Of a stretch of 64,000 nt of DNA, positions 1-64,000 are shown piece after piece; within the stretch, counting starts at the first letter, position 1; each line of letters opens with the position of its first letter. Source of the DNA: Natronococcus sp. A-GB1 (GTDB lineage Archaea > Halobacteriota > Halobacteria > Halobacteriales > Natrialbaceae); contig NZ_JARUKW010000014.1 in the NCBI RefSeq assembly GCF_029688845.1, positions 62,001-126,000 of the forward strand. The letters are read 5' to 3'. The notes beneath the pieces were generated by a model. The model had not been told where the DNA came from and ran no database searches. It saw nothing but the letters and a program-made list of their open reading frames with translations. A program made the position numbers and the translations under genes.

Positions 1-144
1 CTGGATCGCGAGGACGTCCATCGAGTATGTGAGATCTTCGACGATCTCTTTGTCCCGGTCGACGACAACGACCTCGTGAGATTCCTGCAGGTTCTCCGCA
101 ATCGACTGGCCGACCTCGCCGGCGCCGGCGATGATTACGTACAC
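1..144 (-). CDS. TrkA-type potassium uptake regulator, N-terminal fragment
   Basis: Only the first 48 codons are in the window; the gene runs off the left edge. The start is a GTG at 144 (complement). The peptide opens with a Rossmann fold of the TrkA-N/RCK type: a beta strand, the dinucleotide-binding loop GAGEVG at about residues 7-12, then a second strand ending in VVVVDRD, whose acidic end normally selects NAD(H). TrkA proteins are cytoplasmic regulatory subunits that bind NAD(H)/ATP and gate Trk/Ktr potassium channels, and haloarchaea keep several paralogues for potassium homeostasis. Which paralogue this is cannot be decided without the C-terminal half. Confidence 0.85.
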   Translation of the reverse strand, partial: MYVIIAGAGEVGQSIAENLQESHEVVVVDRDKEIVEDLTYSMDVLAIQ

Positions 145-436
145 GACGACACCTCCGGATCGGCGATCGACTGCGGACACTGGAGGTGCTCGTGGCGAGA
201 CGACGATCGACAGTGCGGAGATCTGGGAGACGTCATGCGTAACAAGCGAAGACCCGCCGTTCCGAACGGGCAACGTTCGAATCCGTAGACCGGAGCGAAC
301 CGGTCGCGAGTGTGTTGTTCTCTCTCTTTCGGGATGCGATAAATCCAGCGACTGGACGGACCGACCGGCTTTCGCTCGCTCCCGTCGATCAGAACTCGGC
401 GACAGGTTCTATACCCGATAGCCCCTCCGTTCTCGT

Positions 437-727
437 ATGCCAGAAGAAGTGCTGTTCAAGTTCGAACAATCGATAGACCGCGACGAGATCGCCGACTACC
501 TCCGGTCGGTCGCCGACTCGATCGACGGCGGCGGCGACATCTCCCTCGAGGCCGGCGGCGAGTCGGTCACGATGTCTCCGCCCGCTCGCCCGACCTTCGA
601 GATCAAGGCCGAACGCGAAACCTCAAGTTCGGGCGGCCCTGCCGAGCTCAGCGTCGAGTTCGAACTCGAGTGGGACGAGGGAAGCGAGGGCGAGGACGGC
701 TCGGGCGGCGAGCTCCGAATCGAGTAA
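437..727 (+). CDS. amphi-Trp domain-containing protein
   Basis: A 96-residue acidic protein. The N-terminal 65 residues match the amphi-Trp pattern known from haloarchaea: MPEEVLFKFEQSIDRDEIAD, a helix with RSVADSI, then a strand pair ending in VTMSPPARPTFEIKAERE. The C-terminal 35 residues are a Ser/Gly/Glu-rich tail followed by an alternating beta-like segment (ELSVEFELEW). The family has no established biochemical function. The ATG at 437 is the first in the frame. It stands alone, divergent from the TrkA gene on the left and convergent with the minus-strand gene on the right. Confidence 0.85.
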   Translation: MPEEVLFKFEQSIDRDEIADYLRSVADSIDGGGDISLEAGGESVTMSPPARPTFEIKAERETSSSGGPAELSVEFELEWDEGSEGEDGSGGELRIE

Positions 728-809
728 CCTCACGGACCGCTGTTCGTCAGTCCCGGTGCAACCGCGACCGCCCTGCGGTTGTACCCGGCAAATAGTACAA
801 CAGACCGTA

Positions 810-1220
810 TCAGAGATCGACAACCCAGACGTGAAACTCCTCGGGAAGCCCGTAGACGCGGGCGAAGACGGCATCGACGAACTGTCCGATCCGGTTCGGA
901 TCGGCCTTCGCGCTGATCCGAACGTTGACACCCTCGACCTCCTCGGAGCGGTGAATTTCGTCGATTTTGAACACGGGAAACTCCGAGAGCAGTCCCTTGA
1001 GAGCCTCGAGTTCCTCGTCGGTGCAGTCGACGTTGATCGTGCCGTCGGCGAACTGGACCCACGGCGTTCCCAGTTCGGGGTCGAGGTCCTCGGCCGCCGA
1101 GACGAAGTCCGTATCAACCTCGAACGTGACGAACCCGTCTCCTCGCTCGCGGTGTGCCTGGATTCCGTCGGCGTACAGCTTCCGTCGCTCGGCCGGCTCG
1201 TCGGCGTCGAATCGCGTCAT
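810..1220 (-). CDS. conserved haloarchaeal protein of unknown function
   Basis: A 136-residue acidic protein, transcribed away from adk, with whose promoter it shares an intergenic region of about 60 bp. I recognise the style (a widespread small cytosolic haloarchaeal protein) but not a characterised family. It shows an N-terminal helix ([20 protein letters not shown]), then alternating strands ([22 protein letters not shown]), a helix ([13 protein letters not shown]) and a C-terminal alpha/beta stretch ending in FHVWVVDL. There are no membrane segments and no cysteine cluster, so a compact alpha/beta fold is likely. Position next to adk gives no functional clue. Confidence 0.75.
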
Positions 1221-1279
1221 ACCCGTACCGACGTGCCCGATTCTTTAAGCCTTTATGTGACGGTGCTGAACGGGGGAAC

Positions 1280-1915
1280 ATGGCACAGCCACACATCCTG
1301 ATCCTGGGCGCACCCGGGGCGGGAAAAGGGACACAGAGCGCGAACATCGCCGAAGAGTTCGACGTCGAACACGTCACGACCGGCGACGCGCTCCGCTCGA
1401 ACAAGGAGATGGATATCTCCGACATGGACACGGAGTACGACACGCCGGCGGAGTACATGGACCAGGGCGAACTCGTCCCCGACGAGGTCGTCAACGCCAT
1501 CGTCGACGAGGCGCTCTCCCAGGCCGACGGCTACGTGCTCGACGGCTACCCGCGGAACTTAGAACAGGCCGAGGAGCTCTCGGAGATGACCGACCTCGAC
1601 GTCGTGCTCTACCTCGACGTCGACGAGGAGGAGCTGGTTCACCGGCTGACGGGTCGTCGGATGGATCCCGAGACCGGCGAGATCTACCACGTCGAGTACA
1701 ACCCGCCGGAGGACCCCGAGATCGAGGGTCGCCTCGAGCAGCGCGAGGACGACACCGAGGAAACGGTCAAGGAACGACTGCGAGTGTACCGGGAGAACAC
1801 GGAGCCGGTCGTTGAACACTACGAGGAGGAGGGCGTCCTCGAGCGCGTCGACGGCAACCAGGCGCCCGACGAGGTCTGGGCAGACGTGAAGGCGACGATC
1901 GAAGACGCCGCGTAG
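1280..1915 (+). CDS. adk: adenylate kinase
   Basis: A 211-residue cytoplasmic nucleotide kinase (ATP + AMP = 2 ADP). The P-loop GAPGAGKGT lies at residues 10-18, the AMP-binding TTGDALR segment follows at about 36, the DGYPRN motif is at about 87, and the LID region contains [19 protein letters not shown]. There are no LID zinc cysteines. The ATG at 1280 is chosen because the P-loop normally lies within 10 residues of the start; the frame stays open upstream to 1154 but that part is arginine-rich and non-homologous. In haloarchaea adk usually follows secY and precedes the DUF106, cmk and truB genes, and the same order is seen here to the right. Its last seven codons are echoed about 260 bp downstream. 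Confidence 0.97.
1891..1911 (+). repeat. direct repeat, copy 1 (3' end of adk)
   Basis: This 21-nt segment encodes the last residues of adenylate kinase (ATIEDAA). It recurs at 2152-2172 with one mismatch. Confidence 0.6.
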
Positions 1916-2263
1916 AACGACGTCTCAAACGTGACGTCCGGTGAGATCGACTCCCAACACTCGAGGCTTGAGGCTTCTCGAGGTGGTTCGAACCGGATCC
2001 ATGGCTGAGGAGCGCCGTGAAGCGATACTGAATCTTGCCTGCTACAATCGGGATCGGAACAGGGAGACGTACGACCAGCTCGGGCGGGAGTAACGTCTCG
2101 AGTGCGGTGTTTCGCTCTGTAGGCTGTCTCCCACCGGAGTAGTATCGAGAGGGCGACGATCGAAGACGTCGCCCGGGCCAACCGACCGAGACTCGAGTCC
2201 GGTCGGGACTCGGGCACGCGAAGAAAAACACTTGTATATCGGACGTACCCTAGCCTCTGGCAG
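1916..2263. other. adk to DUF106 intergenic region with a mini-ORF
   Basis: A 348-bp gap. It holds a possible 30-codon ORF at 2001-2093 on the plus strand (MAEERREAILNLACYNRDRN, then 10 more residues and TAA), which is too short to call. It also holds the second copy of the adk tail repeat at 2152-2172 and a TATA-like GTATAT at 2234-2239, about 28 nt before the DUF106 start. Nothing else recognisable. Confidence 0.5.
2152..2172 (+). repeat. direct repeat, copy 2 (echo of adk 3' end)
   Basis: Twenty of 21 bases are identical to 1891-1911 inside adk. The offset is 261 bp. The echo is not part of any convincing reading frame. Confidence 0.6.
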
Positions 2264-3217
2264 ATGACGCGTACAGCCGAGAAGATCAACGCCCTCGTCC
2301 GCGAGGATTCCTCGATAACGGAGGCCCTGGAGGCGGTCCGCGAGGAGGCCGACAGGAACGGCGGCGAGGTTCAGTGGGGAGACGTCAACGACGATCTGAC
2401 CAGCGGACAGTGGGGCCGACTGATCGAGAAGGGGGTGCTGGTCGACGGCGACGAGGGGTTCGAAATCGCCGACCGCGAGGCCTATGACGAGGCCCTCGAC
2501 GGCGACGGCGACGTCAGCGGCGGGGTGCCGGACGTCGACATCGACGAGGATGCCGCGAGCTGGTCGCAGTGGGACAAGCTGGCCGCCGTCGGCTCCGTCC
2601 TGTTGATGATCGGCTACTGGCTCGACTCCGTCCGGAACACGGTCGGCGGCACGATCGATCTCGTGTTCGGCCCGCTCGACGCGGCGCTGCCGTTCTACGC
2701 GGTAATCCTCTCGGTCGCGCTGCTGACTGGACTGTACTCGACGCTCCTGCAGGCGAACCTGATGAACCCCGAGCGGATCGGCAAGTACCAGGAACGGATG
2801 AAGGCGATGCAGGAGAAACAGAAGGACGTCCGCGAGCGCAAGAAGGAAGCCGAGGAACGCGACGCGAGCGAGGCCGAGATCGAGCGCCTCGAGAACGAGA
2901 TGGAGGAGGTCCGCGAGGAACAGATGGAGGCGATGGCCGACAACCTCGGGATGTTCAAAGAGCAGTTCCGGCCGATGGTCTGGATCATGCTGTTTACCAT
3001 CCCGCTGTTCCTCTGGATGTACTGGAAAATCCTCGGCGGCCACATCACCGAGGCCGACCGAATGATGATCATGCCGCTCGTCGGCGAGGTGGCGCTTGAC
3101 GAGGGGCTGCTCGGACCGATGTGGGCCTGGATCGTCTGGTACTTCCTGTGCTCGATGGGCTTTACCCAGCTGCTACGGAAGGCGTTGAACATCGACATGA
3201 CGCCCTCGAGTACGTAA
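2264..3217 (+). CDS. DUF106 (EMC3/TMCO1-superfamily) membrane protein
   Basis: A 317-residue integral membrane protein of the archaeal DUF106 family, which belongs to the YidC/Oxa1/EMC3/TMCO1 insertase superfamily and is thought to help insert membrane proteins. Residues 1-90 are an acidic cytosolic extension (haloarchaeal style). Then come TM1 (about 105-120), TM2 (about 140-165), a long charged coiled-coil hairpin (about 170-225, rich in ERMKAMQEKQKDVRERKKE-type heptads) and two further membrane segments (about 240-262 and 282-300). The basic coiled coil followed by TM segments is the family signature. The gene lies between adk and cmk, the usual haloarchaeal location close to secY, which fits a secretion/insertion role. 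Confidence 0.9.
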   Translation: MTRTAEKINALVREDSSITEALEAVREEADRNGGEVQWGDVNDDLTSGQWGRLIEKGVLVDGDEGFEIADREAYDEALDGDGDVSGGVPDVDIDEDAASWSQWDKLAAVGSVLLMIGYWLDSVRNTVGGTIDLVFGPLDAALPFYAVILSVALLTGLYSTLLQANLMNPERIGKYQERMKAMQEKQKDVRERKKEAEERDASEAEIERLENEMEEVREEQMEAMADNLGMFKEQFRPMVWIMLFTIPLFLWMYWKILGGHITEADRMMIMPLVGEVALDEGLLGPMWAWIVWYFLCSMGFTQLLRKALNIDMTPSST

Positions 3218-3301
3218 AGCACGGACACACTCCCCGCGCGACCGAGTTCGAGGCGTCGACCGATTCAAAACCCATTTTACCCGCCCCGCCGCAGTTCGAA
3301 T

Positions 3302-3877
3302 ATGTTACTTACCGTCTCCGGCCCGCCGGGAAGCGGGAAGAGTACAACCGCGGGGTTACTCGCCGACACCTTCGATCTCGACCACGTCAGCGGCGGAGAC
3401 ATCTTCCGCGAACTGGCCGACGAACGCGGCTACACCCCTCTCGAGTTCAACAAGCTGGCCGAGGAGAACGACGAGATCGACCGGGACCTCGACCGCCGAC
3501 TCCGGGAGATCGCCATCGAGGACGACGACCTCGTCCTCGAGTCGCGGCTGGCGGGCTGGCTCGCTGGCGACTACGCCGACTTCCGGTTCTGGCTCGACGC
3601 GCCGGCGTCGGTCCGCGGCGAGCGAATCGCCGAACGTGAGGAGAAGGATCCACGACGAGCAACCGAAGAGACCGAGGCCCGGGAGGCGAGCGAGGCCCAG
3701 CGCTACCAGGAGTACTACGGGATCGACATCCGGGATCTGACGATCTACGACCTCTCGGTGAACACGGCCCGCTGGGATCCGGACGCCGTCCTCGATATGC
3801 TCGTCACCGCCGTCGACGAGTACGAGGCCGACGGCGACGAGGGGAAAGCGCCCGTCACCGCAGACTACAAGTTTTGA
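3302..3877 (+). CDS. cmk: cytidylate kinase
   Basis: A 191-residue cytoplasmic kinase phosphorylating CMP/dCMP. The P-loop GPPGSGKST is at residues 7-15, the [11 protein letters not shown] segment (nucleoside-monophosphate site) at about 30-40, and an ESRLAGW motif at about 80. This is the compact archaeal type, without the long NMP-binding insert of bacterial Cmk. The ATG at 3302 has the P-loop within seven residues. Its stop codon overlaps the start of cbf5 by one base (TGATG), so the two are probably translationally coupled. Confidence 0.95.
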
Positions 3878-4779
3878 TGGCGTTGCGTGGTCCACCCGAG
3901 GAGCGTTCGCCCGCCGAACTGTTGCGCTTCGGCGTCGTCAACCTCGACAAACCTCCGGGACCGTCCTCTCACCAGGTCAGCGGCTGGCTCCGCGACGAGG
4001 TCGCCGACGCCCTCACCAAACACGGCGCGGAGCCGATCGACCAGGCGGCCCACGCCGGCACCCTCGATCCGAAGGTAACGGGCTGTCTGCCGGTCATGCT
4101 CGGCGAGGCGACCCGACTCGCCCAGACGTTCCTCGAGGGCGAAAAGGAGTACGTCGCCGTCCTCGAGTGTCACGGCTCGGTGCCGGGAGACGCCGAGTCG
4201 ATCGCCGGCGAGTTCGAGGGACCGATCTACCAGAAACCGCCCCGGAAGAGCGCCGTCTCGCGTCGGCTCCGGGTACGCGAGATCTACGACCTCGACGTCC
4301 TCGAGGTCGAGGATCGTCGGCTGCTCCTGCGAATCAGGTGCGAGAGCGGAACCTACGTTCGCAAACTCTGTCACGACCTGGGGCTCGCACTCGGCACCGG
4401 TGGCCACATGGGCCACCTCCGCCGGACGTCGACGACGCCGTTCGACGACTCGACGCTGCACACGGCACAGGCGTTCTACGACGCGCTCGCGTTCTGGCTC
4501 GAGGACGACGACCCCGAGCCTCTGTACGACGTGGTCGAGCCCGCCGAGCGCATCCTCGAGCACATCCCTCGAGTGACGATCGCCGACAGCGCGGCCGAGC
4601 AGGTCGCGACCGGTGCGCCCGTCTACGCGCCCGGCGTGCTCGAGGCCGACGACGCCGAGCGAGGGTCGCTGGTGGCCTGTTTCACGTCCGACGGCGCCGC
4701 CGTCTGTCTGGGCACACTGGTCGGCGATTCCGACGCGGAGTCGGGAACCGTCGTCGACCTCGAGCGAGTGCTGGTCTGA
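3877..4779 (+). CDS. truB: tRNA/rRNA pseudouridine synthase Cbf5 (H/ACA RNP catalytic subunit)
   Basis: A 300-residue archaeal Cbf5/dyskerin. It isomerises uridine to pseudouridine in rRNA guided by H/ACA RNAs together with Nop10, Gar1 and L7Ae, and can act alone on tRNA U55. The TruB catalytic signature HAGTLDPKVTGCLPV is at about 57-71, with the nucleophilic Asp in GTLDP. KEYVA follows at about 91, and RCESGTYVRKLCHDLG and GGHMGHLRR form the remaining TruB motifs. A PUA domain occupies the last 80 residues. I place the start at the ATG overlapping the cmk stop; a TTG one codon earlier is possible. It is the last gene of the adk-DUF106-cmk-cbf5 block. Confidence 0.96.
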   Translation: MALRGPPEERSPAELLRFGVVNLDKPPGPSSHQVSGWLRDEVADALTKHGAEPIDQAAHAGTLDPKVTGCLPVMLGEATRLAQTFLEGEKEYVAVLECHGSVPGDAESIAGEFEGPIYQKPPRKSAVSRRLRVREIYDLDVLEVEDRRLLLRIRCESGTYVRKLCHDLGLALGTGGHMGHLRRTSTTPFDDSTLHTAQAFYDALAFWLEDDDPEPLYDVVEPAERILEHIPRVTIADSAAEQVATGAPVYAPGVLEADDAERGSLVACFTSDGAAVCLGTLVGDSDAESGTVVDLERVLV

Positions 4780-4844
4780 GTTCGGACGGCAGTCTCGAGT
4801 CGAAACGACACGCTTAAACGGCAGACGGCCATCGGTCAAGGTAC

Positions 4845-4915
4845 GGGACCGTGGGGTAGTGGTATCCTCTGCGGATGGGGTCCGTAGGACCCGAGTTCAA
4901 TTCTCGGCGGTCCCA
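4845..4915 (+). tRNA. tRNA-Pro (anticodon GGG)
   Basis: A complete 71-nt cloverleaf. Acceptor GGGACCG (4845-4851) pairs with CGGTCCC (4908-4914), with discriminator A at 4915 and no encoded CCA. The anticodon stem TGCGG/CCGTA closes the loop ATGGGGT, giving U33 and anticodon GGG. The T-arm is CCGAG-TTCAATT-CTCGG. There is no intron. GGG reads the proline codons CCC and CCU. Confidence 0.97.
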
Positions 4916-5535
4916 TTTTCACGACGTAACGAACGAGGGAGCGGAGCGACCGTTGTGACGTGAGGAGTGGAAATGGGAGCAGGGAGCAGCTTTGCTGCGA
5001 CCGTGGTCCCACTGTTTTCGGAGAGAACGTGGGGATACGAGGGCGAGCGTAGCGAGTCCCCGTACTCTCTCTTTTGACGCGAGCAAAAACGTGAGCCGCA
5101 GAAGTCGAGTGCCGGCGTATTTCACCGGGGAGGTCGACTCGAGGGATCATCAACCACGGTAATACCCGCGTTGAACGCGTCGGCAGTGGGATTCTGACGA
5201 GAACACCGTTCAGAACGCGCTCGTATCGTCGTAGTGAACGCGGAGAGCAGCCGAGGTCGGCGTGTCGTCTCGAGTGCGCGCGCTGATTCGGTGATCGACG
5301 CGGATAGTGGCAGGATCGCCGACCCGACCGTTCGCAGACCGGACGACGAAAGTGGGATCCGAACGGGTTCGGGATGGCGTGGAGAAAGTCACGACAATTC
5401 CGATAAACGATCGGTAACTCGAGCGGACGATCACCCGGTTCAATACGCTCGTCGCGAGTAGCGAACGATGCCGGGAAGCGTTACCGGTGACACACCACCA
5501 CCTACCGACCACCACCCCGACCCGGCGTTTCGACG
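4916..5535. other. intergenic region after tRNA-Pro, no convincing gene
   Basis: 620 bp. Several open frames of 70-105 codons exist on both strands, but they are Arg/Ser/His-rich and lack the acidic composition of real genes here. Two copies of the motif GAGCGNAGCGA are present (4939-4950 and 5045-5056). No further RNA gene is recognisable. Confidence 0.55.
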
Positions 5536-5724
5536 ATGACGACGCAAAACCGAGAGAAGCGAGCCGCCGTCTGTGAGAACTGCGGCGAGGTCTGTGCCGT
5601 CTGGCGCCGACCCGACGGCGAGATTCGTCCGATCAGTTCCACGAGTGGCTGTGGCTGCGAGAAGCGAGCGCTTCGCGTCGTCGATGTGCTCGGACCGCCC
5701 GACGAGAGCAGTAGCAGCCGCTGA
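5536..5724 (+). CDS. small zinc-ribbon protein
   Basis: A 62-residue protein with one CxxC knuckle (CENCGEVCAVW, residues 13-16, plus Cys20) and a CGC pair at about 39-41, which together could bind one zinc ion. Small one-domain zinc-finger proteins of this size are abundant in haloarchaea and mostly of unknown function, probably nucleic-acid or protein adaptors. The serine-rich C-terminus (ESSSSR) is likely disordered. It converges on the neighbouring zinc-ribbon gene on the minus strand, from which it is separated by 54 bp. Confidence 0.75.
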   Translation: MTTQNREKRAAVCENCGEVCAVWRRPDGEIRPISSTSGCGCEKRALRVVDVLGPPDESSSSR

Positions 5725-5778
5725 CCGTCAGTCCGGGTCGGACTACGCGACGGTCGTAGACTGCTGTGCGAATCGTTC

Positions 5779-5964
5779 TTATTCGGCAGATCCTCCGTCG
5801 GAGAATCGAAATTCGGTTCCGTTGCACCTCGGGCAGACGTCCTGGCGTTTCGGAACGGGCTCGGAGCCGCCCCCCGCCAGTAAGACGAACTCGCAGTCGC
5901 TGCACTCGACGAACTCGCGCACTGGCAACCGATTGGAACTCGACGGTTGAGTAGCCTTCACCAC
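5779..5964 (-). CDS. small zinc-ribbon protein (CxxC...CxxC)
   Basis: A 61-residue protein with two zinc knuckles, CSDC at residues 21-24 and CPRC at about 44-47, separated by a Gly-rich turn (LLAGGGSEPVPK). This is a classic rubredoxin/zinc-ribbon layout. The family is conserved in haloarchaea and no function is assigned. It is convergent with the previous zinc-ribbon gene. Confidence 0.8.
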   Translation of the reverse strand: MVKATQPSSSNRLPVREFVECSDCEFVLLAGGGSEPVPKRQDVCPRCNGTEFRFSDGGSAE

Positions 5965-6081
5965 GTTGTGTAGGTATGGCTCACGTCCGACACGACCCGA
6001 GAGCGACCAATGCTCGCTCGAGTCGGACTCTGTCGGCCCCGACCGGCGGCTTTATCGGCGTTCGTTGCGGAGGGATCGGCT

Positions 6082-6906
6082 ATGACGGTCGTTCTCGCCG
6101 GCGTTGGCGCCGACAGCACGAACCTCGGAGCGCTCGGGCCGCTGTACGACGACGGACGGTTCGAGTACGTCCCGATCCCGGAGAAGACCCATGAGACGAC
6201 GGAGACGGAGACGCTCGGCTCCTGGGCGCTGCGCGGCGACGACGGCGTCGCGGCCGATCTCACGACCCGAATCGAACCCCAGCCGGTCCGTGGCGGCCGT
6301 GAGCCCGTTTCCGGCGACGACCTCGAATCCTGGCCGCTCCACCGCGATCCCAACTTCGAGGCGCTGACCTACGGCGAACACCGCACCAGCGGCTACGTCT
6401 CCCGGCTGCGCGGCCTCGAACCCGGCGACGTCGTCGGTTTCTACGCCGGGCTCCGGCGACCGGGCGGCGACCGCGCTCACCGCTACCTGATCGGCTACTT
6501 CACCGTCGACTCGGTCGCCGTCGTCACCCCCGAACAGTCGGACGAGGAGCGGCGAGCGATCCTCGAGGCCCACCCCGAGAACGCCCACGCCAAGCGCGCG
6601 CGGGGCGACGAGCTCTACCTCGAGAAGCCGGTCGTGATCGTCGACGGCGGCGAGCCGGGCGGACTGTTCGACAGGGATCCGATCCGGATCAGCGACTACT
6701 ACGTCAGGGAGGGTAACGTCCAGGCCCAGTACTACCTGCGCGAGGAGATCGAGTCCGCGTGGAACGTCCGGGAGGGCGGTGCGAACATGATGTTCAAACC
6801 CGCCTACCGCTGTGAACTCTCGGGGGAGCGCTTCCGCGAGAAAGTCGGGCTTCCCGGGGAGCGCTCGAGTGCGGACCCGCCCTCGAGACGAAGTGTACCC
6901 GAGTGA
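6082..6906 (+). CDS. Nmad3-like putative nucleotide-modification-associated protein
   Basis: A 274-residue protein. The N-terminus (MTVVLAGVGADSTNLGALGP, then a segment reading YVPIPEK) follows the pattern of the Nmad3 domain, one of the families predicted by comparative genomics to take part in DNA/nucleotide base modification. The bulk is alpha/beta with conserved aromatic and charged stretches such as GDVVGFYAGLR, HRYLIGYFTVD, RISDYYVREGN and FKPAYRCELSGERF. No catalytic residues are established. The ATG at 6082 is preferred because the family begins directly with the first beta strand; an upstream start at 6010 would add a basic non-homologous leader. Assignment to Nmad3 is from memory of the family pattern and is moderate. 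Confidence 0.65.
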   Translation: MTVVLAGVGADSTNLGALGPLYDDGRFEYVPIPEKTHETTETETLGSWALRGDDGVAADLTTRIEPQPVRGGREPVSGDDLESWPLHRDPNFEALTYGEHRTSGYVSRLRGLEPGDVVGFYAGLRRPGGDRAHRYLIGYFTVDSVAVVTPEQSDEERRAILEAHPENAHAKRARGDELYLEKPVVIVDGGEPGGLFDRDPIRISDYYVREGNVQAQYYLREEIESAWNVREGGANMMFKPAYRCELSGERFREKVGLPGERSSADPPSRRSVPE

Positions 6907-6958
6907 AGACCGCGAAACCGGTCGGTTTCATGTCGCGACAGTCCGAACATTCCCCGCA

Positions 6959-7480
6959 GTGACCGACGAGACGCCCTCCCGCCACGACCGCGTGCGCAGC
7001 CACCGGACACCCGGTGTCGCCAACTCCCTCGCCCACTGGACTCGAGCGCGTAGCCCGCTCCGGGTCGCGATCAACTACGTCGTCGTCTGGCTCGTCCGGA
7101 TCTCGCCGAGCCTGCGGCTCAAGCGCTGGCTGCTCCGACGGATCGGTACCACCGTCGGCACCGGCGTCTCCTGGGGACTCGAGGCCACGCCGGACGTGTT
7201 CTGGCCCGAGCTGATCACCGTCGAGGATCACGCGATCGTCGGCTACGATGCGACGCTGCTGTGTCACGAGTTCCTTCAGGAGGAGTACCGAACGGGCGAG
7301 GTCGTCGTCGGCGAGCGGGCGATGATCGGCGCGGGCGCGATCGTGTTACCGGGCGTCGAGATCGGCGCGGGCGCGAGCGTCGCGGCAAACTCCCTAGTCA
7401 CGCGGGACGTCGAACCGGGAGCAACCGTGGCGGGTGTGCCGGCCCGTCCGATGGACGCCGAATCGCTCGCCGGGGACTGA
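6959..7480 (+). CDS. left-handed beta-helix (hexapeptide) acyltransferase
   Basis: A 173-residue protein from the GTG at 6959, starting VTDETPSRHDRVRSH. An ATG start at 6812 would add 49 residues overlapping the upstream gene and is unlikely. An amphipathic helical N-terminus (residues 30-65) precedes hexapeptide repeats: TGVSWGLEAT, ITVEDHAIVGYDATLL, then GERAMIGAGAIVLPGVEIG, GAGASVAANSLV and the terminal VAGVPAR. These are hallmarks of the LbH acetyltransferase family (CoA-dependent O/N-acetylation of sugars or small molecules). The histidine in LLCHEF may be the general base. The acceptor is unknown. Confidence 0.85.
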   Translation: MTDETPSRHDRVRSHRTPGVANSLAHWTRARSPLRVAINYVVVWLVRISPSLRLKRWLLRRIGTTVGTGVSWGLEATPDVFWPELITVEDHAIVGYDATLLCHEFLQEEYRTGEVVVGERAMIGAGAIVLPGVEIGAGASVAANSLVTRDVEPGATVAGVPARPMDAESLAGD

Positions 7481-7496
7481 TCGAACGACTTCGAAG

Positions 7497-8666
7497 CTAC
7501 AGGGACGGCCAGGCCTTTCGAGCGCGGTTCGCCGAGGAGATGTCGGCGATCCAGCGGGCGGCGATCGCCTTCTTCAGGTTCTTCGCGGGGGCGCCGCCGA
7601 AGGTGTCGACGGGAAGTGCGAGACCGAACGCCGGCTTGACGCCGTGGGCGACGGCCTTGTCGCCGACGGAGACGACGGTCCCTTTGTCCTTGTGCTCCCA
7701 GGTCTTCAGCGGTCGGTTCTGGATGGCGCGGTTGATGTTCTCGGCGGCGACGTCCGCAGCCTGCCAGGCGGCCTGGGCCGTTGGCGGTGCGGGTCGGTCG
7801 CCCTGGTCGACGACCGCGGAGTCGCCGATCGCGAAGACGCGCTCGTTCGACGTCTGGAAGTTCGCACCGGCGTTGACGCGGTTGTGCTCCTTCTCGAGGT
7901 CGGCCGTCTCGAGGGCATCCCGGCCCGTGATCCCGCCGGTCCAGACGAGTACGTCGTGGCTCAGGGGCTCGCCCTCGTCGAAGTGGATCACGTCGTCGTT
8001 CGCTTCGGTGATCGGATCGTCCGTGTGGATCTGGACGCCAGCGTCCTGGAGCAGGTCTCGAAGCGCCTGCTGGATCTCCGGATCGTTGCCTGGGAAGATC
8101 TCCTCCAAGGCCTCGACAAGGTGGATCTCGAGGGGCGCGCGGTGGTTGTCGCGGAACTCGGCGATTTCGCCGGCGGTCTGGATACCCGAGAGACCGGCGC
8201 CGCCGATGACGATCTGGGCGGGGTCGCCGCGGGTCGCCTCACGGCTCGCCTCCACGACGGCCTCGTGGATCTGGAGGGCATCGTCGAGGCCCTTGAGGGT
8301 CAGTGAGTGGTCCTCGAGGCCGGGGATGCCGTAGTAGGCGGTCTGGCTTCCCAGCGCGACGAGGACGTAGTCGTAGTCGACGTCCTCGCCGTCGGCGAGT
8401 TCGACGACTCGCTCGTCTGTGTCGAGACCGGTGACCTCGTCCTCGACGAACCGGGTCGAGGGTGCTGCGATCTCCTCGACGGGGATCGTGATATCCTCCT
8501 GGACGTCGGGATCACGGATCACGCGGTGGGATTCGTGAAGGACGAGGTGGTAGTCGACGTCGGCGATCCAGGTCAGGCGCGCGTTGTCATCGAGCTCCGA
8601 TTGAAGCGTTTTGACCGCACCGGCCCCGGCGTAGCCGGCGCCGAGTACGACGACGTTCTCGGTCAT
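7497..8666 (-). CDS. NDH-2-like NAD(P)/FAD-dependent oxidoreductase
   Basis: A 389-residue flavoprotein of the type II NADH dehydrogenase family, which is peripheral to the membrane and passes electrons from NADH to quinone without pumping protons. The first Rossmann fold has VVLGAGYAGAG at residues 4-14 (FAD). The second has VIGGAGLSGIQTAGE around 155-170 (NAD(P)H). A later AIGDSAV motif at about 288-294 binds the flavin ribityl chain. The C-terminal amphipathic helices that anchor NDH-2 to the membrane are plausible in the last 40 residues. The ATG at 8666 puts the FAD motif at the normal distance. Confidence 0.93.
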   Translation of the reverse strand: MTENVVVLGAGYAGAGAVKTLQSELDDNARLTWIADVDYHLVLHESHRVIRDPDVQEDITIPVEEIAAPSTRFVEDEVTGLDTDERVVELADGEDVDYDYVLVALGSQTAYYGIPGLEDHSLTLKGLDDALQIHEAVVEASREATRGDPAQIVIGGAGLSGIQTAGEIAEFRDNHRAPLEIHLVEALEEIFPGNDPEIQQALRDLLQDAGVQIHTDDPITEANDDVIHFDEGEPLSHDVLVWTGGITGRDALETADLEKEHNRVNAGANFQTSNERVFAIGDSAVVDQGDRPAPPTAQAAWQAADVAAENINRAIQNRPLKTWEHKDKGTVVSVGDKAVAHGVKPAFGLALPVDTFGGAPAKNLKKAIAARWIADISSANRARKAWPSL

Positions 8667-8762
8667 ACGTGTCACTCTGAAACACTCCGATACAAAGGTG
8701 TTGAAACAGGAACGGCCGAGAGTGAGATTCACACGCTCGGAGTCTGCCCGAGCGAGCGCAGC

Positions 8763-9683
8763 TTAGAGGATCCGCTTGCCGAAGGCGCTCGCCGTGAGGT
8801 CGGCCGCGAGCGTCGCCGTCTCGTTTCGCTCGTCGAGGATCGGGTTTACCTCGACGACGTCCATCGAGCGAAGGACGTCGTCGCGCCGGTTTCGCGTCGA
8901 GACCCGCTCGAGCGCGGAGTGGGCCTCCCGATAGGTGACGCCGCCACGAACCGGGGTCCCGACGCCGGGGGCCGCCTTCGGATCGAGCCAGTCGAGGTCG
9001 AGGCTGACGTGGATCCCGTCGGTCCCGTCGGTCGCGACGTCGAGGGCGTCCTCGACGACGTTCGTGATCCCTCGCTCGTCGATATCGGCCATCGTGAACG
9101 CGGTCATCTCGCTGTCGCGGATCCACTCGCGTTCGCGCTCGTCGATGCTGCGGAGGCCGACGTACGCGATCGACTCTTCGCGGAGGTTCCGGGCGCTGGC
9201 CCACTCCATCTCGTCGAACGCCCCCCAGCCGAGTGCCGCGGCGAGTGGCATCCCATGGACGTTCCCGCTCGGGGAGGATTCGGGCGTGTTGAGGTCGGCG
9301 TGGGCGTCGAACCAGATCGCACCCAGCTCCGCGGTTCGGGAGGCGCCTGTCATCGAGCCGATCGCGACCGAGTGATCGCCACCCAGCACGAGCGGGAATT
9401 CCTCGTCGTCGAGCGTCTCGGCGACCTCTTCGGAGAGTCGCGAGCAGACGTCGCCGACCTCGCGAAGGAACTTCGCGTTCCCCTCGCGGGGCTGGGTGGC
9501 GTCCGGATCACGCTCCTCGGCCCGCGGAATGTGTAGATCGCCGGCGTCGACCGGTTCGACGCCCGCACCCTCGAGTTCGTCGGCCAGTCCGGCGTACCTG
9601 ATCGCCGACGGACCCATGTCGACGCCGCGACGGTTCGCCCCGTAGTCCATCGGCGCGCCGATGATTCGCACTGTCTGTCCCAT
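8763..9683 (-). CDS. rocF: arginase
   Basis: A 306-residue ureohydrolase converting arginine to ornithine and urea. The binuclear manganese signatures are all present: LGGDHS at about 110-115, WFDAHADLNTP at about 134-144 and HVSLDLDWLDP at about 233-243. The N-terminal RIIGAPMDYGANRRGVDMGP is typical of arginase rather than agmatinase. The start is the ATG at 9683; the frame stays open a further 247 codons upstream, but that is the antisense of the DtxR gene. It is divergent from the DtxR-family regulator, sharing a 96-bp promoter region. Confidence 0.94.
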   Translation of the reverse strand: MGQTVRIIGAPMDYGANRRGVDMGPSAIRYAGLADELEGAGVEPVDAGDLHIPRAEERDPDATQPREGNAKFLREVGDVCSRLSEEVAETLDDEEFPLVLGGDHSVAIGSMTGASRTAELGAIWFDAHADLNTPESSPSGNVHGMPLAAALGWGAFDEMEWASARNLREESIAYVGLRSIDEREREWIRDSEMTAFTMADIDERGITNVVEDALDVATDGTDGIHVSLDLDWLDPKAAPGVGTPVRGGVTYREAHSALERVSTRNRRDDVLRSMDVVEVNPILDERNETATLAADLTASAFGKRIL

Positions 9684-9754
9684 ACGATCCCTTTCGGGAG
9701 CACCGTTTTGTTCGTGCCGGTTCACGTCGAATCTCGGCGGCGATAGGTTTAGGG

Positions 9755-9768
9755 TTAGACGGCTCGAA
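9755..9768. promoter_or_regulatory. imperfect DtxR-type operator upstream of the DtxR gene
   Basis: TTAGACGGCTCGAA matches 11 of 14 positions of the perfect palindrome at 10541-10554. It lies between a TATA-like GATAGGTTTA (9742-9751) and the start codon at 9780, the position expected for a repressor blocking transcription. It is therefore a candidate autoregulatory site. Confidence 0.45.
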
Positions 9769-9779
9769 AACCGATCGAA

Positions 9780-10460
9780 ATGATGCTGAGCGACGTGATG
9801 GAAGACTATCTCAAGGCGATCTACCAGCTCCAGCAGGGGACCGACGACCGGATCAAGACGTCGGCGATCGCCGAGGAACTGGACGTTACGTCGCCGACCG
9901 TCACCAGCATGCTCGAGAAACTCGAGGAACGCGGGCTCGTCGACCGCGAGAAGTACCGCGGCGTCACCCTCTCCGAAGAGGGTGAGACGGTCGCGCTCGA
10001 GGTCGTTCGCCACCATCGGCTGCTCGAGTCCTACCTGACCGAGCACCTGGACTACGACTGGTCGGAGGTCCACGAGGAGGCCGACCGGCTCGAACACCAC
10101 ATCAGCGAGGACTTCGAGGCTCGCGTCGCGGCCGCGCTCGACGAGCCGACGGTCGACCCCCACGGGTCGCCGATCCCTAGCGCGGACCTCGAGCCACCCG
10201 AGCGCCGAACGGGCGAATCTATCGCCGGTTTCGAGGAAGGCGACGTCGTCGTCGTCGAGGAGGTCGCCGACCGCGATCCGGAGATCCTCTCGTACCTGGC
10301 CGACCACGGCATCGAACCGGGGGTCGAACTCGAGATCCTCGAGGTCGCACCCTTCGGCATGGTGACGGCCCGTTCGAGTGTACACGACGAGCCGGTATCG
10401 ATCCCCGAGACGGTCGCTCATCACGTTCGCGTCGCCCGACCAGTCGAGGCCGAAGGCTAA
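9780..10460 (+). CDS. DtxR-family metal-dependent transcriptional regulator
   Basis: A 226-residue repressor of the DtxR/MntR/SirR/Idr family. Domain order: winged helix-turn-helix (residues 1-65, with AIAEELDVTSPTVTSMLEKL as the HTH), dimerisation and metal-binding helices (about 66-125, with HHRLLESYL, the EVHEEADRLEH segment and HISEDFEARV supplying His/Glu ligands), and a C-terminal FeoA/SH3-like domain (about 140-222). Such proteins bind Fe(II) or Mn(II) and repress metal-uptake genes. The downstream ZIP transporter with an operator-like palindrome, and a weaker copy in front of this gene, point to local control of metal import. A second in-frame ATG follows at codon 2. Confidence 0.93.
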   Translation: MMLSDVMEDYLKAIYQLQQGTDDRIKTSAIAEELDVTSPTVTSMLEKLEERGLVDREKYRGVTLSEEGETVALEVVRHHRLLESYLTEHLDYDWSEVHEEADRLEHHISEDFEARVAAALDEPTVDPHGSPIPSADLEPPERRTGESIAGFEEGDVVVVEEVADRDPEILSYLADHGIEPGVELEILEVAPFGMVTARSSVHDEPVSIPETVAHHVRVARPVEAEG

Positions 10461-10540
10461 GTTACGATTCCGAACCGTAGTCGTTTTGTCGCCGACATTT
10501 GATTAGTCTCAGTCGAAAGATAACTGAGAAAGGCATATGA

Positions 10541-10554
10541 TTAGACGCGTCTAA
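10541..10554. promoter_or_regulatory. DtxR-type operator of the ZIP transporter
   Basis: A perfect 14-bp palindrome, TTAGACGCGTCTAA, immediately downstream of a TATA-like CATATGA (10533-10539) and 47 nt before the ZIP start. The TTAG...CTAA architecture is that of DtxR/IdeR-family operators, and the likely ligand-protein is encoded by the preceding gene. Confidence 0.6.
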
Positions 10555-10601
10555 AGGATGCGTAATGAATCAGCGACGCGTTCAGATCAAGGTGTGGCAG
10601 T

Positions 10602-11531
10602 ATGGATAACGAGTTGCCGATACACGAACGAGTCCCGCACTGGGTTCTCGCTATCGCTCCGCTCGTCGTTCTGGCGGCCGTGCTCGCCCTGCTGGTCGTT
10701 ACCTCGCCGTTCGGTGATCTCGGATCGATGGCGGACGCGAGCACCGTCGATATCCTCTGGATGCTCACGATCATCGGCTTCCTGGCCGGGATCGTTCCGG
10801 TCGCGATCGGAATGCTCTGGTTTCCGTTCATTCGCGCACTGGAGTATCGGTTCATCCACGCGTTTCTCGCGCTCTCGGCCGGCGTCCTCGCCTTTATCGC
10901 CTTCGAGATGACCGAGCAGGTCTTCGACTACGGTGGCGAACTCGAGAGCACGTCGCTCGCGGTAGCCGCCGCGGTCGGAGGTGTAGCCGTGACGTTCGGG
11001 ATCATGTACGCGCTCAGCAGGTGGCGCCAGCGGACGGTGGCGACAGGCGCCGAGAAGAGCGGCCTCCACGTCGCCTACCTGGTCGCCGTCGCGCTCGGCC
11101 TCCACAGCATCGGTGAGGGGCTGGCCATCGGAACGGCGTTCGTTCTCGGCCAGGGCGAACTCGTGATGCTCCTGGTGATCGGATTCGTCATGCACAACAT
11201 CATGGAGGGCCCGACCGTCGTCGCCGCGGTTGCCCGTGATACGGCGAGCCCGCCGCTTCACCACTTCGCCATCATGGGCGTACTGGCCGGGGGTCCGGTG
11301 ATCCTGGGCGGCTGGATCGGCAGTCTCGCCGACTCGGCGCTGCTCGCAGTGATCTTCTACGCGATCGCGATCGGCGCGATCCTGCAGGTGCTGGTCGAGC
11401 TCGCCGAACTCATTCGCTTCGACGCCGACACGATCGTGACGCGTCTCAACGCCGTGACGTTCGTCGCCGGCGTCGCGCTCATGTTCGTGCTCGAGGACGT
11501 CATCGTGGAGGGGTGGATCCTCCCCGGCTGA
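10602..11531 (+). CDS. ZIP-family metal transporter
   Basis: A 309-residue polytopic membrane protein with about eight transmembrane helices. The ZIP transport signatures are visible: TM4-type HSIGEGLAIGTAF at about 167-179 and TM5-type HNIMEGPTVVAA at about 199-210. Their His, Glu and Asn/Asp residues form the binuclear metal site. ZIP proteins move Zn, Mn or Fe into the cytoplasm. The cytosolic loop between TM3 and TM4 is short. Its position behind a DtxR-family regulator and a perfect operator-like palindrome suggests Mn or Fe rather than Zn as substrate; this is inference. Confidence 0.9.
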   Translation: MDNELPIHERVPHWVLAIAPLVVLAAVLALLVVTSPFGDLGSMADASTVDILWMLTIIGFLAGIVPVAIGMLWFPFIRALEYRFIHAFLALSAGVLAFIAFEMTEQVFDYGGELESTSLAVAAAVGGVAVTFGIMYALSRWRQRTVATGAEKSGLHVAYLVAVALGLHSIGEGLAIGTAFVLGQGELVMLLVIGFVMHNIMEGPTVVAAVARDTASPPLHHFAIMGVLAGGPVILGGWIGSLADSALLAVIFYAIAIGAILQVLVELAELIRFDADTIVTRLNAVTFVAGVALMFVLEDVIVEGWILPG

Positions 11532-11628
11532 CCCGTTCACGATGACGCGGCTGTAGCCCGAATTCCACAGAGGGCGGAAAGGAAACTGATTACTGGGTCG
11601 GGCAGCTACCTCCTAATCGACCGAACGT

Positions 11629-11646
11629 CCCGACCTACCCGTCGGG
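11629..11646. promoter_or_regulatory. inverted repeat upstream of the Rrf2-like gene
   Basis: CCCGAC-CTACCC-GTCGGG, a 6-bp perfect inverted repeat directly in front of a TATA-like GGTTTAAGG (11645-11653), 31 nt before the start of the regulator gene. A candidate autoregulatory site only. Confidence 0.3.
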
Positions 11647-11676
11647 TTTAAGGAAATCAATCACGAAGAATACAGC

Positions 11677-12210
11677 ATGTCATCAATCGAACTCACCCCT
11701 AGCCAGAAGAAAATTCTCCGCGCGTTGACGAACTTGCACAAGGAATCGGAAGACGCGATCAAGGGCGAGGATATCGCCGAACAGGTAGACCGCAACCCGG
11801 GCACTATCCGCAACCAGATGCAGAGCCTGAAGGCGCTCCAGCTGGTCGAGGGCGTTCCCGGTCCGAAAGGCGGCTACAAGCCGACCGCCGCCGCGTTCGA
11901 GGCCCTCGAGATCCAGCAGATGGACGACCCCGCCTCCGTCCCCGTCGAACACGAGGGTGAACCCCTCGAGGGCATCATCGTCGAGGAGATCGACCTCTCG
12001 AGCGTCCACCACCCCGAACTCTGCCGGGCGGAGATTCACATGCAGGGCACCTCGGACGGGATCGAGGAAGGTGACTCGGTCACGGTCGGCCCGACGCCGC
12101 TGTCGAAGCTTGTCATTGAGGGGACCCTCGACGGACGAGACGATACGAACAACATCCTCATCCTCCGGATCGACGATATGGTCGCGCCGGCCGAGGAACC
12201 AAGCCACTAG
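11677..12210 (+). CDS. Rrf2-like winged-helix transcriptional regulator
   Basis: A 177-residue protein. Residues 1-80 form a winged helix: TPSQKKILRALTNLHK, then the recognition part EDIAEQVDRNPGTIRNQMQS and a wing reading EGVPGPKGGYKPT. That wing is the usual Rrf2/BadM signature. No cysteine triad for an Fe-S cluster is visible. Residues 95-172 are a conserved haloarchaeal C-terminal beta-rich domain (GIIVEEIDLSSVHHPELCRA). Target genes are unknown. It is convergent with gyrA, with a GC-rich hairpin between them. Confidence 0.85.
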   Translation: MSSIELTPSQKKILRALTNLHKESEDAIKGEDIAEQVDRNPGTIRNQMQSLKALQLVEGVPGPKGGYKPTAAAFEALEIQQMDDPASVPVEHEGEPLEGIIVEEIDLSSVHHPELCRAEIHMQGTSDGIEEGDSVTVGPTPLSKLVIEGTLDGRDDTNNILILRIDDMVAPAEEPSH

Positions 12211-12261
12211 CTGACTGGGAACCGTTCTCTCGATTCCCCGATCTGTCGTCCGTTCTTTCCT

Positions 12262-12275
12262 CCCGGAAAACCGGG
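12262..12275. terminator. hairpin between convergent genes
   Basis: CCCGG-AAAA-CCGGG lies in the 76-bp gap between the convergent Rrf2-like gene and gyrA, preceded by CGTTCTTTCC. A 5-bp GC stem in this place may help end transcription. Archaeal termination mainly needs T-runs, so this is tentative. Confidence 0.3.
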
Positions 12276-12286
12276 CTGCGGTGCCG

Positions 12287-14773
12287 TCAGTTCGCGTCGG
12301 CGTGCTCGTTCTCGTCGGTCACCGAGGCCGCCGGCAGGACGTCAACGCTCGCGACGGCGTCGCCGTCTTCGACGTCCATGACGATCACGCCCATCGTGTT
12401 CCGGCCGACGGTCGAGATCTCGTCGACCCGTGTCCGGACGATCTGACCGCGCTCGCTCATCATCACGAGGTGGTCGTCGGCGTCGACGGCCTTGACGGTG
12501 GCTACGTGTCCGTTCCGCCCGTCAGTCTTGATGTCGATCAGCCCCTTGCCGTAGCGGGACTGGGTCCGGTACTCCGAGAGCGGCGTTCGCTTGCCGTACC
12601 CGTTCCGAGTGACGGTCAGTAGCGCGCGCTCGTCGGCCTCGTCGGTCGCGACCAGTCCGGCGACGGCGTCGCCGTCGGTGAGCTTGATCCCGTTGACCCC
12701 GCGGGCGTTTCGTCCCATCGCCCGGACCTCGCCCTCGTCGAAGCGGATCGTCATCCCGCCTTCGGTGGCGATCACCAGGTCCTGGGAGCCGTCAGTGACC
12801 TCGACGTCGACCAGTTCGTCGTCCTCCTCGAGATCGGCGGCGATGATCCCCGTCGAGCGGATGTTGTCGAACTCCTCGCCGGCAGTCCGCTTGACGTAGC
12901 CGTTTCTGGTGACCATCGTCACATACTCGTCGTCGCCGAACGCATCGGTGTCGACGATCGCCGTGATATCCTCGTCGGCGTCCAGATCGAGGATGTTGAC
13001 CGCGGACTTCCCGCGGGCCGTCCGGCCCATTTCGGGGATCTCGTAGGTCTTCAGCTGGTAGACCTTCCCCTGGTTGGTAAAGCAAAGCAGGAAGTCGTGG
13101 GTGTTCGCCCGGAACACCGTCGAAACGCGGTCATCGTCCTTCACGTCCGCGCCGATGATCCCTTTTCCGCCTCGGCCCTGGGGGTCGAAATCGTCGATCG
13201 GCATCCGCTTGACGTAGTCGTCCTCGGTCATCACGACGACGACCTCCTCCTCCGGAATGAGGTCCTCGTGAGTGACCGTCCCCTGGTCCTCGATTATCGA
13301 GGTCCGGCGCTCGTCGCCGTACTCATCTTTGATCTCACGAAGTTCGTCCTTAATGACCTCCAGCAGTTCGGACTCACTTTCGAGGATCTCCGTCAGGCGT
13401 TCGATCTCCGCCTGGACTTCCTCGTACTCCTCGTCGATCTCGGCGGCCTCCATCGAGGTGAGACTGCCGAGTTGCATCCGAACGATGTGCTGGGCCTGTT
13501 CCTCCGAGAACCCGTACTGGTCCTGCAGCCCCGCTTTGGCCGCGGAACGGTCCTCGCTGTTGCGAATCAGCTCGACGACGTCTTCGGCGTTCTCGACGGC
13601 CTTCAGCCGCCCCTCGAGGATGTGCGCTCGGTCCTCGGCCTCCGCGAGATCGTACTCGCTGCGCCGGCGGACGACCTCGCGGCGGTGGTCGACGTACTCC
13701 TGCAGAGTTTCTCTGAGCGAGAGCACCTGTGGCTGGCCGTCGACCAGTGCGAGGTTGATGATGCCGAACGTCTTCTCGAGGTGGCTCTCGAGGAGCTTGT
13801 TCTTCACGACGTCGACGTTCGCGCCGCGCTTGAGTTCGATGACGATACGGACGCCGTCGCGGTCGGACTCGTCGCGCAGGTCGGTGATCCCCTCGAGGTC
13901 GCCCTCAGTGACGTCCTCGGCGATGCGCTCGACGAGGCGAGCCTTGTTCTCCTGGAAGGGAAGTTCGGTGACGACGATCCGCTCGCGACCGGACTTCCAC
14001 TCCTCGACTTCGAACTCGGCGCGGACTCGAACCCGTCCGCGGCCGGTCTTGTACGCCGAGTAGACGGCGTCGCGACCGACGATGTTCGCGCCGGTCGGAA
14101 AGTCGGGACCCTTGACGTGGTCCATCAGCTCCTCGACGGTGGCGTCGGGGTTGTCGATCAGTTCGATCGTCGCGTCGATCACCTCGCCTAAGTTGTGCGG
14201 CGGGATGTTCGTCGACATCCCGACCGCGATCCCCGAGGAGCCGTTGACCAGCAGGTTCGGGAACGCCGCGGGCAGAACGTCGGGTTCCTGCAGGCGGTCG
14301 TCATAGTTCGCCGAGAAGTCGACCGTATCTTTTCCGATGTCCTCGAGGAGTTCCTCGGCGACGGGGGCCATCCGGGCCTCCGTGTACCGGGGTGCAGCAG
14401 CCGGATCGCCGTCCATCGAGCCAAAGTTCCCCTGGCCGTCGACCAGCGGGTAGCGCATCGAGAAGTCCTGGGCCATTCGGACCAGGGTGTCGTAGATCGC
14501 GCTGTCGCCGTGGGGGTGGTAGTCACCCATCGTCTCCCCGACGATCGAGGAGGATTTGCGGTGGCTGCTACCCGAGGAAACGCCCAGTTCGTGCATCGCG
14601 TACAGGATGCGCCGGTGAACCGGCTTGAGGCCGTCCCGGACGTCGGGCAGGGCCCGGCCCGCGATGACGCTCATCGCGTAGTCGATGTAGCTCTGCTCCA
14701 TCTCGTCCTCGATCCGGACGGACTCGATCGAGGCCGCCTCGATATCGGTGGGATCGGGTACTTCCGAACTCAT
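12287..14773 (-). CDS. gyrA: DNA gyrase subunit A
   Basis: An 828-residue type IIA topoisomerase subunit that breaks and rejoins DNA and wraps it to introduce negative supercoils. The winged-helix/tower part contains [13 protein letters not shown] (residues 83-95, the quinolone-resistance region, with the Ser and Asp that confer sensitivity intact) and the catalytic Tyr130 in APRYTEARM. The C-terminal beta-pinwheel has repeated blades of the type TRNGYVKRT and a GyrA-box-like QGRGGKGI segment. It starts at the ATG 59 nt after the gyrB stop and is surely cotranscribed. Confidence 0.98.
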
Positions 14774-14832
14774 GCGTGGATACTCACCGTGTCTCGGTCT
14801 CGTCTTCGTGTAGTCTCGTGCATTCGATTACC

Positions 14833-16764
14833 TCAGATGTCGATCCACTCCGCCTCGGGAGCGTGGTCCTTGATGAACTGCTTGCGCGGTTCGACGGCGT
14901 CGCCCATCAGCACGGAGAACATCTTGTCCGCCGCGGCCGCGTCCTCGACCGTGATCTGCTTGAGGATGCGGTTCTCGGGGTTCATCGTCGTCTCCCAGAG
15001 CTGTTCGGGGTTCATCTCGCCCAGTCCCTTGAACCGCTGGACCTGGGTCGGATTCCCGTCGCAGACCTCCTCGACGATTTCGTCGCGTTCGGCGTCGGTC
15101 ATCGCGTCGTAGGTCTCGCCGCGATAGCGGATGCGGTACAACGGCGGCTGGGTCGCGTAGACGTAGCCGCCCTCGAGCAGCGGTCGCATGTGCCGGTAGA
15201 AGAACGTGAGCATCAGGGTGCGGATGTGGGCGCCGTCGACGTCGGCGTCCGTCGCCATGATGATCTTCTTGTACCGCACGTCGTCGATATCGAACTCGTC
15301 GCCGATCCCCGCGCCGATCGCGGTGATCATGTTGCGGATCTCGTCGTTCTCGAGGATGCGATCCAGGCGATGTTTCTCGACGTTGAGAATCTTCCCCTTG
15401 ATCGGGAGGACGGCCTGGAACTCGGGGTTGCGTGCCTGCTTTGCGCTGCCGCCCGCGGAGTCACCCTCCGCGATGAACAGTTCGGCCTCATCGGGGTCTT
15501 TCGTCTGACAGTCCGCGAGCTTACCAGGGAGGGAGGTCGACTCGAGGGCGGACTTCCGGCGCGTGAGCTCCTCGGCCTTCTGGGCGGCCTTGCGGGCCTT
15601 CGCGGCCTCGACGGCCTTGAGGACGATCGCCTGGGCGGTGTCGGGGTGTTCCTCGAAGTAGGTGCCCAGCTGTTCGTGCATCGCGCCCTCGACGATCCCC
15701 CGAACCTCGCTGTTGCCGAGTTTCGTCTTCGTCTGGCCCTCGAACTGCGGGTCGGGGTGTTTGACCGAGATTACCGCGGTCAGTCCCTCGCGGATGTCCT
15801 CGCCCGTGAGGTTGCCGTCGATATCGCCGAGCAGGTCGTTCTCGTTGCCGTAGTCGTTGACGACCCGGGTCAGCGCGGTCTTGAACCCGGTGAGATGGGT
15901 CCCGCCCTCGCGAGTGTTGATGTTGTTCGCGAAGGCGTGGATCGAGCCCTGCAGGTCCTCGGTCGCCTGCATCGCGACCTCGACCTGGATGTTCTGTTCT
16001 TCGTCCTCAAAGTAGATGACGTCGTCGTGCATCACCGAGCGCGTCTCGTTGAGATACTCGACGAACTCGCGGATACCGCCCTCGTACTCGTAGGTCTCCT
16101 CGATGGCCTCGTCATCCTCGGCTTCCTGGCGCTCGTCGCGGAGGGTGATGCGAACGCCGGAGTTGAGGAAGGCGAGCTCTCGAAGGCGGTTCGACAGCGT
16201 CGAGAACGAGAAGTCACCGGTCTCGAAGACGCCCGTATCGGGCCAGAACGTGATCTCAGTCCCGGTCTCCTCGTCGTCGTCCATGTCGCGAGCACGCTCC
16301 ATATCGCCGACGGGCTCGCCCGCCTCGAACGCGTGGCGAAAGACCGCACCGTCGCGTTTGACTTCCGCCTCGAGCCGCTCGGAGAGGGCGTTGACGACGC
16401 TGACGCCGACGCCGTGGAGCCCGCCCGACACCTGGTAGGACTTGTTGTCGAACTTCCCGCCCGCGTGGAGGACCGTCAGGATGACCTCGAGTGCGGGGCG
16501 CTCGTACTCGTCGTGGGTGTCGACGGGAATCCCGCGGCCGTCGTCGGAGACGGTCACCGAGTCGTCGGCGTTGATGGTGACGGTAATGTCGTCGCAGTGA
16601 CCGGCGAGGGCCTCGTCGATCGAGTTGTCCACCACCTCGTAGACGAGGTGGTGAAGCCCCCGCGCGTCGGTAGAGCCGATATACATCGCTGGTCGCTTTC
16701 GCACAGCCTCCAGGCCCTCAAGGACCTGGATCTGTCCGGCGCCGTACTCGCTTTCCTGGGACAT
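14833..16764 (-). CDS. gyrB: DNA gyrase subunit B
   Basis: A 643-residue ATPase subunit of gyrase. GHKL ATP site: EVVDNSIDEALAGH, DDGRGIPVDTH and the GGLHGVGVSVVNAL loop. The TOPRIM domain contains IAEGDSAGGSAKQAR, PIKGKILNVEK and the DADVDGAHI acidic cluster. The C-terminus ends in the conserved RFKGLGEMNPEQLWETTMNP tail. The ATG at 16764 (MSQESEYGAGQIQVLEGLEA) is preferred; the frame extends 61 codons upstream through basic non-homologous sequence. Haloarchaeal GyrB is the classical novobiocin target. Confidence 0.98.
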   Translation of the reverse strand: MSQESEYGAGQIQVLEGLEAVRKRPAMYIGSTDARGLHHLVYEVVDNSIDEALAGHCDDITVTINADDSVTVSDDGRGIPVDTHDEYERPALEVILTVLHAGGKFDNKSYQVSGGLHGVGVSVVNALSERLEAEVKRDGAVFRHAFEAGEPVGDMERARDMDDDEETGTEITFWPDTGVFETGDFSFSTLSNRLRELAFLNSGVRITLRDERQEAEDDEAIEETYEYEGGIREFVEYLNETRSVMHDDVIYFEDEEQNIQVEVAMQATEDLQGSIHAFANNINTREGGTHLTGFKTALTRVVNDYGNENDLLGDIDGNLTGEDIREGLTAVISVKHPDPQFEGQTKTKLGNSEVRGIVEGAMHEQLGTYFEEHPDTAQAIVLKAVEAAKARKAAQKAEELTRRKSALESTSLPGKLADCQTKDPDEAELFIAEGDSAGGSAKQARNPEFQAVLPIKGKILNVEKHRLDRILENDEIRNMITAIGAGIGDEFDIDDVRYKKIIMATDADVDGAHIRTLMLTFFYRHMRPLLEGGYVYATQPPLYRIRYRGETYDAMTDAERDEIVEEVCDGNPTQVQRFKGLGEMNPEQLWETTMNPENRILKQITVEDAAAADKMFSVLMGDAVEPRKQFIKDHAPEAEWIDI

Positions 16765-16798
16765 GAGAAACCTGTTTTCGGGTAGCGCCCGGCTGGGT

Positions 16799-16806
16799 AT
16801 AAAACT
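16799..16806 (-). promoter_or_regulatory. gyrB TATA box
   Basis: GTTTTATA on the minus strand, 35-42 nt before the gyrB start codon; it is the only good TATA-like element there. Confidence 0.55.
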
Positions 16807-17035
16807 TCGCGTACGCGCGCGAGCGCGTCGAGAGTCGTCGACGAGGCCTGACCGGTGTACAACGGCTATCACCGAAACAGGTGCCAAGAAGCGTCCCGGT
16901 CGGCGGTCGGAGAAGAGTTGGAGTTTCTTTAATATACTTCCAAACATACGCCATCTCAGGCTGTCTTCTCAAACGAATCACGCCCGACGGTTCTGGTATG
17001 GTGATTCGGAATCCGATCCACGGCGAGCAGTTGTC

Positions 17036-17067
17036 GGAGAGTCGGCACCGAACGACGCCGACTCTCC
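17036..17067. promoter_or_regulatory. perfect 11-bp inverted repeat before the NRAMP-like gene
   Basis: GGAGAGTCGGC (17036-17046) and GCCGACTCTCC (17057-17067) flank a 10-nt loop, ending 27 nt before the start codon. It could be a dimeric regulator's operator or a stem-loop in the mRNA leader. Confidence 0.5.
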
Positions 17068-17094
17068 AGCGCGGTTCAGGGTGAGATTCGATTT

Positions 17095-18330
17095 ATGGGT
17101 CAAACCAGTTCTGTCGTCGACGTGCCGTTTAAGCGGGCGAAGGAAACGGTTCACCAGTACGGGCTCGGCCTCCTGTTCGCAGCGAACATCTTCGGCGCCG
17201 GTTCCGTCTACATCCTGACCGAGGCAGGACTCCTGTTCGGATACGGCCTCCTGTGGGTGTTGCCCCTCGGGCTCGGCGTCGGGCTCGTGATGCACGAAAT
17301 GTCCGCGCGCCTGGCCGCCGAGGACCGTCCGCTAATGACCTACATCAGGGACGTTCTCGGGGAGCGGACGGCGAAACCGTTCGCGTTCGGGATCTCGTTT
17401 ATCATGCAGTTCTGGAGCGTGGCCAACTACGCCCTCGCGGGGGCTGCACTCGTCTACCTCACGCCGCTGTCGAACCTGTACGTCGCGGTCATCGTCTCGG
17501 CAGCGCTGGGAATCGCACTGGTCGAACTCCGGGTCTACAGCCGGATCGAAGGCGTGATCGCGGCGCTCGTGTTCGCGATCTTCACCTCCTATCTCGTCAT
17601 CGTGGCGAACCTCCAGCCGCCCGCGACGGGCATCGCCGGCGGGTTCGTCCCCGAGATCGTCGGGGACATCGAGTACATGACGATGATTATCGCCCTGCTC
17701 GGGACGACCGTCTACTACCCGAACTTCTTCATCCAGACGAGCATGCAACACGAGAAAAACTGGGACGTCTCGCGCTACCGACGCGATCACACGGTCGGAC
17801 TGGCGGCCGTCATCGCGCTCAGTGCGACCGTGATCGTCGCAGCCGCGATCTCGATGCCCGACGCCGACCTGGCGTTTACCACGCCCGCCGAACCCCTGGT
17901 CGAGATGATCGGCGAGTGGGTCCTCGGCCTCTTCATCCTCGCGGTCGGCGCCGCCTCCTTCAGCAGCGCCACCGGAACGCTGTTTGCCGCCGGATTCATG
18001 GTGCCCCAGTCCTCGGGGATCTCGACCCAGTTCGGCGATCTGCACTTTCGGCGCACCGTCCACTTCCTGATCGGGATCTCGGTCGCGCTGGCGATTCCGA
18101 TCCTCGCCTTCACCGACTTCACGCCGGTCGACCTGGCGCTGTTGATGCCCGCGGTCAACGGCGTCGTCGGACTTCCGCTGACCGCGCTGGCGCTGTTCGC
18201 GGCCGTCCGCCGGTACTTCGACCCGTCACGGCTCGAGCAGGCGGTCTTCCTGACGGCCGTCGTCGTACTGTTCCTCACGTCGCTCGTAACGGGTGAAGAC
18301 CTCGCTCGCTCCGTCTTCGAGCTGCTGTAG
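17095..18330 (+). CDS. NRAMP-related membrane transporter lacking the canonical metal motifs
   Basis: A 411-residue protein with about 11 transmembrane helices, aligning with NRAMP transporters over FGYGLLWVLPLGLG (TM1-TM2) and SFSSATGTLFAAGF (TM7 region). In metal-transporting NRAMPs TM1 carries DPGN and TM6 carries MPH. Here the equivalent stretches read IFGAG (residues 32-36) and VYYPN (206-210), so the Asp, Asn and Met that hold the transition metal are all missing. It may move Mg, another solute, or act as a sensor. It is followed by a TauE/SafE gene in the same direction after 142 bp. A DPGN-less NRAMP outgroup is the safest name. Confidence 0.8.
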   Translation: MGQTSSVVDVPFKRAKETVHQYGLGLLFAANIFGAGSVYILTEAGLLFGYGLLWVLPLGLGVGLVMHEMSARLAAEDRPLMTYIRDVLGERTAKPFAFGISFIMQFWSVANYALAGAALVYLTPLSNLYVAVIVSAALGIALVELRVYSRIEGVIAALVFAIFTSYLVIVANLQPPATGIAGGFVPEIVGDIEYMTMIIALLGTTVYYPNFFIQTSMQHEKNWDVSRYRRDHTVGLAAVIALSATVIVAAAISMPDADLAFTTPAEPLVEMIGEWVLGLFILAVGAASFSSATGTLFAAGFMVPQSSGISTQFGDLHFRRTVHFLIGISVALAIPILAFTDFTPVDLALLMPAVNGVVGLPLTALALFAAVRRYFDPSRLEQAVFLTAVVVLFLTSLVTGEDLARSVFELL

Positions 18331-18383
18331 CGGGCGAGGACGTTCGGACGAGACTCCGGTTCGATCCGCCGTTTCTCCCACCG

Positions 18384-18417
18384 TCCGGCGTCCCATTCCG
18401 ACGGTATCGACGCCGGA
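18384..18417. terminator. 9-bp inverted repeat after the NRAMP-like gene
   Basis: TCCGGCGTC (18384-18392) and GACGCCGGA (18409-18417), perfect, with a 16-nt loop, between the NRAMP-like stop (18330) and the TauE start (18473). It may be a terminator-like stem or an operator; no T-run follows. Confidence 0.35.
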
Positions 18418-18472
18418 GATGCAATCGGAAGAGTCAGGCCTCCCGAGTTAATCGACCCGACAACGCTTCCAG

Positions 18473-19252
18473 ATGCTCGAGTTACCCTTCGGTTTCGCGC
18501 TCGCGCTACTGCTCGTCTGTATCGCCTTCTTCTCCGGGATCGGCATCACCACCATCGGACCCGGCGGCATCTTCGTGACGATCGCGCTCTACTCGCTGAC
18601 GCCCCTTCCCTCGAGCCAGGTTGCGGGCACCGCCCACGCGACGTTCATCGTCACCGGGCTGGTCGGCAGCGTTGCCTACCTCTACTCCGGCGAGATGAAA
18701 ACCGGCGAGAGCCGCGCGATCGCGATCGTCCTCAGTCTCTCGAGCGTCCTCGGCGCCCTGCTCGGTTCCCAGATCAATCCGTTAGTCTCGCGGTCGCTGT
18801 TCGGGATCCTGCTCGGCGGCGTCGCGATGACCGTCGGCGGGGTCATCCTCTACCGCGAGCGCCGGGGGTTCACGCCGATCGTCGACGTCGATCCGCTGAC
18901 CCGGGAGGGGCAGATTGCGCTCGGCGGGCTGGGGCTCGTTCTCGGGGTCGCCAGCGGCCTGCTGGGGATCGGCGGCCCCGTCCTCGCGGTGCCGGCGCTC
19001 GTGCTTGTCGGCGTCCCAATGTTGCTGGCCGTCGCGGTCGCGCAGGTCCAGTCGATCTTCATCGCGGTGTTCGCGACCGCCGGCTACGCCGTCCAGGGCG
19101 ACGTCCTCCTCCCGCTGGCGGTCGTCGTCGGGACGCCGCTGTTGCTCGGCGTCGTCGTCGGCTGGAAGATCGCTCACGTCGTCAATCCAGCGCGACTGAA
19201 GGTCGCGCTGGGCGTCGTCCTGCTCGGCGTCGGCCCGTACCTCGCGCTGTGA
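18473..19252 (+). CDS. TauE/SafE-family sulfite/anion exporter
   Basis: A 259-residue membrane protein with eight predicted helices arranged as two similar halves. TauE/SafE signatures are GIGITTIGPGGIFVTIAL near residues 22-39 and the second-half equivalent GVASGLLGIGGPVLAVPALV near 160-179. Members export sulfite, sulfoacetate or other organosulfur anions, or act as general anion permeases. The substrate here is unknown. The neighbouring NRAMP-like transporter does not clarify it. Confidence 0.92.
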   Translation: MLELPFGFALALLLVCIAFFSGIGITTIGPGGIFVTIALYSLTPLPSSQVAGTAHATFIVTGLVGSVAYLYSGEMKTGESRAIAIVLSLSSVLGALLGSQINPLVSRSLFGILLGGVAMTVGGVILYRERRGFTPIVDVDPLTREGQIALGGLGLVLGVASGLLGIGGPVLAVPALVLVGVPMLLAVAVAQVQSIFIAVFATAGYAVQGDVLLPLAVVVGTPLLLGVVVGWKIAHVVNPARLKVALGVVLLGVGPYLAL

Positions 19253-19348
19253 CCGCTCGAACCCTGGGGGTTCGGATCGGCGATTGCCCCTGTAACCTGT
19301 CGATCAGGTACCAGACTCAAGAGCGTCCCGGGCTAGTCTCCCGATATC

Positions 19349-19771
19349 ATGCCACCCCGGATCCTCGTTCCGTTCGACGGCTCCGATCCCGCTCGAGCGG
19401 CCCTCGAGTACGCAATCGAGCTGTTTTCGGACGGCGAGTTCCTCGCGTTGACCGTCGTCGACACCGCCTCACAGCCGGTGATCCCGAACGCGGCCGACGA
19501 CGCCGACGAGGAGTTCCAGGAGATTCGCGAGGAGGCCGACGAGCAACTGAGCGGTGCAGAGCGGATTGCGAACGAGCACGGCGTCTCCCTCGAGAAGCGA
19601 AGTCGAATCGGCTCGCCGGCCCAGGAAATCATCGACTGCGCCGAGGAGGGTGCGTTCGACCACGTCGTGATGGGGAGTCGCGGTCGGTCGGGCGTGACGC
19701 GACTCCTGTTGGGCAGTGTCGCGGAGGTCGTCGTCAGACACTCGCCGGTTCCGGTAACCGTCGTTCGGTGA
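19349..19771 (+). CDS. universal stress protein (UspA family)
   Basis: A 140-residue single-domain Usp. The first strand ILVPFDGSDPARAALEYA is typical, and the ATP-binding loop near the end reads GSRGRSGVTRLLLGSVAEVV (the GxxGx9GS pattern), so the protein should bind ATP. Usp proteins are cytoplasmic homodimers linked to stress and growth arrest, and haloarchaea carry many copies. The ATG at 19349 is the only plausible start. The gene lies 80 bp upstream of the SGNH-like gene, in the same direction. Confidence 0.95.
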   Translation: MPPRILVPFDGSDPARAALEYAIELFSDGEFLALTVVDTASQPVIPNAADDADEEFQEIREEADEQLSGAERIANEHGVSLEKRSRIGSPAQEIIDCAEEGAFDHVVMGSRGRSGVTRLLLGSVAEVVVRHSPVPVTVVR

Positions 19772-19851
19772 CCGCAAGCGCGTGTTGGTCGGCCAGCGGT
19801 GGCCATTGCCGGCCCAACGGACTTCCACCTCGCTCCGAAATCACCGGCAGA

Positions 19852-21099
19852 ATGCTTCCGTACGTCGTGTTAGGCGTTGCGGTACTCGTGGCAGCGGTCG
19901 GTCTCGAGCGGCTCTCCTATCGGGCGCTCGAGCGAAATCCCTCCGTCGCGACCGAGGAGTTCCCCGGGATCGATCGCGAGCTGCTAGGCAAGTTCAGCAG
20001 CTTCGACGCCGAACTGGGCTGGGTCCCCCAGCCCGACCGGGAGAAACAGAAGGACACCGGCGACCACCTCCCCGGCGAGGAGGTCCGCAGCGTCGTCACC
20101 TACTCGACCGACGAGTACGGCAGCCGCGTCTGTCGCGCGAACGATCGGGGCGAAGACGACGACGTCACGGTGTCGACCTACGGCGACTCCTACTGTTTCT
20201 GCCGGGAGGTCGACGACGACGAGACGTTCCAGCACTACCTGTCCCAGGAACTCGACACCCACGTCGCCAACTACGGCGGCGGCAACTACGGGTTAGACCA
20301 GGCACTGATGCGGATGAAACGCCAGTACCCCGAGGAGGAGACCGACTACGTCTTCGTCGTGGTCACCGCCTCCTCGATCGCCCGCATCCTCTCGGTGTGG
20401 AAACACTACCAGGAGTTCGGCAACATCTTAGCGGTCAAACCCCGCTACACACTCGAGGACGGCGCCCTGAAGCGCATCGACAGTCCGATCGAGGAGAAGG
20501 AGGACCTGCTCGATCTGGAGTCGAAGGCCGACTTCCTGCGTGAACACGACTTCCACTACGACCACTGGTTCAAACCGCACCACGCCTCGCGGCCCTACAC
20601 CGCCGACCTGCTCGACGATTCGGAGAACGTCCGCCACGCGCTCTGTGAGGGTGGAATCGAACTCGAGAAACGAACCGGGCGAGCGATCCCAGGAGTCGAC
20701 TTCGACGACGCCAAAAATCGCACCGAACTCCGGATGGAACGGCCCCGAGTTCGCTACCACGAGCGGCTGTTCGACACCCACGAGGACCTGTTCGACGCCC
20801 TGATCGGGGAGTTCGTCGACTACGCCGACGAGCAGGAGTTCACCCCGGTGTTCGTGATGGTCCAGCAGCTCCGGTACGCGAAGTACGAGGCCGAGCACGG
20901 CCCGATCTACGGCGATCTCATGGAGCGACTCGACACCGAGTACGACGATCTCGAGACGGTCGACATGGCGACTCACCTCTCGGGCGGCGGCGACGTCGAG
21001 TCGCTGTACGTCGAGCGCGGCGAGGGCGGCCACTACAGTCCGCAGACCAACAGGAAGATTGCACGGGTGCTGGCCGATATCGTCGAGGACGACCGATAG
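19852..21099 (+). CDS. membrane-anchored SGNH/GDSL-hydrolase-like protein
   Basis: A 415-residue protein with one N-terminal hydrophobic helix (residues 1-17) and a large soluble part, probably outside the cell. The block-I motif is YGDSYCF at about 107-113, an Asn/Gly block is VANYGGGNYGLDQAL at about 139-153, and the terminal HYSPQTNRKIA (about 393-403) fits the block-V histidine. Only this layout supports an SGNH assignment; an Asp three residues before the His is absent (EGGH), as in some acetyltransferase-like members. Substrate may be a surface polymer ester or acetyl group. The start is the ATG at 19852; the frame is open further upstream through the antisense of the Usp gene. Confidence 0.75.
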   Translation: MLPYVVLGVAVLVAAVGLERLSYRALERNPSVATEEFPGIDRELLGKFSSFDAELGWVPQPDREKQKDTGDHLPGEEVRSVVTYSTDEYGSRVCRANDRGEDDDVTVSTYGDSYCFCREVDDDETFQHYLSQELDTHVANYGGGNYGLDQALMRMKRQYPEEETDYVFVVVTASSIARILSVWKHYQEFGNILAVKPRYTLEDGALKRIDSPIEEKEDLLDLESKADFLREHDFHYDHWFKPHHASRPYTADLLDDSENVRHALCEGGIELEKRTGRAIPGVDFDDAKNRTELRMERPRVRYHERLFDTHEDLFDALIGEFVDYADEQEFTPVFVMVQQLRYAKYEAEHGPIYGDLMERLDTEYDDLETVDMATHLSGGGDVESLYVERGEGGHYSPQTNRKIARVLADIVEDDR

Positions 21100-21178
21100 C
21101 GACGAGTCCGAACTCGTTCACCCGGCGGTGCAGTAACCGGGGTGTCGTTGACGGGGCTCGAGTCCGTACCCCCTGAAA

Positions 21179-22231
21179 ATGCAACCGCTGTACCTCGCGC
21201 TCGGGATCGTCGTGCTGATCGCGGTCATCGTGGATATTATCTGGACGACGCTGTGGGTCGACGGCGGCTCGGGTCCGCTCTCGGGTCGGCTGACGACGGG
21301 CGTCTGGCGCGGGCTCCGGATCCTGACGGGCGATCACTCGAAGGCGCTCAGCATCGCCGGGCCGCTGATCCTCACGCTGACGCTCGCGATGTGGATCGCG
21401 CTGCTGTGGTTCGGCTGGACGTTCCTCTTCGCCGGGGGCGACACCGCACTCATCAGCCCGCAGACGGGCGAGCCCGCGGACTGGACGGGACACTTCTACT
21501 ACGTCGCCTACACCATGTTCACGAACGGAAACGGCGATTACTCGCCGACCTCGGGAACCTGGGAGATCGCGAGTTCCTTTACGACTGCGACGGGGATGGC
21601 CTTCGTCACGCTCGGCGTCTCCTATATCCTGACCGTCCTCGGCGCGGTCTCCGAGAAGCGGGCGTTCGCCAACAGCGTCACCGGGCTCGGCGAGCGAAGC
21701 GAGGAGTTCGTCCGCGCGGGCTGGAGCGACGAGAAGTTCGGCGGGCTGGACCTCCCCGTCGAGTCGCTGGCCTCGGATCTCTCCGAACTCGCGGATAAAC
21801 ACAAAGCGTACCCAATCCTTCACTACTACCACAGCGAGAAGGGCGAGCGGGCCTCGGCGATGGCCGTCCCGATCTTCGACGAGGCCATGACGCTGTTTCG
21901 CTACGGCGTCGACGACGACACCCAGCTCAACCCGGCCCTGGTCGAGAACGCCCGCTCGAGCACGGACAGCTACCTCGACACGCTCGAGACCGCCTTCATC
22001 GAACCGGCCGACGAGGTCCCCCCGCAGCCGGACCTCGAGCGACTCCGCGAGGACGATATTCCGACGGTCGACGACGGGGAGTTCGAGGACGCCGTCGCGG
22101 AGCTGACCGAGCGTCGGCGGAACCTGCTGGGCGTCGTCCAGGCTGACGCGTGGCACTGGCCGCCGATCGGCGACGACGACGACTCGGTGCCCCGTCCCGA
22201 CGACGCCGCCGAGGAGAGCGGCTCGCGATAG
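21179..22231 (+). CDS. potassium-channel-like protein with an atypical selectivity filter
   Basis: A 350-residue protein. TM segments at about 3-24, 58-84 and 128-154; the pore loop between the last two is FYYVAYTMFTNGNGDYSP (about 107-123). In ion-channel-2 family proteins the filter is TVGYGD; here it is TNGNGD (115-120), keeping T, both Gly and Asp but replacing V and Y with Asn. The C-terminal 190 residues are cytosolic, acidic and helical (HYYHSEKGERASAMAVPIFD), without an RCK Rossmann motif. It may conduct K+ with reduced selectivity, or Na+. It precedes top6B by 57 bp but is probably not functionally linked. Confidence 0.75.
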   Translation: MQPLYLALGIVVLIAVIVDIIWTTLWVDGGSGPLSGRLTTGVWRGLRILTGDHSKALSIAGPLILTLTLAMWIALLWFGWTFLFAGGDTALISPQTGEPADWTGHFYYVAYTMFTNGNGDYSPTSGTWEIASSFTTATGMAFVTLGVSYILTVLGAVSEKRAFANSVTGLGERSEEFVRAGWSDEKFGGLDLPVESLASDLSELADKHKAYPILHYYHSEKGERASAMAVPIFDEAMTLFRYGVDDDTQLNPALVENARSSTDSYLDTLETAFIEPADEVPPQPDLERLREDDIPTVDDGEFEDAVAELTERRRNLLGVVQADAWHWPPIGDDDDSVPRPDDAAEESGSR

Positions 22232-22288
22232 TTCACTTTCACCGCGGTAGCGTACGCCTTTTACCCTCGCCGTTTGTAGGGGGAGACG

Positions 22289-24742
22289 ATGACGTCGTTC
22301 CAGTCGACACTCGGCGAGGAGTCGGGGATCGCCGAGGAGCTGGCCGAGAGCCAGCAAGCGATCTCCATCGCCGAGTTCTTCGAGAAGAACAAGCACATGC
22401 TCGGCTTCGACAGCGGTGCTCGAGGCCTCGTCACGGCCGTCAAGGAAGCCGTCGACAACGCTCTGGACGCCGCCGAGGAGGCCGGTATTCTGCCGGATAT
22501 CTACGTCGAGATCGAGGAGTCGGGCGACTACTACAAACTGATCGTCGAGGACAACGGCCCCGGACTGACGAAGGAGTCGCTCCCGAAGGTCTTCGGGAAG
22601 CTGCTCTACGGATCCCGCTTTCACGCCCGCGAACAGTCCCGCGGCCAGCAGGGGATCGGTATCTCCGCGGCCGTGCTCTACTCCCAGCTGACCAGCGGGA
22701 AACCCGCGAAGATCACCAGCCGAACCCAGGGCTCGAGCGAGGCGGAGTACTTCGAACTCATCGTCGACACCGACGAGAACGAGCCCGAGATCAGCGTCGA
22801 GGAGACCACGAGCTGGGATCGTCCCCACGGCACCCGCATCGAACTCGAGATGGAGGGCAACATGCGCGCCCGCCAGCAGCTCCACGACTACGTCAAGCAC
22901 ACGGCGGTCGTCAACCCCCACGCCAGGCTCGAGCTCAAGGAACCGAACGCTCACTTCAAATTCGAACGCGGAACCGACCAGCTCCCCGAGGAAACCGAGG
23001 AGATCCGACCCCACCCTCACGGGGTCGAACTCGGCACCGTGATCAAGATGCTCTCGGCGACGGACTCCCAGACCATCTCCGGCTTTCTCCAAGAGGAGTT
23101 CACCCGCGTCGGGAAGAAGACCGCCGACTCGGTGATCGACGCGTTCCGCGACCGCCACTACGGCCGCGAGATGCGCTGGAGTTCCCCCGACGAAACCGAA
23201 GGCATCGACATCGGGGCAGCGGTTTCCGAGGCGACCGCGAACAAGGGCGCCGAGCCGACGGCCGCCTTCGCCGATGCCATCGCCGACGCCGTCGCTAACC
23301 GCGAGCGGATCGCCCACCACGAACTGCTCGACCTCGTCGCCGAGGCGGCCGACGCCGCCGAGGACGAACACGGCACGGCCTTCGGCGAGACGGTTCAGAA
23401 GAACGCCGCCGACGCGGTCTGGAACGCGCTGATCGACGCCCCCGAGGAGACCGCCGACCCCGACGAGGACGCCGTCGCGGAGTCCCGTCTCGTCACCGAC
23501 TGCTACGAGATCGCCGACGGGGCGACAAGCACCCGCAAGGACGACGACGTGATCCACGGCTTCGCGAGCCGGCTCGCGGCCAAGTTCGAGGACGAGGACG
23601 ACGAGCGCCACCGCCTCACCCGCACACAGCTCCGCGAACACGTCGACCGCGCGGCCGACCTCACCGAGGAATACGACGAGGTGTCCTTCGGCGACACCGC
23701 TCGAGAGAACGTGACCGAGGCGGTCTGGGACATGATGGTGACCGTCCCCGACGACCCGCCGCTGGTCAGAGAGCTCGCGGGCGACCGCGACGCGACGAGC
23801 GACCTCGTCGATGCGATGCGGGCGACCGACATCATGGCGCCGCCGACGCGGTGCCTCTCGCCGATCACCGACGACCTCATCCGGGCGGGCCTCGAGAAGG
23901 AGTTCGACGCCGAGTTCTACGCTGCAGCAACTCGAGACGCCGAGGTCCACTCTGGCGACCCGTTCGTCGTCGAGGCCGGTATCGCCTACGGCGGCGAGAT
24001 TCCGGCCGAGGGAAGCGCCGACGTGCTTCGCTTCGCCAACCGCGTTCCGCTGGTCTATCAGCGCGGGGCGTGTGCGACGACCGACGTCGTCAAATCGATC
24101 GGCTGGCGAAACTACGGGCTCGACCAGCCCGGCGGCTCGGGGATGCCCAACGGCCCCGCCGTCATCATGGTCCACGTCGCCTCGACGAACGTCCCGTTCA
24201 CGAGCGAGTCGAAAGACGCCGTCGCGAACGTCCCCGCGATCGAAGACGAGATCGAACTCGCGATCCGCGAGGCCGCCCGCGAACTCAAGAGCTTCCTCAG
24301 CAAGCGCCGCTCGATGGAGAAACGCCGGAAGAAACAGAACGTCCTCGGACAGATCCTCCCGGAGATGGCTGAGAAGGTCGCGGAGGTCACGGGTCGGGAG
24401 GAACCCGACATCGACGACGCCATCGCCCGCATCATGAACAACGTGCTCGTCGAGCGCCGAATCGAGGCCAACGGCGACGGTCAGGCCGTCTCCGTGGTCG
24501 TCGAGAACCATTCGAGTACGAACGAGTCGCTCGAGGTCACCGACATCGTCTCGGCCGAACCCCGCAACCTCTCGGACGGCGCGACCGCCGTCGAGATGGA
24601 CGGCGAGTGGTTCGTCAAGTGGGAACCCGAGGTATCGAGCGAGGACGAGGCCATCCTCGAGTACGAGGTCGACGACGACGCCGCGTTCGACCTCGACGTG
24701 AAGGGCGTCGAAAGCGCGAAACTCACCGTAACAAACCAATGA
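22289..24742 (+). CDS. top6B: DNA topoisomerase VI subunit B
   Basis: An 817-residue GHKL ATPase subunit of topoisomerase VI, which with Top6A decatenates and relaxes DNA. ATP site: [17 protein letters not shown] (about 50-66), VEDNGPGL (about 91-98) and [16 protein letters not shown] (about 117-132). The transducer domain occupies the C-terminal third. The protein is about 290 residues longer than the Sulfolobus enzyme because the H2TH region (about 320-495) is expanded by two similar units. These end [17 protein letters not shown] and [17 protein letters not shown]. The stop codon overlaps the top6A start (ATGA), indicating translational coupling. Confidence 0.97.
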
Positions 24743-25830
24743 GTGCAGACACCGACCAGCAGGCCCGAGAACAGCTGCTCGATCTCGCCGCACAGTTCTA
24801 CGACCAGTTCGAGCTGGGCGAGATCCCCCACATGTCCGTGCCGACGCGGACGAAGAGCAACATCGAGTATGACGAGGAGAAGAACGTCTGGGTGTACGGC
24901 GACCGCGAGTCGACCCGCTCGGCGAACTCCGTTCGTGGCGCCCGCAAACTGCTCAAGGCGGTCTACACGATCGAGTTCCTCGCGAACCAGCTCGAGGAAG
25001 ATCGCTCCTCGACGCTGCGTGAACTGTACTACCTCTCGGAGAGCTGGGATAACAAAGAAGCCCAGTTCAACGATCAGGACGAATCCAACGGGCTCATCGA
25101 GGACTTGGAGATCGTCTCGGGGGTCACCCGCGAGGACTTCCACATGCGCCCGGAGGAGTCCGGCGCGACGATCATGGGGCCGCTGCACCTCCGCGAGCAG
25201 ACCCGCCGCGGCGAGCGCGAGATCCACTGCCAGGAGGACGTCGGGGAGGGCGGCTACCAGATCCCGAACAACCCGGACACGATCGAGTTCCTCGACGCCG
25301 ACGCCGACTTTATCCTCGCCGTCGAGACCGGTGGGATGCGCGATCGACTCGTCGAGAACGGGTTCGACGAGGAGTACAACGCCCTGATCGTCCACCTCAA
25401 GGGCCAGCCCGCGCGTGCGACCCGGCGGATCACGAAACGGCTCCACGACGAGCTCGACCTTCCAGTCACCGTCTTCGCCGACGGTGACCCGTGGTCGTAC
25501 CGAATCTACGGCTCGGTCGCCTACGGCTCGATCAAGTCCGCCCACCTCTCGGAGTACCTCGCGACGCCAGAAGCTCAGTACATCGGCATCCAGCCCGCCG
25601 ATATCGTCGAGTACGACCTGCCAACGGATCCGCTGTCGGACTCGGACATCAACGCCTTAGAGAGCGAACTCGAGGACCCCCGCTTCCAGACCGACTACTG
25701 GGAGGAACAGATCGAGCTCCAGCTCGAGATCGGCAAGAAGTCCGAACAGCAGTCGCTGGCGGCTCGCGGGCTCGATTTCGTGACGGAGACGTATCTCCCA
25801 GAGCGTCTCAGTGAGATGGGCGTCATCTAG
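24739..25830 (+). CDS. top6A: DNA topoisomerase VI subunit A (Spo11-like)
   Basis: A 363-residue DNA-cleaving subunit related to eukaryotic Spo11. The catalytic tyrosine is one of the pair in [11 protein letters not shown] (residues 97-98), within the 5Y-CAP winged helix. The TOPRIM domain includes FILAVETGG (metal-binding Glu) and [20 protein letters not shown] (DxD with Arg/Tyr). The start is the ATG overlapping the top6B stop by four bases. The last codons (ERLSEMGVI) are repeated almost exactly 65 bp further on, after the stop. Confidence 0.97.
25801..25824 (+). repeat. direct repeat, copy 1 (3' end of top6A)
   Basis: 24 nt encoding ERLSEMGV at the end of top6A; repeated at 25866-25889 with one mismatch. 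Confidence 0.75.
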
Positions 25831-25865
25831 ACGGTCATCGGTCCGAGGCTGGGGGAGATGTAACC

Positions 25866-25889
25866 GAGCGTCTCAGCGAGATGGGCGTC
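25866..25889 (+). repeat. direct repeat, copy 2 (echo of top6A 3' end)
   Basis: 23 of 24 bases identical to 25801-25824. Read in the same sense it continues as QVHEF without a start codon, so it looks like the remnant of a former or recombined top6A tail. Confidence 0.75.
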
Positions 25890-25902
25890 CAGGTTCACGA
25901 GT

Positions 25903-26778
25903 TCAGCGCCGGAGTTCCGTCTCTCGCTCCGTCGAACTCGAGTCCTCGATCGGGATCGTGATCTCCTCGACCGTCGGCGAGCCGTCGGCTTCCGCGTTCG
26001 CACACCGTCTGCAGTAGGCGTTTCGCCCTTCAGACAGCGTCACCGGCACGCCGAGGACGTAGAACCCCTTCCGGTAGACGCGCTCGAGCCCGCGACCGAC
26101 GGGGTCGGCACAGGCCGCACAGGGGCGGTCGTAGTCGGTGATCGACCGCTCGTCGACCGTTCTGGCCGAACCGTTCGTCGACGGGGAGCGTCGAAGTCCG
26201 AACCGGCGCCGAACGCCCGGAAACAGCCCCAGTCCGACGGTGGCGAGTCCGATCGCGGCCGCGACCAGAACCGGCGCGATCGTCGAGCCGGCGAGAAAGA
26301 CGGCCGAGCCGACGAGCGCGAGCGCGGCCGCGAGACAGCCGGCGCCGGCGACCCGGCCTACGGTCGCCCAGCTCGAGTCCGTCTCCGCTTCGTCGCTGGC
26401 CTGCTCGGCCCGCAACACCATTCGTTCGGCGTCGCCGACGTACCGGTAGGCGCCGTAGAGGGCGTTTCCCAGCCCCATCGTCCACCAGACGGTCAGCGCC
26501 GCGACGACGAGGTGGGCGTCGACGCTGCCGAAGGATCGCCGGACCATAACGACGTGGTCGCCGAAGTCGTGCTCGAGCTCCCAGCCGTCTCGCATCGCGG
26601 CCGCGACGCGTCGCTCGAGGGCGGGGCGAACGTTCGGATCCGAGGACCCGTCGTCGCTGGTGGAACGACCGCAGTCCGGACAGAAGTTCATCGACGCCTC
26701 GAGTCCCGTCCCGCAGTGAGCGCAGTACAGCCCACCGGTCGCGACCCGACTCCCTCCCCGCCGACGATCACCGCTCAT
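25903..26778 (-). CDS. zinc-ribbon membrane protein
   Basis: A 291-residue protein. Residues 19-38 form a zinc-ribbon (YCAHCGTGL then FCPDCGRS, i.e. CxxC-x13-CxxC). Next comes a conserved segment reading GWELEHDFGDHVVMVRRSFG, then about four hydrophobic segments between 88 and 190 (LVVAALTVWWTMGLGNAL, AGCLAAALALVGSAVFL, and a Val/Ala/Gly pair). A second four-cysteine cluster follows near 221-258 (CAAC ... CRRC). Two zinc-binding modules either side of a membrane domain are seen in uncharacterised haloarchaeal proteins. No enzymatic motif is recognised. It converges on top6A. Confidence 0.7.
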   Translation of the reverse strand: MSGDRRRGGSRVATGGLYCAHCGTGLEASMNFCPDCGRSTSDDGSSDPNVRPALERRVAAAMRDGWELEHDFGDHVVMVRRSFGSVDAHLVVAALTVWWTMGLGNALYGAYRYVGDAERMVLRAEQASDEAETDSSWATVGRVAGAGCLAAALALVGSAVFLAGSTIAPVLVAAAIGLATVGLGLFPGVRRRFGLRRSPSTNGSARTVDERSITDYDRPCAACADPVGRGLERVYRKGFYVLGVPVTLSEGRNAYCRRCANAEADGSPTVEEITIPIEDSSSTERETELRR

Positions 26779-26906
26779 ACTCGAGGGGAGGGCGAGGACG
26801 ACACTAACTCTTTGGAGCTATCAGTCGACGGAAACGCTCGAGGGTGCGACGAAGACCGCAGAGCGGACGGTCGGTCGCTCGGTCGTCGGTCGTCTCGACG
26901 ATCCGC

Positions 26907-27605
26907 TTACTCGTCCAGAACGACCGGAACCTGACGGCGTGCGACGTCGACGACGAACGCCTCGGGGTCGGTCTCGAGCGCCTCGAAGGTGTTGTAGTGG
27001 ATCGGGAGGACGAGGCCCGGCCGCATCGTCCCCGCGAGTTCGGCCGCGTCGCGGCGATCCATCGTAAAGGAGCCCCCGATCGGGGGCAGGAAGACGTCGA
27101 CGGCCAGTTCCTCGTGGACCGGGAGGACGTCGGTGTCGCCGGGCCAGAAGGCGGTGACGCCGTCGATCGTGACACCGAAACCACAGCCCTCGCCCTCGCG
27201 GTGGTAGGGCTCGCCCTCGTCGTCGGTGTAGGGGCCGCCGGGTTCGTTGTACGCCTGGGTCGTATAGAGGTCGAGTGGGCCGAGCACGAACGACTCGTCG
27301 CCTCGTACTCGTTCGATCTTGTAGGGGAGCTCCTCGAGCCGTTCGTCGACCCGGTCGATCTCGTCGGCGTCGATCGCCTCGTGGGCGACGACGATAGCGT
27401 CCTCGTGGGCCACCCGTCGAATCGCCTCGGGATCGTAGTGGTCGTCGTGGCTCACCAGAATCAGGTCGCCGTCGCGGGCGTCGTAGTCGTCGAGCACCCC
27501 GTATCGGCCGGGGTCGATGTAGACGACGGTCCCCATCTCGCCTTCAAGGCGAACCGTCGCGTAGCCGAGCCAGTCGATATCGACCGCGCCGTATCGAACA
27601 GTCAT
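26907..27605 (-). CDS. MBL-fold metallo-hydrolase
   Basis: A 232-residue protein of the UlaG-like branch of the metallo-beta-lactamase fold. The metal motif appears as SHDDHYDPEAI (residues 52-62; canonical HxHxDH modified to HDDHYD). Further ligands are in WPGDTDVLP (Asp, about 153-161) and PIHYNTFEAL (His, about 207-216). The opening strand IDWLGYATVRLEG is the UlaG-type start. The substrate is unknown; related proteins hydrolyse cyclic phosphodiesters or lactones. The neighbouring FAH-family gene lies 45 bp upstream on the same strand, so cotranscription is likely. Confidence 0.88.
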   Translation of the reverse strand: MTVRYGAVDIDWLGYATVRLEGEMGTVVYIDPGRYGVLDDYDARDGDLILVSHDDHYDPEAIRRVAHEDAIVVAHEAIDADEIDRVDERLEELPYKIERVRGDESFVLGPLDLYTTQAYNEPGGPYTDDEGEPYHREGEGCGFGVTIDGVTAFWPGDTDVLPVHEELAVDVFLPPIGGSFTMDRRDAAELAGTMRPGLVLPIHYNTFEALETDPEAFVVDVARRQVPVVLDE

Positions 27606-27650
27606 GGACGGTGATTGGCGAGGCGGGGCGAAAAGCGTTGGCGGTGTGGT

Positions 27651-28388
27651 TCAGGGTCGGCGGATCGAGTGCTCGAGCGTGCCGACACCCTCGACTTCGA
27701 TCTCGACGTCGTCGCCGTCCTCGAGCGGGCCGACGCCCTCGGGGGTTCCGGTCGCGATCACGTCGCCGGGCTCGAGGGTCATGTAGGTCGTGATCTCGGC
27801 GATCAGTTCGGGGATTGAGAAGATGAGCAGATCGAGCGAGCCGTCCTGTTTCGTCTCACCGTTCACGCGGGTCCGAACGGTCGCGTCGTCGGGCACCTCG
27901 TCTGGCGTCGCGAGCACCGGCCCCATCGGCGCCGCGCCGTCGAAGGCCTTGCCGCGGATCCAGTTCTGTTCCTCGCGCTGGTCGTCGCGGTTCGAGATGT
28001 CGTTGACGCAGGTGTAGCCCTCGACGACATCCATTGCCTCGCTCTCGGGGACGTGGCGACACTGCTCGCCGATGACGACGCCAAGTTCGGCCTCGTGGTC
28101 GATTCGTTCCTTGCCCGCGGGGGCGGTGACGGTGTCGCCGTGGCCCGCCAGCGCGTTCGGCGGCTTCAAAAAGAGCAGCGGGCGGTCCGGAACGTCGTTG
28201 CCCATCTCGTCGGCGTGGGCCGCGTAGTTGCGACCGATGCAGACCACCTTCGATGGCTCGCAGGGCGGGAGGACGTCGATTTCGTCGTCCTCGAGCGCGT
28301 AGCTCTCGTTTGCGAAGTGGACGTGACCGCTCTCGAGTTCGCCTCGGCGGACGGCCCCAGCGGGATCACGGAATCGCACGTATTTCAT
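27651..28388 (-). CDS. fumarylacetoacetate hydrolase family protein
   Basis: A 245-residue FAH-fold enzyme. Metal and catalytic motifs: VVCIGRNYAAHADEMG (about 46-61), FLKPPNALAGHG (about 71-82), HEAELGVVIG (Glu-x-Glu pair, about 95-104), YTCVNDISNRDDQ and the terminal LEPGDVIATGTPEGVG. Members hydrolyse C-C bonds of acylpyruvates, decarboxylate oxaloacetate or act in aromatic catabolism. The exact substrate cannot be told from sequence. The ATG at 28388 starts with MKYVRFRD, the usual family beginning. It is probably cotranscribed with the MBL-fold gene. Confidence 0.92.
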   Translation of the reverse strand: MKYVRFRDPAGAVRRGELESGHVHFANESYALEDDEIDVLPPCEPSKVVCIGRNYAAHADEMGNDVPDRPLLFLKPPNALAGHGDTVTAPAGKERIDHEAELGVVIGEQCRHVPESEAMDVVEGYTCVNDISNRDDQREEQNWIRGKAFDGAAPMGPVLATPDEVPDDATVRTRVNGETKQDGSLDLLIFSIPELIAEITTYMTLEPGDVIATGTPEGVGPLEDGDDVEIEVEGVGTLEHSIRRP

Positions 28389-28543
28389 GGCCGGTCGGTC
28401 GTAGCGCGGCTCCAAAAGGATTGAGATGGCGGCGGGTATCGCACCGCCTTTCGAGGACGGACGGTCGTGTGCCGGGGCCTGTCACGACGGCCGCGGAACG
28501 GAACGTTTTTTACTAGGCCTCGGCAAGCAGTGAATGCGTTCAA

Positions 28544-28562
28544 CTCCGTTGTCCTACGGAGC
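28544..28562 (+). repeat. tRNA-Glu acceptor-stem relic upstream of tRNA-Glu
   Basis: CTCCGTTG-TCCT-ACGGAGC reproduces both acceptor strands of the tRNA-Glu at 28600 (CTCCGTTG ... ACGGAGC) with the interior missing. It is consistent with an internally deleted copy, or with a hairpin in the tRNA leader. Confidence 0.4.
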
Positions 28563-28578
28563 GCAGCGACGTAGGGCT

Positions 28579-28605
28579 CGGAGCGTGAACGAAGTGAACG
28601 CTCCG
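28579..28605. repeat. inverted repeat overlapping the tRNA-Glu 5' end
   Basis: CGGAGCGT (28579-28586) and ACGCTCCG (28598-28605) are perfect complements with an 11-nt loop. The right arm includes the first bases of the tRNA-Glu acceptor stem, so the precursor could form an alternative hairpin that competes with tRNA folding. Confidence 0.4.
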
Positions 28606-28674
28606 TTGGTGTAGTCCGGCCAATCATTTCGGCCTTTCGAGCCGATGACCTGGGTTCAAATCCCAGACGGAGCA
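28600..28674 (+). tRNA. tRNA-Glu (anticodon TTC)
   Basis: A complete 75-nt cloverleaf. Acceptor GCTCCGT (28600-28606) pairs with ACGGAGC (28667-28673), with discriminator A at 28674. Anticodon stem TCGGC/GCCGA closes CTTTCGA, giving U33 and anticodon TTC. The T-arm is CTGGG-TTCAAAT-CCCAG. No intron or encoded CCA. A promoter-like GTTTTTTAC lies about 95 nt upstream at 28504-28512, suggesting a leader that is processed. Confidence 0.97.
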
Positions 28675-28765
28675 TTTTGCTGCGAACAACTCGTGAGCAG
28701 TAAATGCTGTATGCTGGGTTTGAAGCAGACCAGTCGCGCGCAGCGTAGCGAGCACGTCTGGGCGT

Positions 28766-28780
28766 GGTTCAAATCCCAGA
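28766..28780 (+). repeat. tRNA-Glu T-arm relic downstream of tRNA-Glu
   Basis: GGTTCAAATCCCAGA is identical over 15 nt to the T-loop and 3' T-stem of the tRNA-Glu 113 bp upstream (28653-28667). It is preceded by CTGGG with a 5-nt insertion, so no functional T-arm can form. It looks like a degenerate 3' copy. Confidence 0.5.
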
Positions 28781-28880
28781 TGGGTGGTTTTCGGCTCGCA
28801 TGAGGGCCAATCCTCGAGCGACGGCTCTCGGCGTCGCTGCCTCGAGCGAGGACGACGGCAAAAAAGCGGGGACGACGAGT

Positions 28881-29054
28881 TCAGTAGTAGTAGAACTCGA
28901 GTTCGTGACCGCAGTTGTGGCACTCGGTTTCCGTGCCGCGAAGGCGGTTGGGGGTTGGGCTTCCGAGACCGGACCCGGGCGGGAGGGATGCGTTTACGGT
29001 TCCGTTACACTGGGGGCAACCGACACGCACATCCGGGTTGTTAGATTGTGACAT
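28881..29054 (-). CDS. small zinc-ribbon protein, 57 residues
   Basis: A short gene read from the complement, ATG at 29052-29054 and TGA at 28881-28883. The peptide begins MSQSNNPDVRVGCPQCNG and ends CHNCGHELEFYYY. Two knuckles, CPQC (13-16) and CHNC (45-48), separated by a Gly/Pro/Ser-rich turn, form one zinc site. The composition and triple-tyrosine end are typical of a conserved haloarchaeal small zinc-finger family. No function assigned. It stands between tRNA-Glu and the SCO operon. Confidence 0.75.
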   Translation of the reverse strand: MSQSNNPDVRVGCPQCNGTVNASLPPGSGLGSPTPNRLRGTETECHNCGHELEFYYY

Positions 29055-29416
29055 ATGTCGACGTACTCAAGACTCCGAAATAGTTATCCGAGTCGTAAGC
29101 TCCGGCGCGCCGCAGGCACGGTGACGTTTCGGGACGTTTCACGGCTCGGCGTGCGGTCGGTCGGACCGTCTTCGATCGAACTCCCGAACGTCCCGGAGAG
29201 AGTGGTGAGGCGAGTCGTTGCGGACCGAGGCGGGATTCGGTGAACCAATTAGGGAGCTGTTAGACAGTGACAATCAATGAATGTGGCAGGAGAGCGTGAC
29301 CGAAACGGGCGGAGATGTTCGGGGAGAAAATCGTCGAGCGGGATCAAACCTATCGATATGTGGGTTTTCACGGGTGAACCAACGAGCATTTGACGCCCCG
29401 CTCCTACGACTCGAGT
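29055..29416. other. divergent region between zinc-ribbon gene and SCO operon
   Basis: 362 bp; no convincing gene. The stretch 29240-29300 is AT-richer and could carry the SCO operon promoter. The open frames here encode Arg/Ser-rich peptides. Confidence 0.5.
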
Positions 29417-30163
29417 ATGAAGCGACGCGCGTATCTGGGAACGCTGGGGGTTGCCGGAATGGGCGGACTGGCGGGGTGTCTGGGTGACCTCCCGGTCGTC
29501 GGTAACAGCGAGACGGCGCTGGGCGAGCCCGAGCAGTCACGAGGCAACCCGTCGCACCCGGCCTACGGCGACGAGTTCCCGACGTTCACGCTTCCGGACC
29601 CGCATGCGGGACGGGAGGTCTCGCTCGAGGAGTTCGAGGACGAACGCGCGTACCTGTTGACGTTTATTTATACGTCCTGTCCGGATCAGTGTGGAGTGCT
29701 TACTAACCTGCTGGGGCTGGTCCAGGAAGACGCGGCCGAGGAGGGATACGAGGACGACGTCGCCATGCTGGCGATGACGTTCGATCCGGAGACCGACGAC
29801 GCCGACGCGCTTCGGGAGTACGGCGAGCAGTACGGCGTCGACTACGAGGCGGAGAACTGGCACTTCCTCCGACCGGAGACGGAAGACGAGGCGATGGAAC
29901 TGCTCAACGAGGAGATCGGTGTCCCGGCCCAGGTCGGTGGTAACGGCCACGACGACCACGGCGAGGGCGACCACGATGGTCACGGTGGGGACGATCACGA
30001 CGACCACGACGACCACGATCACGACGCAAGCATCCACTACTACATCGTCTTCCTCGTCAACGAGCAGGGGATCGTCGAGCGTTCGTACCCGAACGTGACC
30101 GACGACCGCGAGGAGAACCGTCCACAGGCGATCATCGACGACGTCCGGACGGTGGTCGAGTAA
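29417..30163 (+). CDS. SCO1/SenC-family copper chaperone lipoprotein with a His/Asp-rich insert
   Basis: A 248-residue extracytoplasmic thioredoxin-fold protein. The start ATG at 29417 gives KRR, a hydrophobic stretch and the lipobox LAGC (Cys21), so the protein is probably a Tat-exported lipoprotein. The copper-binding CPDQC motif is at 88-92, preceded by LLTFIYTS, and the third ligand is probably the His in SIHYYIVFLVN (207). SCO proteins deliver copper to the CuA site of cytochrome oxidase or act as thiol reductases. Unusually, residues 178-202 form a His/Asp-rich loop with eight histidines. It is the first gene of a three-gene operon with a TlpA-like and a CcdA gene (2-bp gap). Confidence 0.92.
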   Translation: MKRRAYLGTLGVAGMGGLAGCLGDLPVVGNSETALGEPEQSRGNPSHPAYGDEFPTFTLPDPHAGREVSLEEFEDERAYLLTFIYTSCPDQCGVLTNLLGLVQEDAAEEGYEDDVAMLAMTFDPETDDADALREYGEQYGVDYEAENWHFLRPETEDEAMELLNEEIGVPAQVGGNGHDDHGEGDHDGHGGDDHDDHDDHDHDASIHYYIVFLVNEQGIVERSYPNVTDDREENRPQAIIDDVRTVVE

Positions 30164-30165
30164 CG

Positions 30166-30708
30166 ATGCGGCGTCGGGACGTCCTCGCCGGAGTCGCGAG
30201 CGCGGGAACGCTTGCTGGCGCCGGAGCGCTTGCGGTGTACGGCATGCCGGGCGACGAGAACGACGAGGAGCCCCGACACGATCCCGTAACGATCGACACC
30301 GTCGAGGCGGCCGGCAGCAGCGGCGGCACGCAGCAGATCCCCGCCGAGGACTCGGTCACGTTCGTCGACCTGTTCGCGACGACCTGCGGAACGTGCAAGG
30401 AACAGATGCCCGCGCTGGGCGAGGCCTACGACCGGGTCGGCGACGACGTCACGTTCGTCTCGGTTACTAACGAGAACGAGGAACAGGTCCCCGACGCGGA
30501 TATCGCCGACTGGTGGGACGAGCACGACGGCCACTGGCCGGTCGGCCGGGACGCGACCTCGGATCTGATCGTCCACTACGGCTCGGGGACCCCGATCGGC
30601 GTCCTCTTCGATTCCGACGGGATCGTCAGGTGGGAGGAGTCGGGCCGAAAGGAGAGCGACGAGATCGTCTCTCGCATCGAGGACGTTCTCAAGTCCAAGA
30701 GCGAATGA
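30166..30708 (+). CDS. TlpA-like thioredoxin-fold protein
   Basis: A 180-residue exported redox protein. The N-terminus MRRRDVLAGVASAGTLAGAG is a twin-arginine-type signal or anchor, and the mature part carries the active site TTCGTCKEQMP (Cys74, Cys77) followed by the cis-proline region GTPIGVLFDSDG. It would reduce disulfides outside the membrane, receiving electrons from the downstream CcdA. Its start is 3 nt after the SCO stop and its stop overlaps the ccdA start (ATGA). The set likely supports copper/haem protein maturation. Confidence 0.92.
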   Translation: MRRRDVLAGVASAGTLAGAGALAVYGMPGDENDEEPRHDPVTIDTVEAAGSSGGTQQIPAEDSVTFVDLFATTCGTCKEQMPALGEAYDRVGDDVTFVSVTNENEEQVPDADIADWWDEHDGHWPVGRDATSDLIVHYGSGTPIGVLFDSDGIVRWEESGRKESDEIVSRIEDVLKSKSE

Positions 30709-31376
30709 TCGACGCGGCGCTGCTGTCGACGCTCGCGTTCGCGCTGACCGCCGGCGTCTTCACCTTCTTTTCGCCGTGTGCGTACCCCCTGCTGCCCGGC
30801 TACGTCGGCTTTTACGTGAGCCAGACCGACGCCGAGGAGTCGTCGCTCACGAGGGCGGTCGGGCGCGGTCTGGTCGCCGGCGCTGGTGTTCTCGCCACGT
30901 TCGGCGTCCTACTTGGCGTCGCGTTCTGGATCGGCCACTCGGTGCTCGCGGACATCACGATCTTCGAGGCGCTCGTCGGGGTCGCCCTGGTCGGCTTCGG
31001 GGTGCTCGTTCTCTTCGATCGCGCGCCCTCGCTGTCGGTCGCGCTGCCGAAGCGCCGATCCGGGACTCTCGGCTTCGGCCTCTTCGGGGCCGGCTACGCG
31101 CTGGCCGCCGCGGGCTGTGTCGCACCCGTGTTTCTCGGCGTAGTCGCCAGCGCGGCCGCGCTGCCGGCGGCGTCGGGGGCGCTGGTGATCGGAACCTACG
31201 TCGGGATCGTCGTTCTCCTCATGGTTTCGCTGACGGTCGCGACCGGGATGGGGCTCGCCGCGGGTGCGGGCCGACTGTCGGCCTACGGCGACACGCTCCG
31301 ACGAGTTGCCGGGGCGGTGATGATCCTCGCCGGTATCGGACAGCTGTACGTCGCCTTTTTCCTCGACGTGATCTGA
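30705..31376 (+). CDS. ccdA: CcdA-type thiol-disulfide electron transporter
   Basis: A 223-residue protein with six transmembrane helices. The two redox cysteines are in FFSPCAYPLLPGYV (Cys25) and AAGCVAPVFLG (Cys138). This is the DsbD-beta/CcdA signature, moving reducing equivalents from cytoplasmic thioredoxin to the outside. The ATG overlaps the stop of the TlpA-like gene by four bases, so it is translationally coupled. The frame is open upstream but only as an overlap of the previous gene. Together with SCO and TlpA-like proteins it forms a complete extracytoplasmic reduction chain. Confidence 0.94.
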   Translation: MIDAALLSTLAFALTAGVFTFFSPCAYPLLPGYVGFYVSQTDAEESSLTRAVGRGLVAGAGVLATFGVLLGVAFWIGHSVLADITIFEALVGVALVGFGVLVLFDRAPSLSVALPKRRSGTLGFGLFGAGYALAAAGCVAPVFLGVVASAAALPAASGALVIGTYVGIVVLLMVSLTVATGMGLAAGAGRLSAYGDTLRRVAGAVMILAGIGQLYVAFFLDVI

Positions 31377-31470
31377 TTCCGGATCCCGCCTGCATTTCTC
31401 GAGCCAGCGAACGCCCTGGCAACTGCAGGTATGAAACGTATTCGACAGTGTGCCGAATGCCGAGACGAAA

Positions 31471-31893
31471 ATGTACCAGGAACTCTTGCTCGCAACCGAC
31501 GGCAGCGACGGCGCTCAGCGGGCGGCCGATCACGCGATCGAGCTCGCTCGCCAGATGGATGCGGACCTGCACATCGTTTCGGTCTCCGAGGACGGCCCCC
31601 ACGCTGAGACGAAGCGCGACCAGATGCGGACCGACCTCGAGGACCAGGCCGCCGAGGCGATCGAACAGGTAGAAGAGAAGGCCGCCGGCCACGGGATCGA
31701 GGTCAGAAAGACGATCCGCCATGGCGTTCCACAGGAGGAGATCGTCGATGTCGCCGAGCAACACGGTTCCGACCTGATCGTCGTCGGCACCGTCGGCCGG
31801 TCGGGACTGGACCAGTTGATCGTCGGCAGCGTCGCCGAGGAGGTCGTCCGGAACGCGCCGGTACCGGTCGTCACGGTCCGGGACGAGAGCTAA
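31471..31893 (+). CDS. universal stress protein (UspA family)
   Basis: A 140-residue Usp domain starting MYQELLLATDGSDGAQRAAD. The ATP loop reads GTVGRSGLDQLIVGSVAEEV near the C-terminus, so ATP binding is expected. A GTG seven codons earlier (31450) is an alternative start. The gene is followed by a 16- to 17-bp direct repeat (31894-31909 and 31937-31953) before the next gene. It is not in an obvious operon. Confidence 0.93.
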   Translation: MYQELLLATDGSDGAQRAADHAIELARQMDADLHIVSVSEDGPHAETKRDQMRTDLEDQAAEAIEQVEEKAAGHGIEVRKTIRHGVPQEEIVDVAEQHGSDLIVVGTVGRSGLDQLIVGSVAEEVVRNAPVPVVTVRDES

Positions 31894-32084
31894 CGACGAC
31901 TACGAAGCGGTCGCTTGGGATGTAATGGATCGCTACCGACGACTACGGAAGCGATAATTAACTCCGCCGGAGCACGAGGGGAGCCAACCGTGGCCTCCCG
32001 TCAGGCAGCCGATTCGCGGGCGATCGTCCGTTCGTTCTCCCGACGCTCGAGTCCCCGGAGAGCCGCCGGTGCGGAGGAAACCCG

Positions 32085-35000
32085 ATGAGCCGGGCCGGCT
32101 CGACGCTCGAGCCGCTGTGCCGGGTGCTCGTCGTCGGCGCCTCCGAACCGATCGTCTCGGTGGCGGAGACGGTGACGGCGGGGTTCGACTCCGTCTCGCT
32201 GGTCCGGGAGCGGACCGTCTCGAGCGCCATCGCCCGCCTCGAGACGGTCGACGTCCACTGCATCGTCTGCGAGTTCGAACCGAACCGGGCTCGCCCGCCC
32301 CTCGAGCGACTCCGCCGAGAGACCGACTCCGGCGAGACCGTGCCGATCGTCGCGGTCACGGACGCTCCCGTCGGCGCGCTCGAGGCAGGTGCAGTCGACG
32401 TCGTCGGCCCCACCGATCCCGCCCGTGTCGTACTCGCCCGACTCGAACGCATCGTCGAGGGCGAGCGAAGCCGGCAGACGAACGGCTCGAACTCGAGAGA
32501 CCGGTCGATACTCGAGGGAACCACCGCCGTCGTCTGGGTGATCGAGCCAAACGGCGAGATCGCGTACGCGAACCCGGCAACCGACGCCGAACTCGACGTC
32601 CCTCCGGACGAACTCGAGGGACGGATGCTGGCGCGGGCAATCCATCCGGACGACCGCGACGACGTTCGCGAGGCGCTCGCGGCGACCCTCGAGGGGGCGT
32701 TCGGCACCTCGACGCGCGTGACGGCCAGAATCGGTCGGCCCGATCGGACGTGGCGGTCGGCGGAGCTTCGGACGGTAAATTGGCTCGACGATCCCCGGCT
32801 CGAGGGCGTCGTGGTAACCGTCTACCCAACGAGCGACATCGAGCCGTCGGTTCGAGGCGCGTCGATCCTCGATCGGATCACCGATCCGGTCTTCGAGGTC
32901 GGTGACGGCTGGGAGCTGCGGTACGCTAATGCTGCAGCGAGAGATCTGTTCGAGGGGGATCCGAGTCCGGGGACCCTCCTCGGTGAGTTGCTCCCCGAGG
33001 CGATTCGCGAGCCGTTGCTCGAGGCTGTTCGAGCGGTTCGGACGGACGAGAGGGCGACGACCCTCGAGATCGAACCCTCGAATCGGCAGGAGGTGATCCC
33101 GGTCGGCCTCTTCCCGACGGCGTCGGGAACCGTCGTCCAGCTGCGTGACCCGGAGACCCGGTCCGAAAGCGCGGCTCGCCTGACCGAATCGGTCGTCGAC
33201 GCGCTTCCGGACGGGATCGGCGTTCTCGAGGACGGGGTCGTCACGCTGGCGAACGCGCGGCTGGCGGAGCTGGCCGATACCGACGTCGTCGGCCGAGAAC
33301 TCGAGGAACTGTTCGATCGGGAGCTGGCTGAGACGGTTCGCGAACGCGGGCGGACGGCACCGTTCAGGTGGACCGAGCCCGTTTTCGGAACCCTCGCGCT
33401 CGGGGATCGGCGTTCCGTCGCGGTCACCGTGGTCCCGTTTCCCGACGGCGAGCGAACACTCTGTCTGATCCGGGATCGACAGCGGTCGCCGGCCGGAGCG
33501 TTACGGACGCTCGAGGCCGCGGTCGGATCGATTCGTGAGGCCGAAACCGTCCCCGATGTCGGACGATCGGTCGCCGAGGCCGCGGTCAATCTCGCCGGCG
33601 GCGACGTCGTCGCCCTGTATCGACTCGAAGAACGGGCACTCCGGCCGATCGCGGCCGTGGGCCGCGACTCGAGGACGTCCAGCCTTCCCGTCGTCGATCG
33701 CGCTGTGATCCCGGACGACGTCGTTTGCGACGGGGCTGGTGCAACGACTCGAGACGCCCGATCGCTCGAGTCGTTCCTCGAGGCGGCTGATCTCCGGGCC
33801 GAACAGGTGCTCACGGTTCCGGTCGGAACAACGGTGCTGGTCGCGACCACGACCGAGCCGATGGGGTTCGATCCGATCGATCCCGGCCCGATCGAGAGCC
33901 TCGCCGAGATCGGCGCGCTCGCGCTCGACGAGCGGGACGCGGCGGCCCAACTGTGCGGGTGTCGGTCGGACCGGACGGCTCTCGAGGCGACCCTCGATCG
34001 GCTTGAACGGCTCGGAACGATCGAGCAGGATCTGCTCGAGGCGAGCGACCGGGAGGCGGTGTACCGACGGCTCTGTCGGGGGATTACGTCCCTCGAGTTT
34101 GCCGAGGGATCGAGCGAGTTCGCCTGGATCGATGTCTCCGAAAACGGCCGCGAACGAGTCGATCCCAAGGCGGTCGCCGGAGACGCCGACGTTCGACCCG
34201 ATCCGCTCGCGATCCCACGACCACCGCCGACGGAACGGACGCCGACTCCGGAGACGGTCTGTCACGACGACCTGACCGAGGCGCCGGACGAGCCCTGGCG
34301 AGAGCGGGCGCTCGAGCGGGGGATCCGATCCGTGCTGAGCGTCCCGCTTCGATCCGGATCGTTCCGGTACGGAACGCTGACCGTCTACTCGACCGAGACG
34401 GGGGCGTTCGACGGGCCGATCCGCCGCGGGATCGAACGCCTCGGGGACGTCGGCGGCTCAGTCGTCGATGCGATCGAAACCAGGCGGGGGCTTCGCGGCG
34501 AGGCCGTCACCGAACTCGAGTTCGTCCTCCGCGAACCCGACCCCCTGGCGACGATCGCTCACCGGATCGGTCGCCCGCTGACGGTTCGGTCCGTCGTTCC
34601 GCGCTCCACCGGGGGCGAAACCGTGTTCGTGACCGTCCCCGACGGCCCGCTCCCGGGCGTCGACTCGCTCGCCGAGCTCGAGGGGATCGACTCGGTGCGA
34701 ACGGTCGGGACGATCGGCGGAGATCGGCTGCTCGAGCTCGTCGTCGACGAGCCGTCGATCGCGGTAGCCGTCGCCGAGCACGGCGGCGTCGTCCGATCAC
34801 TGACGCCGACCGACGACCGGACCCGACTCGTCCTCGAACTCTCGGAATCGGCCGACGTTCGAGCGTTCGTCGACGCGCTCGAGCGCGGGTGGGAGCTCGA
34901 GGTAGTCGCCCGCCGCCAGCGCGAGCAGTCCCCCGAGGACGCGCTCGCGCTCGATTCGGTCCTCCGCGAGCGACTCTCGGAACGACAGCGACAGACGCTT

Positions 35001-35165
35001 GAGGCGGCCTACTACGCCGGCTTCTTCGAGTGGCCCCGGGAGAGCACCGGTGAGGCGGTCGCCGACTCGCTGGGGGTCTCCCAGCCGACGTTCAGCCGTC
35101 ACGTCAGGGCCGCACAGGCGACGCTGCTCTCGGTGCTGTTCGAGGAGTTCGACGGACTCGAGTAG
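32085..35165 (+). CDS. Bat-type (HTH-10) regulator with pseudo-receiver, PAS and GAF domains
   Basis: A 1026-residue sensor-regulator related to bacterioopsin activator. Residues 12-125 resemble a response-regulator receiver, but the phosphoacceptor position reads CEFE (Glu63) instead of Asp, suggesting a locked or unphosphorylated domain. A PAS domain follows (about 140-250, VIEPNGEIAYANPATDAEL), then two more PAS-like segments (about 255-480), GAF-type sensor regions (about 490-780), a Bat-associated domain (about 800-950) and the C-terminal HTH-10 (LSERQRQTLEAAYYAGFFEW ... GVSQPTFSRHV). No histidine kinase motifs. It acts as a cytosolic one-component regulator; its signal is unknown. Confidence 0.92.
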   Translation: MSRAGSTLEPLCRVLVVGASEPIVSVAETVTAGFDSVSLVRERTVSSAIARLETVDVHCIVCEFEPNRARPPLERLRRETDSGETVPIVAVTDAPVGALEAGAVDVVGPTDPARVVLARLERIVEGERSRQTNGSNSRDRSILEGTTAVVWVIEPNGEIAYANPATDAELDVPPDELEGRMLARAIHPDDRDDVREALAATLEGAFGTSTRVTARIGRPDRTWRSAELRTVNWLDDPRLEGVVVTVYPTSDIEPSVRGASILDRITDPVFEVGDGWELRYANAAARDLFEGDPSPGTLLGELLPEAIREPLLEAVRAVRTDERATTLEIEPSNRQEVIPVGLFPTASGTVVQLRDPETRSESAARLTESVVDALPDGIGVLEDGVVTLANARLAELADTDVVGRELEELFDRELAETVRERGRTAPFRWTEPVFGTLALGDRRSVAVTVVPFPDGERTLCLIRDRQRSPAGALRTLEAAVGSIREAETVPDVGRSVAEAAVNLAGGDVVALYRLEERALRPIAAVGRDSRTSSLPVVDRAVIPDDVVCDGAGATTRDARSLESFLEAADLRAEQVLTVPVGTTVLVATTTEPMGFDPIDPGPIESLAEIGALALDERDAAAQLCGCRSDRTALEATLDRLERLGTIEQDLLEASDREAVYRRLCRGITSLEFAEGSSEFAWIDVSENGRERVDPKAVAGDADVRPDPLAIPRPPPTERTPTPETVCHDDLTEAPDEPWRERALERGIRSVLSVPLRSGSFRYGTLTVYSTETGAFDGPIRRGIERLGDVGGSVVDAIETRRGLRGEAVTELEFVLREPDPLATIAHRIGRPLTVRSVVPRSTGGETVFVTVPDGPLPGVDSLAELEGIDSVRTVGTIGGDRLLELVVDEPSIAVAVAEHGGVVRSLTPTDDRTRLVLELSESADVRAFVDALERGWELEVVARRQREQSPEDALALDSVLRERLSERQRQTLEAAYYAGFFEWPRESTGEAVADSLGVSQPTFSRHVRAAQATLLSVLFEEFDGLE

Positions 35166-35403
35166 CTCGAGACGGCGGTAGACCCGTATTACCGCGAGTA
35201 GCATCGGGCTACGTGAACGGTCGAGTTCTCGCGGACGACAGTCGGCTTCGGCGACCGATGAATCAGTATAGCCCCGCTTCGGGGGGTCGTGTCGATAGCT
35301 AGCCCCCACGGCCATCCGTTCGCGCTCGAATCAGCCATTCGATGACTACGGACCCGGTAACGAGATCTTATCGCTGCCGTCTCCCCGGACGGCGGATGAA
35401 CCG

Positions 35404-36099
35404 ATGAGCCTCGACCTCGCTGCGGATCCCGACGGCGTTGCCGTTCGAACGCAGGCCAACGGCGGCGTGCTGGCTCAGCTCACCCTCTCGCACCCGGAGC
35501 TGGTGTTGCGACCGACGCTGCGACGCGCACCCGAGATCTCCCTCGAGCCCGAGTACTGGACCGACGCGGGCGGCGACCGAACCCTCCTGTTCGTCACCGC
35601 GTTGGGCACCGAGTTCGGGGCGTTCGAGACCGCCCTCGGGACCGATCCGACCGTTACCGATCCCGTCCTCGTGGATCGCGCTCCCGAGCGCCGGAGCTAC
35701 CGACTCGAGCTTACCGAGCGAGCGATCACCCTCGTCGAGGCGACCGCCGCCGTCGGCGGACGGCTCCGCGGCTGCTCGAGCTGTCGGGAGGGATGGCAGT
35801 TCCGGCTGCGCTTTCCCGACCGGAACGCCCTCGTCGCGTTCAACGACCGGTGTCGGGAGCGGGACGTCTCGGTGACTGTCGACCACCTCCGACCGGCCAA
35901 CGCCGACGGCGGTGGGCCGGTTTCGCTCACGGAGAAACAGCGGGAACTGCTGACCGTGGCGTACGAGGAAGGGTACTTCGACGTCCCCCGACGGATCTCC
36001 CAGGACGAGCTCGCCGATCGCCTCGACGTCTCGAAGTCGGCGATCTCCCAGCGGCTCCGGCGAGCGATCGCGCAGCTCTGTGGGTCGGCGTTCGCCTGA
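35404..36099 (+). CDS. HTH-10 (Bat-type) transcriptional regulator
   Basis: A 231-residue protein. The N-terminal 150 residues are the bacterioopsin-activator-associated beta-rich domain with a CSSC pair (about 119-122, GCSSCREGWQFRLRFPDRNA). The C-terminal HTH-10 reads LTEKQRELLTVAYEEGYFDV, followed by ISQDELADRLDVSKSAISQR. There is no separate sensor domain. It lies 238 bp after the large Bat-type regulator in the same direction, so the two may act in one circuit. Confidence 0.92.
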   Translation: MSLDLAADPDGVAVRTQANGGVLAQLTLSHPELVLRPTLRRAPEISLEPEYWTDAGGDRTLLFVTALGTEFGAFETALGTDPTVTDPVLVDRAPERRSYRLELTERAITLVEATAAVGGRLRGCSSCREGWQFRLRFPDRNALVAFNDRCRERDVSVTVDHLRPANADGGGPVSLTEKQRELLTVAYEEGYFDVPRRISQDELADRLDVSKSAISQRLRRAIAQLCGSAFA

Positions 36100-36127
36100 A
36101 AACGGGGTTTCGAAGCCGATCGGGTCG

Positions 36128-36307
36128 TTACTCGTCGTCTTCGTCCTTCATCGACCCGAGCTGGGAGACCAGCTGATCGGTCGAGACATCGGACTCGAAC
36201 TCGAGCTGTCCGTCGTGGTCGTGTTCGTGGATACTGACGGCCTCGACGTCTTCCTCGTCGTCCCGTGGTTGTTGCTGTTCGGACTCGTCGTAGCTACCAA
36301 AGCCCAT
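36128..36307 (-). CDS. DUF5786-type small acidic protein, 59 residues
   Basis: Read from the complement: ATG at 36305-36307, TAA at 36128-36130. The N-terminus MGFGSYDESEQQQPRDDEED followed by VEAVSIHEHDHDGQLEFE and DQLVSQLGSMKDEDDE matches the DUF5786 pattern common in haloarchaea (MGFGSYDESEQ start, short central strand, C-terminal helix). Net charge is strongly negative. Function unknown. Confidence 0.8.
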   Translation of the reverse strand: MGFGSYDESEQQQPRDDEEDVEAVSIHEHDHDGQLEFESDVSTDQLVSQLGSMKDEDDE

Positions 36308-36386
36308 GACGGAACCGAGGGACGGCTGCGGAAAAGACGTGGTGGTTCGATGCCACCGTGGATCGGGATCCCACGCCGATGGCGCG

Positions 36387-38453
36387 CTACTTCAGCCGGA
36401 GGTACTGTCGGTCGTACTCCGGTTCGCCCTGGCGCGGGTGGACCATGATGAACGACTCCGGTGGCATATCAGCGAGGCGGGCCGGCAGATCTCCGAGCTC
36501 GTTGTGCCAGCCGACGTCTCCCCGGCGCGGTGAGATCGCGACGATGAGGTCGTCGTCCTCGGTTCGCTCCTCGAGCGTCGGCAGTAGCTTCCCCCAGTCG
36601 TCGATCGAGTCGAACTCGGCGCTGACGTCCTCCTCGACGAGGCCGAACAGCTGCTCGAACTGATGCGATGGCCCCTCGACGACGATGACGTTCAGCTCGG
36701 CCCCGAGGTTCGCTGCGATCCGCTTGACCAAGTGGACGGCCTCGTAGAACCCCTCGTGGTGGTCGGCACCGATCGGGACGACGACGAAGATCCGTCGGGT
36801 CGTGTTGATCGGATGCCCGAGCCGCGAGATGAGCACCGGAAGCTTCGTCCGCTCGAGCACCTGATCGATGATGCTCCCGAAGATCCGGTGGCTGAAGCTC
36901 TGGGTTGCGTCCCATCCCATAATAATCTGGTTAGCCTGTACCTCGATGGCGCCCTGAACGATCCCTGAGGCGACGTTGTGGTTGACCCGCGCTTCCGTCT
37001 CGATCGGGACTTCCGCGGCGCTGCCCTCGGCCGCGAGTTCGCTGAGTTCGGCCTGGACCGAGCTGATCTGATCCTCCGGCGACTGGCTCGTATCGGGCTG
37101 GACGACGGTCAGCACGTGAACCGGGTTGCTTCCGCCCTCACCCTTGACTACGAACGAGAGCTCTAGCAGCCGCCGCTGGAGTTCGGCGTTGTGCGACAGC
37201 GGGAGCAGGATGTTCGGGTCCCGTCCGTCGTCGGAGTCGTCCTCGACCTCACGGTCGAGGGCGAGCCGGTTGGCGGCACGTTCGGTCATCCACGGGCTGA
37301 GGAGTGCAGTAATCAGCAACAGGAGGACGACCGCGTTGAGGATCGCCTCGCTGAAGAGCCCGGCGTCGAACCCGACGAGCGTGATCGCCAGCGCGGCGGC
37401 GGCCTGTCCCGTCGAGAGGCCGAAGATGACGTCGCGCTCGTGTTTCGTGTAGTCCTGGATCTCGGCGACGGACCAGGCGGCTGCGCCCTTCGTCACGACC
37501 ATGATCGTCGTGATGAGCGCGGCTATCTGGAGGGTCTCGGGACCGGCGAAGATGACCCCGAGGTCGACGAGCATCCCGACGTGGAGCAGGAAGAACGGAA
37601 TGAAGAACGCATTTCCGACGAACTCGATGCGATTCATCAGCGTCCCACCCTGCGGAATGAGCTGGTTCAGCGCTAGCCCGGCAACGAACGCGCCGAGAAT
37701 CGGATCCAGGTCGAGGATCTCCGCGAGGCTGGCGGCCGCGAAGATCCCGACCATCACGAACAGGAACTCGAAGTAGCTCTCCTCGCTGAAGTTCTGGAAG
37801 AACCACCGGGACGCCGGTGGAACGAGGAACCAGACGCCGGCAAAGAGGAGTCCGAGCGAGAGCGCGATATCGCCGAACAGCAACACCGAGAGCCCGTCTT
37901 GGACCGCGCCGGTGACGATCGCGAGCACGACCAGCGCGAGGGTGTCAGTAAAGAGGATACCGCCGAAGACGGCCGAGACGGCGCGGTTTTTTGTGACACC
38001 GAATCGGTTGACGATGGGGTAGGCGAGCAGGGTATGCGAGGCAAACACCGCCGAGAGCAACAGCGCCGCCCAGATGTCGAGTCCGAGGAAGGCCGTCGTG
38101 GCGAGGGTTCCGACGGTAAACGGCACGAAGAAACTCAGCAGACCGAACAGGGCGGCGTTCTCGGGCGCCTCCTTGAACCCTCGGAGATCGACCTCGAGTC
38201 CCACAGTGAACAGCAGATAGATTAGTCCGACCTCGCCGAGCAACTCGATCGCGTCCGAGTGTTCGACGATACCAGTCGCACCGGGGCCGATGATCGCCCC
38301 GAAGACGACGATGCCGACGATGCCGGGCTGGCCGAGTTTCTTGACGAACAGCGGCCCGACGAGAAAGATCAACATCGCGAGGGCGAAGATCAGCACCGGC
38401 TGGTCGAGCGGTAACCCGAACCCGTCGACGACGAAGAGCACGGTCCAGTTCAT
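36387..38453 (-). CDS. CPA2-family cation:proton antiporter fused to UspA-like domains
   Basis: A 688-residue protein. The first 390 residues form about 12 transmembrane helices of the Kef/NapA type: GQPGIVGIVVFGAIIGPGAT, EVGLIYLLFTVGLEVDLRGF, a characteristic FGGILFTDTLALVVLAI segment with the TD pair in the ion path, and FGLSTGQAAAALAITLVGFD. The C-terminal 280 residues are cytosolic and carry Usp-like strands (VHVLTVVQPD, IIMGWDATQSF, LISRLGHPINTTRRIFVVVP, NVIVVEGPSHQF), which would bind nucleotides and regulate transport. It probably exchanges Na+ or K+ for protons across the membrane. Confidence 0.93.
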   Translation of the reverse strand: MNWTVLFVVDGFGLPLDQPVLIFALAMLIFLVGPLFVKKLGQPGIVGIVVFGAIIGPGATGIVEHSDAIELLGEVGLIYLLFTVGLEVDLRGFKEAPENAALFGLLSFFVPFTVGTLATTAFLGLDIWAALLLSAVFASHTLLAYPIVNRFGVTKNRAVSAVFGGILFTDTLALVVLAIVTGAVQDGLSVLLFGDIALSLGLLFAGVWFLVPPASRWFFQNFSEESYFEFLFVMVGIFAAASLAEILDLDPILGAFVAGLALNQLIPQGGTLMNRIEFVGNAFFIPFFLLHVGMLVDLGVIFAGPETLQIAALITTIMVVTKGAAAWSVAEIQDYTKHERDVIFGLSTGQAAAALAITLVGFDAGLFSEAILNAVVLLLLITALLSPWMTERAANRLALDREVEDDSDDGRDPNILLPLSHNAELQRRLLELSFVVKGEGGSNPVHVLTVVQPDTSQSPEDQISSVQAELSELAAEGSAAEVPIETEARVNHNVASGIVQGAIEVQANQIIMGWDATQSFSHRIFGSIIDQVLERTKLPVLISRLGHPINTTRRIFVVVPIGADHHEGFYEAVHLVKRIAANLGAELNVIVVEGPSHQFEQLFGLVEEDVSAEFDSIDDWGKLLPTLEERTEDDDLIVAISPRRGDVGWHNELGDLPARLADMPPESFIMVHPRQGEPEYDRQYLRLK

Positions 38454-39141
38454 CGTGGCTGGGCTGTACTCGAGGGGGCGTATAGTAGTCCTATCATCGG
38501 GTGGAACGCGTTTCGTCGCGGCGTGGTTCGAGAGGAGACAATCGTGGGCTGGTGATGGTGTGGCCGGATAATAAAACGCGTGATTCCGGATTTTGGTGCC
38601 CAGTAGCCGGTGAGATCGGTGAGAACCATCGAACCGAACACCAATTCCGAGCTATTGACCACATTCGGTCGGTTATCGACCGCCGACGTCTTCGTAGCCG
38701 ACTCCTTCTCGAGACCCGAACCTCGGATCCACCCTCCCGACATGGTCGTCGGGACGTGTACGATCTCACTACTACCCGAAACGAGTCCCCGGCCGATCGG
38801 TCGGTCGGAACGCCGAGCGTCGAAACGGTCGCTCAGCGGCTTCGATTCGGCTCGAGTCAGCCGGTTCCGCTACGGGAGATCGTCCATCGCTCGTCGGAGT
38901 TGTGGGTCGAGTATCCGTTTGCTACGGGCGCCGGTAGCCCGTCTATAGTAATGGGTTCCGGAGCTCTTAGGCTGCCTCATGTTCACGTACCGGTTGTTCT
39001 CCCGAACAGCTTCTCAGGTCGATCAGTCTCAAACGGCATGGACGCGTCGCCCTCGGCTGAGGCATGCGCGCAACGACCGAACTCGCGGCGCGGCGGGATC
39101 GCTCTCGGACGGCGTCGGCGACGGGGGACGGTGACCTGTCG
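38454..39141. other. 688-bp region between antiporter and glmS, no convincing gene
   Basis: Open frames on both strands give Arg/Ser/Thr-rich peptides lacking the acidic bias of real genes. Part of it (38560-38760) is AT-richer than average. I see no tRNA, repeat array or IS end. Promoters for the divergent antiporter and glmS genes must lie here. Confidence 0.5.
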
Positions 39142-40956
39142 ATGTGTGGAATCATCGGCCGCGTCGGGGACGGCAACGCGCTGGAGACGCTACTGACGGG
39201 CCTCGAGAATCTCGAGTATCGCGGCTACGATTCGGCAGGGGTCGCCGTCCAGAACGGCTCTGGAATCGCCGTCGAGAAGCGATCCGGGAAGGTCGAGGCG
39301 CTGATCGACTCGGTCGCAGACGATCCACTCGAGGGGCGGGTCGGAATCGGTCACACCCGATGGAGCACCCACGGACCACCGACCGACGAGAACGCCCACC
39401 CTCACACCGACGCAACCGAGGACGTCGCGGTCGTGCACAACGGGATCATCGAGAACTACGCCGAGCTCCGCGCGGAGTTGCGCGCGGTCGGCTACGAGTT
39501 CACGAGCGACACTGACACCGAGGTCGTCCCCCACCTCATCCAGTACTACCTCGACGGCGGGGCCGACAACGAGACCGCCTTCCGGAGGGCGATCGGCGAC
39601 CTCGAGGGAAGTTACGCGATCACGGCGATGTTCTCGGGCGATCACGTCCTCTACGCGGCCCGTCAGGGGTCGCCGCTGGTCGTCGGGGTCGAGGACGGCG
39701 AGTACTTCCTCGCCAGCGACGTCCCCGCCTTCCTCGAGTACACCGATAGCGTCGTCTACCTGCGGGACGGCGACGTCGTCATCGTCGACGGCGACGGCGT
39801 CGAGTTCACCGACCTCGAGGGCAACCCCGTCGAGCGGGAGCCCGAGAGGGTCGAGTGGGATCCCGAAGAGGCCGGGAAGGGCGAGTACGATCACTTCATG
39901 CTCAAGGAGATCGACGAGCAGCCGACCTCGCTGGCCCAGGCGATCGAGGGGCGGATCGACCCCGAGAACGGACGGATCGCGCTGGCCGACTTCGGCCCGG
40001 GGACGTTTACCGACGTCTCAAGCGTCCAGCTCGTCGCCTGTGGAACGTCCTACCACGCCGCACTGTACGGCTCGCTCGCGCTCAACCAGGCTGGGATCAG
40101 GGCCACCGCCCTGCTGGCCAACGAGTACAGCGCCGCTGCACCCCCCATCGACGACGAGACGCTCGTGATCGCAGTCACCCAGAGCGGGGAGACCGCCGAC
40201 ACCCTGAACGCCCTGCGACAGGCTAGCGCCAGCGGCGCCGAGACCGTTACTGTCACGAACGTCGTCGGCTCGACCGCCGCCAGAGAGGCCGACGAAACGC
40301 TCTTCATCCGCGCGGGGCCCGAGATCGGCGTCGCCGCGACCAAGACGTTCTCCTCGCAGGCCGTGATGCTCACGCTGCTCGCCCAGCGAATCGCCGCCGA
40401 CCGCCGGGGCGAGCCGCCGGCCGACCTCGAGTCGCTGCTCCCGGCGCTCGCCAGGATGCCCGCGGAGATCGAACGCGTGCTCGAGACGTCCGACGCCGCG
40501 GCGGTCGCGAGCCGCTACCGCGGCAGCCGGTCGTACTTCTTCATCGGTCGCGGACTGGGCTACCCGGTCGCGCTCGAGGGAGCGCTGAAATTCAAGGAGA
40601 TTACCTACGAGCACGCCGAGGGGTTCGCCTCCGGGGAACTCAAACACGGGCCGCTGGCGCTCGTCACCCCGGATACGCCGGTGTTCGCTGTCTTCACCGG
40701 CCAGGAGGACGCGAAGACGCTGAACAACGCCGAGGAGGCCCAGACCCGCGGGGCGCCGCTGGTCGCCGTCTGCCCCGACGGCCACCCCGCCCTCGAGACG
40801 GCCGACGCTCACCTCGAGATCCCCGACACCGAGCCGGCGCTGTCGGGGCTGCTCGCGAACGTCCAGCTGCAGCTCGTCTCCTACTACGCGGCCGACCTGC
40901 TGGATCGACCGATCGACAAGCCCAGAAACCTCGCGAAAAGCGTCACCGTCGAGTAG
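39142..40956 (+). CDS. glmS: glutamine:fructose-6-phosphate aminotransferase
   Basis: A 604-residue class II amidotransferase making glucosamine-6-phosphate. The start must be the ATG at 39142 because Cys2 of MCGIIGRVGDG becomes the N-terminal nucleophile. The glutaminase half contains GHTRWSTHGPP and NGIIENYAELR. Two SIS sugar-isomerase domains follow (ACGTSYHAALYG, VTQSGETADTLNAL, then FIGRGLGYPVALEGALKFKE and the C-terminal DKPRNLAKSVTVE). It opens the UDP-GlcNAc pathway, and the next two sugar genes complete it. The frame is open 26 codons upstream but without homology. Confidence 0.97.
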   Translation: MCGIIGRVGDGNALETLLTGLENLEYRGYDSAGVAVQNGSGIAVEKRSGKVEALIDSVADDPLEGRVGIGHTRWSTHGPPTDENAHPHTDATEDVAVVHNGIIENYAELRAELRAVGYEFTSDTDTEVVPHLIQYYLDGGADNETAFRRAIGDLEGSYAITAMFSGDHVLYAARQGSPLVVGVEDGEYFLASDVPAFLEYTDSVVYLRDGDVVIVDGDGVEFTDLEGNPVEREPERVEWDPEEAGKGEYDHFMLKEIDEQPTSLAQAIEGRIDPENGRIALADFGPGTFTDVSSVQLVACGTSYHAALYGSLALNQAGIRATALLANEYSAAAPPIDDETLVIAVTQSGETADTLNALRQASASGAETVTVTNVVGSTAAREADETLFIRAGPEIGVAATKTFSSQAVMLTLLAQRIAADRRGEPPADLESLLPALARMPAEIERVLETSDAAAVASRYRGSRSYFFIGRGLGYPVALEGALKFKEITYEHAEGFASGELKHGPLALVTPDTPVFAVFTGQEDAKTLNNAEEAQTRGAPLVAVCPDGHPALETADAHLEIPDTEPALSGLLANVQLQLVSYYAADLLDRPIDKPRNLAKSVTVE

Positions 40957-40989
40957 AACCGCCGAGCCTTGCGCTCGCGGGTCGCTCCG

Positions 40990-42171
40990 TTATCGATCTC
41001 GTTCGACGACCTCGCCGGGCGTCGTCGTCGCCCCCGTGTCGAGTTTGAGCCCCGGCGTCAGGCTCGTGTTGATGCCCGTCTTCGCGTCGTCACCGACGAC
41101 CACGCCGAACTTCCGTCGGTTCGTCGACACCCGATCGCCCTTCACGGTAAACTTCACACTCCCGCCGTCGTGACGGAGGTTCGCGACGGTCGTTCCCGCC
41201 CCGAAGTTGACGTCGCGCCCGAGGACGCTGTCGCCGACGTACGAGAGGTGGCCGACCGTCGCTCCGGACGAAAGGACGCTGTTTTTCACCTCGACGGCGT
41301 TGCCGACCTTCGCTCCCTCGTCGATCAGCGTCGCGCCGCGAACGTAGGCGTTCGGCCCGACCGTCGCTCCCGATCGGATCAGGGCCGGCCCCTCGATCAC
41401 GACGCCGGGTTTGACCGTCGCACCCTCCTCGACGACGACCGCACCCTCGAGGTGGGCGTCCTCGCTGACCTCGCCCGCAACGTCGCCCTCGAGCTCGCCG
41501 AGCTTCCACTCGTTGGCCTCGAGCAGCTCCCAGGGGCGGCCGACGTCCATCCAGCGCTCGAGGGTAACTGGCGAGACGGCAAACTGGTCGATGACCTGCG
41601 CGACGACGTCAGTGATCTCGTGTTCGCCCCGCTCGCTCGCGGGGACGTCGAGCCACTCGATGGCCTCCTGGGGAAACGCGTAGGCGCCCGCGTTCGCGAG
41701 GTTCGTCGGCGGATCGTCCGGCTTCTCGACGATGTCGGTGACGGTGCCGTCCGTCGTGCTGAGCACGCCGTAGTTACGCGGGTCCTCGACCTCGATCGCA
41801 CAGATCGCCGGACACTCGTCGAACAGTTCGTCGATCGCGTCCTGATCGTAGAGGTTGTCGCCGTTCAGCACGGCGAAAGGGCCCTCGAGGTGGTCGCTGG
41901 CGGCGTTGACGGCGTGGGCCGTTCCGGCCTGTTCCTCCTGGATCGCATACGAGATCGGCACGCCGCGGTACTCCTCGCCGAAGTACTCCCTGACGGTTTC
42001 GGCCTCGTAGCCGATGACGAGGATCACTTCGTCGGCGCCCGCGTCGACGGCGGCGTCGACGGTGTGGGCGGCGAGCGGTCGGTCGGCGACGGGCAACATC
42101 GGTTTCGGCACCGACGAGGAGAGCGGTCGGATCCGCGTCCCTTGTCCTGCGGCAAGCACGACAGCTTTCAT
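40990..42171 (-). CDS. glmU: bifunctional sugar-1-phosphate nucleotidylyltransferase/acetyltransferase (GlmU-type)
   Basis: A 393-residue protein. The nucleotidylyltransferase domain starts MKAVVLAAGQGTRIRPLSSS (GXGTRxRP loop) and includes KPMLPVADRP, EEQAGTAHAVNAA and the metal-binding GDN. The C-terminal half is a left-handed beta helix with repeats GATVKPGVVIEGPALI, GATVGPNAYVRGATLI and a final GINTSLTPGLKLDTG. In archaea this architecture both acetylates glucosamine-1-phosphate and couples it to UTP, yielding UDP-GlcNAc. It converges on glmS (33 bp apart). Its promoter has a TATA box at 42199-42206. Confidence 0.93.
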   Translation of the reverse strand: MKAVVLAAGQGTRIRPLSSSVPKPMLPVADRPLAAHTVDAAVDAGADEVILVIGYEAETVREYFGEEYRGVPISYAIQEEQAGTAHAVNAASDHLEGPFAVLNGDNLYDQDAIDELFDECPAICAIEVEDPRNYGVLSTTDGTVTDIVEKPDDPPTNLANAGAYAFPQEAIEWLDVPASERGEHEITDVVAQVIDQFAVSPVTLERWMDVGRPWELLEANEWKLGELEGDVAGEVSEDAHLEGAVVVEEGATVKPGVVIEGPALIRSGATVGPNAYVRGATLIDEGAKVGNAVEVKNSVLSSGATVGHLSYVGDSVLGRDVNFGAGTTVANLRHDGGSVKFTVKGDRVSTNRRKFGVVVGDDAKTGINTSLTPGLKLDTGATTTPGEVVERDR

Positions 42172-42198
42172 TACGATCGCATAGTTCGATTTCGGGGA

Positions 42199-42206
42199 TT
42201 AATATA
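42199..42206 (-). promoter_or_regulatory. glmU TATA box
   Basis: TATATTAA on the minus strand, centred 31 nt before the glmU start codon, the spacing of a leaderless haloarchaeal transcript. Confidence 0.65.
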
Positions 42207-42383
42207 CGGCCGATAATCGCTCGCCGGTTCGGCCGGCCGATTCGACCCGTCGAACGGGACCGCTGGCCGAGGTGAACGGCCCTTCTTCCAATACACTCCG
42301 AGAGCGCCCCGAAACCTCGAGCGTCGGTCCCGTCCGTTCGATCGAGAACGGTTTTATCCCTCGTTAATCGGCCCATTACTGTT

Positions 42384-42402
42384 CAGAAATATGTAATTTC
42401 TG
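42384..42402. promoter_or_regulatory. 19-bp inverted repeat, possible operator
   Basis: CAGAAAT-ATGTA-ATTTCTG, a perfect 7-bp inverted repeat in an AT-rich part of the glmU upstream region. No T-run follows, so an operator is likelier than a terminator. Confidence 0.4.
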
Positions 42403-42514
42403 CAGGTTCAACCCGCGACGCCGTCGATATCGAGAGAGGGGTTGGCATCCACTCTCGAGGGACCGTTCGGAACGGAAAGATCGGACTAAATTTCATCGCG
42501 ATCGTTATGCTGCC

Positions 42515-42523
42515 TATATTAAA
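42515..42523 (+). promoter_or_regulatory. TATA box of the DUF7563-type gene
   Basis: TATATTAAA centred about 31 nt before the ATG at 42550, consistent with leaderless transcription. Confidence 0.65.
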
Positions 42524-42549
42524 TACCGCTCTGTGATTAGCCGCTGGTG

Positions 42550-42759
42550 ATGTCGACGGAACCAACCGACGCGAAGTGGACGCCGATCTCGTCCGGGCAG
42601 CAAACGACCTCGCCACGGTGTGTCAACTGCGACAACCAGGTGACCCGGCAGTTCGCCCGCGTGTTCGGTGACAACCGGGACGTCGTCCACGCCTGTCCCG
42701 ACTGTGCGACCTACCGGGAGATGAAAACCTCCGACTTCATCCCGGAGGAGCGACGATAA
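42550..42759 (+). CDS. DUF7563-type small zinc-finger protein
   Basis: A 69-residue protein with two knuckles, CVNCDN (about 24-27) and CPDCAT (about 49-52), spaced by ARVFGDNRDVVHA, i.e. one zinc-ribbon. The start is the ATG at 42550; a GTG directly before it is less likely. Proteins with this CVNCGxxVTxxFxRVFGDN pattern are widespread in haloarchaea and unstudied. The strong TATA box implies steady expression. Confidence 0.8.
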   Translation: MSTEPTDAKWTPISSGQQTTSPRCVNCDNQVTRQFARVFGDNRDVVHACPDCATYREMKTSDFIPEERR

Positions 42760-42797
42760 CGATCGTTTGCCACTGCAGTCCCCGCTGATGCTTCTCG

Positions 42798-44138
42798 CTA
42801 CTGTTCGTCGAGAACGTTCGCCGCCTCGGTCGCTCGTTCGACGATTCCCGTCGCGATCGCGAAGACCGAGTCCGCGTCGGCTTCCGCGCGCGCTTCCGCG
42901 GTCACCCTGACGACCGGCTCGGTTCCGCTCGCCCGGATCAGGAACCAGCCGTCGTCGGTCTCGACCCGGACGCCGTCGAGGGCGTCGACGTCGTCGTACT
43001 CCTCCTCGACCGTCGTCTCGACCGCCTCCATTACGGCCTCCTTCGCCTCGACCTCGATCGACGTCCGTCGGATCGGGTACTGGTCGATGTCGGCGGCGAG
43101 CTTCGAGAGCGGTCCCTCCCGCGAGACCAGTTCGGCGAGCTTGCAGGCCGCGAGCGGGGCATCCGGGCAGCGGGTCTCGGTCGGCCAGATCCAGGCGCCG
43201 CTGGGTTCGCCGCCGAAGACGACGTCGTCCTCGGTGGTTCGCTCGGCGACGTAGACATCCCCGACCTGGGTTCGGGTCAGGGAGGCCCCGACCGCCGCCA
43301 GCGCGTCGTCGACCGCAAGGCTCGTATCGACGGGGGCTGCGACGCGGTCGCCCTCGCCGGCCGCGTTCCGGGCGAACAGCGCGAGCAGGGCGTCCTTCGG
43401 CACGAACTCGCCGGTCTCGTCGACGGCCATCATTCGATCGGCGTCGCCGTCGTGGGCGATCCCGAGTTCGGCGTCGGTCTCGGCCATGACAGTCATCAGC
43501 GTGCCCAGTGTCTCCCGATTCGGTTCGCTCGGCCGTCCCGGGAACGAACCGTCGGGCTGGCCGTTTAGCGTCCGGACCCGGCAGCCCAGGTTCGCGAGAA
43601 CCGTCGCCGTGACGGCGCCGGCTCCGTTGCCGACGTCGACGACGACGTCGAGCGGCTCGGCGAGAGCCACCGCGGCCTCGAGCTGACTCGCGTGGTGCTC
43701 GCGGACCCCCTCGCGTCGCTCCCGTCGTCCCTGGCCGTCCCAGTCGGCTAGCTCGTAGTCGTCTTCACGAACTCGGCGGGAGATCGATTCGCGCTTCTCG
43801 GGACCGAACGCCTTCCCGGAGGGGGTCCAGAGCTTGATCCCGTTGTCGGTCTTCGGGTTGTGCGAGGCCGTGACGACGATCCCCGCGTCGGCCTCGAGAT
43901 GGTCGATCGCCCGGGCGACCGTCGGCGTCGCCTCGACGCCGACCTCGAGGACGTCGGCGCCACACTCCTGAAGTCCCGCGGCGATCGCGTCGACGAGCGT
44001 GCGGCCGCTGTCGCGAACGTCGCGGCCGACGACGACACGGTCGTAGCCGTCGGAGGCGACCGCACGACCGACCGAAAGTGCAAGTGCGGCCGTTACGTCC
44101 GTCCCGACGGTTCCACGGATACCACTGGTCCCGAACAT
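42798..44138 (-). CDS. glmM: phosphoglucosamine mutase / phosphohexomutase
   Basis: A 446-residue member of the alpha-D-phosphohexomutase family. The N-terminus MFGTSGIRGTVG, the phosphoserine loop VVTASHNPKTDNG (about 87-99), the metal loop AHDGDADRMM (about 228-237), the sugar loop GGEPSGAWIW (about 306-315) and the phosphate-binding RASGTEPVVRVTAEA (about 395-409) are all present. It converts glucosamine-6-phosphate to glucosamine-1-phosphate or interconverts mannose/glucose phosphates. Clustering with glmS and glmU supports the glucosamine role. A TATA box at 44164-44173 lies 30 nt upstream. Confidence 0.93.
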   Translation of the reverse strand: MFGTSGIRGTVGTDVTAALALSVGRAVASDGYDRVVVGRDVRDSGRTLVDAIAAGLQECGADVLEVGVEATPTVARAIDHLEADAGIVVTASHNPKTDNGIKLWTPSGKAFGPEKRESISRRVREDDYELADWDGQGRRERREGVREHHASQLEAAVALAEPLDVVVDVGNGAGAVTATVLANLGCRVRTLNGQPDGSFPGRPSEPNRETLGTLMTVMAETDAELGIAHDGDADRMMAVDETGEFVPKDALLALFARNAAGEGDRVAAPVDTSLAVDDALAAVGASLTRTQVGDVYVAERTTEDDVVFGGEPSGAWIWPTETRCPDAPLAACKLAELVSREGPLSKLAADIDQYPIRRTSIEVEAKEAVMEAVETTVEEEYDDVDALDGVRVETDDGWFLIRASGTEPVVRVTAEARAEADADSVFAIATGIVERATEAANVLDEQ

Positions 44139-44163
44139 ACGAATCGTGACGGCGGCCCCGGCG

Positions 44164-44173
44164 TTAATATGTA
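44164..44173 (-). promoter_or_regulatory. glmM TATA box
   Basis: TACATATTAA on the minus strand, centred 30 nt before the glmM start codon. Confidence 0.6.
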
Positions 44174-44306
44174 TCGACTTCCGGGTCCCGACCCGCCGCT
44201 GTCGGTTTTCGACGGGGGCGTTCGCGGTTACGTCTCCCTTCGAACGAATCGGTAGCCACCCCCTATCGAATTGAACCGTCGATATCGTATATACGTCCCC
44301 GCGGTG

Positions 44307-44320
44307 GCCGTCCGGACGGC
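44307..44320. promoter_or_regulatory. 14-bp perfect palindrome downstream of a TATA element
   Basis: GCCGTCCGGACGGC follows a TATA-like ATATCGTATATAC (44282-44294) by 12 bp, about 100 nt before the winged-helix gene at 44422. It lies where a repressor could block initiation. Confidence 0.4.
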
Positions 44321-44421
44321 ATGCTCACACACGTTCGAGAGCGGAATCGTCCCGTTCGTACCGCGACGCCGACCGCCTTGGGAGTCGAGCGAGCCGGCGA
44401 GCCCGGCCGCCGCGACCGCCG

Positions 44422-44664
44422 ATGAGTGCGACCGAGCACGACGCCGGCTCGTCCTCCGTCTCCGAGCTCCCGCCGAGTTCGAAGCTCGTCTACAAAGTCC
44501 TCGAGTACGAGGGCGCGATGACCCAGGAGGAGATCGCACTCGAGTCGCGGCTCTGTCCCCGAACGGTCAGGTACGCGCTGGGAACGCTCATGGACCACGA
44601 CGTCGTCGACAGTCGGGTTAGCCTCGCTGACGCCAGACAGTCGAAGTACTGGATCGAGGAGTAG
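44422..44664 (+). CDS. small MarR-like winged-helix regulator
   Basis: An 80-residue protein consisting almost entirely of one winged helix: SKLVYKVLEYEGAMTQEEIA, the recognition helix ALESRLCPRTVRYALGTL, and a wing VVDSRVSLADARQSKYWIEE. It is the compact haloarchaeal type without a ligand domain. Target unknown; the palindrome at 44307-44320 is a candidate own operator. It converges on the FemAB-like gene. Confidence 0.88.
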   Translation: MSATEHDAGSSSVSELPPSSKLVYKVLEYEGAMTQEEIALESRLCPRTVRYALGTLMDHDVVDSRVSLADARQSKYWIEE

Positions 44665-44700
44665 TTCGTTTCGCGTTCGAAACAGTCGGTTTCGGACCGC

Positions 44701-45711
44701 CTACCGCAGTTTTCTGTAGCGATCGATCAGCAGATCGAGGCCGAACGAGCCCGCCGTAATCGTGTAGTTGGTCTCGAGCCGGGGGTTAAACTTCGCCTTG
44801 TAGCGGTTGATACTCGGCACACCGGCCCCAACGAGGTCGTAACGTTCGAGCCCTGCGTGGAGCCCGTCGCGCATGACGTGCCAGTCGAGTAGGTCGTTGA
44901 TCGGTAGATCGAGTTCGGTGTCGGGCTTCACGCCGCCTTGCCATCGGTACCGGGTCGTCCGAGATTCGACGACCAGGATCCCGCCGACGAACTCGCCGTC
45001 GACCCGACAGACGTAGGGGCGGATCGCTCCCTCAGGGAGTTCGCGGTGGACGGCACGGGCGAACTCGGGATTGAGCTGGAACGATCGGCCCTGGCTCTCG
45101 TAGCGGGCGGCGACCTGGTCGACGATCCGCTCGACGTCGTCGTTGTCGCCCTCCTCGACGACGTAGGCGTCGGGGTCAGCGTTTCGAACGTTGTTCCGGG
45201 CGTCACTGCTGAAGCGATCGAGCAGGTCGTCCTCGCTGCCCTCGAGGTCGACGACGTAGGTGTATCCCGGCTTGACGTCGTACTCGTTCCAGACGAACGG
45301 TCTGACGTCCTCGAACTCCGCGACGACGAACTTGGAGTACTGCGGGGAGAGTTCGCGATCGATCCACTCGAAACAGCCCTCGAGAAAGCGCTGGACGCGT
45401 CTGTCTGCCTTGCGTTGTTTGAGCTTGTCGACGTTCAACACCGAGGGGCCGAGATAACACGACCACGCCTGCGGAGCCGGCGAGAACGCGCCCGTGATCG
45501 GACCCCTGGTGTACTCGAAGACCGGAAAGATCCCGACGGCCTCCTGGCCCTTGAAGCCGGCGAGCAGGTGCGGTGTCGAGTCGGTGTCTTCGGCCTGCAG
45601 GCGGATCGCCTCCGCCCGACTGAACGGGTTCGTTCCGTCGGAGCGCTCGACGTATCGGTTCCACTCCTCGGCGTCTGCCTCCGGATCGAGGGTAGTGACC
45701 TCGACACTCAT
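44701..45711 (-). CDS. FemAB/GNAT-like acyl- or aminoacyl-transferase
   Basis: A 336-residue protein built from two GNAT-like folds, as in FemAB-type transferases: the first half includes HLLAGFKGQEAVGIFPVFEY, the second RPYVCRVDGEFVGGILVVES followed by YRWQGGVKPD, DLPINDLLDWHVMRDGLHAG and YDLVGAGVPSINRYKAKFNP. The last pattern is diagnostic for the FemAB/CelD branch, which in bacteria adds amino acids to lipid II or acts in exopolysaccharide synthesis. Its ATG overlaps the stop of the phosphodiesterase gene (ATGA), so the pair is translationally coupled. A role in surface glycoconjugate modification is inferred. Confidence 0.88.
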   Translation of the reverse strand: MSVEVTTLDPEADAEEWNRYVERSDGTNPFSRAEAIRLQAEDTDSTPHLLAGFKGQEAVGIFPVFEYTRGPITGAFSPAPQAWSCYLGPSVLNVDKLKQRKADRRVQRFLEGCFEWIDRELSPQYSKFVVAEFEDVRPFVWNEYDVKPGYTYVVDLEGSEDDLLDRFSSDARNNVRNADPDAYVVEEGDNDDVERIVDQVAARYESQGRSFQLNPEFARAVHRELPEGAIRPYVCRVDGEFVGGILVVESRTTRYRWQGGVKPDTELDLPINDLLDWHVMRDGLHAGLERYDLVGAGVPSINRYKAKFNPRLETNYTITAGSFGLDLLIDRYRKLR

Positions 45712-47333
45712 AGGTATCCGAGATCCGAGAGCCTGTCTTCAACGGCACCGTCGTCGGTGACGGCGAGTGTCGCCGGCTCGTAGGCGGGGTAGTCGGTAAC
45801 GCCACTCTCGTCGACGATCGACAGCGCGGTGCCGTCCATGTCAGTGTCGATCGGCACGTCGAACAGCGAACAGATTGTCGGCGCGATGTCGAAGATCGTC
45901 GCACCCTCGAGATCGACCGACTCGTCGAACGCCGACCCGACCGCGGCGACGACGCCAGTCCGCTTGTGGTTCCACGACTCGCGGGGTCGGGCGAATTCGG
46001 CGCTGTCGAGGTCGGCGACGATCGTGTTGTCGAACCCGCTTGGAACCGTGACCACGTCCGGTCCGTGGTCGAGGTACGGGCCGCTGAAGTACCGTTCCCG
46101 CGGTTCGACGGCCTCGAACATCGGCTCCCCGCTGGGGGTTCGCATCGTCGACAGTCGTTCGACGAGCGCCGAGCGGATCGACTCGTACTCCGAGGGGGGA
46201 ACCGTCCCGTTCGGTTCGCGTCCCTCGAGGTTGATCCGGATCCCGAGTTCGCTCTTCGAACGGACGTAGGCCCGCGACTCGGGGAAGTCGACCTGGGCGC
46301 TCGCCGCCCGGATCACGTCGTTGGGCACGCGCCTGCCGATCGGCTCCTTCAGCCCGACCAGATCGAGGGCGTCGGCGACGCGCTGGGTCGTGATCCCGAC
46401 CGTCGCCGCGACGTTCATCGCCCGCTCGAGCGGGCCGGCCTCGTGGTCGTCGGCGTCGTTCCCGGCAAGCAGATCGTTCTCCCAAGCCCGCGACCAGTCA
46501 GGCATCCCCTCGCCGCCCTTCTGCGCGGCGAGCAGGCCCTCGTTTCTGAGGAACTCGTTGACGCGGAACTCGTGGCCCGTCACCCGACCCATCCCGTGAT
46601 CACTGACGATCAGGACGTTCTCCGGGTCGTGGCGTTCGATCGTCGTCTCGATCTGGCGGTCGACCTCGCGGTAGACGGCCTCGACCGCTCGTTTTTCCCC
46701 GCCGCGCTCGTGGAAGACCGAATCGGTCTGCTGGAACTGCAGGAAGCCGAAGTCGGGTTCGAAGCGCCGACAGAGGTAGCGAAACGCCTTCCCCCGAAGC
46801 TCCGTCACCCGTTCGTAGGCCTCGATCGACTCCGCGGGCTCGGCGCCGTTCTGGGGGTAGATCCGGTACTCCCCGCAGGCTTTCTTAACCTCCTCGAGGA
46901 TCCCCTCGGGGTGACAGTCGGGCTCCTCCGGCGCGGTCATCCCCGGGATCAGCGCCCCGTCGAACTCCCGTGCGGGGTGGGTTACGGGGAGGTTGACCAC
47001 GACGCTCGAGAGCCCGTGCTCGCTCAGCAGCTCCCAGACGGGGCGTTCGCGAACGTGCGTCGAGTTGACGACGGTCCAGTCGTAGCCGTCGAAGGAGAGG
47101 AAGTCGAAGACGCCGTGCTTGCCGGGGTTCTTCCCGGTGTACAGCGACGGCCAGGCGCTGGCCGTCCACGGCGGGATCTGGGACTCGAGGGGGCCGCTGG
47201 TCCCCGTCTCGAACAGCCGCCGTAACGTCGGCGTCTCCCCCGCCTCGAACAGCGGCTCGAGGATCGGCCGACAGCCGGCGTCGAGCCCGATGACGAGTAG
47301 TCGAAGACCGTCTCCGTCGTTCGAACCATCCAT
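45708..47333 (-). CDS. alkaline phosphatase-superfamily phosphodiesterase
   Basis: A 541-residue protein of the type I phosphodiesterase/nucleotide pyrophosphatase group. Metal and nucleophile motifs: VIGLDAGCRP (first Asp), PPWTASAWPSLYTGKNPGKH (nucleophilic Ser/Thr), VLIVSDHGMG (Asp-His pair) and, near the end, a LDHGPD and SWNHKRTGVV segment (His ligands). No signal peptide or membrane helix is visible, so it may act in the cytoplasm on sugar-lipid or nucleotide-sugar phosphates. Haloarchaeal relatives often sit in glycosylation clusters. The ATG at 47333 is preferred; the upstream open frame is low-complexity. It is coupled to the FemAB-like gene. Confidence 0.9.
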   Translation of the reverse strand: MDGSNDGDGLRLLVIGLDAGCRPILEPLFEAGETPTLRRLFETGTSGPLESQIPPWTASAWPSLYTGKNPGKHGVFDFLSFDGYDWTVVNSTHVRERPVWELLSEHGLSSVVVNLPVTHPAREFDGALIPGMTAPEEPDCHPEGILEEVKKACGEYRIYPQNGAEPAESIEAYERVTELRGKAFRYLCRRFEPDFGFLQFQQTDSVFHERGGEKRAVEAVYREVDRQIETTIERHDPENVLIVSDHGMGRVTGHEFRVNEFLRNEGLLAAQKGGEGMPDWSRAWENDLLAGNDADDHEAGPLERAMNVAATVGITTQRVADALDLVGLKEPIGRRVPNDVIRAASAQVDFPESRAYVRSKSELGIRINLEGREPNGTVPPSEYESIRSALVERLSTMRTPSGEPMFEAVEPRERYFSGPYLDHGPDVVTVPSGFDNTIVADLDSAEFARPRESWNHKRTGVVAAVGSAFDESVDLEGATIFDIAPTICSLFDVPIDTDMDGTALSIVDESGVTDYPAYEPATLAVTDDGAVEDRLSDLGYL

Positions 47334-47599
47334 AGGCGTCTGCTGTGCCCGTCCGGGCTTTGTTATGCAACCACTGGGCGGACTGTAGGCGGTCGCTGTA
47401 AGCGGCCACCGAAGCACGCTCGAACGGCGTCTCGTGGCTATAGGACACGGCTGTAGCAGTGTGGTCTCAAACGCCGGCGTATCGTCGATGCGGGTATCCG
47501 GATTCGGTCGAGTAACCTGTCCCGAACGTTCGAGTCGCGGTACTACCGGTCTCGTCAGGGACCGCAGTTTCGGTCCCGATCCGGTCGACACCGCCTCGC

Positions 47600-49183
47600 T
47601 CAGTCCGCTCGCGTCGGGGATTCGCCAGCCGTCGATCGGAGCCTGTCCTCGAGCCCGTACGCTCCGTCGGCGGTTCGTTCGAGCACCGATCGGGTCCGCA
47701 GCTCCGAGACGAGACTCTGGACTGCGATCGTCGACCGACCGACCCGCGACGCCAGCGCCTCGGTCTTGAGCGGTCCCTCCCTGACGAGCGTCTCGAGGAT
47801 CTCCTCGCCCGCCTCGAGCGAGCACAGCGACCGATCACAGGCCCGCTCGAGGCGGTCGGCGACCCGTTCCTCGTCGAACAGCGCCTCGATATCGACGTCG
47901 CCCCCGTCGCGGCTCGCTTCGCTCTCCTCGCCTTCTTCGTCGCCGAACTCGGTGTAGCTGATCTCGCGGCCCGCCTCCGGGTTCTCGAGCTCCGCGACGC
48001 GCTCGCGCAGCCGATCCCGTTCGTCGGTCCGATCGGCGAGTTTCTCCCCGAGGCGTTCGATGCGCTCCTCGCGGTCCTCGAGTTCGGCCTCGAGGTCGAC
48101 GACCTCCTCGTGGAGCCGCCGTCGCTCCTCGTCGTTTCCGGGCAGCTGGGTCTGGGTCGTCTCGACCCCGGCGACGGCGTCGGCGAGCTGCTGGGCCGCC
48201 GTCGAGATGTCGCGGGCGGACTCGAGTTCGCTCTCGAGGGTCGCGATTCGCTGGTCGCGCTTCTCGAGTTCGGCCTCGAGCTCGTTGACCCGGTCGGCCT
48301 CCCGTCGTTCGCGCTCGGAGATCTCCTGGAGGTCGTCGACGAGGGTGTCGGAGACCGACTTGAGGTCGGGTCGTTCGAACTCCTCGAGGCCGGGGGTCGC
48401 GCCGGCGTCGAAGGTTCGCTTGCGTCGGAACTGGACCTTCCGAACGTCGGTTTCGGTCCAGTCGGTCTGGACGAACGCCTGGCCGTCGTCGAGCTCCGAG
48501 ACGCGCTCTTTGTACTCGGTGTCGATGATGCGGCCCACGACCTTCGTGTCGTTGTCCCAGGTCAGGCGGTGCCAGACCAGCCAGTTGGCCTGGGTAATAA
48601 AGTCCTTCTTGACGTCCGCTGGGCGCTGGCTGATTCCCAGAATACCGAGGCCGTGCTTGCGCCCGCGCTTGCCGATCTTGATCAGCAGGTTGCCCGTCTC
48701 GCCGACGCCCCCGCCCTCGGGGATGTACTCGTGGACCTCCTCGACGACGAGCAGGAACGGCTTCTTCAGCTTCTTCTCCTTGACGAACAGCTGGCGGGCG
48801 ACCTCCCGCAACAGCTCGTCGGCCGCGTCCTCCTCGAGGTAGCCCGAGACGTCTAAGATGATCGGGACGTTCTCCTCCAAGGCCAGCGTCGCCATCTGCT
48901 CGGCGTGTTCGGGACCGATCTGGACGTCACACTCCTCGTCGGCGCCGGCGTGGAGCATCTCGTACTCCTCTTTCAGCCCGTAGTACTCGCCGTCGGTGTC
49001 GACGATCAACAGGGGGAAGCCGGCCTCGAGCAGCTCCTCGGCGATCACCGAGGCGGTGTTCGACTTCCCCGAGCCCGACTTCCCGGTCGCGAACCCGCGA
49101 CCCGTCAGCAGCTCGATCACCGGCAGCGTCAGCTCCGTGCCGTCAGCGGTCTCGCCGACGAGGACCTCCCGCTGGTCGCTCAC
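47600..49183 (-). CDS. HerA-type ATPase (DUF87) with coiled coil and C-terminal winged helix
   Basis: A 527-residue FtsK/HerA-superfamily ATPase (from the GTG at 49183; another GTG at 49258 would add 25 residues). Walker A is ATGKSGSGKSN, Walker B LLVVEEVHEYIPEGG, and the sensor/arginine-finger zone GRKHGLGILGISQRPADVKK. A coiled coil follows in the middle (about 285-400, heptads such as RVNELEAELEKRDQRIATLE), then an acidic linker and a winged-helix-like C-terminus (EILETLVREGPLKTEALASR). HerA partners with NurA nuclease in DNA-end resection, but no NurA is next to it. It may be a DNA pump of another pathway. Confidence 0.88.
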   Translation of the reverse strand: MSDQREVLVGETADGTELTLPVIELLTGRGFATGKSGSGKSNTASVIAEELLEAGFPLLIVDTDGEYYGLKEEYEMLHAGADEECDVQIGPEHAEQMATLALEENVPIILDVSGYLEEDAADELLREVARQLFVKEKKLKKPFLLVVEEVHEYIPEGGGVGETGNLLIKIGKRGRKHGLGILGISQRPADVKKDFITQANWLVWHRLTWDNDTKVVGRIIDTEYKERVSELDDGQAFVQTDWTETDVRKVQFRRKRTFDAGATPGLEEFERPDLKSVSDTLVDDLQEISERERREADRVNELEAELEKRDQRIATLESELESARDISTAAQQLADAVAGVETTQTQLPGNDEERRRLHEEVVDLEAELEDREERIERLGEKLADRTDERDRLRERVAELENPEAGREISYTEFGDEEGEESEASRDGGDVDIEALFDEERVADRLERACDRSLCSLEAGEEILETLVREGPLKTEALASRVGRSTIAVQSLVSELRTRSVLERTADGAYGLEDRLRSTAGESPTRAD

Positions 49184-49365
49184 CGACCGACCACCCGCGG
49201 ACGCGACTCGTTCATTGTCACTGTTGTTCGAATGCGAGACCTTGAATACTTTCTTCACGTCGGCGAGAAACGCGACAGGAATCAGTAGTTGGGAATACGG
49301 TTTCGTTACTCCGGTCTAACGCGTTTGGTTCTCAAGATCGGAACTCGATCGCCCTCGCGGGCGGT

Positions 49366-50232
49366 TCACGATCGGGGTGGGTCCGGTGTCGCGGCGAAGA
49401 ACCGTATAACCTGGTCAGCAACAGCCTCGGGTTTGTGGCCGGGACCCGTATGTCCGGTATCGTCAATCTCACGCACCGTGGAGTCTGCCACGTGCTCGGC
49501 GACGTGGCGCACAGAGTCGGTCATCCAAGGCACCGGGACCGACTGGGTCCCATGCAAGAGCAGGACCGGCACCGTGATCTCGGCGAGTTCTGACGGGTCG
49601 GTCGGACTGGTCCACTCCGACTCGAATATCTGCTCGAACTCCCGGAGTTGAACCGGGACGTTCGGCGCCAGCACCTCGAAGAGTCCCAGTTCCTCCGCCC
49701 AAGCAAGTTCGTCGTCGTTCGCGACGAACTCGACCCAAATACGGGCTGCATCGGACAGCCGACCCTCCGCCGCGACCTCGCCAACGCGCTCGATCGTATC
49801 CGTCATGCGTTCGGAGACGTCCTCCGTTATCACTTCGAACGCGGCCGGCTCGTAGGCGGCGACGGCGGAGATCGCGTCCGTCTTCTGCGCTGCGGCGAGT
49901 GAGAACAGGCCACCGCCCGACCACCCCATCAGACCCACGGGTTCACCGATGCTCTCGGCGAACGCCGTGACGTCCTGTACGAGACGCTCGGGCGAGTGAT
50001 CGGTACTCTGGCCGCTCAACCCGCGGTTTCGCGTACTCATGGCGTAGCAGGTGAATCGATCCGTGAGGAACGGTAACAGCGGTTCCCAGACGGTCTCACC
50101 GTCACTCATAGCGCCAGGAACGAGGACCAACGGTGGTCCCTCTCCATGCACGCGTCCGGCTATCTCGGTGCCGTCATCCGAGACGGCTCGGTGAATTTTC
50201 TCGCCCGTATCGGGTTGTGTTGGTTTGTCCAT
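49366..50232 (-). CDS. alpha/beta-hydrolase
   Basis: A 288-residue cytoplasmic alpha/beta-hydrolase. The oxyanion region GPPLVLVPGAMSDG, the nucleophile elbow MGWSGGGLF (Ser of GWSGG), an acid in VPVLLLHGTQSVPVP and the final His in DDTGHTGPGHKPE are in the standard order. Substrate unknown. The start at 50232 is backed by a rare strong Shine-Dalgarno match, GGAGGGG at 50248-50242, seven to nine bases upstream. The gene lies at the edge of an AT-richer patch, which together with the SD may hint at foreign origin. Confidence 0.9.
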   Translation of the reverse strand: MDKPTQPDTGEKIHRAVSDDGTEIAGRVHGEGPPLVLVPGAMSDGETVWEPLLPFLTDRFTCYAMSTRNRGLSGQSTDHSPERLVQDVTAFAESIGEPVGLMGWSGGGLFSLAAAQKTDAISAVAAYEPAAFEVITEDVSERMTDTIERVGEVAAEGRLSDAARIWVEFVANDDELAWAEELGLFEVLAPNVPVQLREFEQIFESEWTSPTDPSELAEITVPVLLLHGTQSVPVPWMTDSVRHVAEHVADSTVREIDDTGHTGPGHKPEAVADQVIRFFAATPDPPRS

Positions 50233-50645
50233 AGAATTACACCCCTCCTCAGTTCCTATGTTATCAAGTGTCATAAGATCATCCCGTGACAAATTTGCAG
50301 GGTCTGCACAGAATGTATGGCCTGGTCTAAGAGACAACGTATTACGGGCCGTCTGGTAGTGAACGGTACGCGCTCAGACTTGCAGACTCAACCTCACGGC
50401 TGATTCAACTGAATTAGTACAAAAAACACTCCCGATGTGACGGATAACCCCTCTGTATTTAGCACGCTTCTCTTGACAGCTATCGGAGAATTCGTTTGCT
50501 GCGCCGTTACCTACTTGTCCTGTACTGGTCGATTCCTCCCTTCGGTGGTGGTGTAGAAGGATGACGAGGAGACAGTAGGCCGGATTTGGTATCGTCCAAA
50601 TCGTTGGTACGAAAACATTTATTCTCCTGCATTGATAGATCCGCT
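50233..50645. other. AT-richer gap upstream of a small membrane protein
   Basis: 413 bp without a gene. Base composition is visibly less GC-rich than the flanks (runs such as AATTAGTACAAAAAACA). A TATA-like ACATTTATTC (50617-50626) precedes the membrane-protein start by about 25 nt. No IS end or tRNA seen. Confidence 0.5.
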
Positions 50646-50954
50646 ATGGCCCCTCTCGATTCAGACAGATTCGATCTCGAAAAGCGCCACCTCGACAGTG
50701 CTTCGCTCTTTCTCCTGGGGCTTAGTCTTATGACCCTATGGTTCAATTTCATATCAACTAGTCTGGAGGACGAGATAACTGGATCCACATTGGTGGGAAT
50801 CGGCGGATTCTTTCTAATCTATGCGGGCGAACGCACTTTCAAGGGGAGGAACGTGACGTTCAAAGGGAGCTGGTGGAGTCGGGCGTTTGCTCTCTTGCTC
50901 TCTGTATTCTGTGTGCTCATCGCCGCGGGGGTTCTCTTTAGATTGATCCAATAG
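50646..50954 (+). CDS. small membrane protein of unknown function
   Basis: A 102-residue protein with three likely helices: about 18-36 (SASLFLLGLSLMTLWFNF), 45-62 (STLVGIGGFFLIYAG) and 79-100 (FALLLSVFCVLIAAGVLF). A basic loop sits between the second and third. No family recognised. The ATG at 50646 fits a leaderless transcript; an upstream start at 50586 would add 20 residues. Its codon use is less GC-biased than its neighbours, suggesting recent acquisition. Confidence 0.6.
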   Translation: MAPLDSDRFDLEKRHLDSASLFLLGLSLMTLWFNFISTSLEDEITGSTLVGIGGFFLIYAGERTFKGRNVTFKGSWWSRAFALLLSVFCVLIAAGVLFRLIQ

Positions 50955-51261
50955 CCAAGCAGATATCTGGCAAATTCTGTCCGTTCCGGTTTGACAATCG
51001 AACCCACACCGGGAGAACAGTTATGTCAGTTCCGGGGGACGATACGATCGACGATGACCTCGACCGCACCACTCGCTCGCTCCCGCTCGAGTTCGTCCCT
51101 CGAGAACGGGAGCATCGGGTCCTATCGTGGACTCGCAGGCGGTGGTCGCGAACGAGGTGGCTGACGGCTCTCGACGCCCCGTCCGCGCCGCGCGTTCGCG
51201 CCGGCCGGACGGTTCGTTTTCCACGTCGAATCTCCGGCCAGCGCGAACTGCGCGGGGATCG
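50955..51261. other. intergenic, no convincing gene
   Basis: 307 bp. An 82-codon frame from 51023 begins acidic but becomes Arg-rich, so I do not call it. The GC content returns to the chromosomal level from about 51040 on. Confidence 0.45.
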
Positions 51262-51334
51262 CCCCCCGTAGTGTAGCCGGCCAACACGCGGACCAGTTCG
51301 GTTCGAACCTCGAGTTCGACCCTCGACGGGGGCC
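51262..51334 (+). other. cryptic tRNA-like cloverleaf (possible tRNA pseudogene)
   Basis: 73 nt that fold as a cloverleaf. Acceptor CCCCCCG/CGGGGGC has 6 of 7 pairs. U8 and A9 are present. The D stem GTGT/ACAC encloses AGCCGGCCA (A14, G15, G18G19, A21). G26 and A44 are present. The anticodon stem CGGAC/GTTCG encloses CAGTTCG. The variable loop is 4 nt, and T-arm TCGAG-TTCGACC-CTCGA is perfect. The formal anticodon would be GTT (Asn), but position 33 is A, not the invariant U, and the first acceptor pair is C-C. The D-arm resembles the tRNA-Glu at 28600. A pseudogene or non-canonical RNA is more likely than a working tRNA. Confidence 0.4.
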
Positions 51335-51336
51335 TC

Positions 51337-51666
51337 ATGAATCGACCAGCACCGTCGCTCGAGACGAGGCTGACCGTCCGCGTCCCGCTGGGAGCCTCGG
51401 GTAGCCTCGTCGACGGCGCCACGGCGACCCTCGAGCGAGTCGACGCCATCGACCGCGTCGACACTATCGACGTCGCCGGCGTGTCGCCCGGGCTCAACGA
51501 CACCGCCGCTGACTGTCGGGTCCGGCTCGAGCTCGTGGATCCGATCGACGACGACGTCGCGAAAACAGCCCTCGAGGACGGCGTCGGTATCCTCGAGGTC
51601 GAATCCGTTGCTCCGGTCAAGAACGGAACCGCCGAGCGAGCTGTCCTCGAGGCGGAACAGGGGTGA
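51337..51666 (+). CDS. conserved-looking haloarchaeal protein of unknown function
   Basis: A 109-residue acidic protein beginning two bases after the tRNA-like element. Strand-helix pattern: ETRLTVRVPLGASGSLVDGA, AIDRVDTIDVAGVSPGLN, CRVRLELVDPIDDDVAKTAL and a final VGILEVESVAPV. This is consistent with a small beta-alpha-beta fold. Composition and GC3 fit a real gene, but I do not recognise the family. It converges on the Rad25-like helicase, whose stop is 9 bp away. Confidence 0.6.
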   Translation: MNRPAPSLETRLTVRVPLGASGSLVDGATATLERVDAIDRVDTIDVAGVSPGLNDTAADCRVRLELVDPIDDDVAKTALEDGVGILEVESVAPVKNGTAERAVLEAEQG

Positions 51667-51675
51667 GTCCTCGAC

Positions 51676-53619
51676 CTACTCCTCCTCGTTGGTCTCCGCC
51701 GAGTCGACGTTCTGCTCGCGGACCGTGATCCCCTTCCGGCCGAGGTGCTGGAGCTGTCGGCGGGCGAACTCCTCCTCGCGGGTACCGCGAGTAGCGAGCA
51801 CGTAGACGAGCGCCCCGCCCGCGGGTCGCATCGTGCGGCCGGCCCGCTGGGTCCCCTGGCGGCGCGAGCCCCCGAGCCCGGAGGCGACGATCGCCATGTC
51901 GGCGGTCGGGAGGTCGATCCCCTCGTCGCCCACCCGGGAGATCACCAGCAGGTCGCGCTCGTCGCGGCGGAACTCCTCGAGCAGCCGGCGGCGCTCGTGG
52001 TGGGGCGTCTCGCCGCTGAGGAAGGGGACGTCCAGCGCGTCGGCGATCTCGCGGCCCTGCTCGAGGTAGTCGACGAACACCAGCGACTTCGCGCCGGGAT
52101 GCGAGGAGAGCAGGTACCGCACCTCGTCGATCTTCCCCCGGTTCTGGGCGGCGATGCGGTACTTTTCTCGTCCTTCGGCGGAACCGTAGGCGTTGCCTTG
52201 CTCGTCGTCGCCCCACGGTACGTAGCGGATCTCGAGTTCCGGCTCGGCGACGAAGCCGGCGTCGAACAGCGCCTCCCAGTCGGTGCCGATCGGCGGGCCG
52301 ACGAGGGTGAATATCTCTTTCTGACGGTCGTCCTCCCGGATCGGGCTCGCCGATAGCCCGAGGCGATGCCGGGACTGGAGGTGCGTGCTCCGCCGGTAGA
52401 TGTCCGAGGGAACGTGCTGGCACTCGTCGAACACGACGAGTCCCCACTCGCGGTCGTCGAACAGCGAGCGGTGGCGATCCATCCCCGCGATCTGGTAGGT
52501 GGCGATCGTCACCGGCCGCACGTTCTTCTGGCCGCCGTGGTACTGGCCGATCTGGTGGGGCTCGAGCGAGGTGTACTCCTCGATCGTCTCGGCCCACTGA
52601 CGCGCCAGGTCGCGACTCGGCACGAGCACGAGGGTCTCGCCGCCGACGTGGGTCATCGCACCCATCGCGGCGACGGTCTTGCCGCTGCCCGGCGGCCCGA
52701 CGAAGACGCCCTCGCCGGCCTCGGCGAAGCGGTCGACCCACTCGCGCTGGTAGTCCCGGAGCGAGACCTCGAGGTCGATCTCGAGCTCCTCGCCGGACTC
52801 GAGGTCGCGGTGGTCCTGGACCGGGTAGCCCGCCTCGTACAGAATGCGCTTGATCGCGGCCTCGGCTCCCTCGCGGACCCAGTCCTCGGTCTCGGAGATG
52901 GGGGCGTGAACGTGTTCCTCGTCGAGCTTCTGACGGGCGACGTTGCCCATGATCTCCGGCGTCTGGGCCTCGAGCACGGTGTAGCCGTCCTCGTGGGTCG
53001 CGAGCCGGAACTGGTGGGCCCGATCCCAATGGCTCTCGACCCAGTCCTCGAGGTCCTCGTTGCGCTGGCCGAGCGCCTGGCGCATCGTTCGGGCCAGCTC
53101 CTCGAAGGAGTCGTGGGGCGTGCTCCAGACGTCCTCCGGTCGGACGACGTAGCGGTACCCCTGCTCGCCGTTGCCGTCGGCGAGGTGGGCGAACTGTGAG
53201 AGCTGCGCCCGCGTAAACTGGTCGGGCCGATCGACGATAATCTCGCGGCGCTTCGGAAACACGACGACGCGCTCGCGGTCGGTGAGGTCCTCGAGCTCGC
53301 TGGGGTACCAGACGACGGGGTCCGTCGAGACCGAGAGACGCTCGAGGTCGCCCCGGTCGGCGAGGGTCTCGAGTCGGTCACTGGCCTCCTCGTGGGGGAT
53401 CTCGAGGGCGCGGGCGACGGCGGCCGCGGTGAGCACGGGCGCCCCCTCGCGCTGGGAGGCGTCGTGGAACTCCGCGATCGTCGGCTCCTCGCTCCCTGCC
53501 TCGAGGTCCGTCGGTTCCCCGTCGACCGCTCGGTCGGAGGCGTCGCTCCCTCTGGACGGCTCGTCGGTCACCTCGCTCTCGGTACCGTCGTCGGCGTCGA
53601 TCGAGGAGTGGTCGGTCAC
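51676..53619 (-). CDS. rad25: Rad25/XPB-like DEAH-box helicase
   Basis: A 647-residue superfamily 2 helicase. After an acidic leader (1-60) come a winged-helix-like part (about 60-105) and a damage-recognition-like region. The helicase core has LRDYQREWVDRFAEAG, Walker A GPPGSGKTVA, motif II VFDECQHVP (DECQ rather than DEAH), motif III LSASPIRED, motif IV-V KSLVFVDYLEQGREIA and VGDEGIDLP, and motif VI QRAGRTMRP. Archaeal XPB homologues open DNA for repair or transcription and can pair with the nuclease Bax1, which is not adjacent here. Confidence 0.92.
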   Translation of the reverse strand: MTDHSSIDADDGTESEVTDEPSRGSDASDRAVDGEPTDLEAGSEEPTIAEFHDASQREGAPVLTAAAVARALEIPHEEASDRLETLADRGDLERLSVSTDPVVWYPSELEDLTDRERVVVFPKRREIIVDRPDQFTRAQLSQFAHLADGNGEQGYRYVVRPEDVWSTPHDSFEELARTMRQALGQRNEDLEDWVESHWDRAHQFRLATHEDGYTVLEAQTPEIMGNVARQKLDEEHVHAPISETEDWVREGAEAAIKRILYEAGYPVQDHRDLESGEELEIDLEVSLRDYQREWVDRFAEAGEGVFVGPPGSGKTVAAMGAMTHVGGETLVLVPSRDLARQWAETIEEYTSLEPHQIGQYHGGQKNVRPVTIATYQIAGMDRHRSLFDDREWGLVVFDECQHVPSDIYRRSTHLQSRHRLGLSASPIREDDRQKEIFTLVGPPIGTDWEALFDAGFVAEPELEIRYVPWGDDEQGNAYGSAEGREKYRIAAQNRGKIDEVRYLLSSHPGAKSLVFVDYLEQGREIADALDVPFLSGETPHHERRRLLEEFRRDERDLLVISRVGDEGIDLPTADMAIVASGLGGSRRQGTQRAGRTMRPAGGALVYVLATRGTREEEFARRQLQHLGRKGITVREQNVDSAETNEEE

Positions 53620-53690
53620 TGACGGCCCGTAGCCGGAGTACGGGTAAACCGGTTACGTTCGGTCCCCCGAGGATCGAGCGTGAGCCCTAC

Positions 53691-53699
53691 ATTATATGC
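53691..53699 (+). promoter_or_regulatory. TATA box of the 58-residue protein gene
   Basis: ATTATATGC centred about 30 nt before the ATG at 53725, indicating leaderless transcription. Confidence 0.6.
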
Positions 53700-53724
53700 G
53701 GATCGATACCGTAACACACACTGT

Positions 53725-53901
53725 ATGTTCCGCGCGATTCTTCCGGAGGGACAGATCGTCTGCGAACGGTACGACCGAACCGATAGCGGTCTCGAGCTGT
53801 ACAACGGCGACGACGAGTTCGTCGCGTTCGTCCCCTACGCCAACCTGCACGCGCTGCTCGACGACGACGTCTACAGCGAGAAAGAGCGGTCGATCATGTA
53901 G
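53725..53901 (+). CDS. conserved haloarchaeal 58-residue protein
   Basis: Short acidic protein MFRAILPEGQIVCERYDRTD continuing GLELYNGDDEFVAFVPYANL to the stop. Its pattern of five beta strands with a central LELYN turn recurs in haloarchaea, function unknown. The strong TATA box at 53691-53699 supports expression. Its 3' end overlaps the 3' end of the convergent TFB gene by 8 bp. Confidence 0.75.
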   Translation: MFRAILPEGQIVCERYDRTDSGLELYNGDDEFVAFVPYANLHALLDDDVYSEKERSIM

Positions 53902-54853
53902 CCGGCTGCTGGTCGATCGCCTCGAGCTGCTCGCGGTACCTGTTTCTGACCGTGACGACGGTCGTCTGTGCGGTGTCGGCGACCGCGCGCTGGGGGATCG
54001 TCTCCTCGCAGAGCAGCCCCGCGGCGTAGATCGCCGCGGCCGCAAACCCCGTCGGCGACTTTCCTGAGTGGAGTCCCTGCGTGGTCGTCTCGTCGATAAT
54101 CTCGATCGCCTTCGACTCGACATGGTTGTCCACGTCGAGTTCCGAGCAAAAGCGTGGGACGAACTGTCGGGGATTCGTCGGCTCGAGGTTGATGTCGAGC
54201 TCGTCGGCGATGTAGCGGTACGTACGGCCGATCTCGCGCTGGTCGACCCGGGAGACGGCGGTCACCTCCTCGAGACTGCGCGGGATGTCCTCCTTGCGAC
54301 ACGCCGTGTACAGCGCGCTGGTCGCGACGCCCTCGATCGACCGCCCGCGGATGAGGTCCTGCTCGAGGGCCTGCCGGTAGATGACGCTCGCCGTCTCCTT
54401 GACGGGTTTCGGCACTCCGAGGGCGCTGACCATCCGATCGATCTCCGAAAGCGCGTACTTGAGGTTTCGCTCGCCGGCGTTTTTCGTCCGGATGCGTTCC
54501 TGCCAGACCCGAAGCCGGTGGAGCTGGCCGTGTTTGTCGGCCGACATCGAGTGGCCGTTGGCGTCGCGGTTGCGCCAGTCGATCGTCGTCGTCAGCCCGC
54601 GGTCGTGCATCGACTGGGTCAGGGGCGCACCGACCCTGGAGAGTTCGTCGTGTTCCTGGGCATTGAACGCTCGCCACTCCGGCCCGTAGTCGATCGGATC
54701 TTCGGTCAGGACGAGCCCACACTCCCCGCAGACCCGCTCGCCGCGGTCCGGGTCGTGGACGATCGTCTCGGTTTCACAGTCGGGACACAGGGCCACCTCC
54801 CGTCTCCGTGACTCCGATTCGGCTCTGGCGTGATCGACGATGGACCGCGTCAT
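53894..54853 (-). CDS. tfb: transcription initiation factor TFB
   Basis: A 319-residue TFIIB homologue. The N-terminal zinc ribbon has CPDC (about 23-26) and CGEC (about 42-45). The B-reader/linker region reads DYGPEWRAFNAQEHDELSRV, and two cyclin folds follow (about 115-215 and 216-310), with ESKAIEIIDETTTQGLHSGK and SPTGFAAAAIYAAGLL in the second. TFB positions RNA polymerase at BRE/TATA promoters, and haloarchaea use several TFBs with different promoter preferences. The start is the ATG at 54853; the longer open frame is not homologous. A hairpin-like inverted repeat lies 42-57 bp upstream. Confidence 0.95.
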   Translation of the reverse strand: MTRSIVDHARAESESRRREVALCPDCETETIVHDPDRGERVCGECGLVLTEDPIDYGPEWRAFNAQEHDELSRVGAPLTQSMHDRGLTTTIDWRNRDANGHSMSADKHGQLHRLRVWQERIRTKNAGERNLKYALSEIDRMVSALGVPKPVKETASVIYRQALEQDLIRGRSIEGVATSALYTACRKEDIPRSLEEVTAVSRVDQREIGRTYRYIADELDINLEPTNPRQFVPRFCSELDVDNHVESKAIEIIDETTTQGLHSGKSPTGFAAAAIYAAGLLCEETIPQRAVADTAQTTVVTVRNRYREQLEAIDQQPAT

Positions 54854-55585
54854 CAGTACCGAAAAACCATCACGACACTGTAAGGGGGGTACATGGTTTC
54901 GGGAGAAACCGTAACTTACTGATTCGTGTCGGATAACGCCGCCGAGTGAACGATCGATGACCGACGCCATCGTCCCGCTTGCACCCGATACGGTAACGGA
55001 ACTCGAGCCGAGAGCGGCGTCCGACGCCACCTGTTCGGTGGCGGTCCGCTTCGACGGATCCGTCTCCGAGACGCGAGCGCAAACGCCGAAAGGACGCCGA
55101 TTCTATCGTTTCAACGGGGACATAAGGTAAATCTCTCGTTCATCGTGTAACCCCCGTTTGCGGGTTCGAACCGTCGACTGAGTTTATAGCTTTGCGCTCG
55201 AAGGCCTCGATCCAGTGTCGCGTTACCGACCCGCCCATCCTCGTCGCCGGCTCGCCCGCCGCAGCCGTACGTGGTCACTACGCGTCGCCAATTGGTTGAT
55301 ACCGCGGTCGGTCGATCGACCGAAGTGGCCCTCGAGTGGTCGGTTTCGTCCCGCCTCGTTCTCCCGAACCGGAAGTCGATCCGTAGCGCCTTTGCAGGCG
55401 GTGCGAAACGTGGTTGTGCTTAAGAGAATCAGTGTTGGCGTACAACCTGGTGTGTCAATCGTGATCGCAACGTCGCTTTCGAAGCTGCAGCGGTCGCTGT
55501 CGGTCCGACAGTCCGATCGCTACGAACCCCGGCCCCGAACGAAACCAGCGGGAGCCGGACGTACAGGTGGGGGAGGCGTTCAGTA
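54854..55585. other. 732-bp region between TFB and DUF7344 genes
   Basis: No convincing gene. A 59-codon frame starting at 54957 (MTDAIVPLAPDTVTELEPRA...) is divergent to tfb and might be a small protein, but it turns basic toward the end and I leave it uncalled. The inverted repeat 54895-54910 lies here. A TATA-like GTGCTTAAGAG (55417-55427) could serve the DUF7344 gene. Confidence 0.45.
54895..54910. promoter_or_regulatory. inverted repeat upstream of tfb
   Basis: GGTTTC-GGGA-GAAACC, a perfect 6-bp inverted repeat 42-57 nt before the tfb start, about where the BRE would be. Candidate operator for autoregulation. Confidence 0.35.
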
Positions 55586-56182
55586 ATGTCGTCGATCGAT
55601 AGCTCGCTTCCCGACGAAATTGCGTCGGTTACCGATACCGACGACGACGGCCGGCTCTCGAAAGACGTCATCTTCGAGCTCCTGAAAAACCGGCGTCGAA
55701 GGGAGGTCCTGACGTATCTTCTCGAGGCCGACGAGACCGTTACCCTCGGCGAACTCGCCGAGCAGATCGCGGCCTGGGAGAACGATACGAGCGTCAACGC
55801 GTTGAGTTCCGATCAGCGAAAGCGGGTGTACGTCGCGCTGTACCAGACGCACCTGCCGAAGATGGACGACGCCGGCATCGTCAAGTACGACCAGGATCGT
55901 GGGCTCATCACGCTGGCGGACAACGCCGATCTGCTCATGATGTATCTCGACACCGACACCCACCAGCAGGATCGGTGGGACCGGTGGTACGCCGTACTGA
56001 GCCTCCTTGGAATCTCCGTCGTCGCCGCGGCGACGCTCGGGCTTCCGCCACTCGCCGCCGTTCCGACGATGGCCCTGGCCGGTGCGGTCGTCGGCGCGTT
56101 CTCCGTGCTGACGATCGTTCACGCCGTTACGAACCGCCAGGAAGAGCAGACGGTCAACGGGAAACTCTCCCGAATCGAGTGA
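55586..56182 (+). CDS. DUF7344-type winged-helix protein with two membrane segments
   Basis: A 198-residue protein. Residues 22-115 form a winged helix of the haloarchaeal DUF7344 type (LSKDVIFELLKNRRRREVLT, GELAEQIAAWENDTSVNALS, KRVYVALYQTHLPKMDDAGI, ending YDQDRGLITLADNADLL). Two hydrophobic helices follow (about 137-155 and 157-176), so the DNA-binding part is probably tethered to the membrane. The target is unknown. Convergent with the beta-helix gene. Confidence 0.85.
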   Translation: MSSIDSSLPDEIASVTDTDDDGRLSKDVIFELLKNRRRREVLTYLLEADETVTLGELAEQIAAWENDTSVNALSSDQRKRVYVALYQTHLPKMDDAGIVKYDQDRGLITLADNADLLMMYLDTDTHQQDRWDRWYAVLSLLGISVVAAATLGLPPLAAVPTMALAGAVVGAFSVLTIVHAVTNRQEEQTVNGKLSRIE

Positions 56183-56502
56183 ACGAGCGAGTTCCGGTCC
56201 GCCGCTGCCGCTCGGTGCGGACGGCCGCTTCTGGTAGCGCCACGGCGGCCGCCGCCTCCTCTGCGGAGACGCGGCGACTCAGAAAGCCGGCGAACGCTCG
56301 AGAAGGACTTTTATTCATCTAGCTCGTAGTGACGCTTGGCTCCCAGAACCGCCATCCAGTACCGGAACAGTTCGCGTGCCAGCTGCTGTTCCTGGCGTGG
56401 GAGCCGTCTTCTACCCGAGCGACGATTCGCGAGTGGCGACGCCGTGCAAGCGTCGCGAGATGCCGGCGTCAGTACCGGCCAAAACGGGCTCGCAATCAGT
56501 CG
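56183..56502. other. 320-bp convergent gap with a possible gene tail relic
   Basis: No complete gene. On the minus strand a frame without a start codon (56311-56502) ends with a protein-like tail (see separate entry). A Thr/Ala/Gly-rich plus-strand stretch is not coding-like. Confidence 0.45.
56311..56412 (-). pseudogene. possible C-terminal relic of a protein gene
   Basis: A frame ending in TAA at 56311-56313 encodes RRLPRQEQQLARELFRYWMA followed by VLGAKRHYELDE. The composition (helix-forming, mixed charge) is protein-like, yet no ATG, GTG or TTG precedes it in frame before the stop codon of the beta-helix gene, with which it shares frame. It could be a truncated gene or a readthrough extension. 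I do not recognise the family. Confidence 0.3.
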
Positions 56503-58278
56503 CTACTGGTCGCGAGCGTTGTACTGCACGTCGACGGCCGCGTCGCCGGCGAGCTGGAACGCCGTGATCTCGCCTTCGAACCAGTAGGCGTCGCGCCAGT
56601 CGGAGACGGTCCCCCGAACGGTCGCCCCTTCGATGACGTCCTCGTCGTCGATCGAGGCGTCCCGGTACTCCGATTTGACGACCGTGCCGTCGACCGTAAA
56701 GGAGTACACGCTCGGCGCGTCGGCCTCGGTACCGTCGATCACCAGCGCGTGGGGGAGCAACTCGCTGTCGCCGTACTCGTCGGGGTCGATCTCCTCGCCG
56801 TCGACGAAGACTCGAGCTTCGCCTTCCGAGAACGTGACGTCGGCGAGCGTTCCCGAGAACCGGAACGTTCGGCTTCCGTCGGTCACGGAGTCCTGAACCG
56901 TCGAGCCGGAGCTCCGGAGCTCCTCGTCGTCGGTCTCGATGGTTCCGTCGACCGTGATCTCGTAGCTCGCGGGCTCGCCGGTCCCCTTGAGCTCGAGGAC
57001 GTGGGGGAGTTCGGGGCCGTATTCGTCGGGGTCGATCTCCTCGTCGTTGAGGACTACCGTTGCGGGTCCGTCGACGGTGACGCTCTCGAGGTCGCCGTCG
57101 AACCGGAAGGCGTCGACCCAGTCGGCGACGCTGCCGTGGACGGTCCCGTTTTCGATCTCGAGGTCGTCGTCGATCGTCGCGCCCTCGTCCGTCGTGGGGA
57201 CGACCTCGCCGTCGACGATGAACTCGTAGCGGGTCGCGCCGGAGGCGTCGCCATCGAATCGGATTCGGTTCGGGAGGTCGGACTCCTCTTCGTCGGGCCC
57301 GTCAGTTGAGGGTCTTGATCTTGATCCCTGGCTGGCGCCGGCCGCGGCCTCCTCGGCGCTCGTCGGGACGCCGTCGGGAACCGAAAGGTCCGGATCGTTG
57401 GTGACCTCGCCCGTCTGGACCTGTCCCTGCGTGTCGCCGCTGTAGGAGCCCGATCGGAAGTCGATCGTTCCGCCTTCGTGGGTGAGCAGCGCCGCGGCGT
57501 ACGGGCCCGCAGCGAACTCGGAGTCTTCGATCGTGACCGGTCCGGGCGACCAGGCCCAGACGGGACGGCCGTGCTGTTCGGTGTAGCCGCCCCAGCTCCC
57601 GTTCTCGGTGGAGTAGTCGGTGTCGTCGTTGTACGCGACGGAGTCGACGATGACGTCGTCCGTACTCGCACACCGGAACGTCGCCACGCCGTTGTTCTTG
57701 CCGTAACAGGACTCGAAGCGGACGCTACCACCGTTGGCCGTGTTCGAACAGTAGAAGCCGTTGTTCGGCCAGCCCTGGACGTTACAGTGTCGGAACGTGA
57801 CGTCGGCGTTGCTGTCACGGTGCAGGAAGATCGCGCCGGGTCCGTGGACGAAGCTCTCGCCGCTCTTGTTCGCGCCGTCGCCGAGGTAGAGGTTCTCGAC
57901 GAGGACGTCGCCGGCGGGAACGTTGATCGTCATCGCGAAGTCCCCGCCCTGATAGAGTCCCGAGAAGCCGACGTTCCGAATCGTCGCGTCGGCACCGGTG
58001 ACGTTCAGCAGGATCCCGTTTCCGTTTGAGACGTCGATCAGCGTGTTCTCGAAGGTTTCTCCCTCGCCGATCTGGATCGTCTGCCCGCTGGCCTCGATGA
58101 CGTCGTAGTCGTCGTCGGCGCTCGCGACGCCCGCGAAGGCCGCCGCCGCGGTCGTCGTCCCAGCCAGCTTCAGGTAGGACCGTCGATCCAGTAATCCGCG
58201 ATTACCGCTCGTTTCCGACGGCTCGACGCCGTCACCGCCAAACCGCTCCGTATCCAGTACCGATGGTTCGCGTGCCAT
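56503..58278 (-). CDS. Tat-exported right-handed beta-helix protein with three C-terminal repeats
   Basis: A 591-residue surface protein. A twin-arginine signal is visible as LLDRRSYLKLAGTTTAAAAF (residues 29-48) with a cleavage-like ASADDD. Residues 60-295 form a pectate-lyase-type beta helix (repeats such as GADATIRNVGFSGLY, GDVLVENLYLG, NADVTFRHCNVQGW, GPVTIEDSEFAAGP) without recognised catalytic residues. After the element VPDGVPTSAEEAAAG (300-314) and an acidic linker come three tandem 85-residue units (335-423, 424-508, 509-591), two ending V-D/N-x-EEIDPDEYG. The paralogue at 58680 shares the core but lacks the repeats. Confidence 0.88.
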   Translation of the reverse strand: MAREPSVLDTERFGGDGVEPSETSGNRGLLDRRSYLKLAGTTTAAAAFAGVASADDDYDVIEASGQTIQIGEGETFENTLIDVSNGNGILLNVTGADATIRNVGFSGLYQGGDFAMTINVPAGDVLVENLYLGDGANKSGESFVHGPGAIFLHRDSNADVTFRHCNVQGWPNNGFYCSNTANGGSVRFESCYGKNNGVATFRCASTDDVIVDSVAYNDDTDYSTENGSWGGYTEQHGRPVWAWSPGPVTIEDSEFAAGPYAAALLTHEGGTIDFRSGSYSGDTQGQVQTGEVTNDPDLSVPDGVPTSAEEAAAGASQGSRSRPSTDGPDEEESDLPNRIRFDGDASGATRYEFIVDGEVVPTTDEGATIDDDLEIENGTVHGSVADWVDAFRFDGDLESVTVDGPATVVLNDEEIDPDEYGPELPHVLELKGTGEPASYEITVDGTIETDDEELRSSGSTVQDSVTDGSRTFRFSGTLADVTFSEGEARVFVDGEEIDPDEYGDSELLPHALVIDGTEADAPSVYSFTVDGTVVKSEYRDASIDDEDVIEGATVRGTVSDWRDAYWFEGEITAFQLAGDAAVDVQYNARDQ

Positions 58279-58304
58279 TGCAATCGAGTAATTCCGTACT
58301 ACCC

Positions 58305-58313
58305 GTATAAAGT
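58305..58313 (-). promoter_or_regulatory. TATA box of the left beta-helix gene
   Basis: ACTTTATAC on the minus strand, centred 31 nt before the start codon at 58278. Confidence 0.65.
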
Positions 58314-58429
58314 TTCTCCTCTAGTTCGCATAAAATTAACAGACACTAAATCGGCGGTGTCGGTTAGTTACGTAGATTTTCTATTTTATGCCACGGAATA
58401 TTATATACACAAACATTCGACTGCTCCTG

Positions 58430-58446
58430 GGTAATCACTGATTACC
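58430..58446. promoter_or_regulatory. 17-bp inverted repeat between the beta-helix genes
   Basis: GGTAATC-ACT-GATTACC, perfect 7-bp arms, 152 bp before the left gene and 234 bp after the right gene. Operator or structural element; no T-run. Confidence 0.35.
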
Positions 58447-58679
58447 GAGCCCTGTCGTTCGATCGTGGCATCGACCGTCTGAAATAAGTAACAGTTATTC
58501 CGGCCGTGTCGCGGTCTCGTCCTCGAGCAGCGGCCGAAAACGAATCCGCAAAAAACGAGCGGCGAGTGGAGGGCCGAAGCGGATTGCCGCGTTGGCGGCG
58601 GACTTCGTCGGTGGAGGACTGCGTCAGCGGAGTCGTTCGTGCCGGCGCGGTGGAGGGCAACGCCAGCGGGGTCCGGTCG

Positions 58680-59618
58680 TTACTCGCTCGCGGCTTCCTC
58701 GGCGCTCGTCGGAACGCCGTCGGGCACGAAGGCCTCGGGGTCGGTACCGACGTCGCTGTCGAGCTGGACGCTCGAGCCGTCGTGTTCCGCAACACCGGCC
58801 GCGTCGTCGTAATCAGTGTCGCTGACGACGACGGTGGTGCCGTTTCCGTTCGCGCCCGCGTCGATCGCCGTGTTCGCGCCGTTCATCTCGATCTGGCAGC
58901 CCTCGACCTCGACGGTTCCGGGCGCCCACGCCCAGATTCCCCGTCCCTCGAAACCCTCCCCGTCGACGAGGACGCTCGAGTTCGTGACTCGGCTTCCCTC
59001 GGTCGCGAGGCGGTAGTGCGAGACGTAACAGTTCGCCGCGAAACACTCGTCGATGTGGACGGTGCCGCCGCCGGCGTTGCCGGGCGCGGAGGCGTAGATC
59101 GCGTTGTCTGCGAACCCCTGGATGTTGAGGTTCCGGAAGTCGATGTGGCCGGAGTGGTCGGGGTTGACCCAGAAGCCGGTCTGGCCGTGACCGGTGCCGG
59201 ACGCGTTCTGCGAGTCGGAGCCGTCGCCGAGGTAGACGTTCTCGACGGTGCTCGTCGCTCCGCCGGTGTCGGCAACGCCGAACGTCGCGGAGCCGGCGCC
59301 GGAGGTGTTCTCACCGTGGAAGCCGACGTTTCGGACCGTCCAGTCGGTTCCCTCGGCGATGACGGTGATGTCACCACCGGTGGTCATGTCGATCAGCTTG
59401 TTCTCCCAGGTCTCGCCGTCGCTGATCGTGACGGTCTGGCCTTCGGCTTCGATAACCTCGTACTGCTCGTCGGCGGCGGCGGCGCCCGTTGCACCAACCG
59501 ATACCGCTGCCGTTGCAACCGCTGCGAGTGACTGCACGTAGCTCCGGCGGGTTAAGGACGTGTTACTGTCTGTATTCGCCATGTTACTCGCGTCGGTTGT
59601 ACGGGGTTGCTGCGCCAT
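58680..59618 (-). CDS. Tat-exported beta-helix protein (paralogue)
   Basis: A 312-residue protein. The twin-arginine signal is SLTRRSYVQSLAAVATAAVS, cleaved near TGAAAADEQ. The core repeats the paralogue's opening EVIEAEGQTVTISDGETWEN and the LIDMTTGG, WTVRNVGFHG, VENVYLGDG, IDFRNLNIQGF and GIWAWAPGTVEVEG rungs of a right-handed beta helix. It ends with VPDGVPTSAEEAASE, matching the linker element of the longer paralogue, but without the 85-residue repeats. The start at 59618 is 31 nt from a TATA box; an inner ATG at 59582 also precedes the signal. Confidence 0.88.
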   Translation of the reverse strand: MAQQPRTTDASNMANTDSNTSLTRRSYVQSLAAVATAAVSVGATGAAAADEQYEVIEAEGQTVTISDGETWENKLIDMTTGGDITVIAEGTDWTVRNVGFHGENTSGAGSATFGVADTGGATSTVENVYLGDGSDSQNASGTGHGQTGFWVNPDHSGHIDFRNLNIQGFADNAIYASAPGNAGGGTVHIDECFAANCYVSHYRLATEGSRVTNSSVLVDGEGFEGRGIWAWAPGTVEVEGCQIEMNGANTAIDAGANGNGTTVVVSDTDYDDAAGVAEHDGSSVQLDSDVGTDPEAFVPDGVPTSAEEAASE

Positions 59619-59963
59619 ACAGTTTCGTAACCTGGCCTTACGGGACATAAACCTTTTCTTGTCATCTTGGGTTAAATCTACAGATTATATTGCACACGTT
59701 ACCTATTTAGACAGAATGTAGAACAGTTCGATTGCGAACTTACGAAAGTCGTTCAGTCACGTCGGTCTCGCGGTGACGAAGGTAAGGAACTGTTTCCGGG
59801 GGCGGCGTCGACCCCTTCCGCTCGAGTAACCTCGAGATTCACCGCGAAAAGCAGATCTTTCGGATGATCAATCGTGAACAAGGCGTGATTACCGCCTCGA
59901 GAACTGTCATCTGGAGCCGCGGCGGTCGCGACCCGCCCGCAGCCGGGTTACTCGGCGGCCGAG
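59619..59963. other. intergenic, promoter of the right beta-helix gene
   Basis: 345 bp without a gene. It contains the TATA box at 59645-59653 and an AT-rich stretch to about 59730. The rest shows no recognisable element. Confidence 0.55.
59645..59653 (-). promoter_or_regulatory. TATA box of the right beta-helix gene
   Basis: GGTTTATGT on the minus strand, centred 31 nt before the ATG at 59618; it supports that start over the inner ATG. Confidence 0.6.
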
Positions 59964-61814
59964 TTACTCGTCGTCCCCGCCCGCGACCGCGTACATCCGG
60001 AAGTCGTCGTTCGAGATCACTCTGTCCGCGTACGGATCGTACTCGAGCCCACGGTAGGCCGTCTCCTCGTAGCGCAGCCCCTGGTAGACGTCGAACTCTC
60101 GGGTCTCGTCGAACGAAGAGATGACGAGGTAGTGATCTGCATCGTTGTACGCACCGCTATAGTTCCCCTCGTTGAACGTCTCGGGATCGAGTTCGCCGCT
60201 GGCCGCGGTGCCCGCGGTCAGCGACTCCTCGCCCTCGAGTCCGTTGATGCCGTGATCGAGCCGGTACGGATCGTACCCGATCCCCGCGTACGGCGTGTCG
60301 TCGGCGCCGCGGTCCATTCCCGTCTCGTACCCGTTGAACGTCGCCTCGGGGACGTGCTGGCCGGGGCTGTAGATGATCGGCGAGGCGTAGACGGTCATCA
60401 GTCCGAGCACGAGACAGCTACCGAGCACTACCGCCCCAACGGCGCTTGCACCCGGCCTCGAGACGAACCGGGAGAGCCCACCGATCCCGTGTGCGATCGC
60501 GACACCCGCGAGGATCGTCAACACGACGTAGATGAAGCCCATCTGTCGAAACGCCATGTTGGGCGTCCCGAGGAAGTAGAGCACGAACATCCCGCCGAGC
60601 GGGACGAGCGCGACGGTGAAGTACGTGACGAGCGACCGACCCTCCGCGTCCAGCCTCGTCCGCCCGATCACGGCCAGCAGTAAGAACAGCCCAACGGCGA
60701 GCCCGATCAGGGCGGCGTCGAGGAACATCGTGACGAACAGCTCCGCGAGGCTGCCGCCGATCTCGGTGAGCGACGTCCCTTGCTGATCGATCTCGGCGCT
60801 TCCGCCGACGTCGGCGGTGAAGATGCCCGTGACGAACCCCTCGACGGCGTCGCGAAACCGCTGGTTGGTCACCGCCCAGACGCCGAAGATCGTCCCGAGG
60901 ACGAGCGTCTGAGTGTGCAGCGTCGGTTGCTCGAGCATCGGGTGGTCGGCGTACCGCCTGTGGACGAGGTACTGGACGACGCTTACGGCCGCGACGAAGA
61001 CCACGGCGTTGACCATCTGCTGGGGGTGGACCAGCAGAAGGGTGAGCGCCGAGACGTACACCAAGACGCTGAACGGAGAGAGTCCGAGCGGGAGTCGTTC
61101 GATCGTCGCGCGCCGACGGAGATAGGCGACGACGGCGAAGACGACGACCGGGACGACAAACAGCGCGTTCGAGTTGGTGTGAACACCCATGTGGGTCGCG
61201 ACGTTGTTGATCGGCAACACCATCCAGGAGACGATCGCCGCGACGCCGACCGCGAGCGCGTTTCCGCTCAGGTCGCGCACGGTGAGGGGAACGAAGATCA
61301 GGAACGGAACGAACGTGACCACGAGCGCGAACAGTAGCCCTCGCTCGATCGGAATCCCGCCGAGGAAGTAGAAGATCGCGCCCAGCGAGTGGACGGCCGG
61401 GTAGAACAGTTCGTGGGCCGCCATCTCGCCCTCGACGATATCTCTGGTCCAGCCCAGATGCGAGAGGGCGTCGCCCATCCCGTAGAAGTAGTACCCCCTG
61501 ATCACCGGGAGGCTCACGATCGCGGTTACCGTCGTGGCGCCGAGTCCGATGCCAGTCGCCTGCTGGCGGCCGTAACAGACCAAGCTCGCGCTGACGGCGA
61601 TCGCGAGCGCCAGCGCGAAGGCAATCCAGACCGCCGTCGGCGTCCCGGTGTAGACCGACGACTCGTAGGTAGTCGCGGGATCGTTCCGGGCAATCGCGAT
61701 CCCCGCGGCGAGCGCGAGAAAGCCGGCGGCGAAGAGCCAGTCGAGCGCCGATCGGTTCATAGGCTGGCTGTCCGCCCTCTCCTCGGTGGTGTCGCGATAC
61801 ACATATCCTGACAC
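59964..61814 (-). CDS. large polytopic membrane protein, possible glycosyltransferase-like
   Basis: A 616-residue protein with about 13-14 transmembrane helices in the first 480 residues and a C-terminal soluble domain (about 490-616) that is acidic and tyrosine-rich (YAGIGYDPYRLDHGINGLEG, YQGLRYEETAYRGLEYDPYA). Topology and the GDALSHLGWTRDIVEG segment in an early extracellular loop resemble polyprenyl-phosphate-sugar-using GT-C transferases, but no DxD signature is certain. The start is taken as the GTG at 61814, 27 nt from a TATA-like CCTATAAC (61838-61845); the ATG at 61760 is an alternative. It may build or export a surface glycan. Confidence 0.75.
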   Translation of the reverse strand: MSGYVYRDTTEERADSQPMNRSALDWLFAAGFLALAAGIAIARNDPATTYESSVYTGTPTAVWIAFALALAIAVSASLVCYGRQQATGIGLGATTVTAIVSLPVIRGYYFYGMGDALSHLGWTRDIVEGEMAAHELFYPAVHSLGAIFYFLGGIPIERGLLFALVVTFVPFLIFVPLTVRDLSGNALAVGVAAIVSWMVLPINNVATHMGVHTNSNALFVVPVVVFAVVAYLRRRATIERLPLGLSPFSVLVYVSALTLLLVHPQQMVNAVVFVAAVSVVQYLVHRRYADHPMLEQPTLHTQTLVLGTIFGVWAVTNQRFRDAVEGFVTGIFTADVGGSAEIDQQGTSLTEIGGSLAELFVTMFLDAALIGLAVGLFLLLAVIGRTRLDAEGRSLVTYFTVALVPLGGMFVLYFLGTPNMAFRQMGFIYVVLTILAGVAIAHGIGGLSRFVSRPGASAVGAVVLGSCLVLGLMTVYASPIIYSPGQHVPEATFNGYETGMDRGADDTPYAGIGYDPYRLDHGINGLEGEESLTAGTAASGELDPETFNEGNYSGAYNDADHYLVISSFDETREFDVYQGLRYEETAYRGLEYDPYADRVISNDDFRMYAVAGGDDE

Positions 61815-62124
61815 GAGCGACGCCGACGCCGGGGTTTGTTATAGGGAACCTACAAAAAGTTCGACGTTGGCGCGCGCTCGAGTCGATCCGTGGCCCGACG
61901 ACGAGGAGCGACGCCGACGGTCGAGGACGGTTTCGGACGGATCCCGAGACCCGCGAACGGACGCCGGCGACGGGGTCTCCGGGGTGCCAGGTCACGGGGC
62001 AAGTATGCAGTCCCTGTTCGATCCGGACTGACGGCTACGGACCGATTTCTCGAGTTGCGGACGATCAACGACGCTGATGCTTTTTGTACGCCCTCGGCGT
62101 GCTCTGGAAGCGACGAACCCGCAT
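61815..62124. other. divergent region upstream of the membrane protein and PP-loop genes
   Basis: 310 bp, no gene. Contains CCTATAAC on the minus strand (61838-61845) for the membrane protein and GCTTTTTGTAC (62076-62086) as a TATA-like element about 44 nt before the PP-loop start. Confidence 0.5.
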
Positions 62125-63444
62125 ATGAGTGCTATCATCATCGATCGGCCGACCGTCGACGGGCGAACCCTCGAGTGCGAGGCCCGCGCCACGCCCGACC
62201 TCGAGCGGTTCCTGACGAGCGAGCCGTTCCGAACCGAGTACGACGTGCCGATCGCCGAGGTCCCCGAGGGGATCCTCGCGATCCCCGTCCTCGCGCAGGT
62301 CTGTCCCGTCGCGTGGGCCAACGGCGCCGACGTCTACGTCGAGGAAGTCGACGCAACCTTCGCCCGCGCGCTCGAGGACGTCCAGGAGACGCTCTGTGGC
62401 ATGTACGACTTCCTCGAGGGCGGCACCCTCTACGCCCGGCGCACGATCGACCCCAACCCGCCAGCTGACGGCGAGGGCGACGGCGAGAGCGGACTACTGT
62501 TCACGGGGGGCGTCGACTCGATGTGTTCGTACGTCCGCCACCGCGAGGAGGAGCCCACGCTGATCAGCATCCGCGGCTGGACGATCACGCCCGACCCCGC
62601 CGACGACGACAAGTGGCGCCACCTTACGGATCGCGTCGAGTCGTTCGCCGCCGAACGGGGGCTCGAGACGGCGTTCCTCGAGTCGAACATGCTCTCGTTT
62701 CTCGACCACCCCATGCTGCTCGCCCACTACAAGCGCCACGTCGACGGCGCCTGGTACAGCTCCGTCGGCCACGGCCTCGGCCTGCTCGGGCTCTGTGCGC
62801 CGCTCGCGTACGCTCGCGGAATGACCGACCTCTACGTCGCCGCCACCCACTGGAAGGGGATCGACCTCGAGTGGGGCTCCCGGCCCGACATCGACGACAA
62901 CGTCCGCTGGGCCGGCACCCGGTGTCACCACGACTGTTACGATCTCACCCGCCAGGAACGGCTCGACGCCATCGCCGAATACGTCCGAAGCGACGCCCCG
63001 GATCTCGAGCTCCAGACCTGCAACCGCCAGATGAAGGGGAACTGCGGGCGCTGCGAGAAGTGCTACCGGACCGCCGTCGGCCTCCGGCTCGCGGGCCTCG
63101 AGCCGACCGACCACGGCTACCCCTTCGCCGACCACGAATACGAGCGACTGCGGGTCGCCCTCGAGGGCGGCGAGTGGGTGCTCGGCCAGGACGAGCGCTA
63201 CATGTGGGAAGACATTCGCGGGCGCGCGCGAGAGGCCGAGCCCGAGTCGGCGACCGAGCGGGCGTTTTTCGAGTGGGTCGAGACGGCCGATCTCGAGGAT
63301 CTCGTCTCGGAGTCGGGGCCGCCGCTGTCTCATCGACTCCTCCGGGCGGGCGCGAGGAACGCACCGAACGGTGTCTACAACAGACTGTACCCGGCCTGGA
63401 CGGCCGCCAGGACCGGACTCCGACTGGTTCGTTCCGACCGATAG
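62125..63444 (+). CDS. QueC-like PP-loop ATPase of unknown function
   Basis: A 439-residue protein. After a 120-residue N-terminal domain of unknown fold (MSAIIIDRPTVDGRTLECEA ...) comes the ATP-pyrophosphatase loop LLFTGGVDSMCSY (residues 124-136, SGGxDS variant with Thr). A later cluster CNRQMKGNCGRCEKC (Cys299, 307, 310, 313) matches the zinc site of QueC/ExsB 7-cyano-7-deazaguanine synthases in spacing. However, the length, the N-terminal domain and the HWKGIDLEWGSRPD segment differ from QueC. It probably adenylates a carboxylate or amide on an unknown substrate. It is divergent from the large membrane protein, hinting at a surface-glycan role. Confidence 0.8.
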   Translation: MSAIIIDRPTVDGRTLECEARATPDLERFLTSEPFRTEYDVPIAEVPEGILAIPVLAQVCPVAWANGADVYVEEVDATFARALEDVQETLCGMYDFLEGGTLYARRTIDPNPPADGEGDGESGLLFTGGVDSMCSYVRHREEEPTLISIRGWTITPDPADDDKWRHLTDRVESFAAERGLETAFLESNMLSFLDHPMLLAHYKRHVDGAWYSSVGHGLGLLGLCAPLAYARGMTDLYVAATHWKGIDLEWGSRPDIDDNVRWAGTRCHHDCYDLTRQERLDAIAEYVRSDAPDLELQTCNRQMKGNCGRCEKCYRTAVGLRLAGLEPTDHGYPFADHEYERLRVALEGGEWVLGQDERYMWEDIRGRAREAEPESATERAFFEWVETADLEDLVSESGPPLSHRLLRAGARNAPNGVYNRLYPAWTAARTGLRLVRSDR

Positions 63445-63684
63445 GGACAGAGTCGGGAGGGGTTCGGGAGCGACGAGCCGAGTGGTACCTCTGCGACCAC
63501 CACTGTCTGCAGGCGGGCCGCGGGTAGTTATTCCCGTTGCGCTACCCCCTCGAGTGACGGAACGGGTCCGCTACGAGCGCGCGAGGACGGACCGCGGCGG
63601 GAGCGAGGTGACCACGATACATGGTCTCGAGTAGCGGATCGACTTCGAACGGGATCGCCCGAGGAAAACGAAAGGTGGCGACTG

Positions 63685-64000
63685 CTATCGATCGAGCGGA
63701 TCGTCGTCGTCCTCGGGCTCGTCGATATCCACGTTGATCGGATCGGTGTCCTCGTGTCCGCGCTCGTGGCGGCCGGCGCTGTCCCCGCCGACGGGGATCT
63801 TCGTCCGAAGGTCCGACGCGAACGACTGGACCTGATCGACCAGCGTGCTCACTTCCTCTTCGAACTCCTCGACGGATCGCTCGACGTAGTGGACCCGCTG
63901 TGCGGGGATCCGCCGAACGATGTCACGACCATCCTCGTCCTCGTCCGTCTTGATGATCCAGTGATCCTGGAAGTAGGCGACGTGTTCGTTCGGGACCGTC
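63685..64000 (-). CDS. conserved haloarchaeal protein, 5' truncated
   Basis: The last 104 codons of a minus-strand gene whose start is outside the window; TAG at 63685-63687. The visible peptide starts TVPNEHVAYFQDHWIIKTDE, then DIVRRIPAQRVHYVERSVEE leads into an amphipathic helix (FEEEVSTLVDQVQSFASDL), and the end is acidic (INVDIDEPEDDDDPLDR). This is typical of cytosolic haloarchaeal proteins; no family is recognised. Its start is probably only a few codons to the right of the window edge. Confidence 0.7.
   Translation of the reverse strand, partial: TVPNEHVAYFQDHWIIKTDEDEDGRDIVRRIPAQRVHYVERSVEEFEEEVSTLVDQVQSFASDLRTKIPVGGDSAGRHERGHEDTDPINVDIDEPEDDDDPLDR

Follow-up and report, generated by a model that had tools for sequence, protein, structure and literature searches.

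In the haloarchaeon Haloferax volcanii, t-elements are substrates of both RNase P and tRNase Z, according to PMC4326828, which cites Hoelzle et al. (2008, 2012) for the t-element that stands before the 5S rRNA. At this t-element tRNase Z makes the 5' end of the 5S rRNA, as described in PMC4326828 and PMC4946936. Archaeal tRNA-like processing signals are known in this 5S rRNA precursor and have served as laboratory tools. The element studied here lies in a 64,000-nucleotide stretch of DNA from Natronococcus sp. A-GB1 (the window), and is most likely a known kind of element in a new and conserved use at an mRNA. It resembles the Haloferax t-element in being a haloarchaeal tRNA-like structure directly 5' of an RNA whose 5' end it would define. 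It differs in that it precedes a protein-coding gene and abuts the start codon, in that its cleavage is a prediction, and in that it is conserved class-wide at one gene family. Mitochondria offer another comparison: in their tRNA punctuation, excision of tRNAs releases mRNAs. Excision would likewise free an mRNA at the window locus, but the excised part would be a degenerate tRNA mimic rather than a working tRNA, and it stands before a single archaeal gene.

Two further systems touch this locus through paralogs of the downstream protein, whose family is called A1 here. TROVE is present in 20 of 29 archaeal tRNA clusters according to Morgado and Vicente 2019 (PMC6333295), and a diverged A1 paralog stands behind a tRNA gene beside TROVE in such clusters; no mention of the A1 family was found in the available text of that paper. 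These clusters differ from the window, where a single degenerate element stands without a tRNA array or a TROVE gene. The bacterial YrlA Y RNAs that go with Ro60 (PMC7790460) are also tRNA mimics, and the A1 paralogs provide the link to Ro60. Unlike them, the window element is in cis to an ORF, and a TROVE search of its genome gave no match, leaving it without a Ro60 gene. A described case of a tRNA-like element conserved at one mRNA was not found in the literature, where the Haloferax set was covered through the papers that cite it. If the reading proposed below is true, the locus is a natural and testable case of tRNase Z making an mRNA start, it explains the origin of some near-leaderless mRNAs that have no promoter at their AUG, and it gives a first lead for the unnamed A1 family, linked via its paralogs to Ro60 and tRNA arrays.

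Reading of the element in the window

The element extends from the acceptor 5' strand to discriminator base 73 (51262..51334, + strand), as delimited by direct reading, ARAGORN, the model R1 described below and the relatives. Read directly on the + strand, it consists of the acceptor 5' strand CCCCCCG (51262..51268), T8, A9, the D-arm GTGT-AGCCGGCCA-ACAC (51271..51287), G26, the anticodon arm CGGAC-CAGTTCG-GTTCG (51289..51305), AACC, the T-arm TCGAG-TTCGACC-CTCGA (51310..51326), the acceptor 3' strand CGGGGGC (51327..51333), which pairs with the acceptor 5' strand, and C73 (51334), followed by TC (51335-51336) and by the ATG from 51337. The discriminator and the predicted two-nucleotide mRNA leader UC (together 51334..51336) were assigned from the leader pattern across 111 homologous loci. 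Twenty of the 21 pairs form: six of seven in the acceptor, four of four in the D stem, five of five in the anticodon stem (one of them G-U) and five of five in the T stem. The sequence-only reading had reported the tRNA consensus bases U8, A9, A14, G15, G18G19, A21 and G26, a TTCGA T-loop, 20 of 21 pairs, an A at position 33, a C-C first acceptor pair and an end two bases 5' of the ATG, and direct reading bears out each of these.

The T-arm, D-arm and acceptor of the element follow the consensus of an elongator tRNA. Its positions off tRNA rules are the outermost, C-C acceptor pair, A33 (51295) and C37 (51299), where a functional elongator has U33 and a purine at 37. ARAGORN labels 51261-51336 as tRNA-Asn(gtt), after the anticodon GTT; a functional tRNA-Asn is ruled out by A33, C37 and the variable anticodon loop. 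The Rfam tRNA model gave no match at the locus even at E=10, so the element falls short of the threshold for a functional elongator, and over the whole genome the same model recovered 44 real tRNAs, none of them at the element. The MFE fold of the element is the cloverleaf, but its z is -0.35 against shuffled sequences. Over 103 elements the median folding-energy z is -1.8, and folding energy was set aside as support because it is uninformative in GC-rich DNA.

A T-arm, acceptor and ATG of comparable kind occur in one further case in the 64 kb window. Given the weak Rfam and folding signals and this one comparable coincidence per 64 kb, the evidence from a single genome is suggestive and goes no further. 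The Rfam score at background and the similar coincidence would also suit a chance resemblance in GC-rich, TCGA-rich DNA. That reading is hardly tenable once relatives are considered, since it is contradicted by 111 of 123 homologous loci with different but paired sequences in the same place.

Conservation of the paired structure across haloarchaea

Upstream DNA was compared at 123 non-redundant homologous loci, the comparison with related genomes that the sequence-only reading had proposed. Paired structure is kept at the ATG in 111 of them, from eight haloarchaeal families, where a T-arm and a 7-bp acceptor end 1-5 nt 5' of the in-frame ATG of the same gene. The T-loop in these 111 loci is almost always TTCGANY, on a T-stem of 5 bp, and is followed by a 7-nt strand able to pair upstream. 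The T-stems seen include TCGAG/CTCGA, CCGAG/CTCGG, GCGCG/CGCGC, CCGCG/CGCGG, CCCGG/CCGGG and ACGTG/CACGA, and the acceptors seen include GCTCCCG/CGGGAGC, CCCCTCG/CGAGGGG, GCGCCCG/CGGGCGC, ACCGACG/CGTCGGT, GCCGGAG/CTCCGGC and GCTTCCA/TGGAAGC. As judged by this comparison, which decides the question, the cloverleaf is real.

The T-arm is the best-conserved part of the element: over the 111 loci 539 of 555 T-stem pairs are kept, against a maximum of 454 when the 3' strands were permuted 2000 times. In the acceptor, the 5' strand was picked by complementarity and raw pairing counts are therefore biased; a partner-swap control, in which 3' strands are exchanged between loci and the 5' strand is re-picked, corrects this bias. 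All seven acceptor positions pair in 41 of the 79 distinct elements, where the control gives a mean of 18.4 and a maximum of 29. The 3' strand is kept in relatives, and compensatory changes occur in four of the seven acceptor pairs of A2. Among the 18 full-cloverleaf elements, both sides have changed in 10 of the 21 pairs and 93% of cells pair; their covariation scores 0.294, and sliding the structure yields 0.101 at most. Compensatory changes are present in all four helices.

A model of the 18 full-cloverleaf elements (R1) scores the window element at 84.3 bits (E 8e-16, 51262-51339), a score that is partly by construction because this element is among the 18. The next-best R1 matches in the window are a tRNA-Glu gene at 28600 (47.1 bits) and a tRNA-Pro gene at 4845 (34.1 bits). 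Over the whole genome R1 gives four matches, which are the element, two sites where Rfam has a tRNA as well, and a weak one at E 0.01; no second full-type element was found in the genome by this search, which would miss mini-type elements. In the genomes searched, no gene outside this one family was found to follow such an element.

Many relatives of the same family retain both the D-arm and the anticodon arm; in others these arms have given way to a single hairpin or to hardly anything. Numerous orthologs are thereby mini-tRNAs, in which 16-30 nt separate the acceptor from the T-arm and the D-arm of the full-cloverleaf orthologs is lost. The middle part ranges from 14 to about 100 nt and its sequence differs, yet the element stays in its place at the ATG. 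The anticodon stem co-varies and its loop differs in length and sequence between orthologs, so that neither a constant 7-nt loop nor a constant anticodon is found, and the retained core is the acceptor stem and the T-arm. Since the D- and anticodon arms are variable or missing and the anticodon loop is variable, the element is not a decoding tRNA. When 20 relatives were scanned with the Rfam tRNA model, matches came only from L112, L113 and L028, the last from another element that follows the gene, and only the orthologs of genomes G257 and G346 reach about 59 bits among the relatives scanned.

The sequence-only reading had considered a tRNA pseudogene or an integration scar. A decaying remnant of either kind, beside an unrelated gene, would fit A33, C37 and the C-C pair, all violations of tRNA rules, and it would fit the habit of integration to target tRNA genes, which are the usual integration sites. 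We regard it as very improbable, as it is contradicted by compensatory changes in four helices, which persist from family to family and invariably beside one and the same gene. The pseudogene idea is right for the origin only; as a dead remnant it fails because the stems stay paired while the sequences change, and decay alone would not preserve pairing through sequence change. The scar is contradicted by both acceptor strands and by the D- and anticodon arms, all of which co-vary, and no integrase was found among the neighbours examined. The same reading held that a background covariance score, together with absent conservation of pairing, would count against the element. The Rfam tRNA score is indeed at background, but relatives keep the pairing.

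No element was detected in 12 of the 123 loci. At L022 the gene is truncated, the T-arm is lost and there is an apparent insertion upstream; the other members of its genus (G003, G004, G006, G007) gave no match to the gene. L029 and L030 hold cassette paralogs, which there follow a full tRNA-like gene. The Halorussus-type loci L066, L070, L074 and L076-L078, together with L025, keep the gene without a detected element, and some of these keep a hairpin that looks, by eye, like a degenerate acceptor. The gene is also kept at L100 and L110, where the element was not detected. Judging by the Halorussus-type loci and by L025, L100 and L110, some lineages can dispense with the element. At L028, a second tRNA-like element lies just behind the gene (L028:1851-1923, Rfam tRNA 61 bits, anticodon GTA) and, as far as can be judged, is unlike a normal tRNA-Tyr.

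The downstream gene, its cassette paralogs and the origin of the element

The gene that follows the element (51337..51666, + strand) encodes a small protein of 109 aa, and was assigned to family A1 by homolog searches and a family profile. Homologs of the gene are found in 31 of 61 relatives, and a search with the family profile finds 234 of 391 genomes of the class, a count that includes cassette paralogs. The product is about 100 aa long across the homologous loci. Its dN/dS is 0.53 against the nearest ortholog and 0.66 for another ortholog pair (Nei-Gojobori); the protein is fairly fast-evolving, yet its profile can be aligned across the class. Profile searches of Pfam, NCBIfam and PDB with the A1 protein gave nothing significant, and no RNA-binding domain was recognised in these searches. 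Homology to EF-1 beta, suggested by eye and by one weak NCBIfam match, was rejected, as hhalign to TIGR00489 gave at most 13% probability and a misaligned match. AlphaFold2 on a single A1 sequence gave a mean pLDDT of 38, which is unusable. A scan of genome contigs with one A1 protein found one locus, a search of viral contigs with a cassette paralog gave no match, and no phage records matched.

The convergent neighbour of the gene, on the - strand, encodes an XPB/ERCC3-like helicase (51676..53619, assigned by Pfam) and serves as context only. It recurs in several relatives, including Halostagnicola larsenii and Natrononativus plasmids. Inside the helicase gene, a match to the c-di-GMP-II-GCG riboswitch on the - strand (52329-52414, 21.3 bits against a threshold of 47.9) is probably due to chance.

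TROVE was found in 43 of 391 genomes. Twenty TROVE loci were retrieved, and in 16 of them tRNA genes come first, followed by TROVE, a further tRNA and the diverged A1-family gene. The tRNA between TROVE and the A1-family gene is Gly in 15 of these cassettes and Ala-like in one, and most of the 16 also have a tRNA-Arg at the TROVE start. The cassettes (L197-L199, L201, L203-L205, L207-L211, L213-L216) hold up to about 15 tRNA genes and occur in several haloarchaeal families, both on plasmids and on chromosomes; their A1-family protein is annotated merely as hypothetical, for example in Haloarcula halophila (P0204_RS19650). In the protein tree the stand-alone proteins group broadly by taxonomic family, and the cassette proteins make up one clade of their own (100/100).

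In G257 and G346, two genomes of one genus (loci L163 and L164), the gene stands behind a near-perfect tRNA-Glu(TTC) of 59 bits; just downstream come TROVE and several other tRNA-like genes, in an order unlike that of the usual cassette. The window element has its closest match among the tRNAs compared in a cassette tRNA-Glu(ttc), at a score of 24, against 15 for the housekeeping tRNA-Glu of the window. The earlier description of its D-arm as Glu-like agrees with this, and with tRNA-Glu as the next-best R1 match in the window. The diverged A1 clade behind a tRNA in cassettes and the closest match to a cassette tRNA-Glu suggest an origin from an operon-punctuating tRNA. Descent of the element from a tRNA that once stood before the gene in a cassette, presumably in that direction, would be the simplest story.

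Proposed release of the mRNA and other roles for the element

Comparison among genomes establishes the RNA structure and shows it to be conserved, fixed in place at the AUG and stripped of decoding features. Beyond this, we think it probable that the element is a t-element for an mRNA, at which a tRNase Z cut would free a near-leaderless message, and that it originated from a tRNA-Glu-like cassette gene. The element would be a cis-acting tRNA mimic, presumably co-transcribed with the downstream gene, whose RNA would fold as an acceptor stem stacked on the T-arm. RNase P and tRNase Z recognise tRNAs by this part, the acceptor stem on the T-arm. The predicted tRNase Z cut falls after the discriminator, between 51334 and 51335, and would leave an mRNA starting with U-AUG, UC-AUG or similar, translated as essentially leaderless with no need for a Shine-Dalgarno sequence. 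In the uncut RNA the AUG would abut a stable helix without a usable Shine-Dalgarno, so expression should depend on processing. The element is kept at the start of the gene across haloarchaea probably because tRNA-trimming enzymes cut it and free the mRNA.

The leader sequences fit this proposal. As in a t-element, the acceptor and T-arm lie directly upstream of the RNA start, as placed from the AUG, and no CCA directly follows the discriminator among the leaders listed. The leader after N73 is T in 61 of the 111 loci, TC in 26, TT in seven and one of a few other sequences in the remainder (U, UC or UU in the RNA of 94 loci). Between -15 and -4 of the ATG, 59 of the 111 loci lack any 4-mer of GGAGGTGA, 50 have a 4-nt SD-like stretch and only two have a match of 5 nt. 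Most of the cassette paralogs listed have leaders of several tens of nt and GAGGTGA, GGAGGT or GGAGATGA-type sites just 5' of the ATG. Counted against the t-element reading are the ordinary folding energy, the C-C pair of the window, the loci without an element and the 4-nt SD-like stretch in about half of the loci. A tRNA-like RNA that releases a leaderless mRNA is nonetheless the best supported of the three options in the sequence-only reading: its fixed place in 111 of 123 loci and the compensatory changes stand, while the release itself is what we infer.

The element may instead be a translational operator that is not cleaved, at which a protein that binds the tRNA elbow or T-arm controls ribosome access to the adjoining AUG, perhaps in autoregulation. 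Candidate binders are an RNA-processing enzyme, the A1-family protein that the gene itself encodes and, in genomes that have it, Ro60. The restriction to one gene family in the genomes searched would suit such an operator, as would the G-rich acceptor 3' strand adjoining the AUG with the 4-nt SD-like stretch of 50 loci, and the A1 paralogs in tRNA-array and TROVE/Ro60 cassettes hint at RNA work. We consider it rather unlikely: the part that is kept is what processing enzymes need, the 1-2 nt gap after N73 suits cleavage better, TROVE is absent from the window's genome, and the A1 protein has no recognised RNA-binding domain.

Less likely still, the tRNA-like RNA itself could be the stable product, as a Y-RNA-like or decoy small RNA, with the mRNA as its by-product. 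Bacterial Y RNAs do have tRNA-like domains (PMC7790460), and A1 paralogs sit in TROVE cassettes. Against this role, the middle of the element is variable in length and sequence while its place at the ATG is fixed, and the window's genome has no TROVE gene.

The t-element reading can be extended, tentatively, to a class-wide control device. The 5' tRNA mimic may tie the translation of one mRNA to tRNA-processing enzymes, and perhaps to binding by the encoded protein, so that the gene would sense processing capacity or tRNA damage; such a device would descend from tRNA genes that once punctuated a Ro60/tRNA-array cassette. We hold this extension to be possible and somewhat doubtful.

Two other features lie 5' of the element. 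An inverted repeat CCGTCC...GGACGG at 51179-51212, seen by eye also in several relatives, L014, L015 and L019 among them, is possibly a terminator or an additional RNA structure. A CCGGCCAGCG-like motif at 51234-51243, which recurs in many relatives about 20-40 nt 5' of the acceptor 5' strand, is possibly a promoter or leader element.
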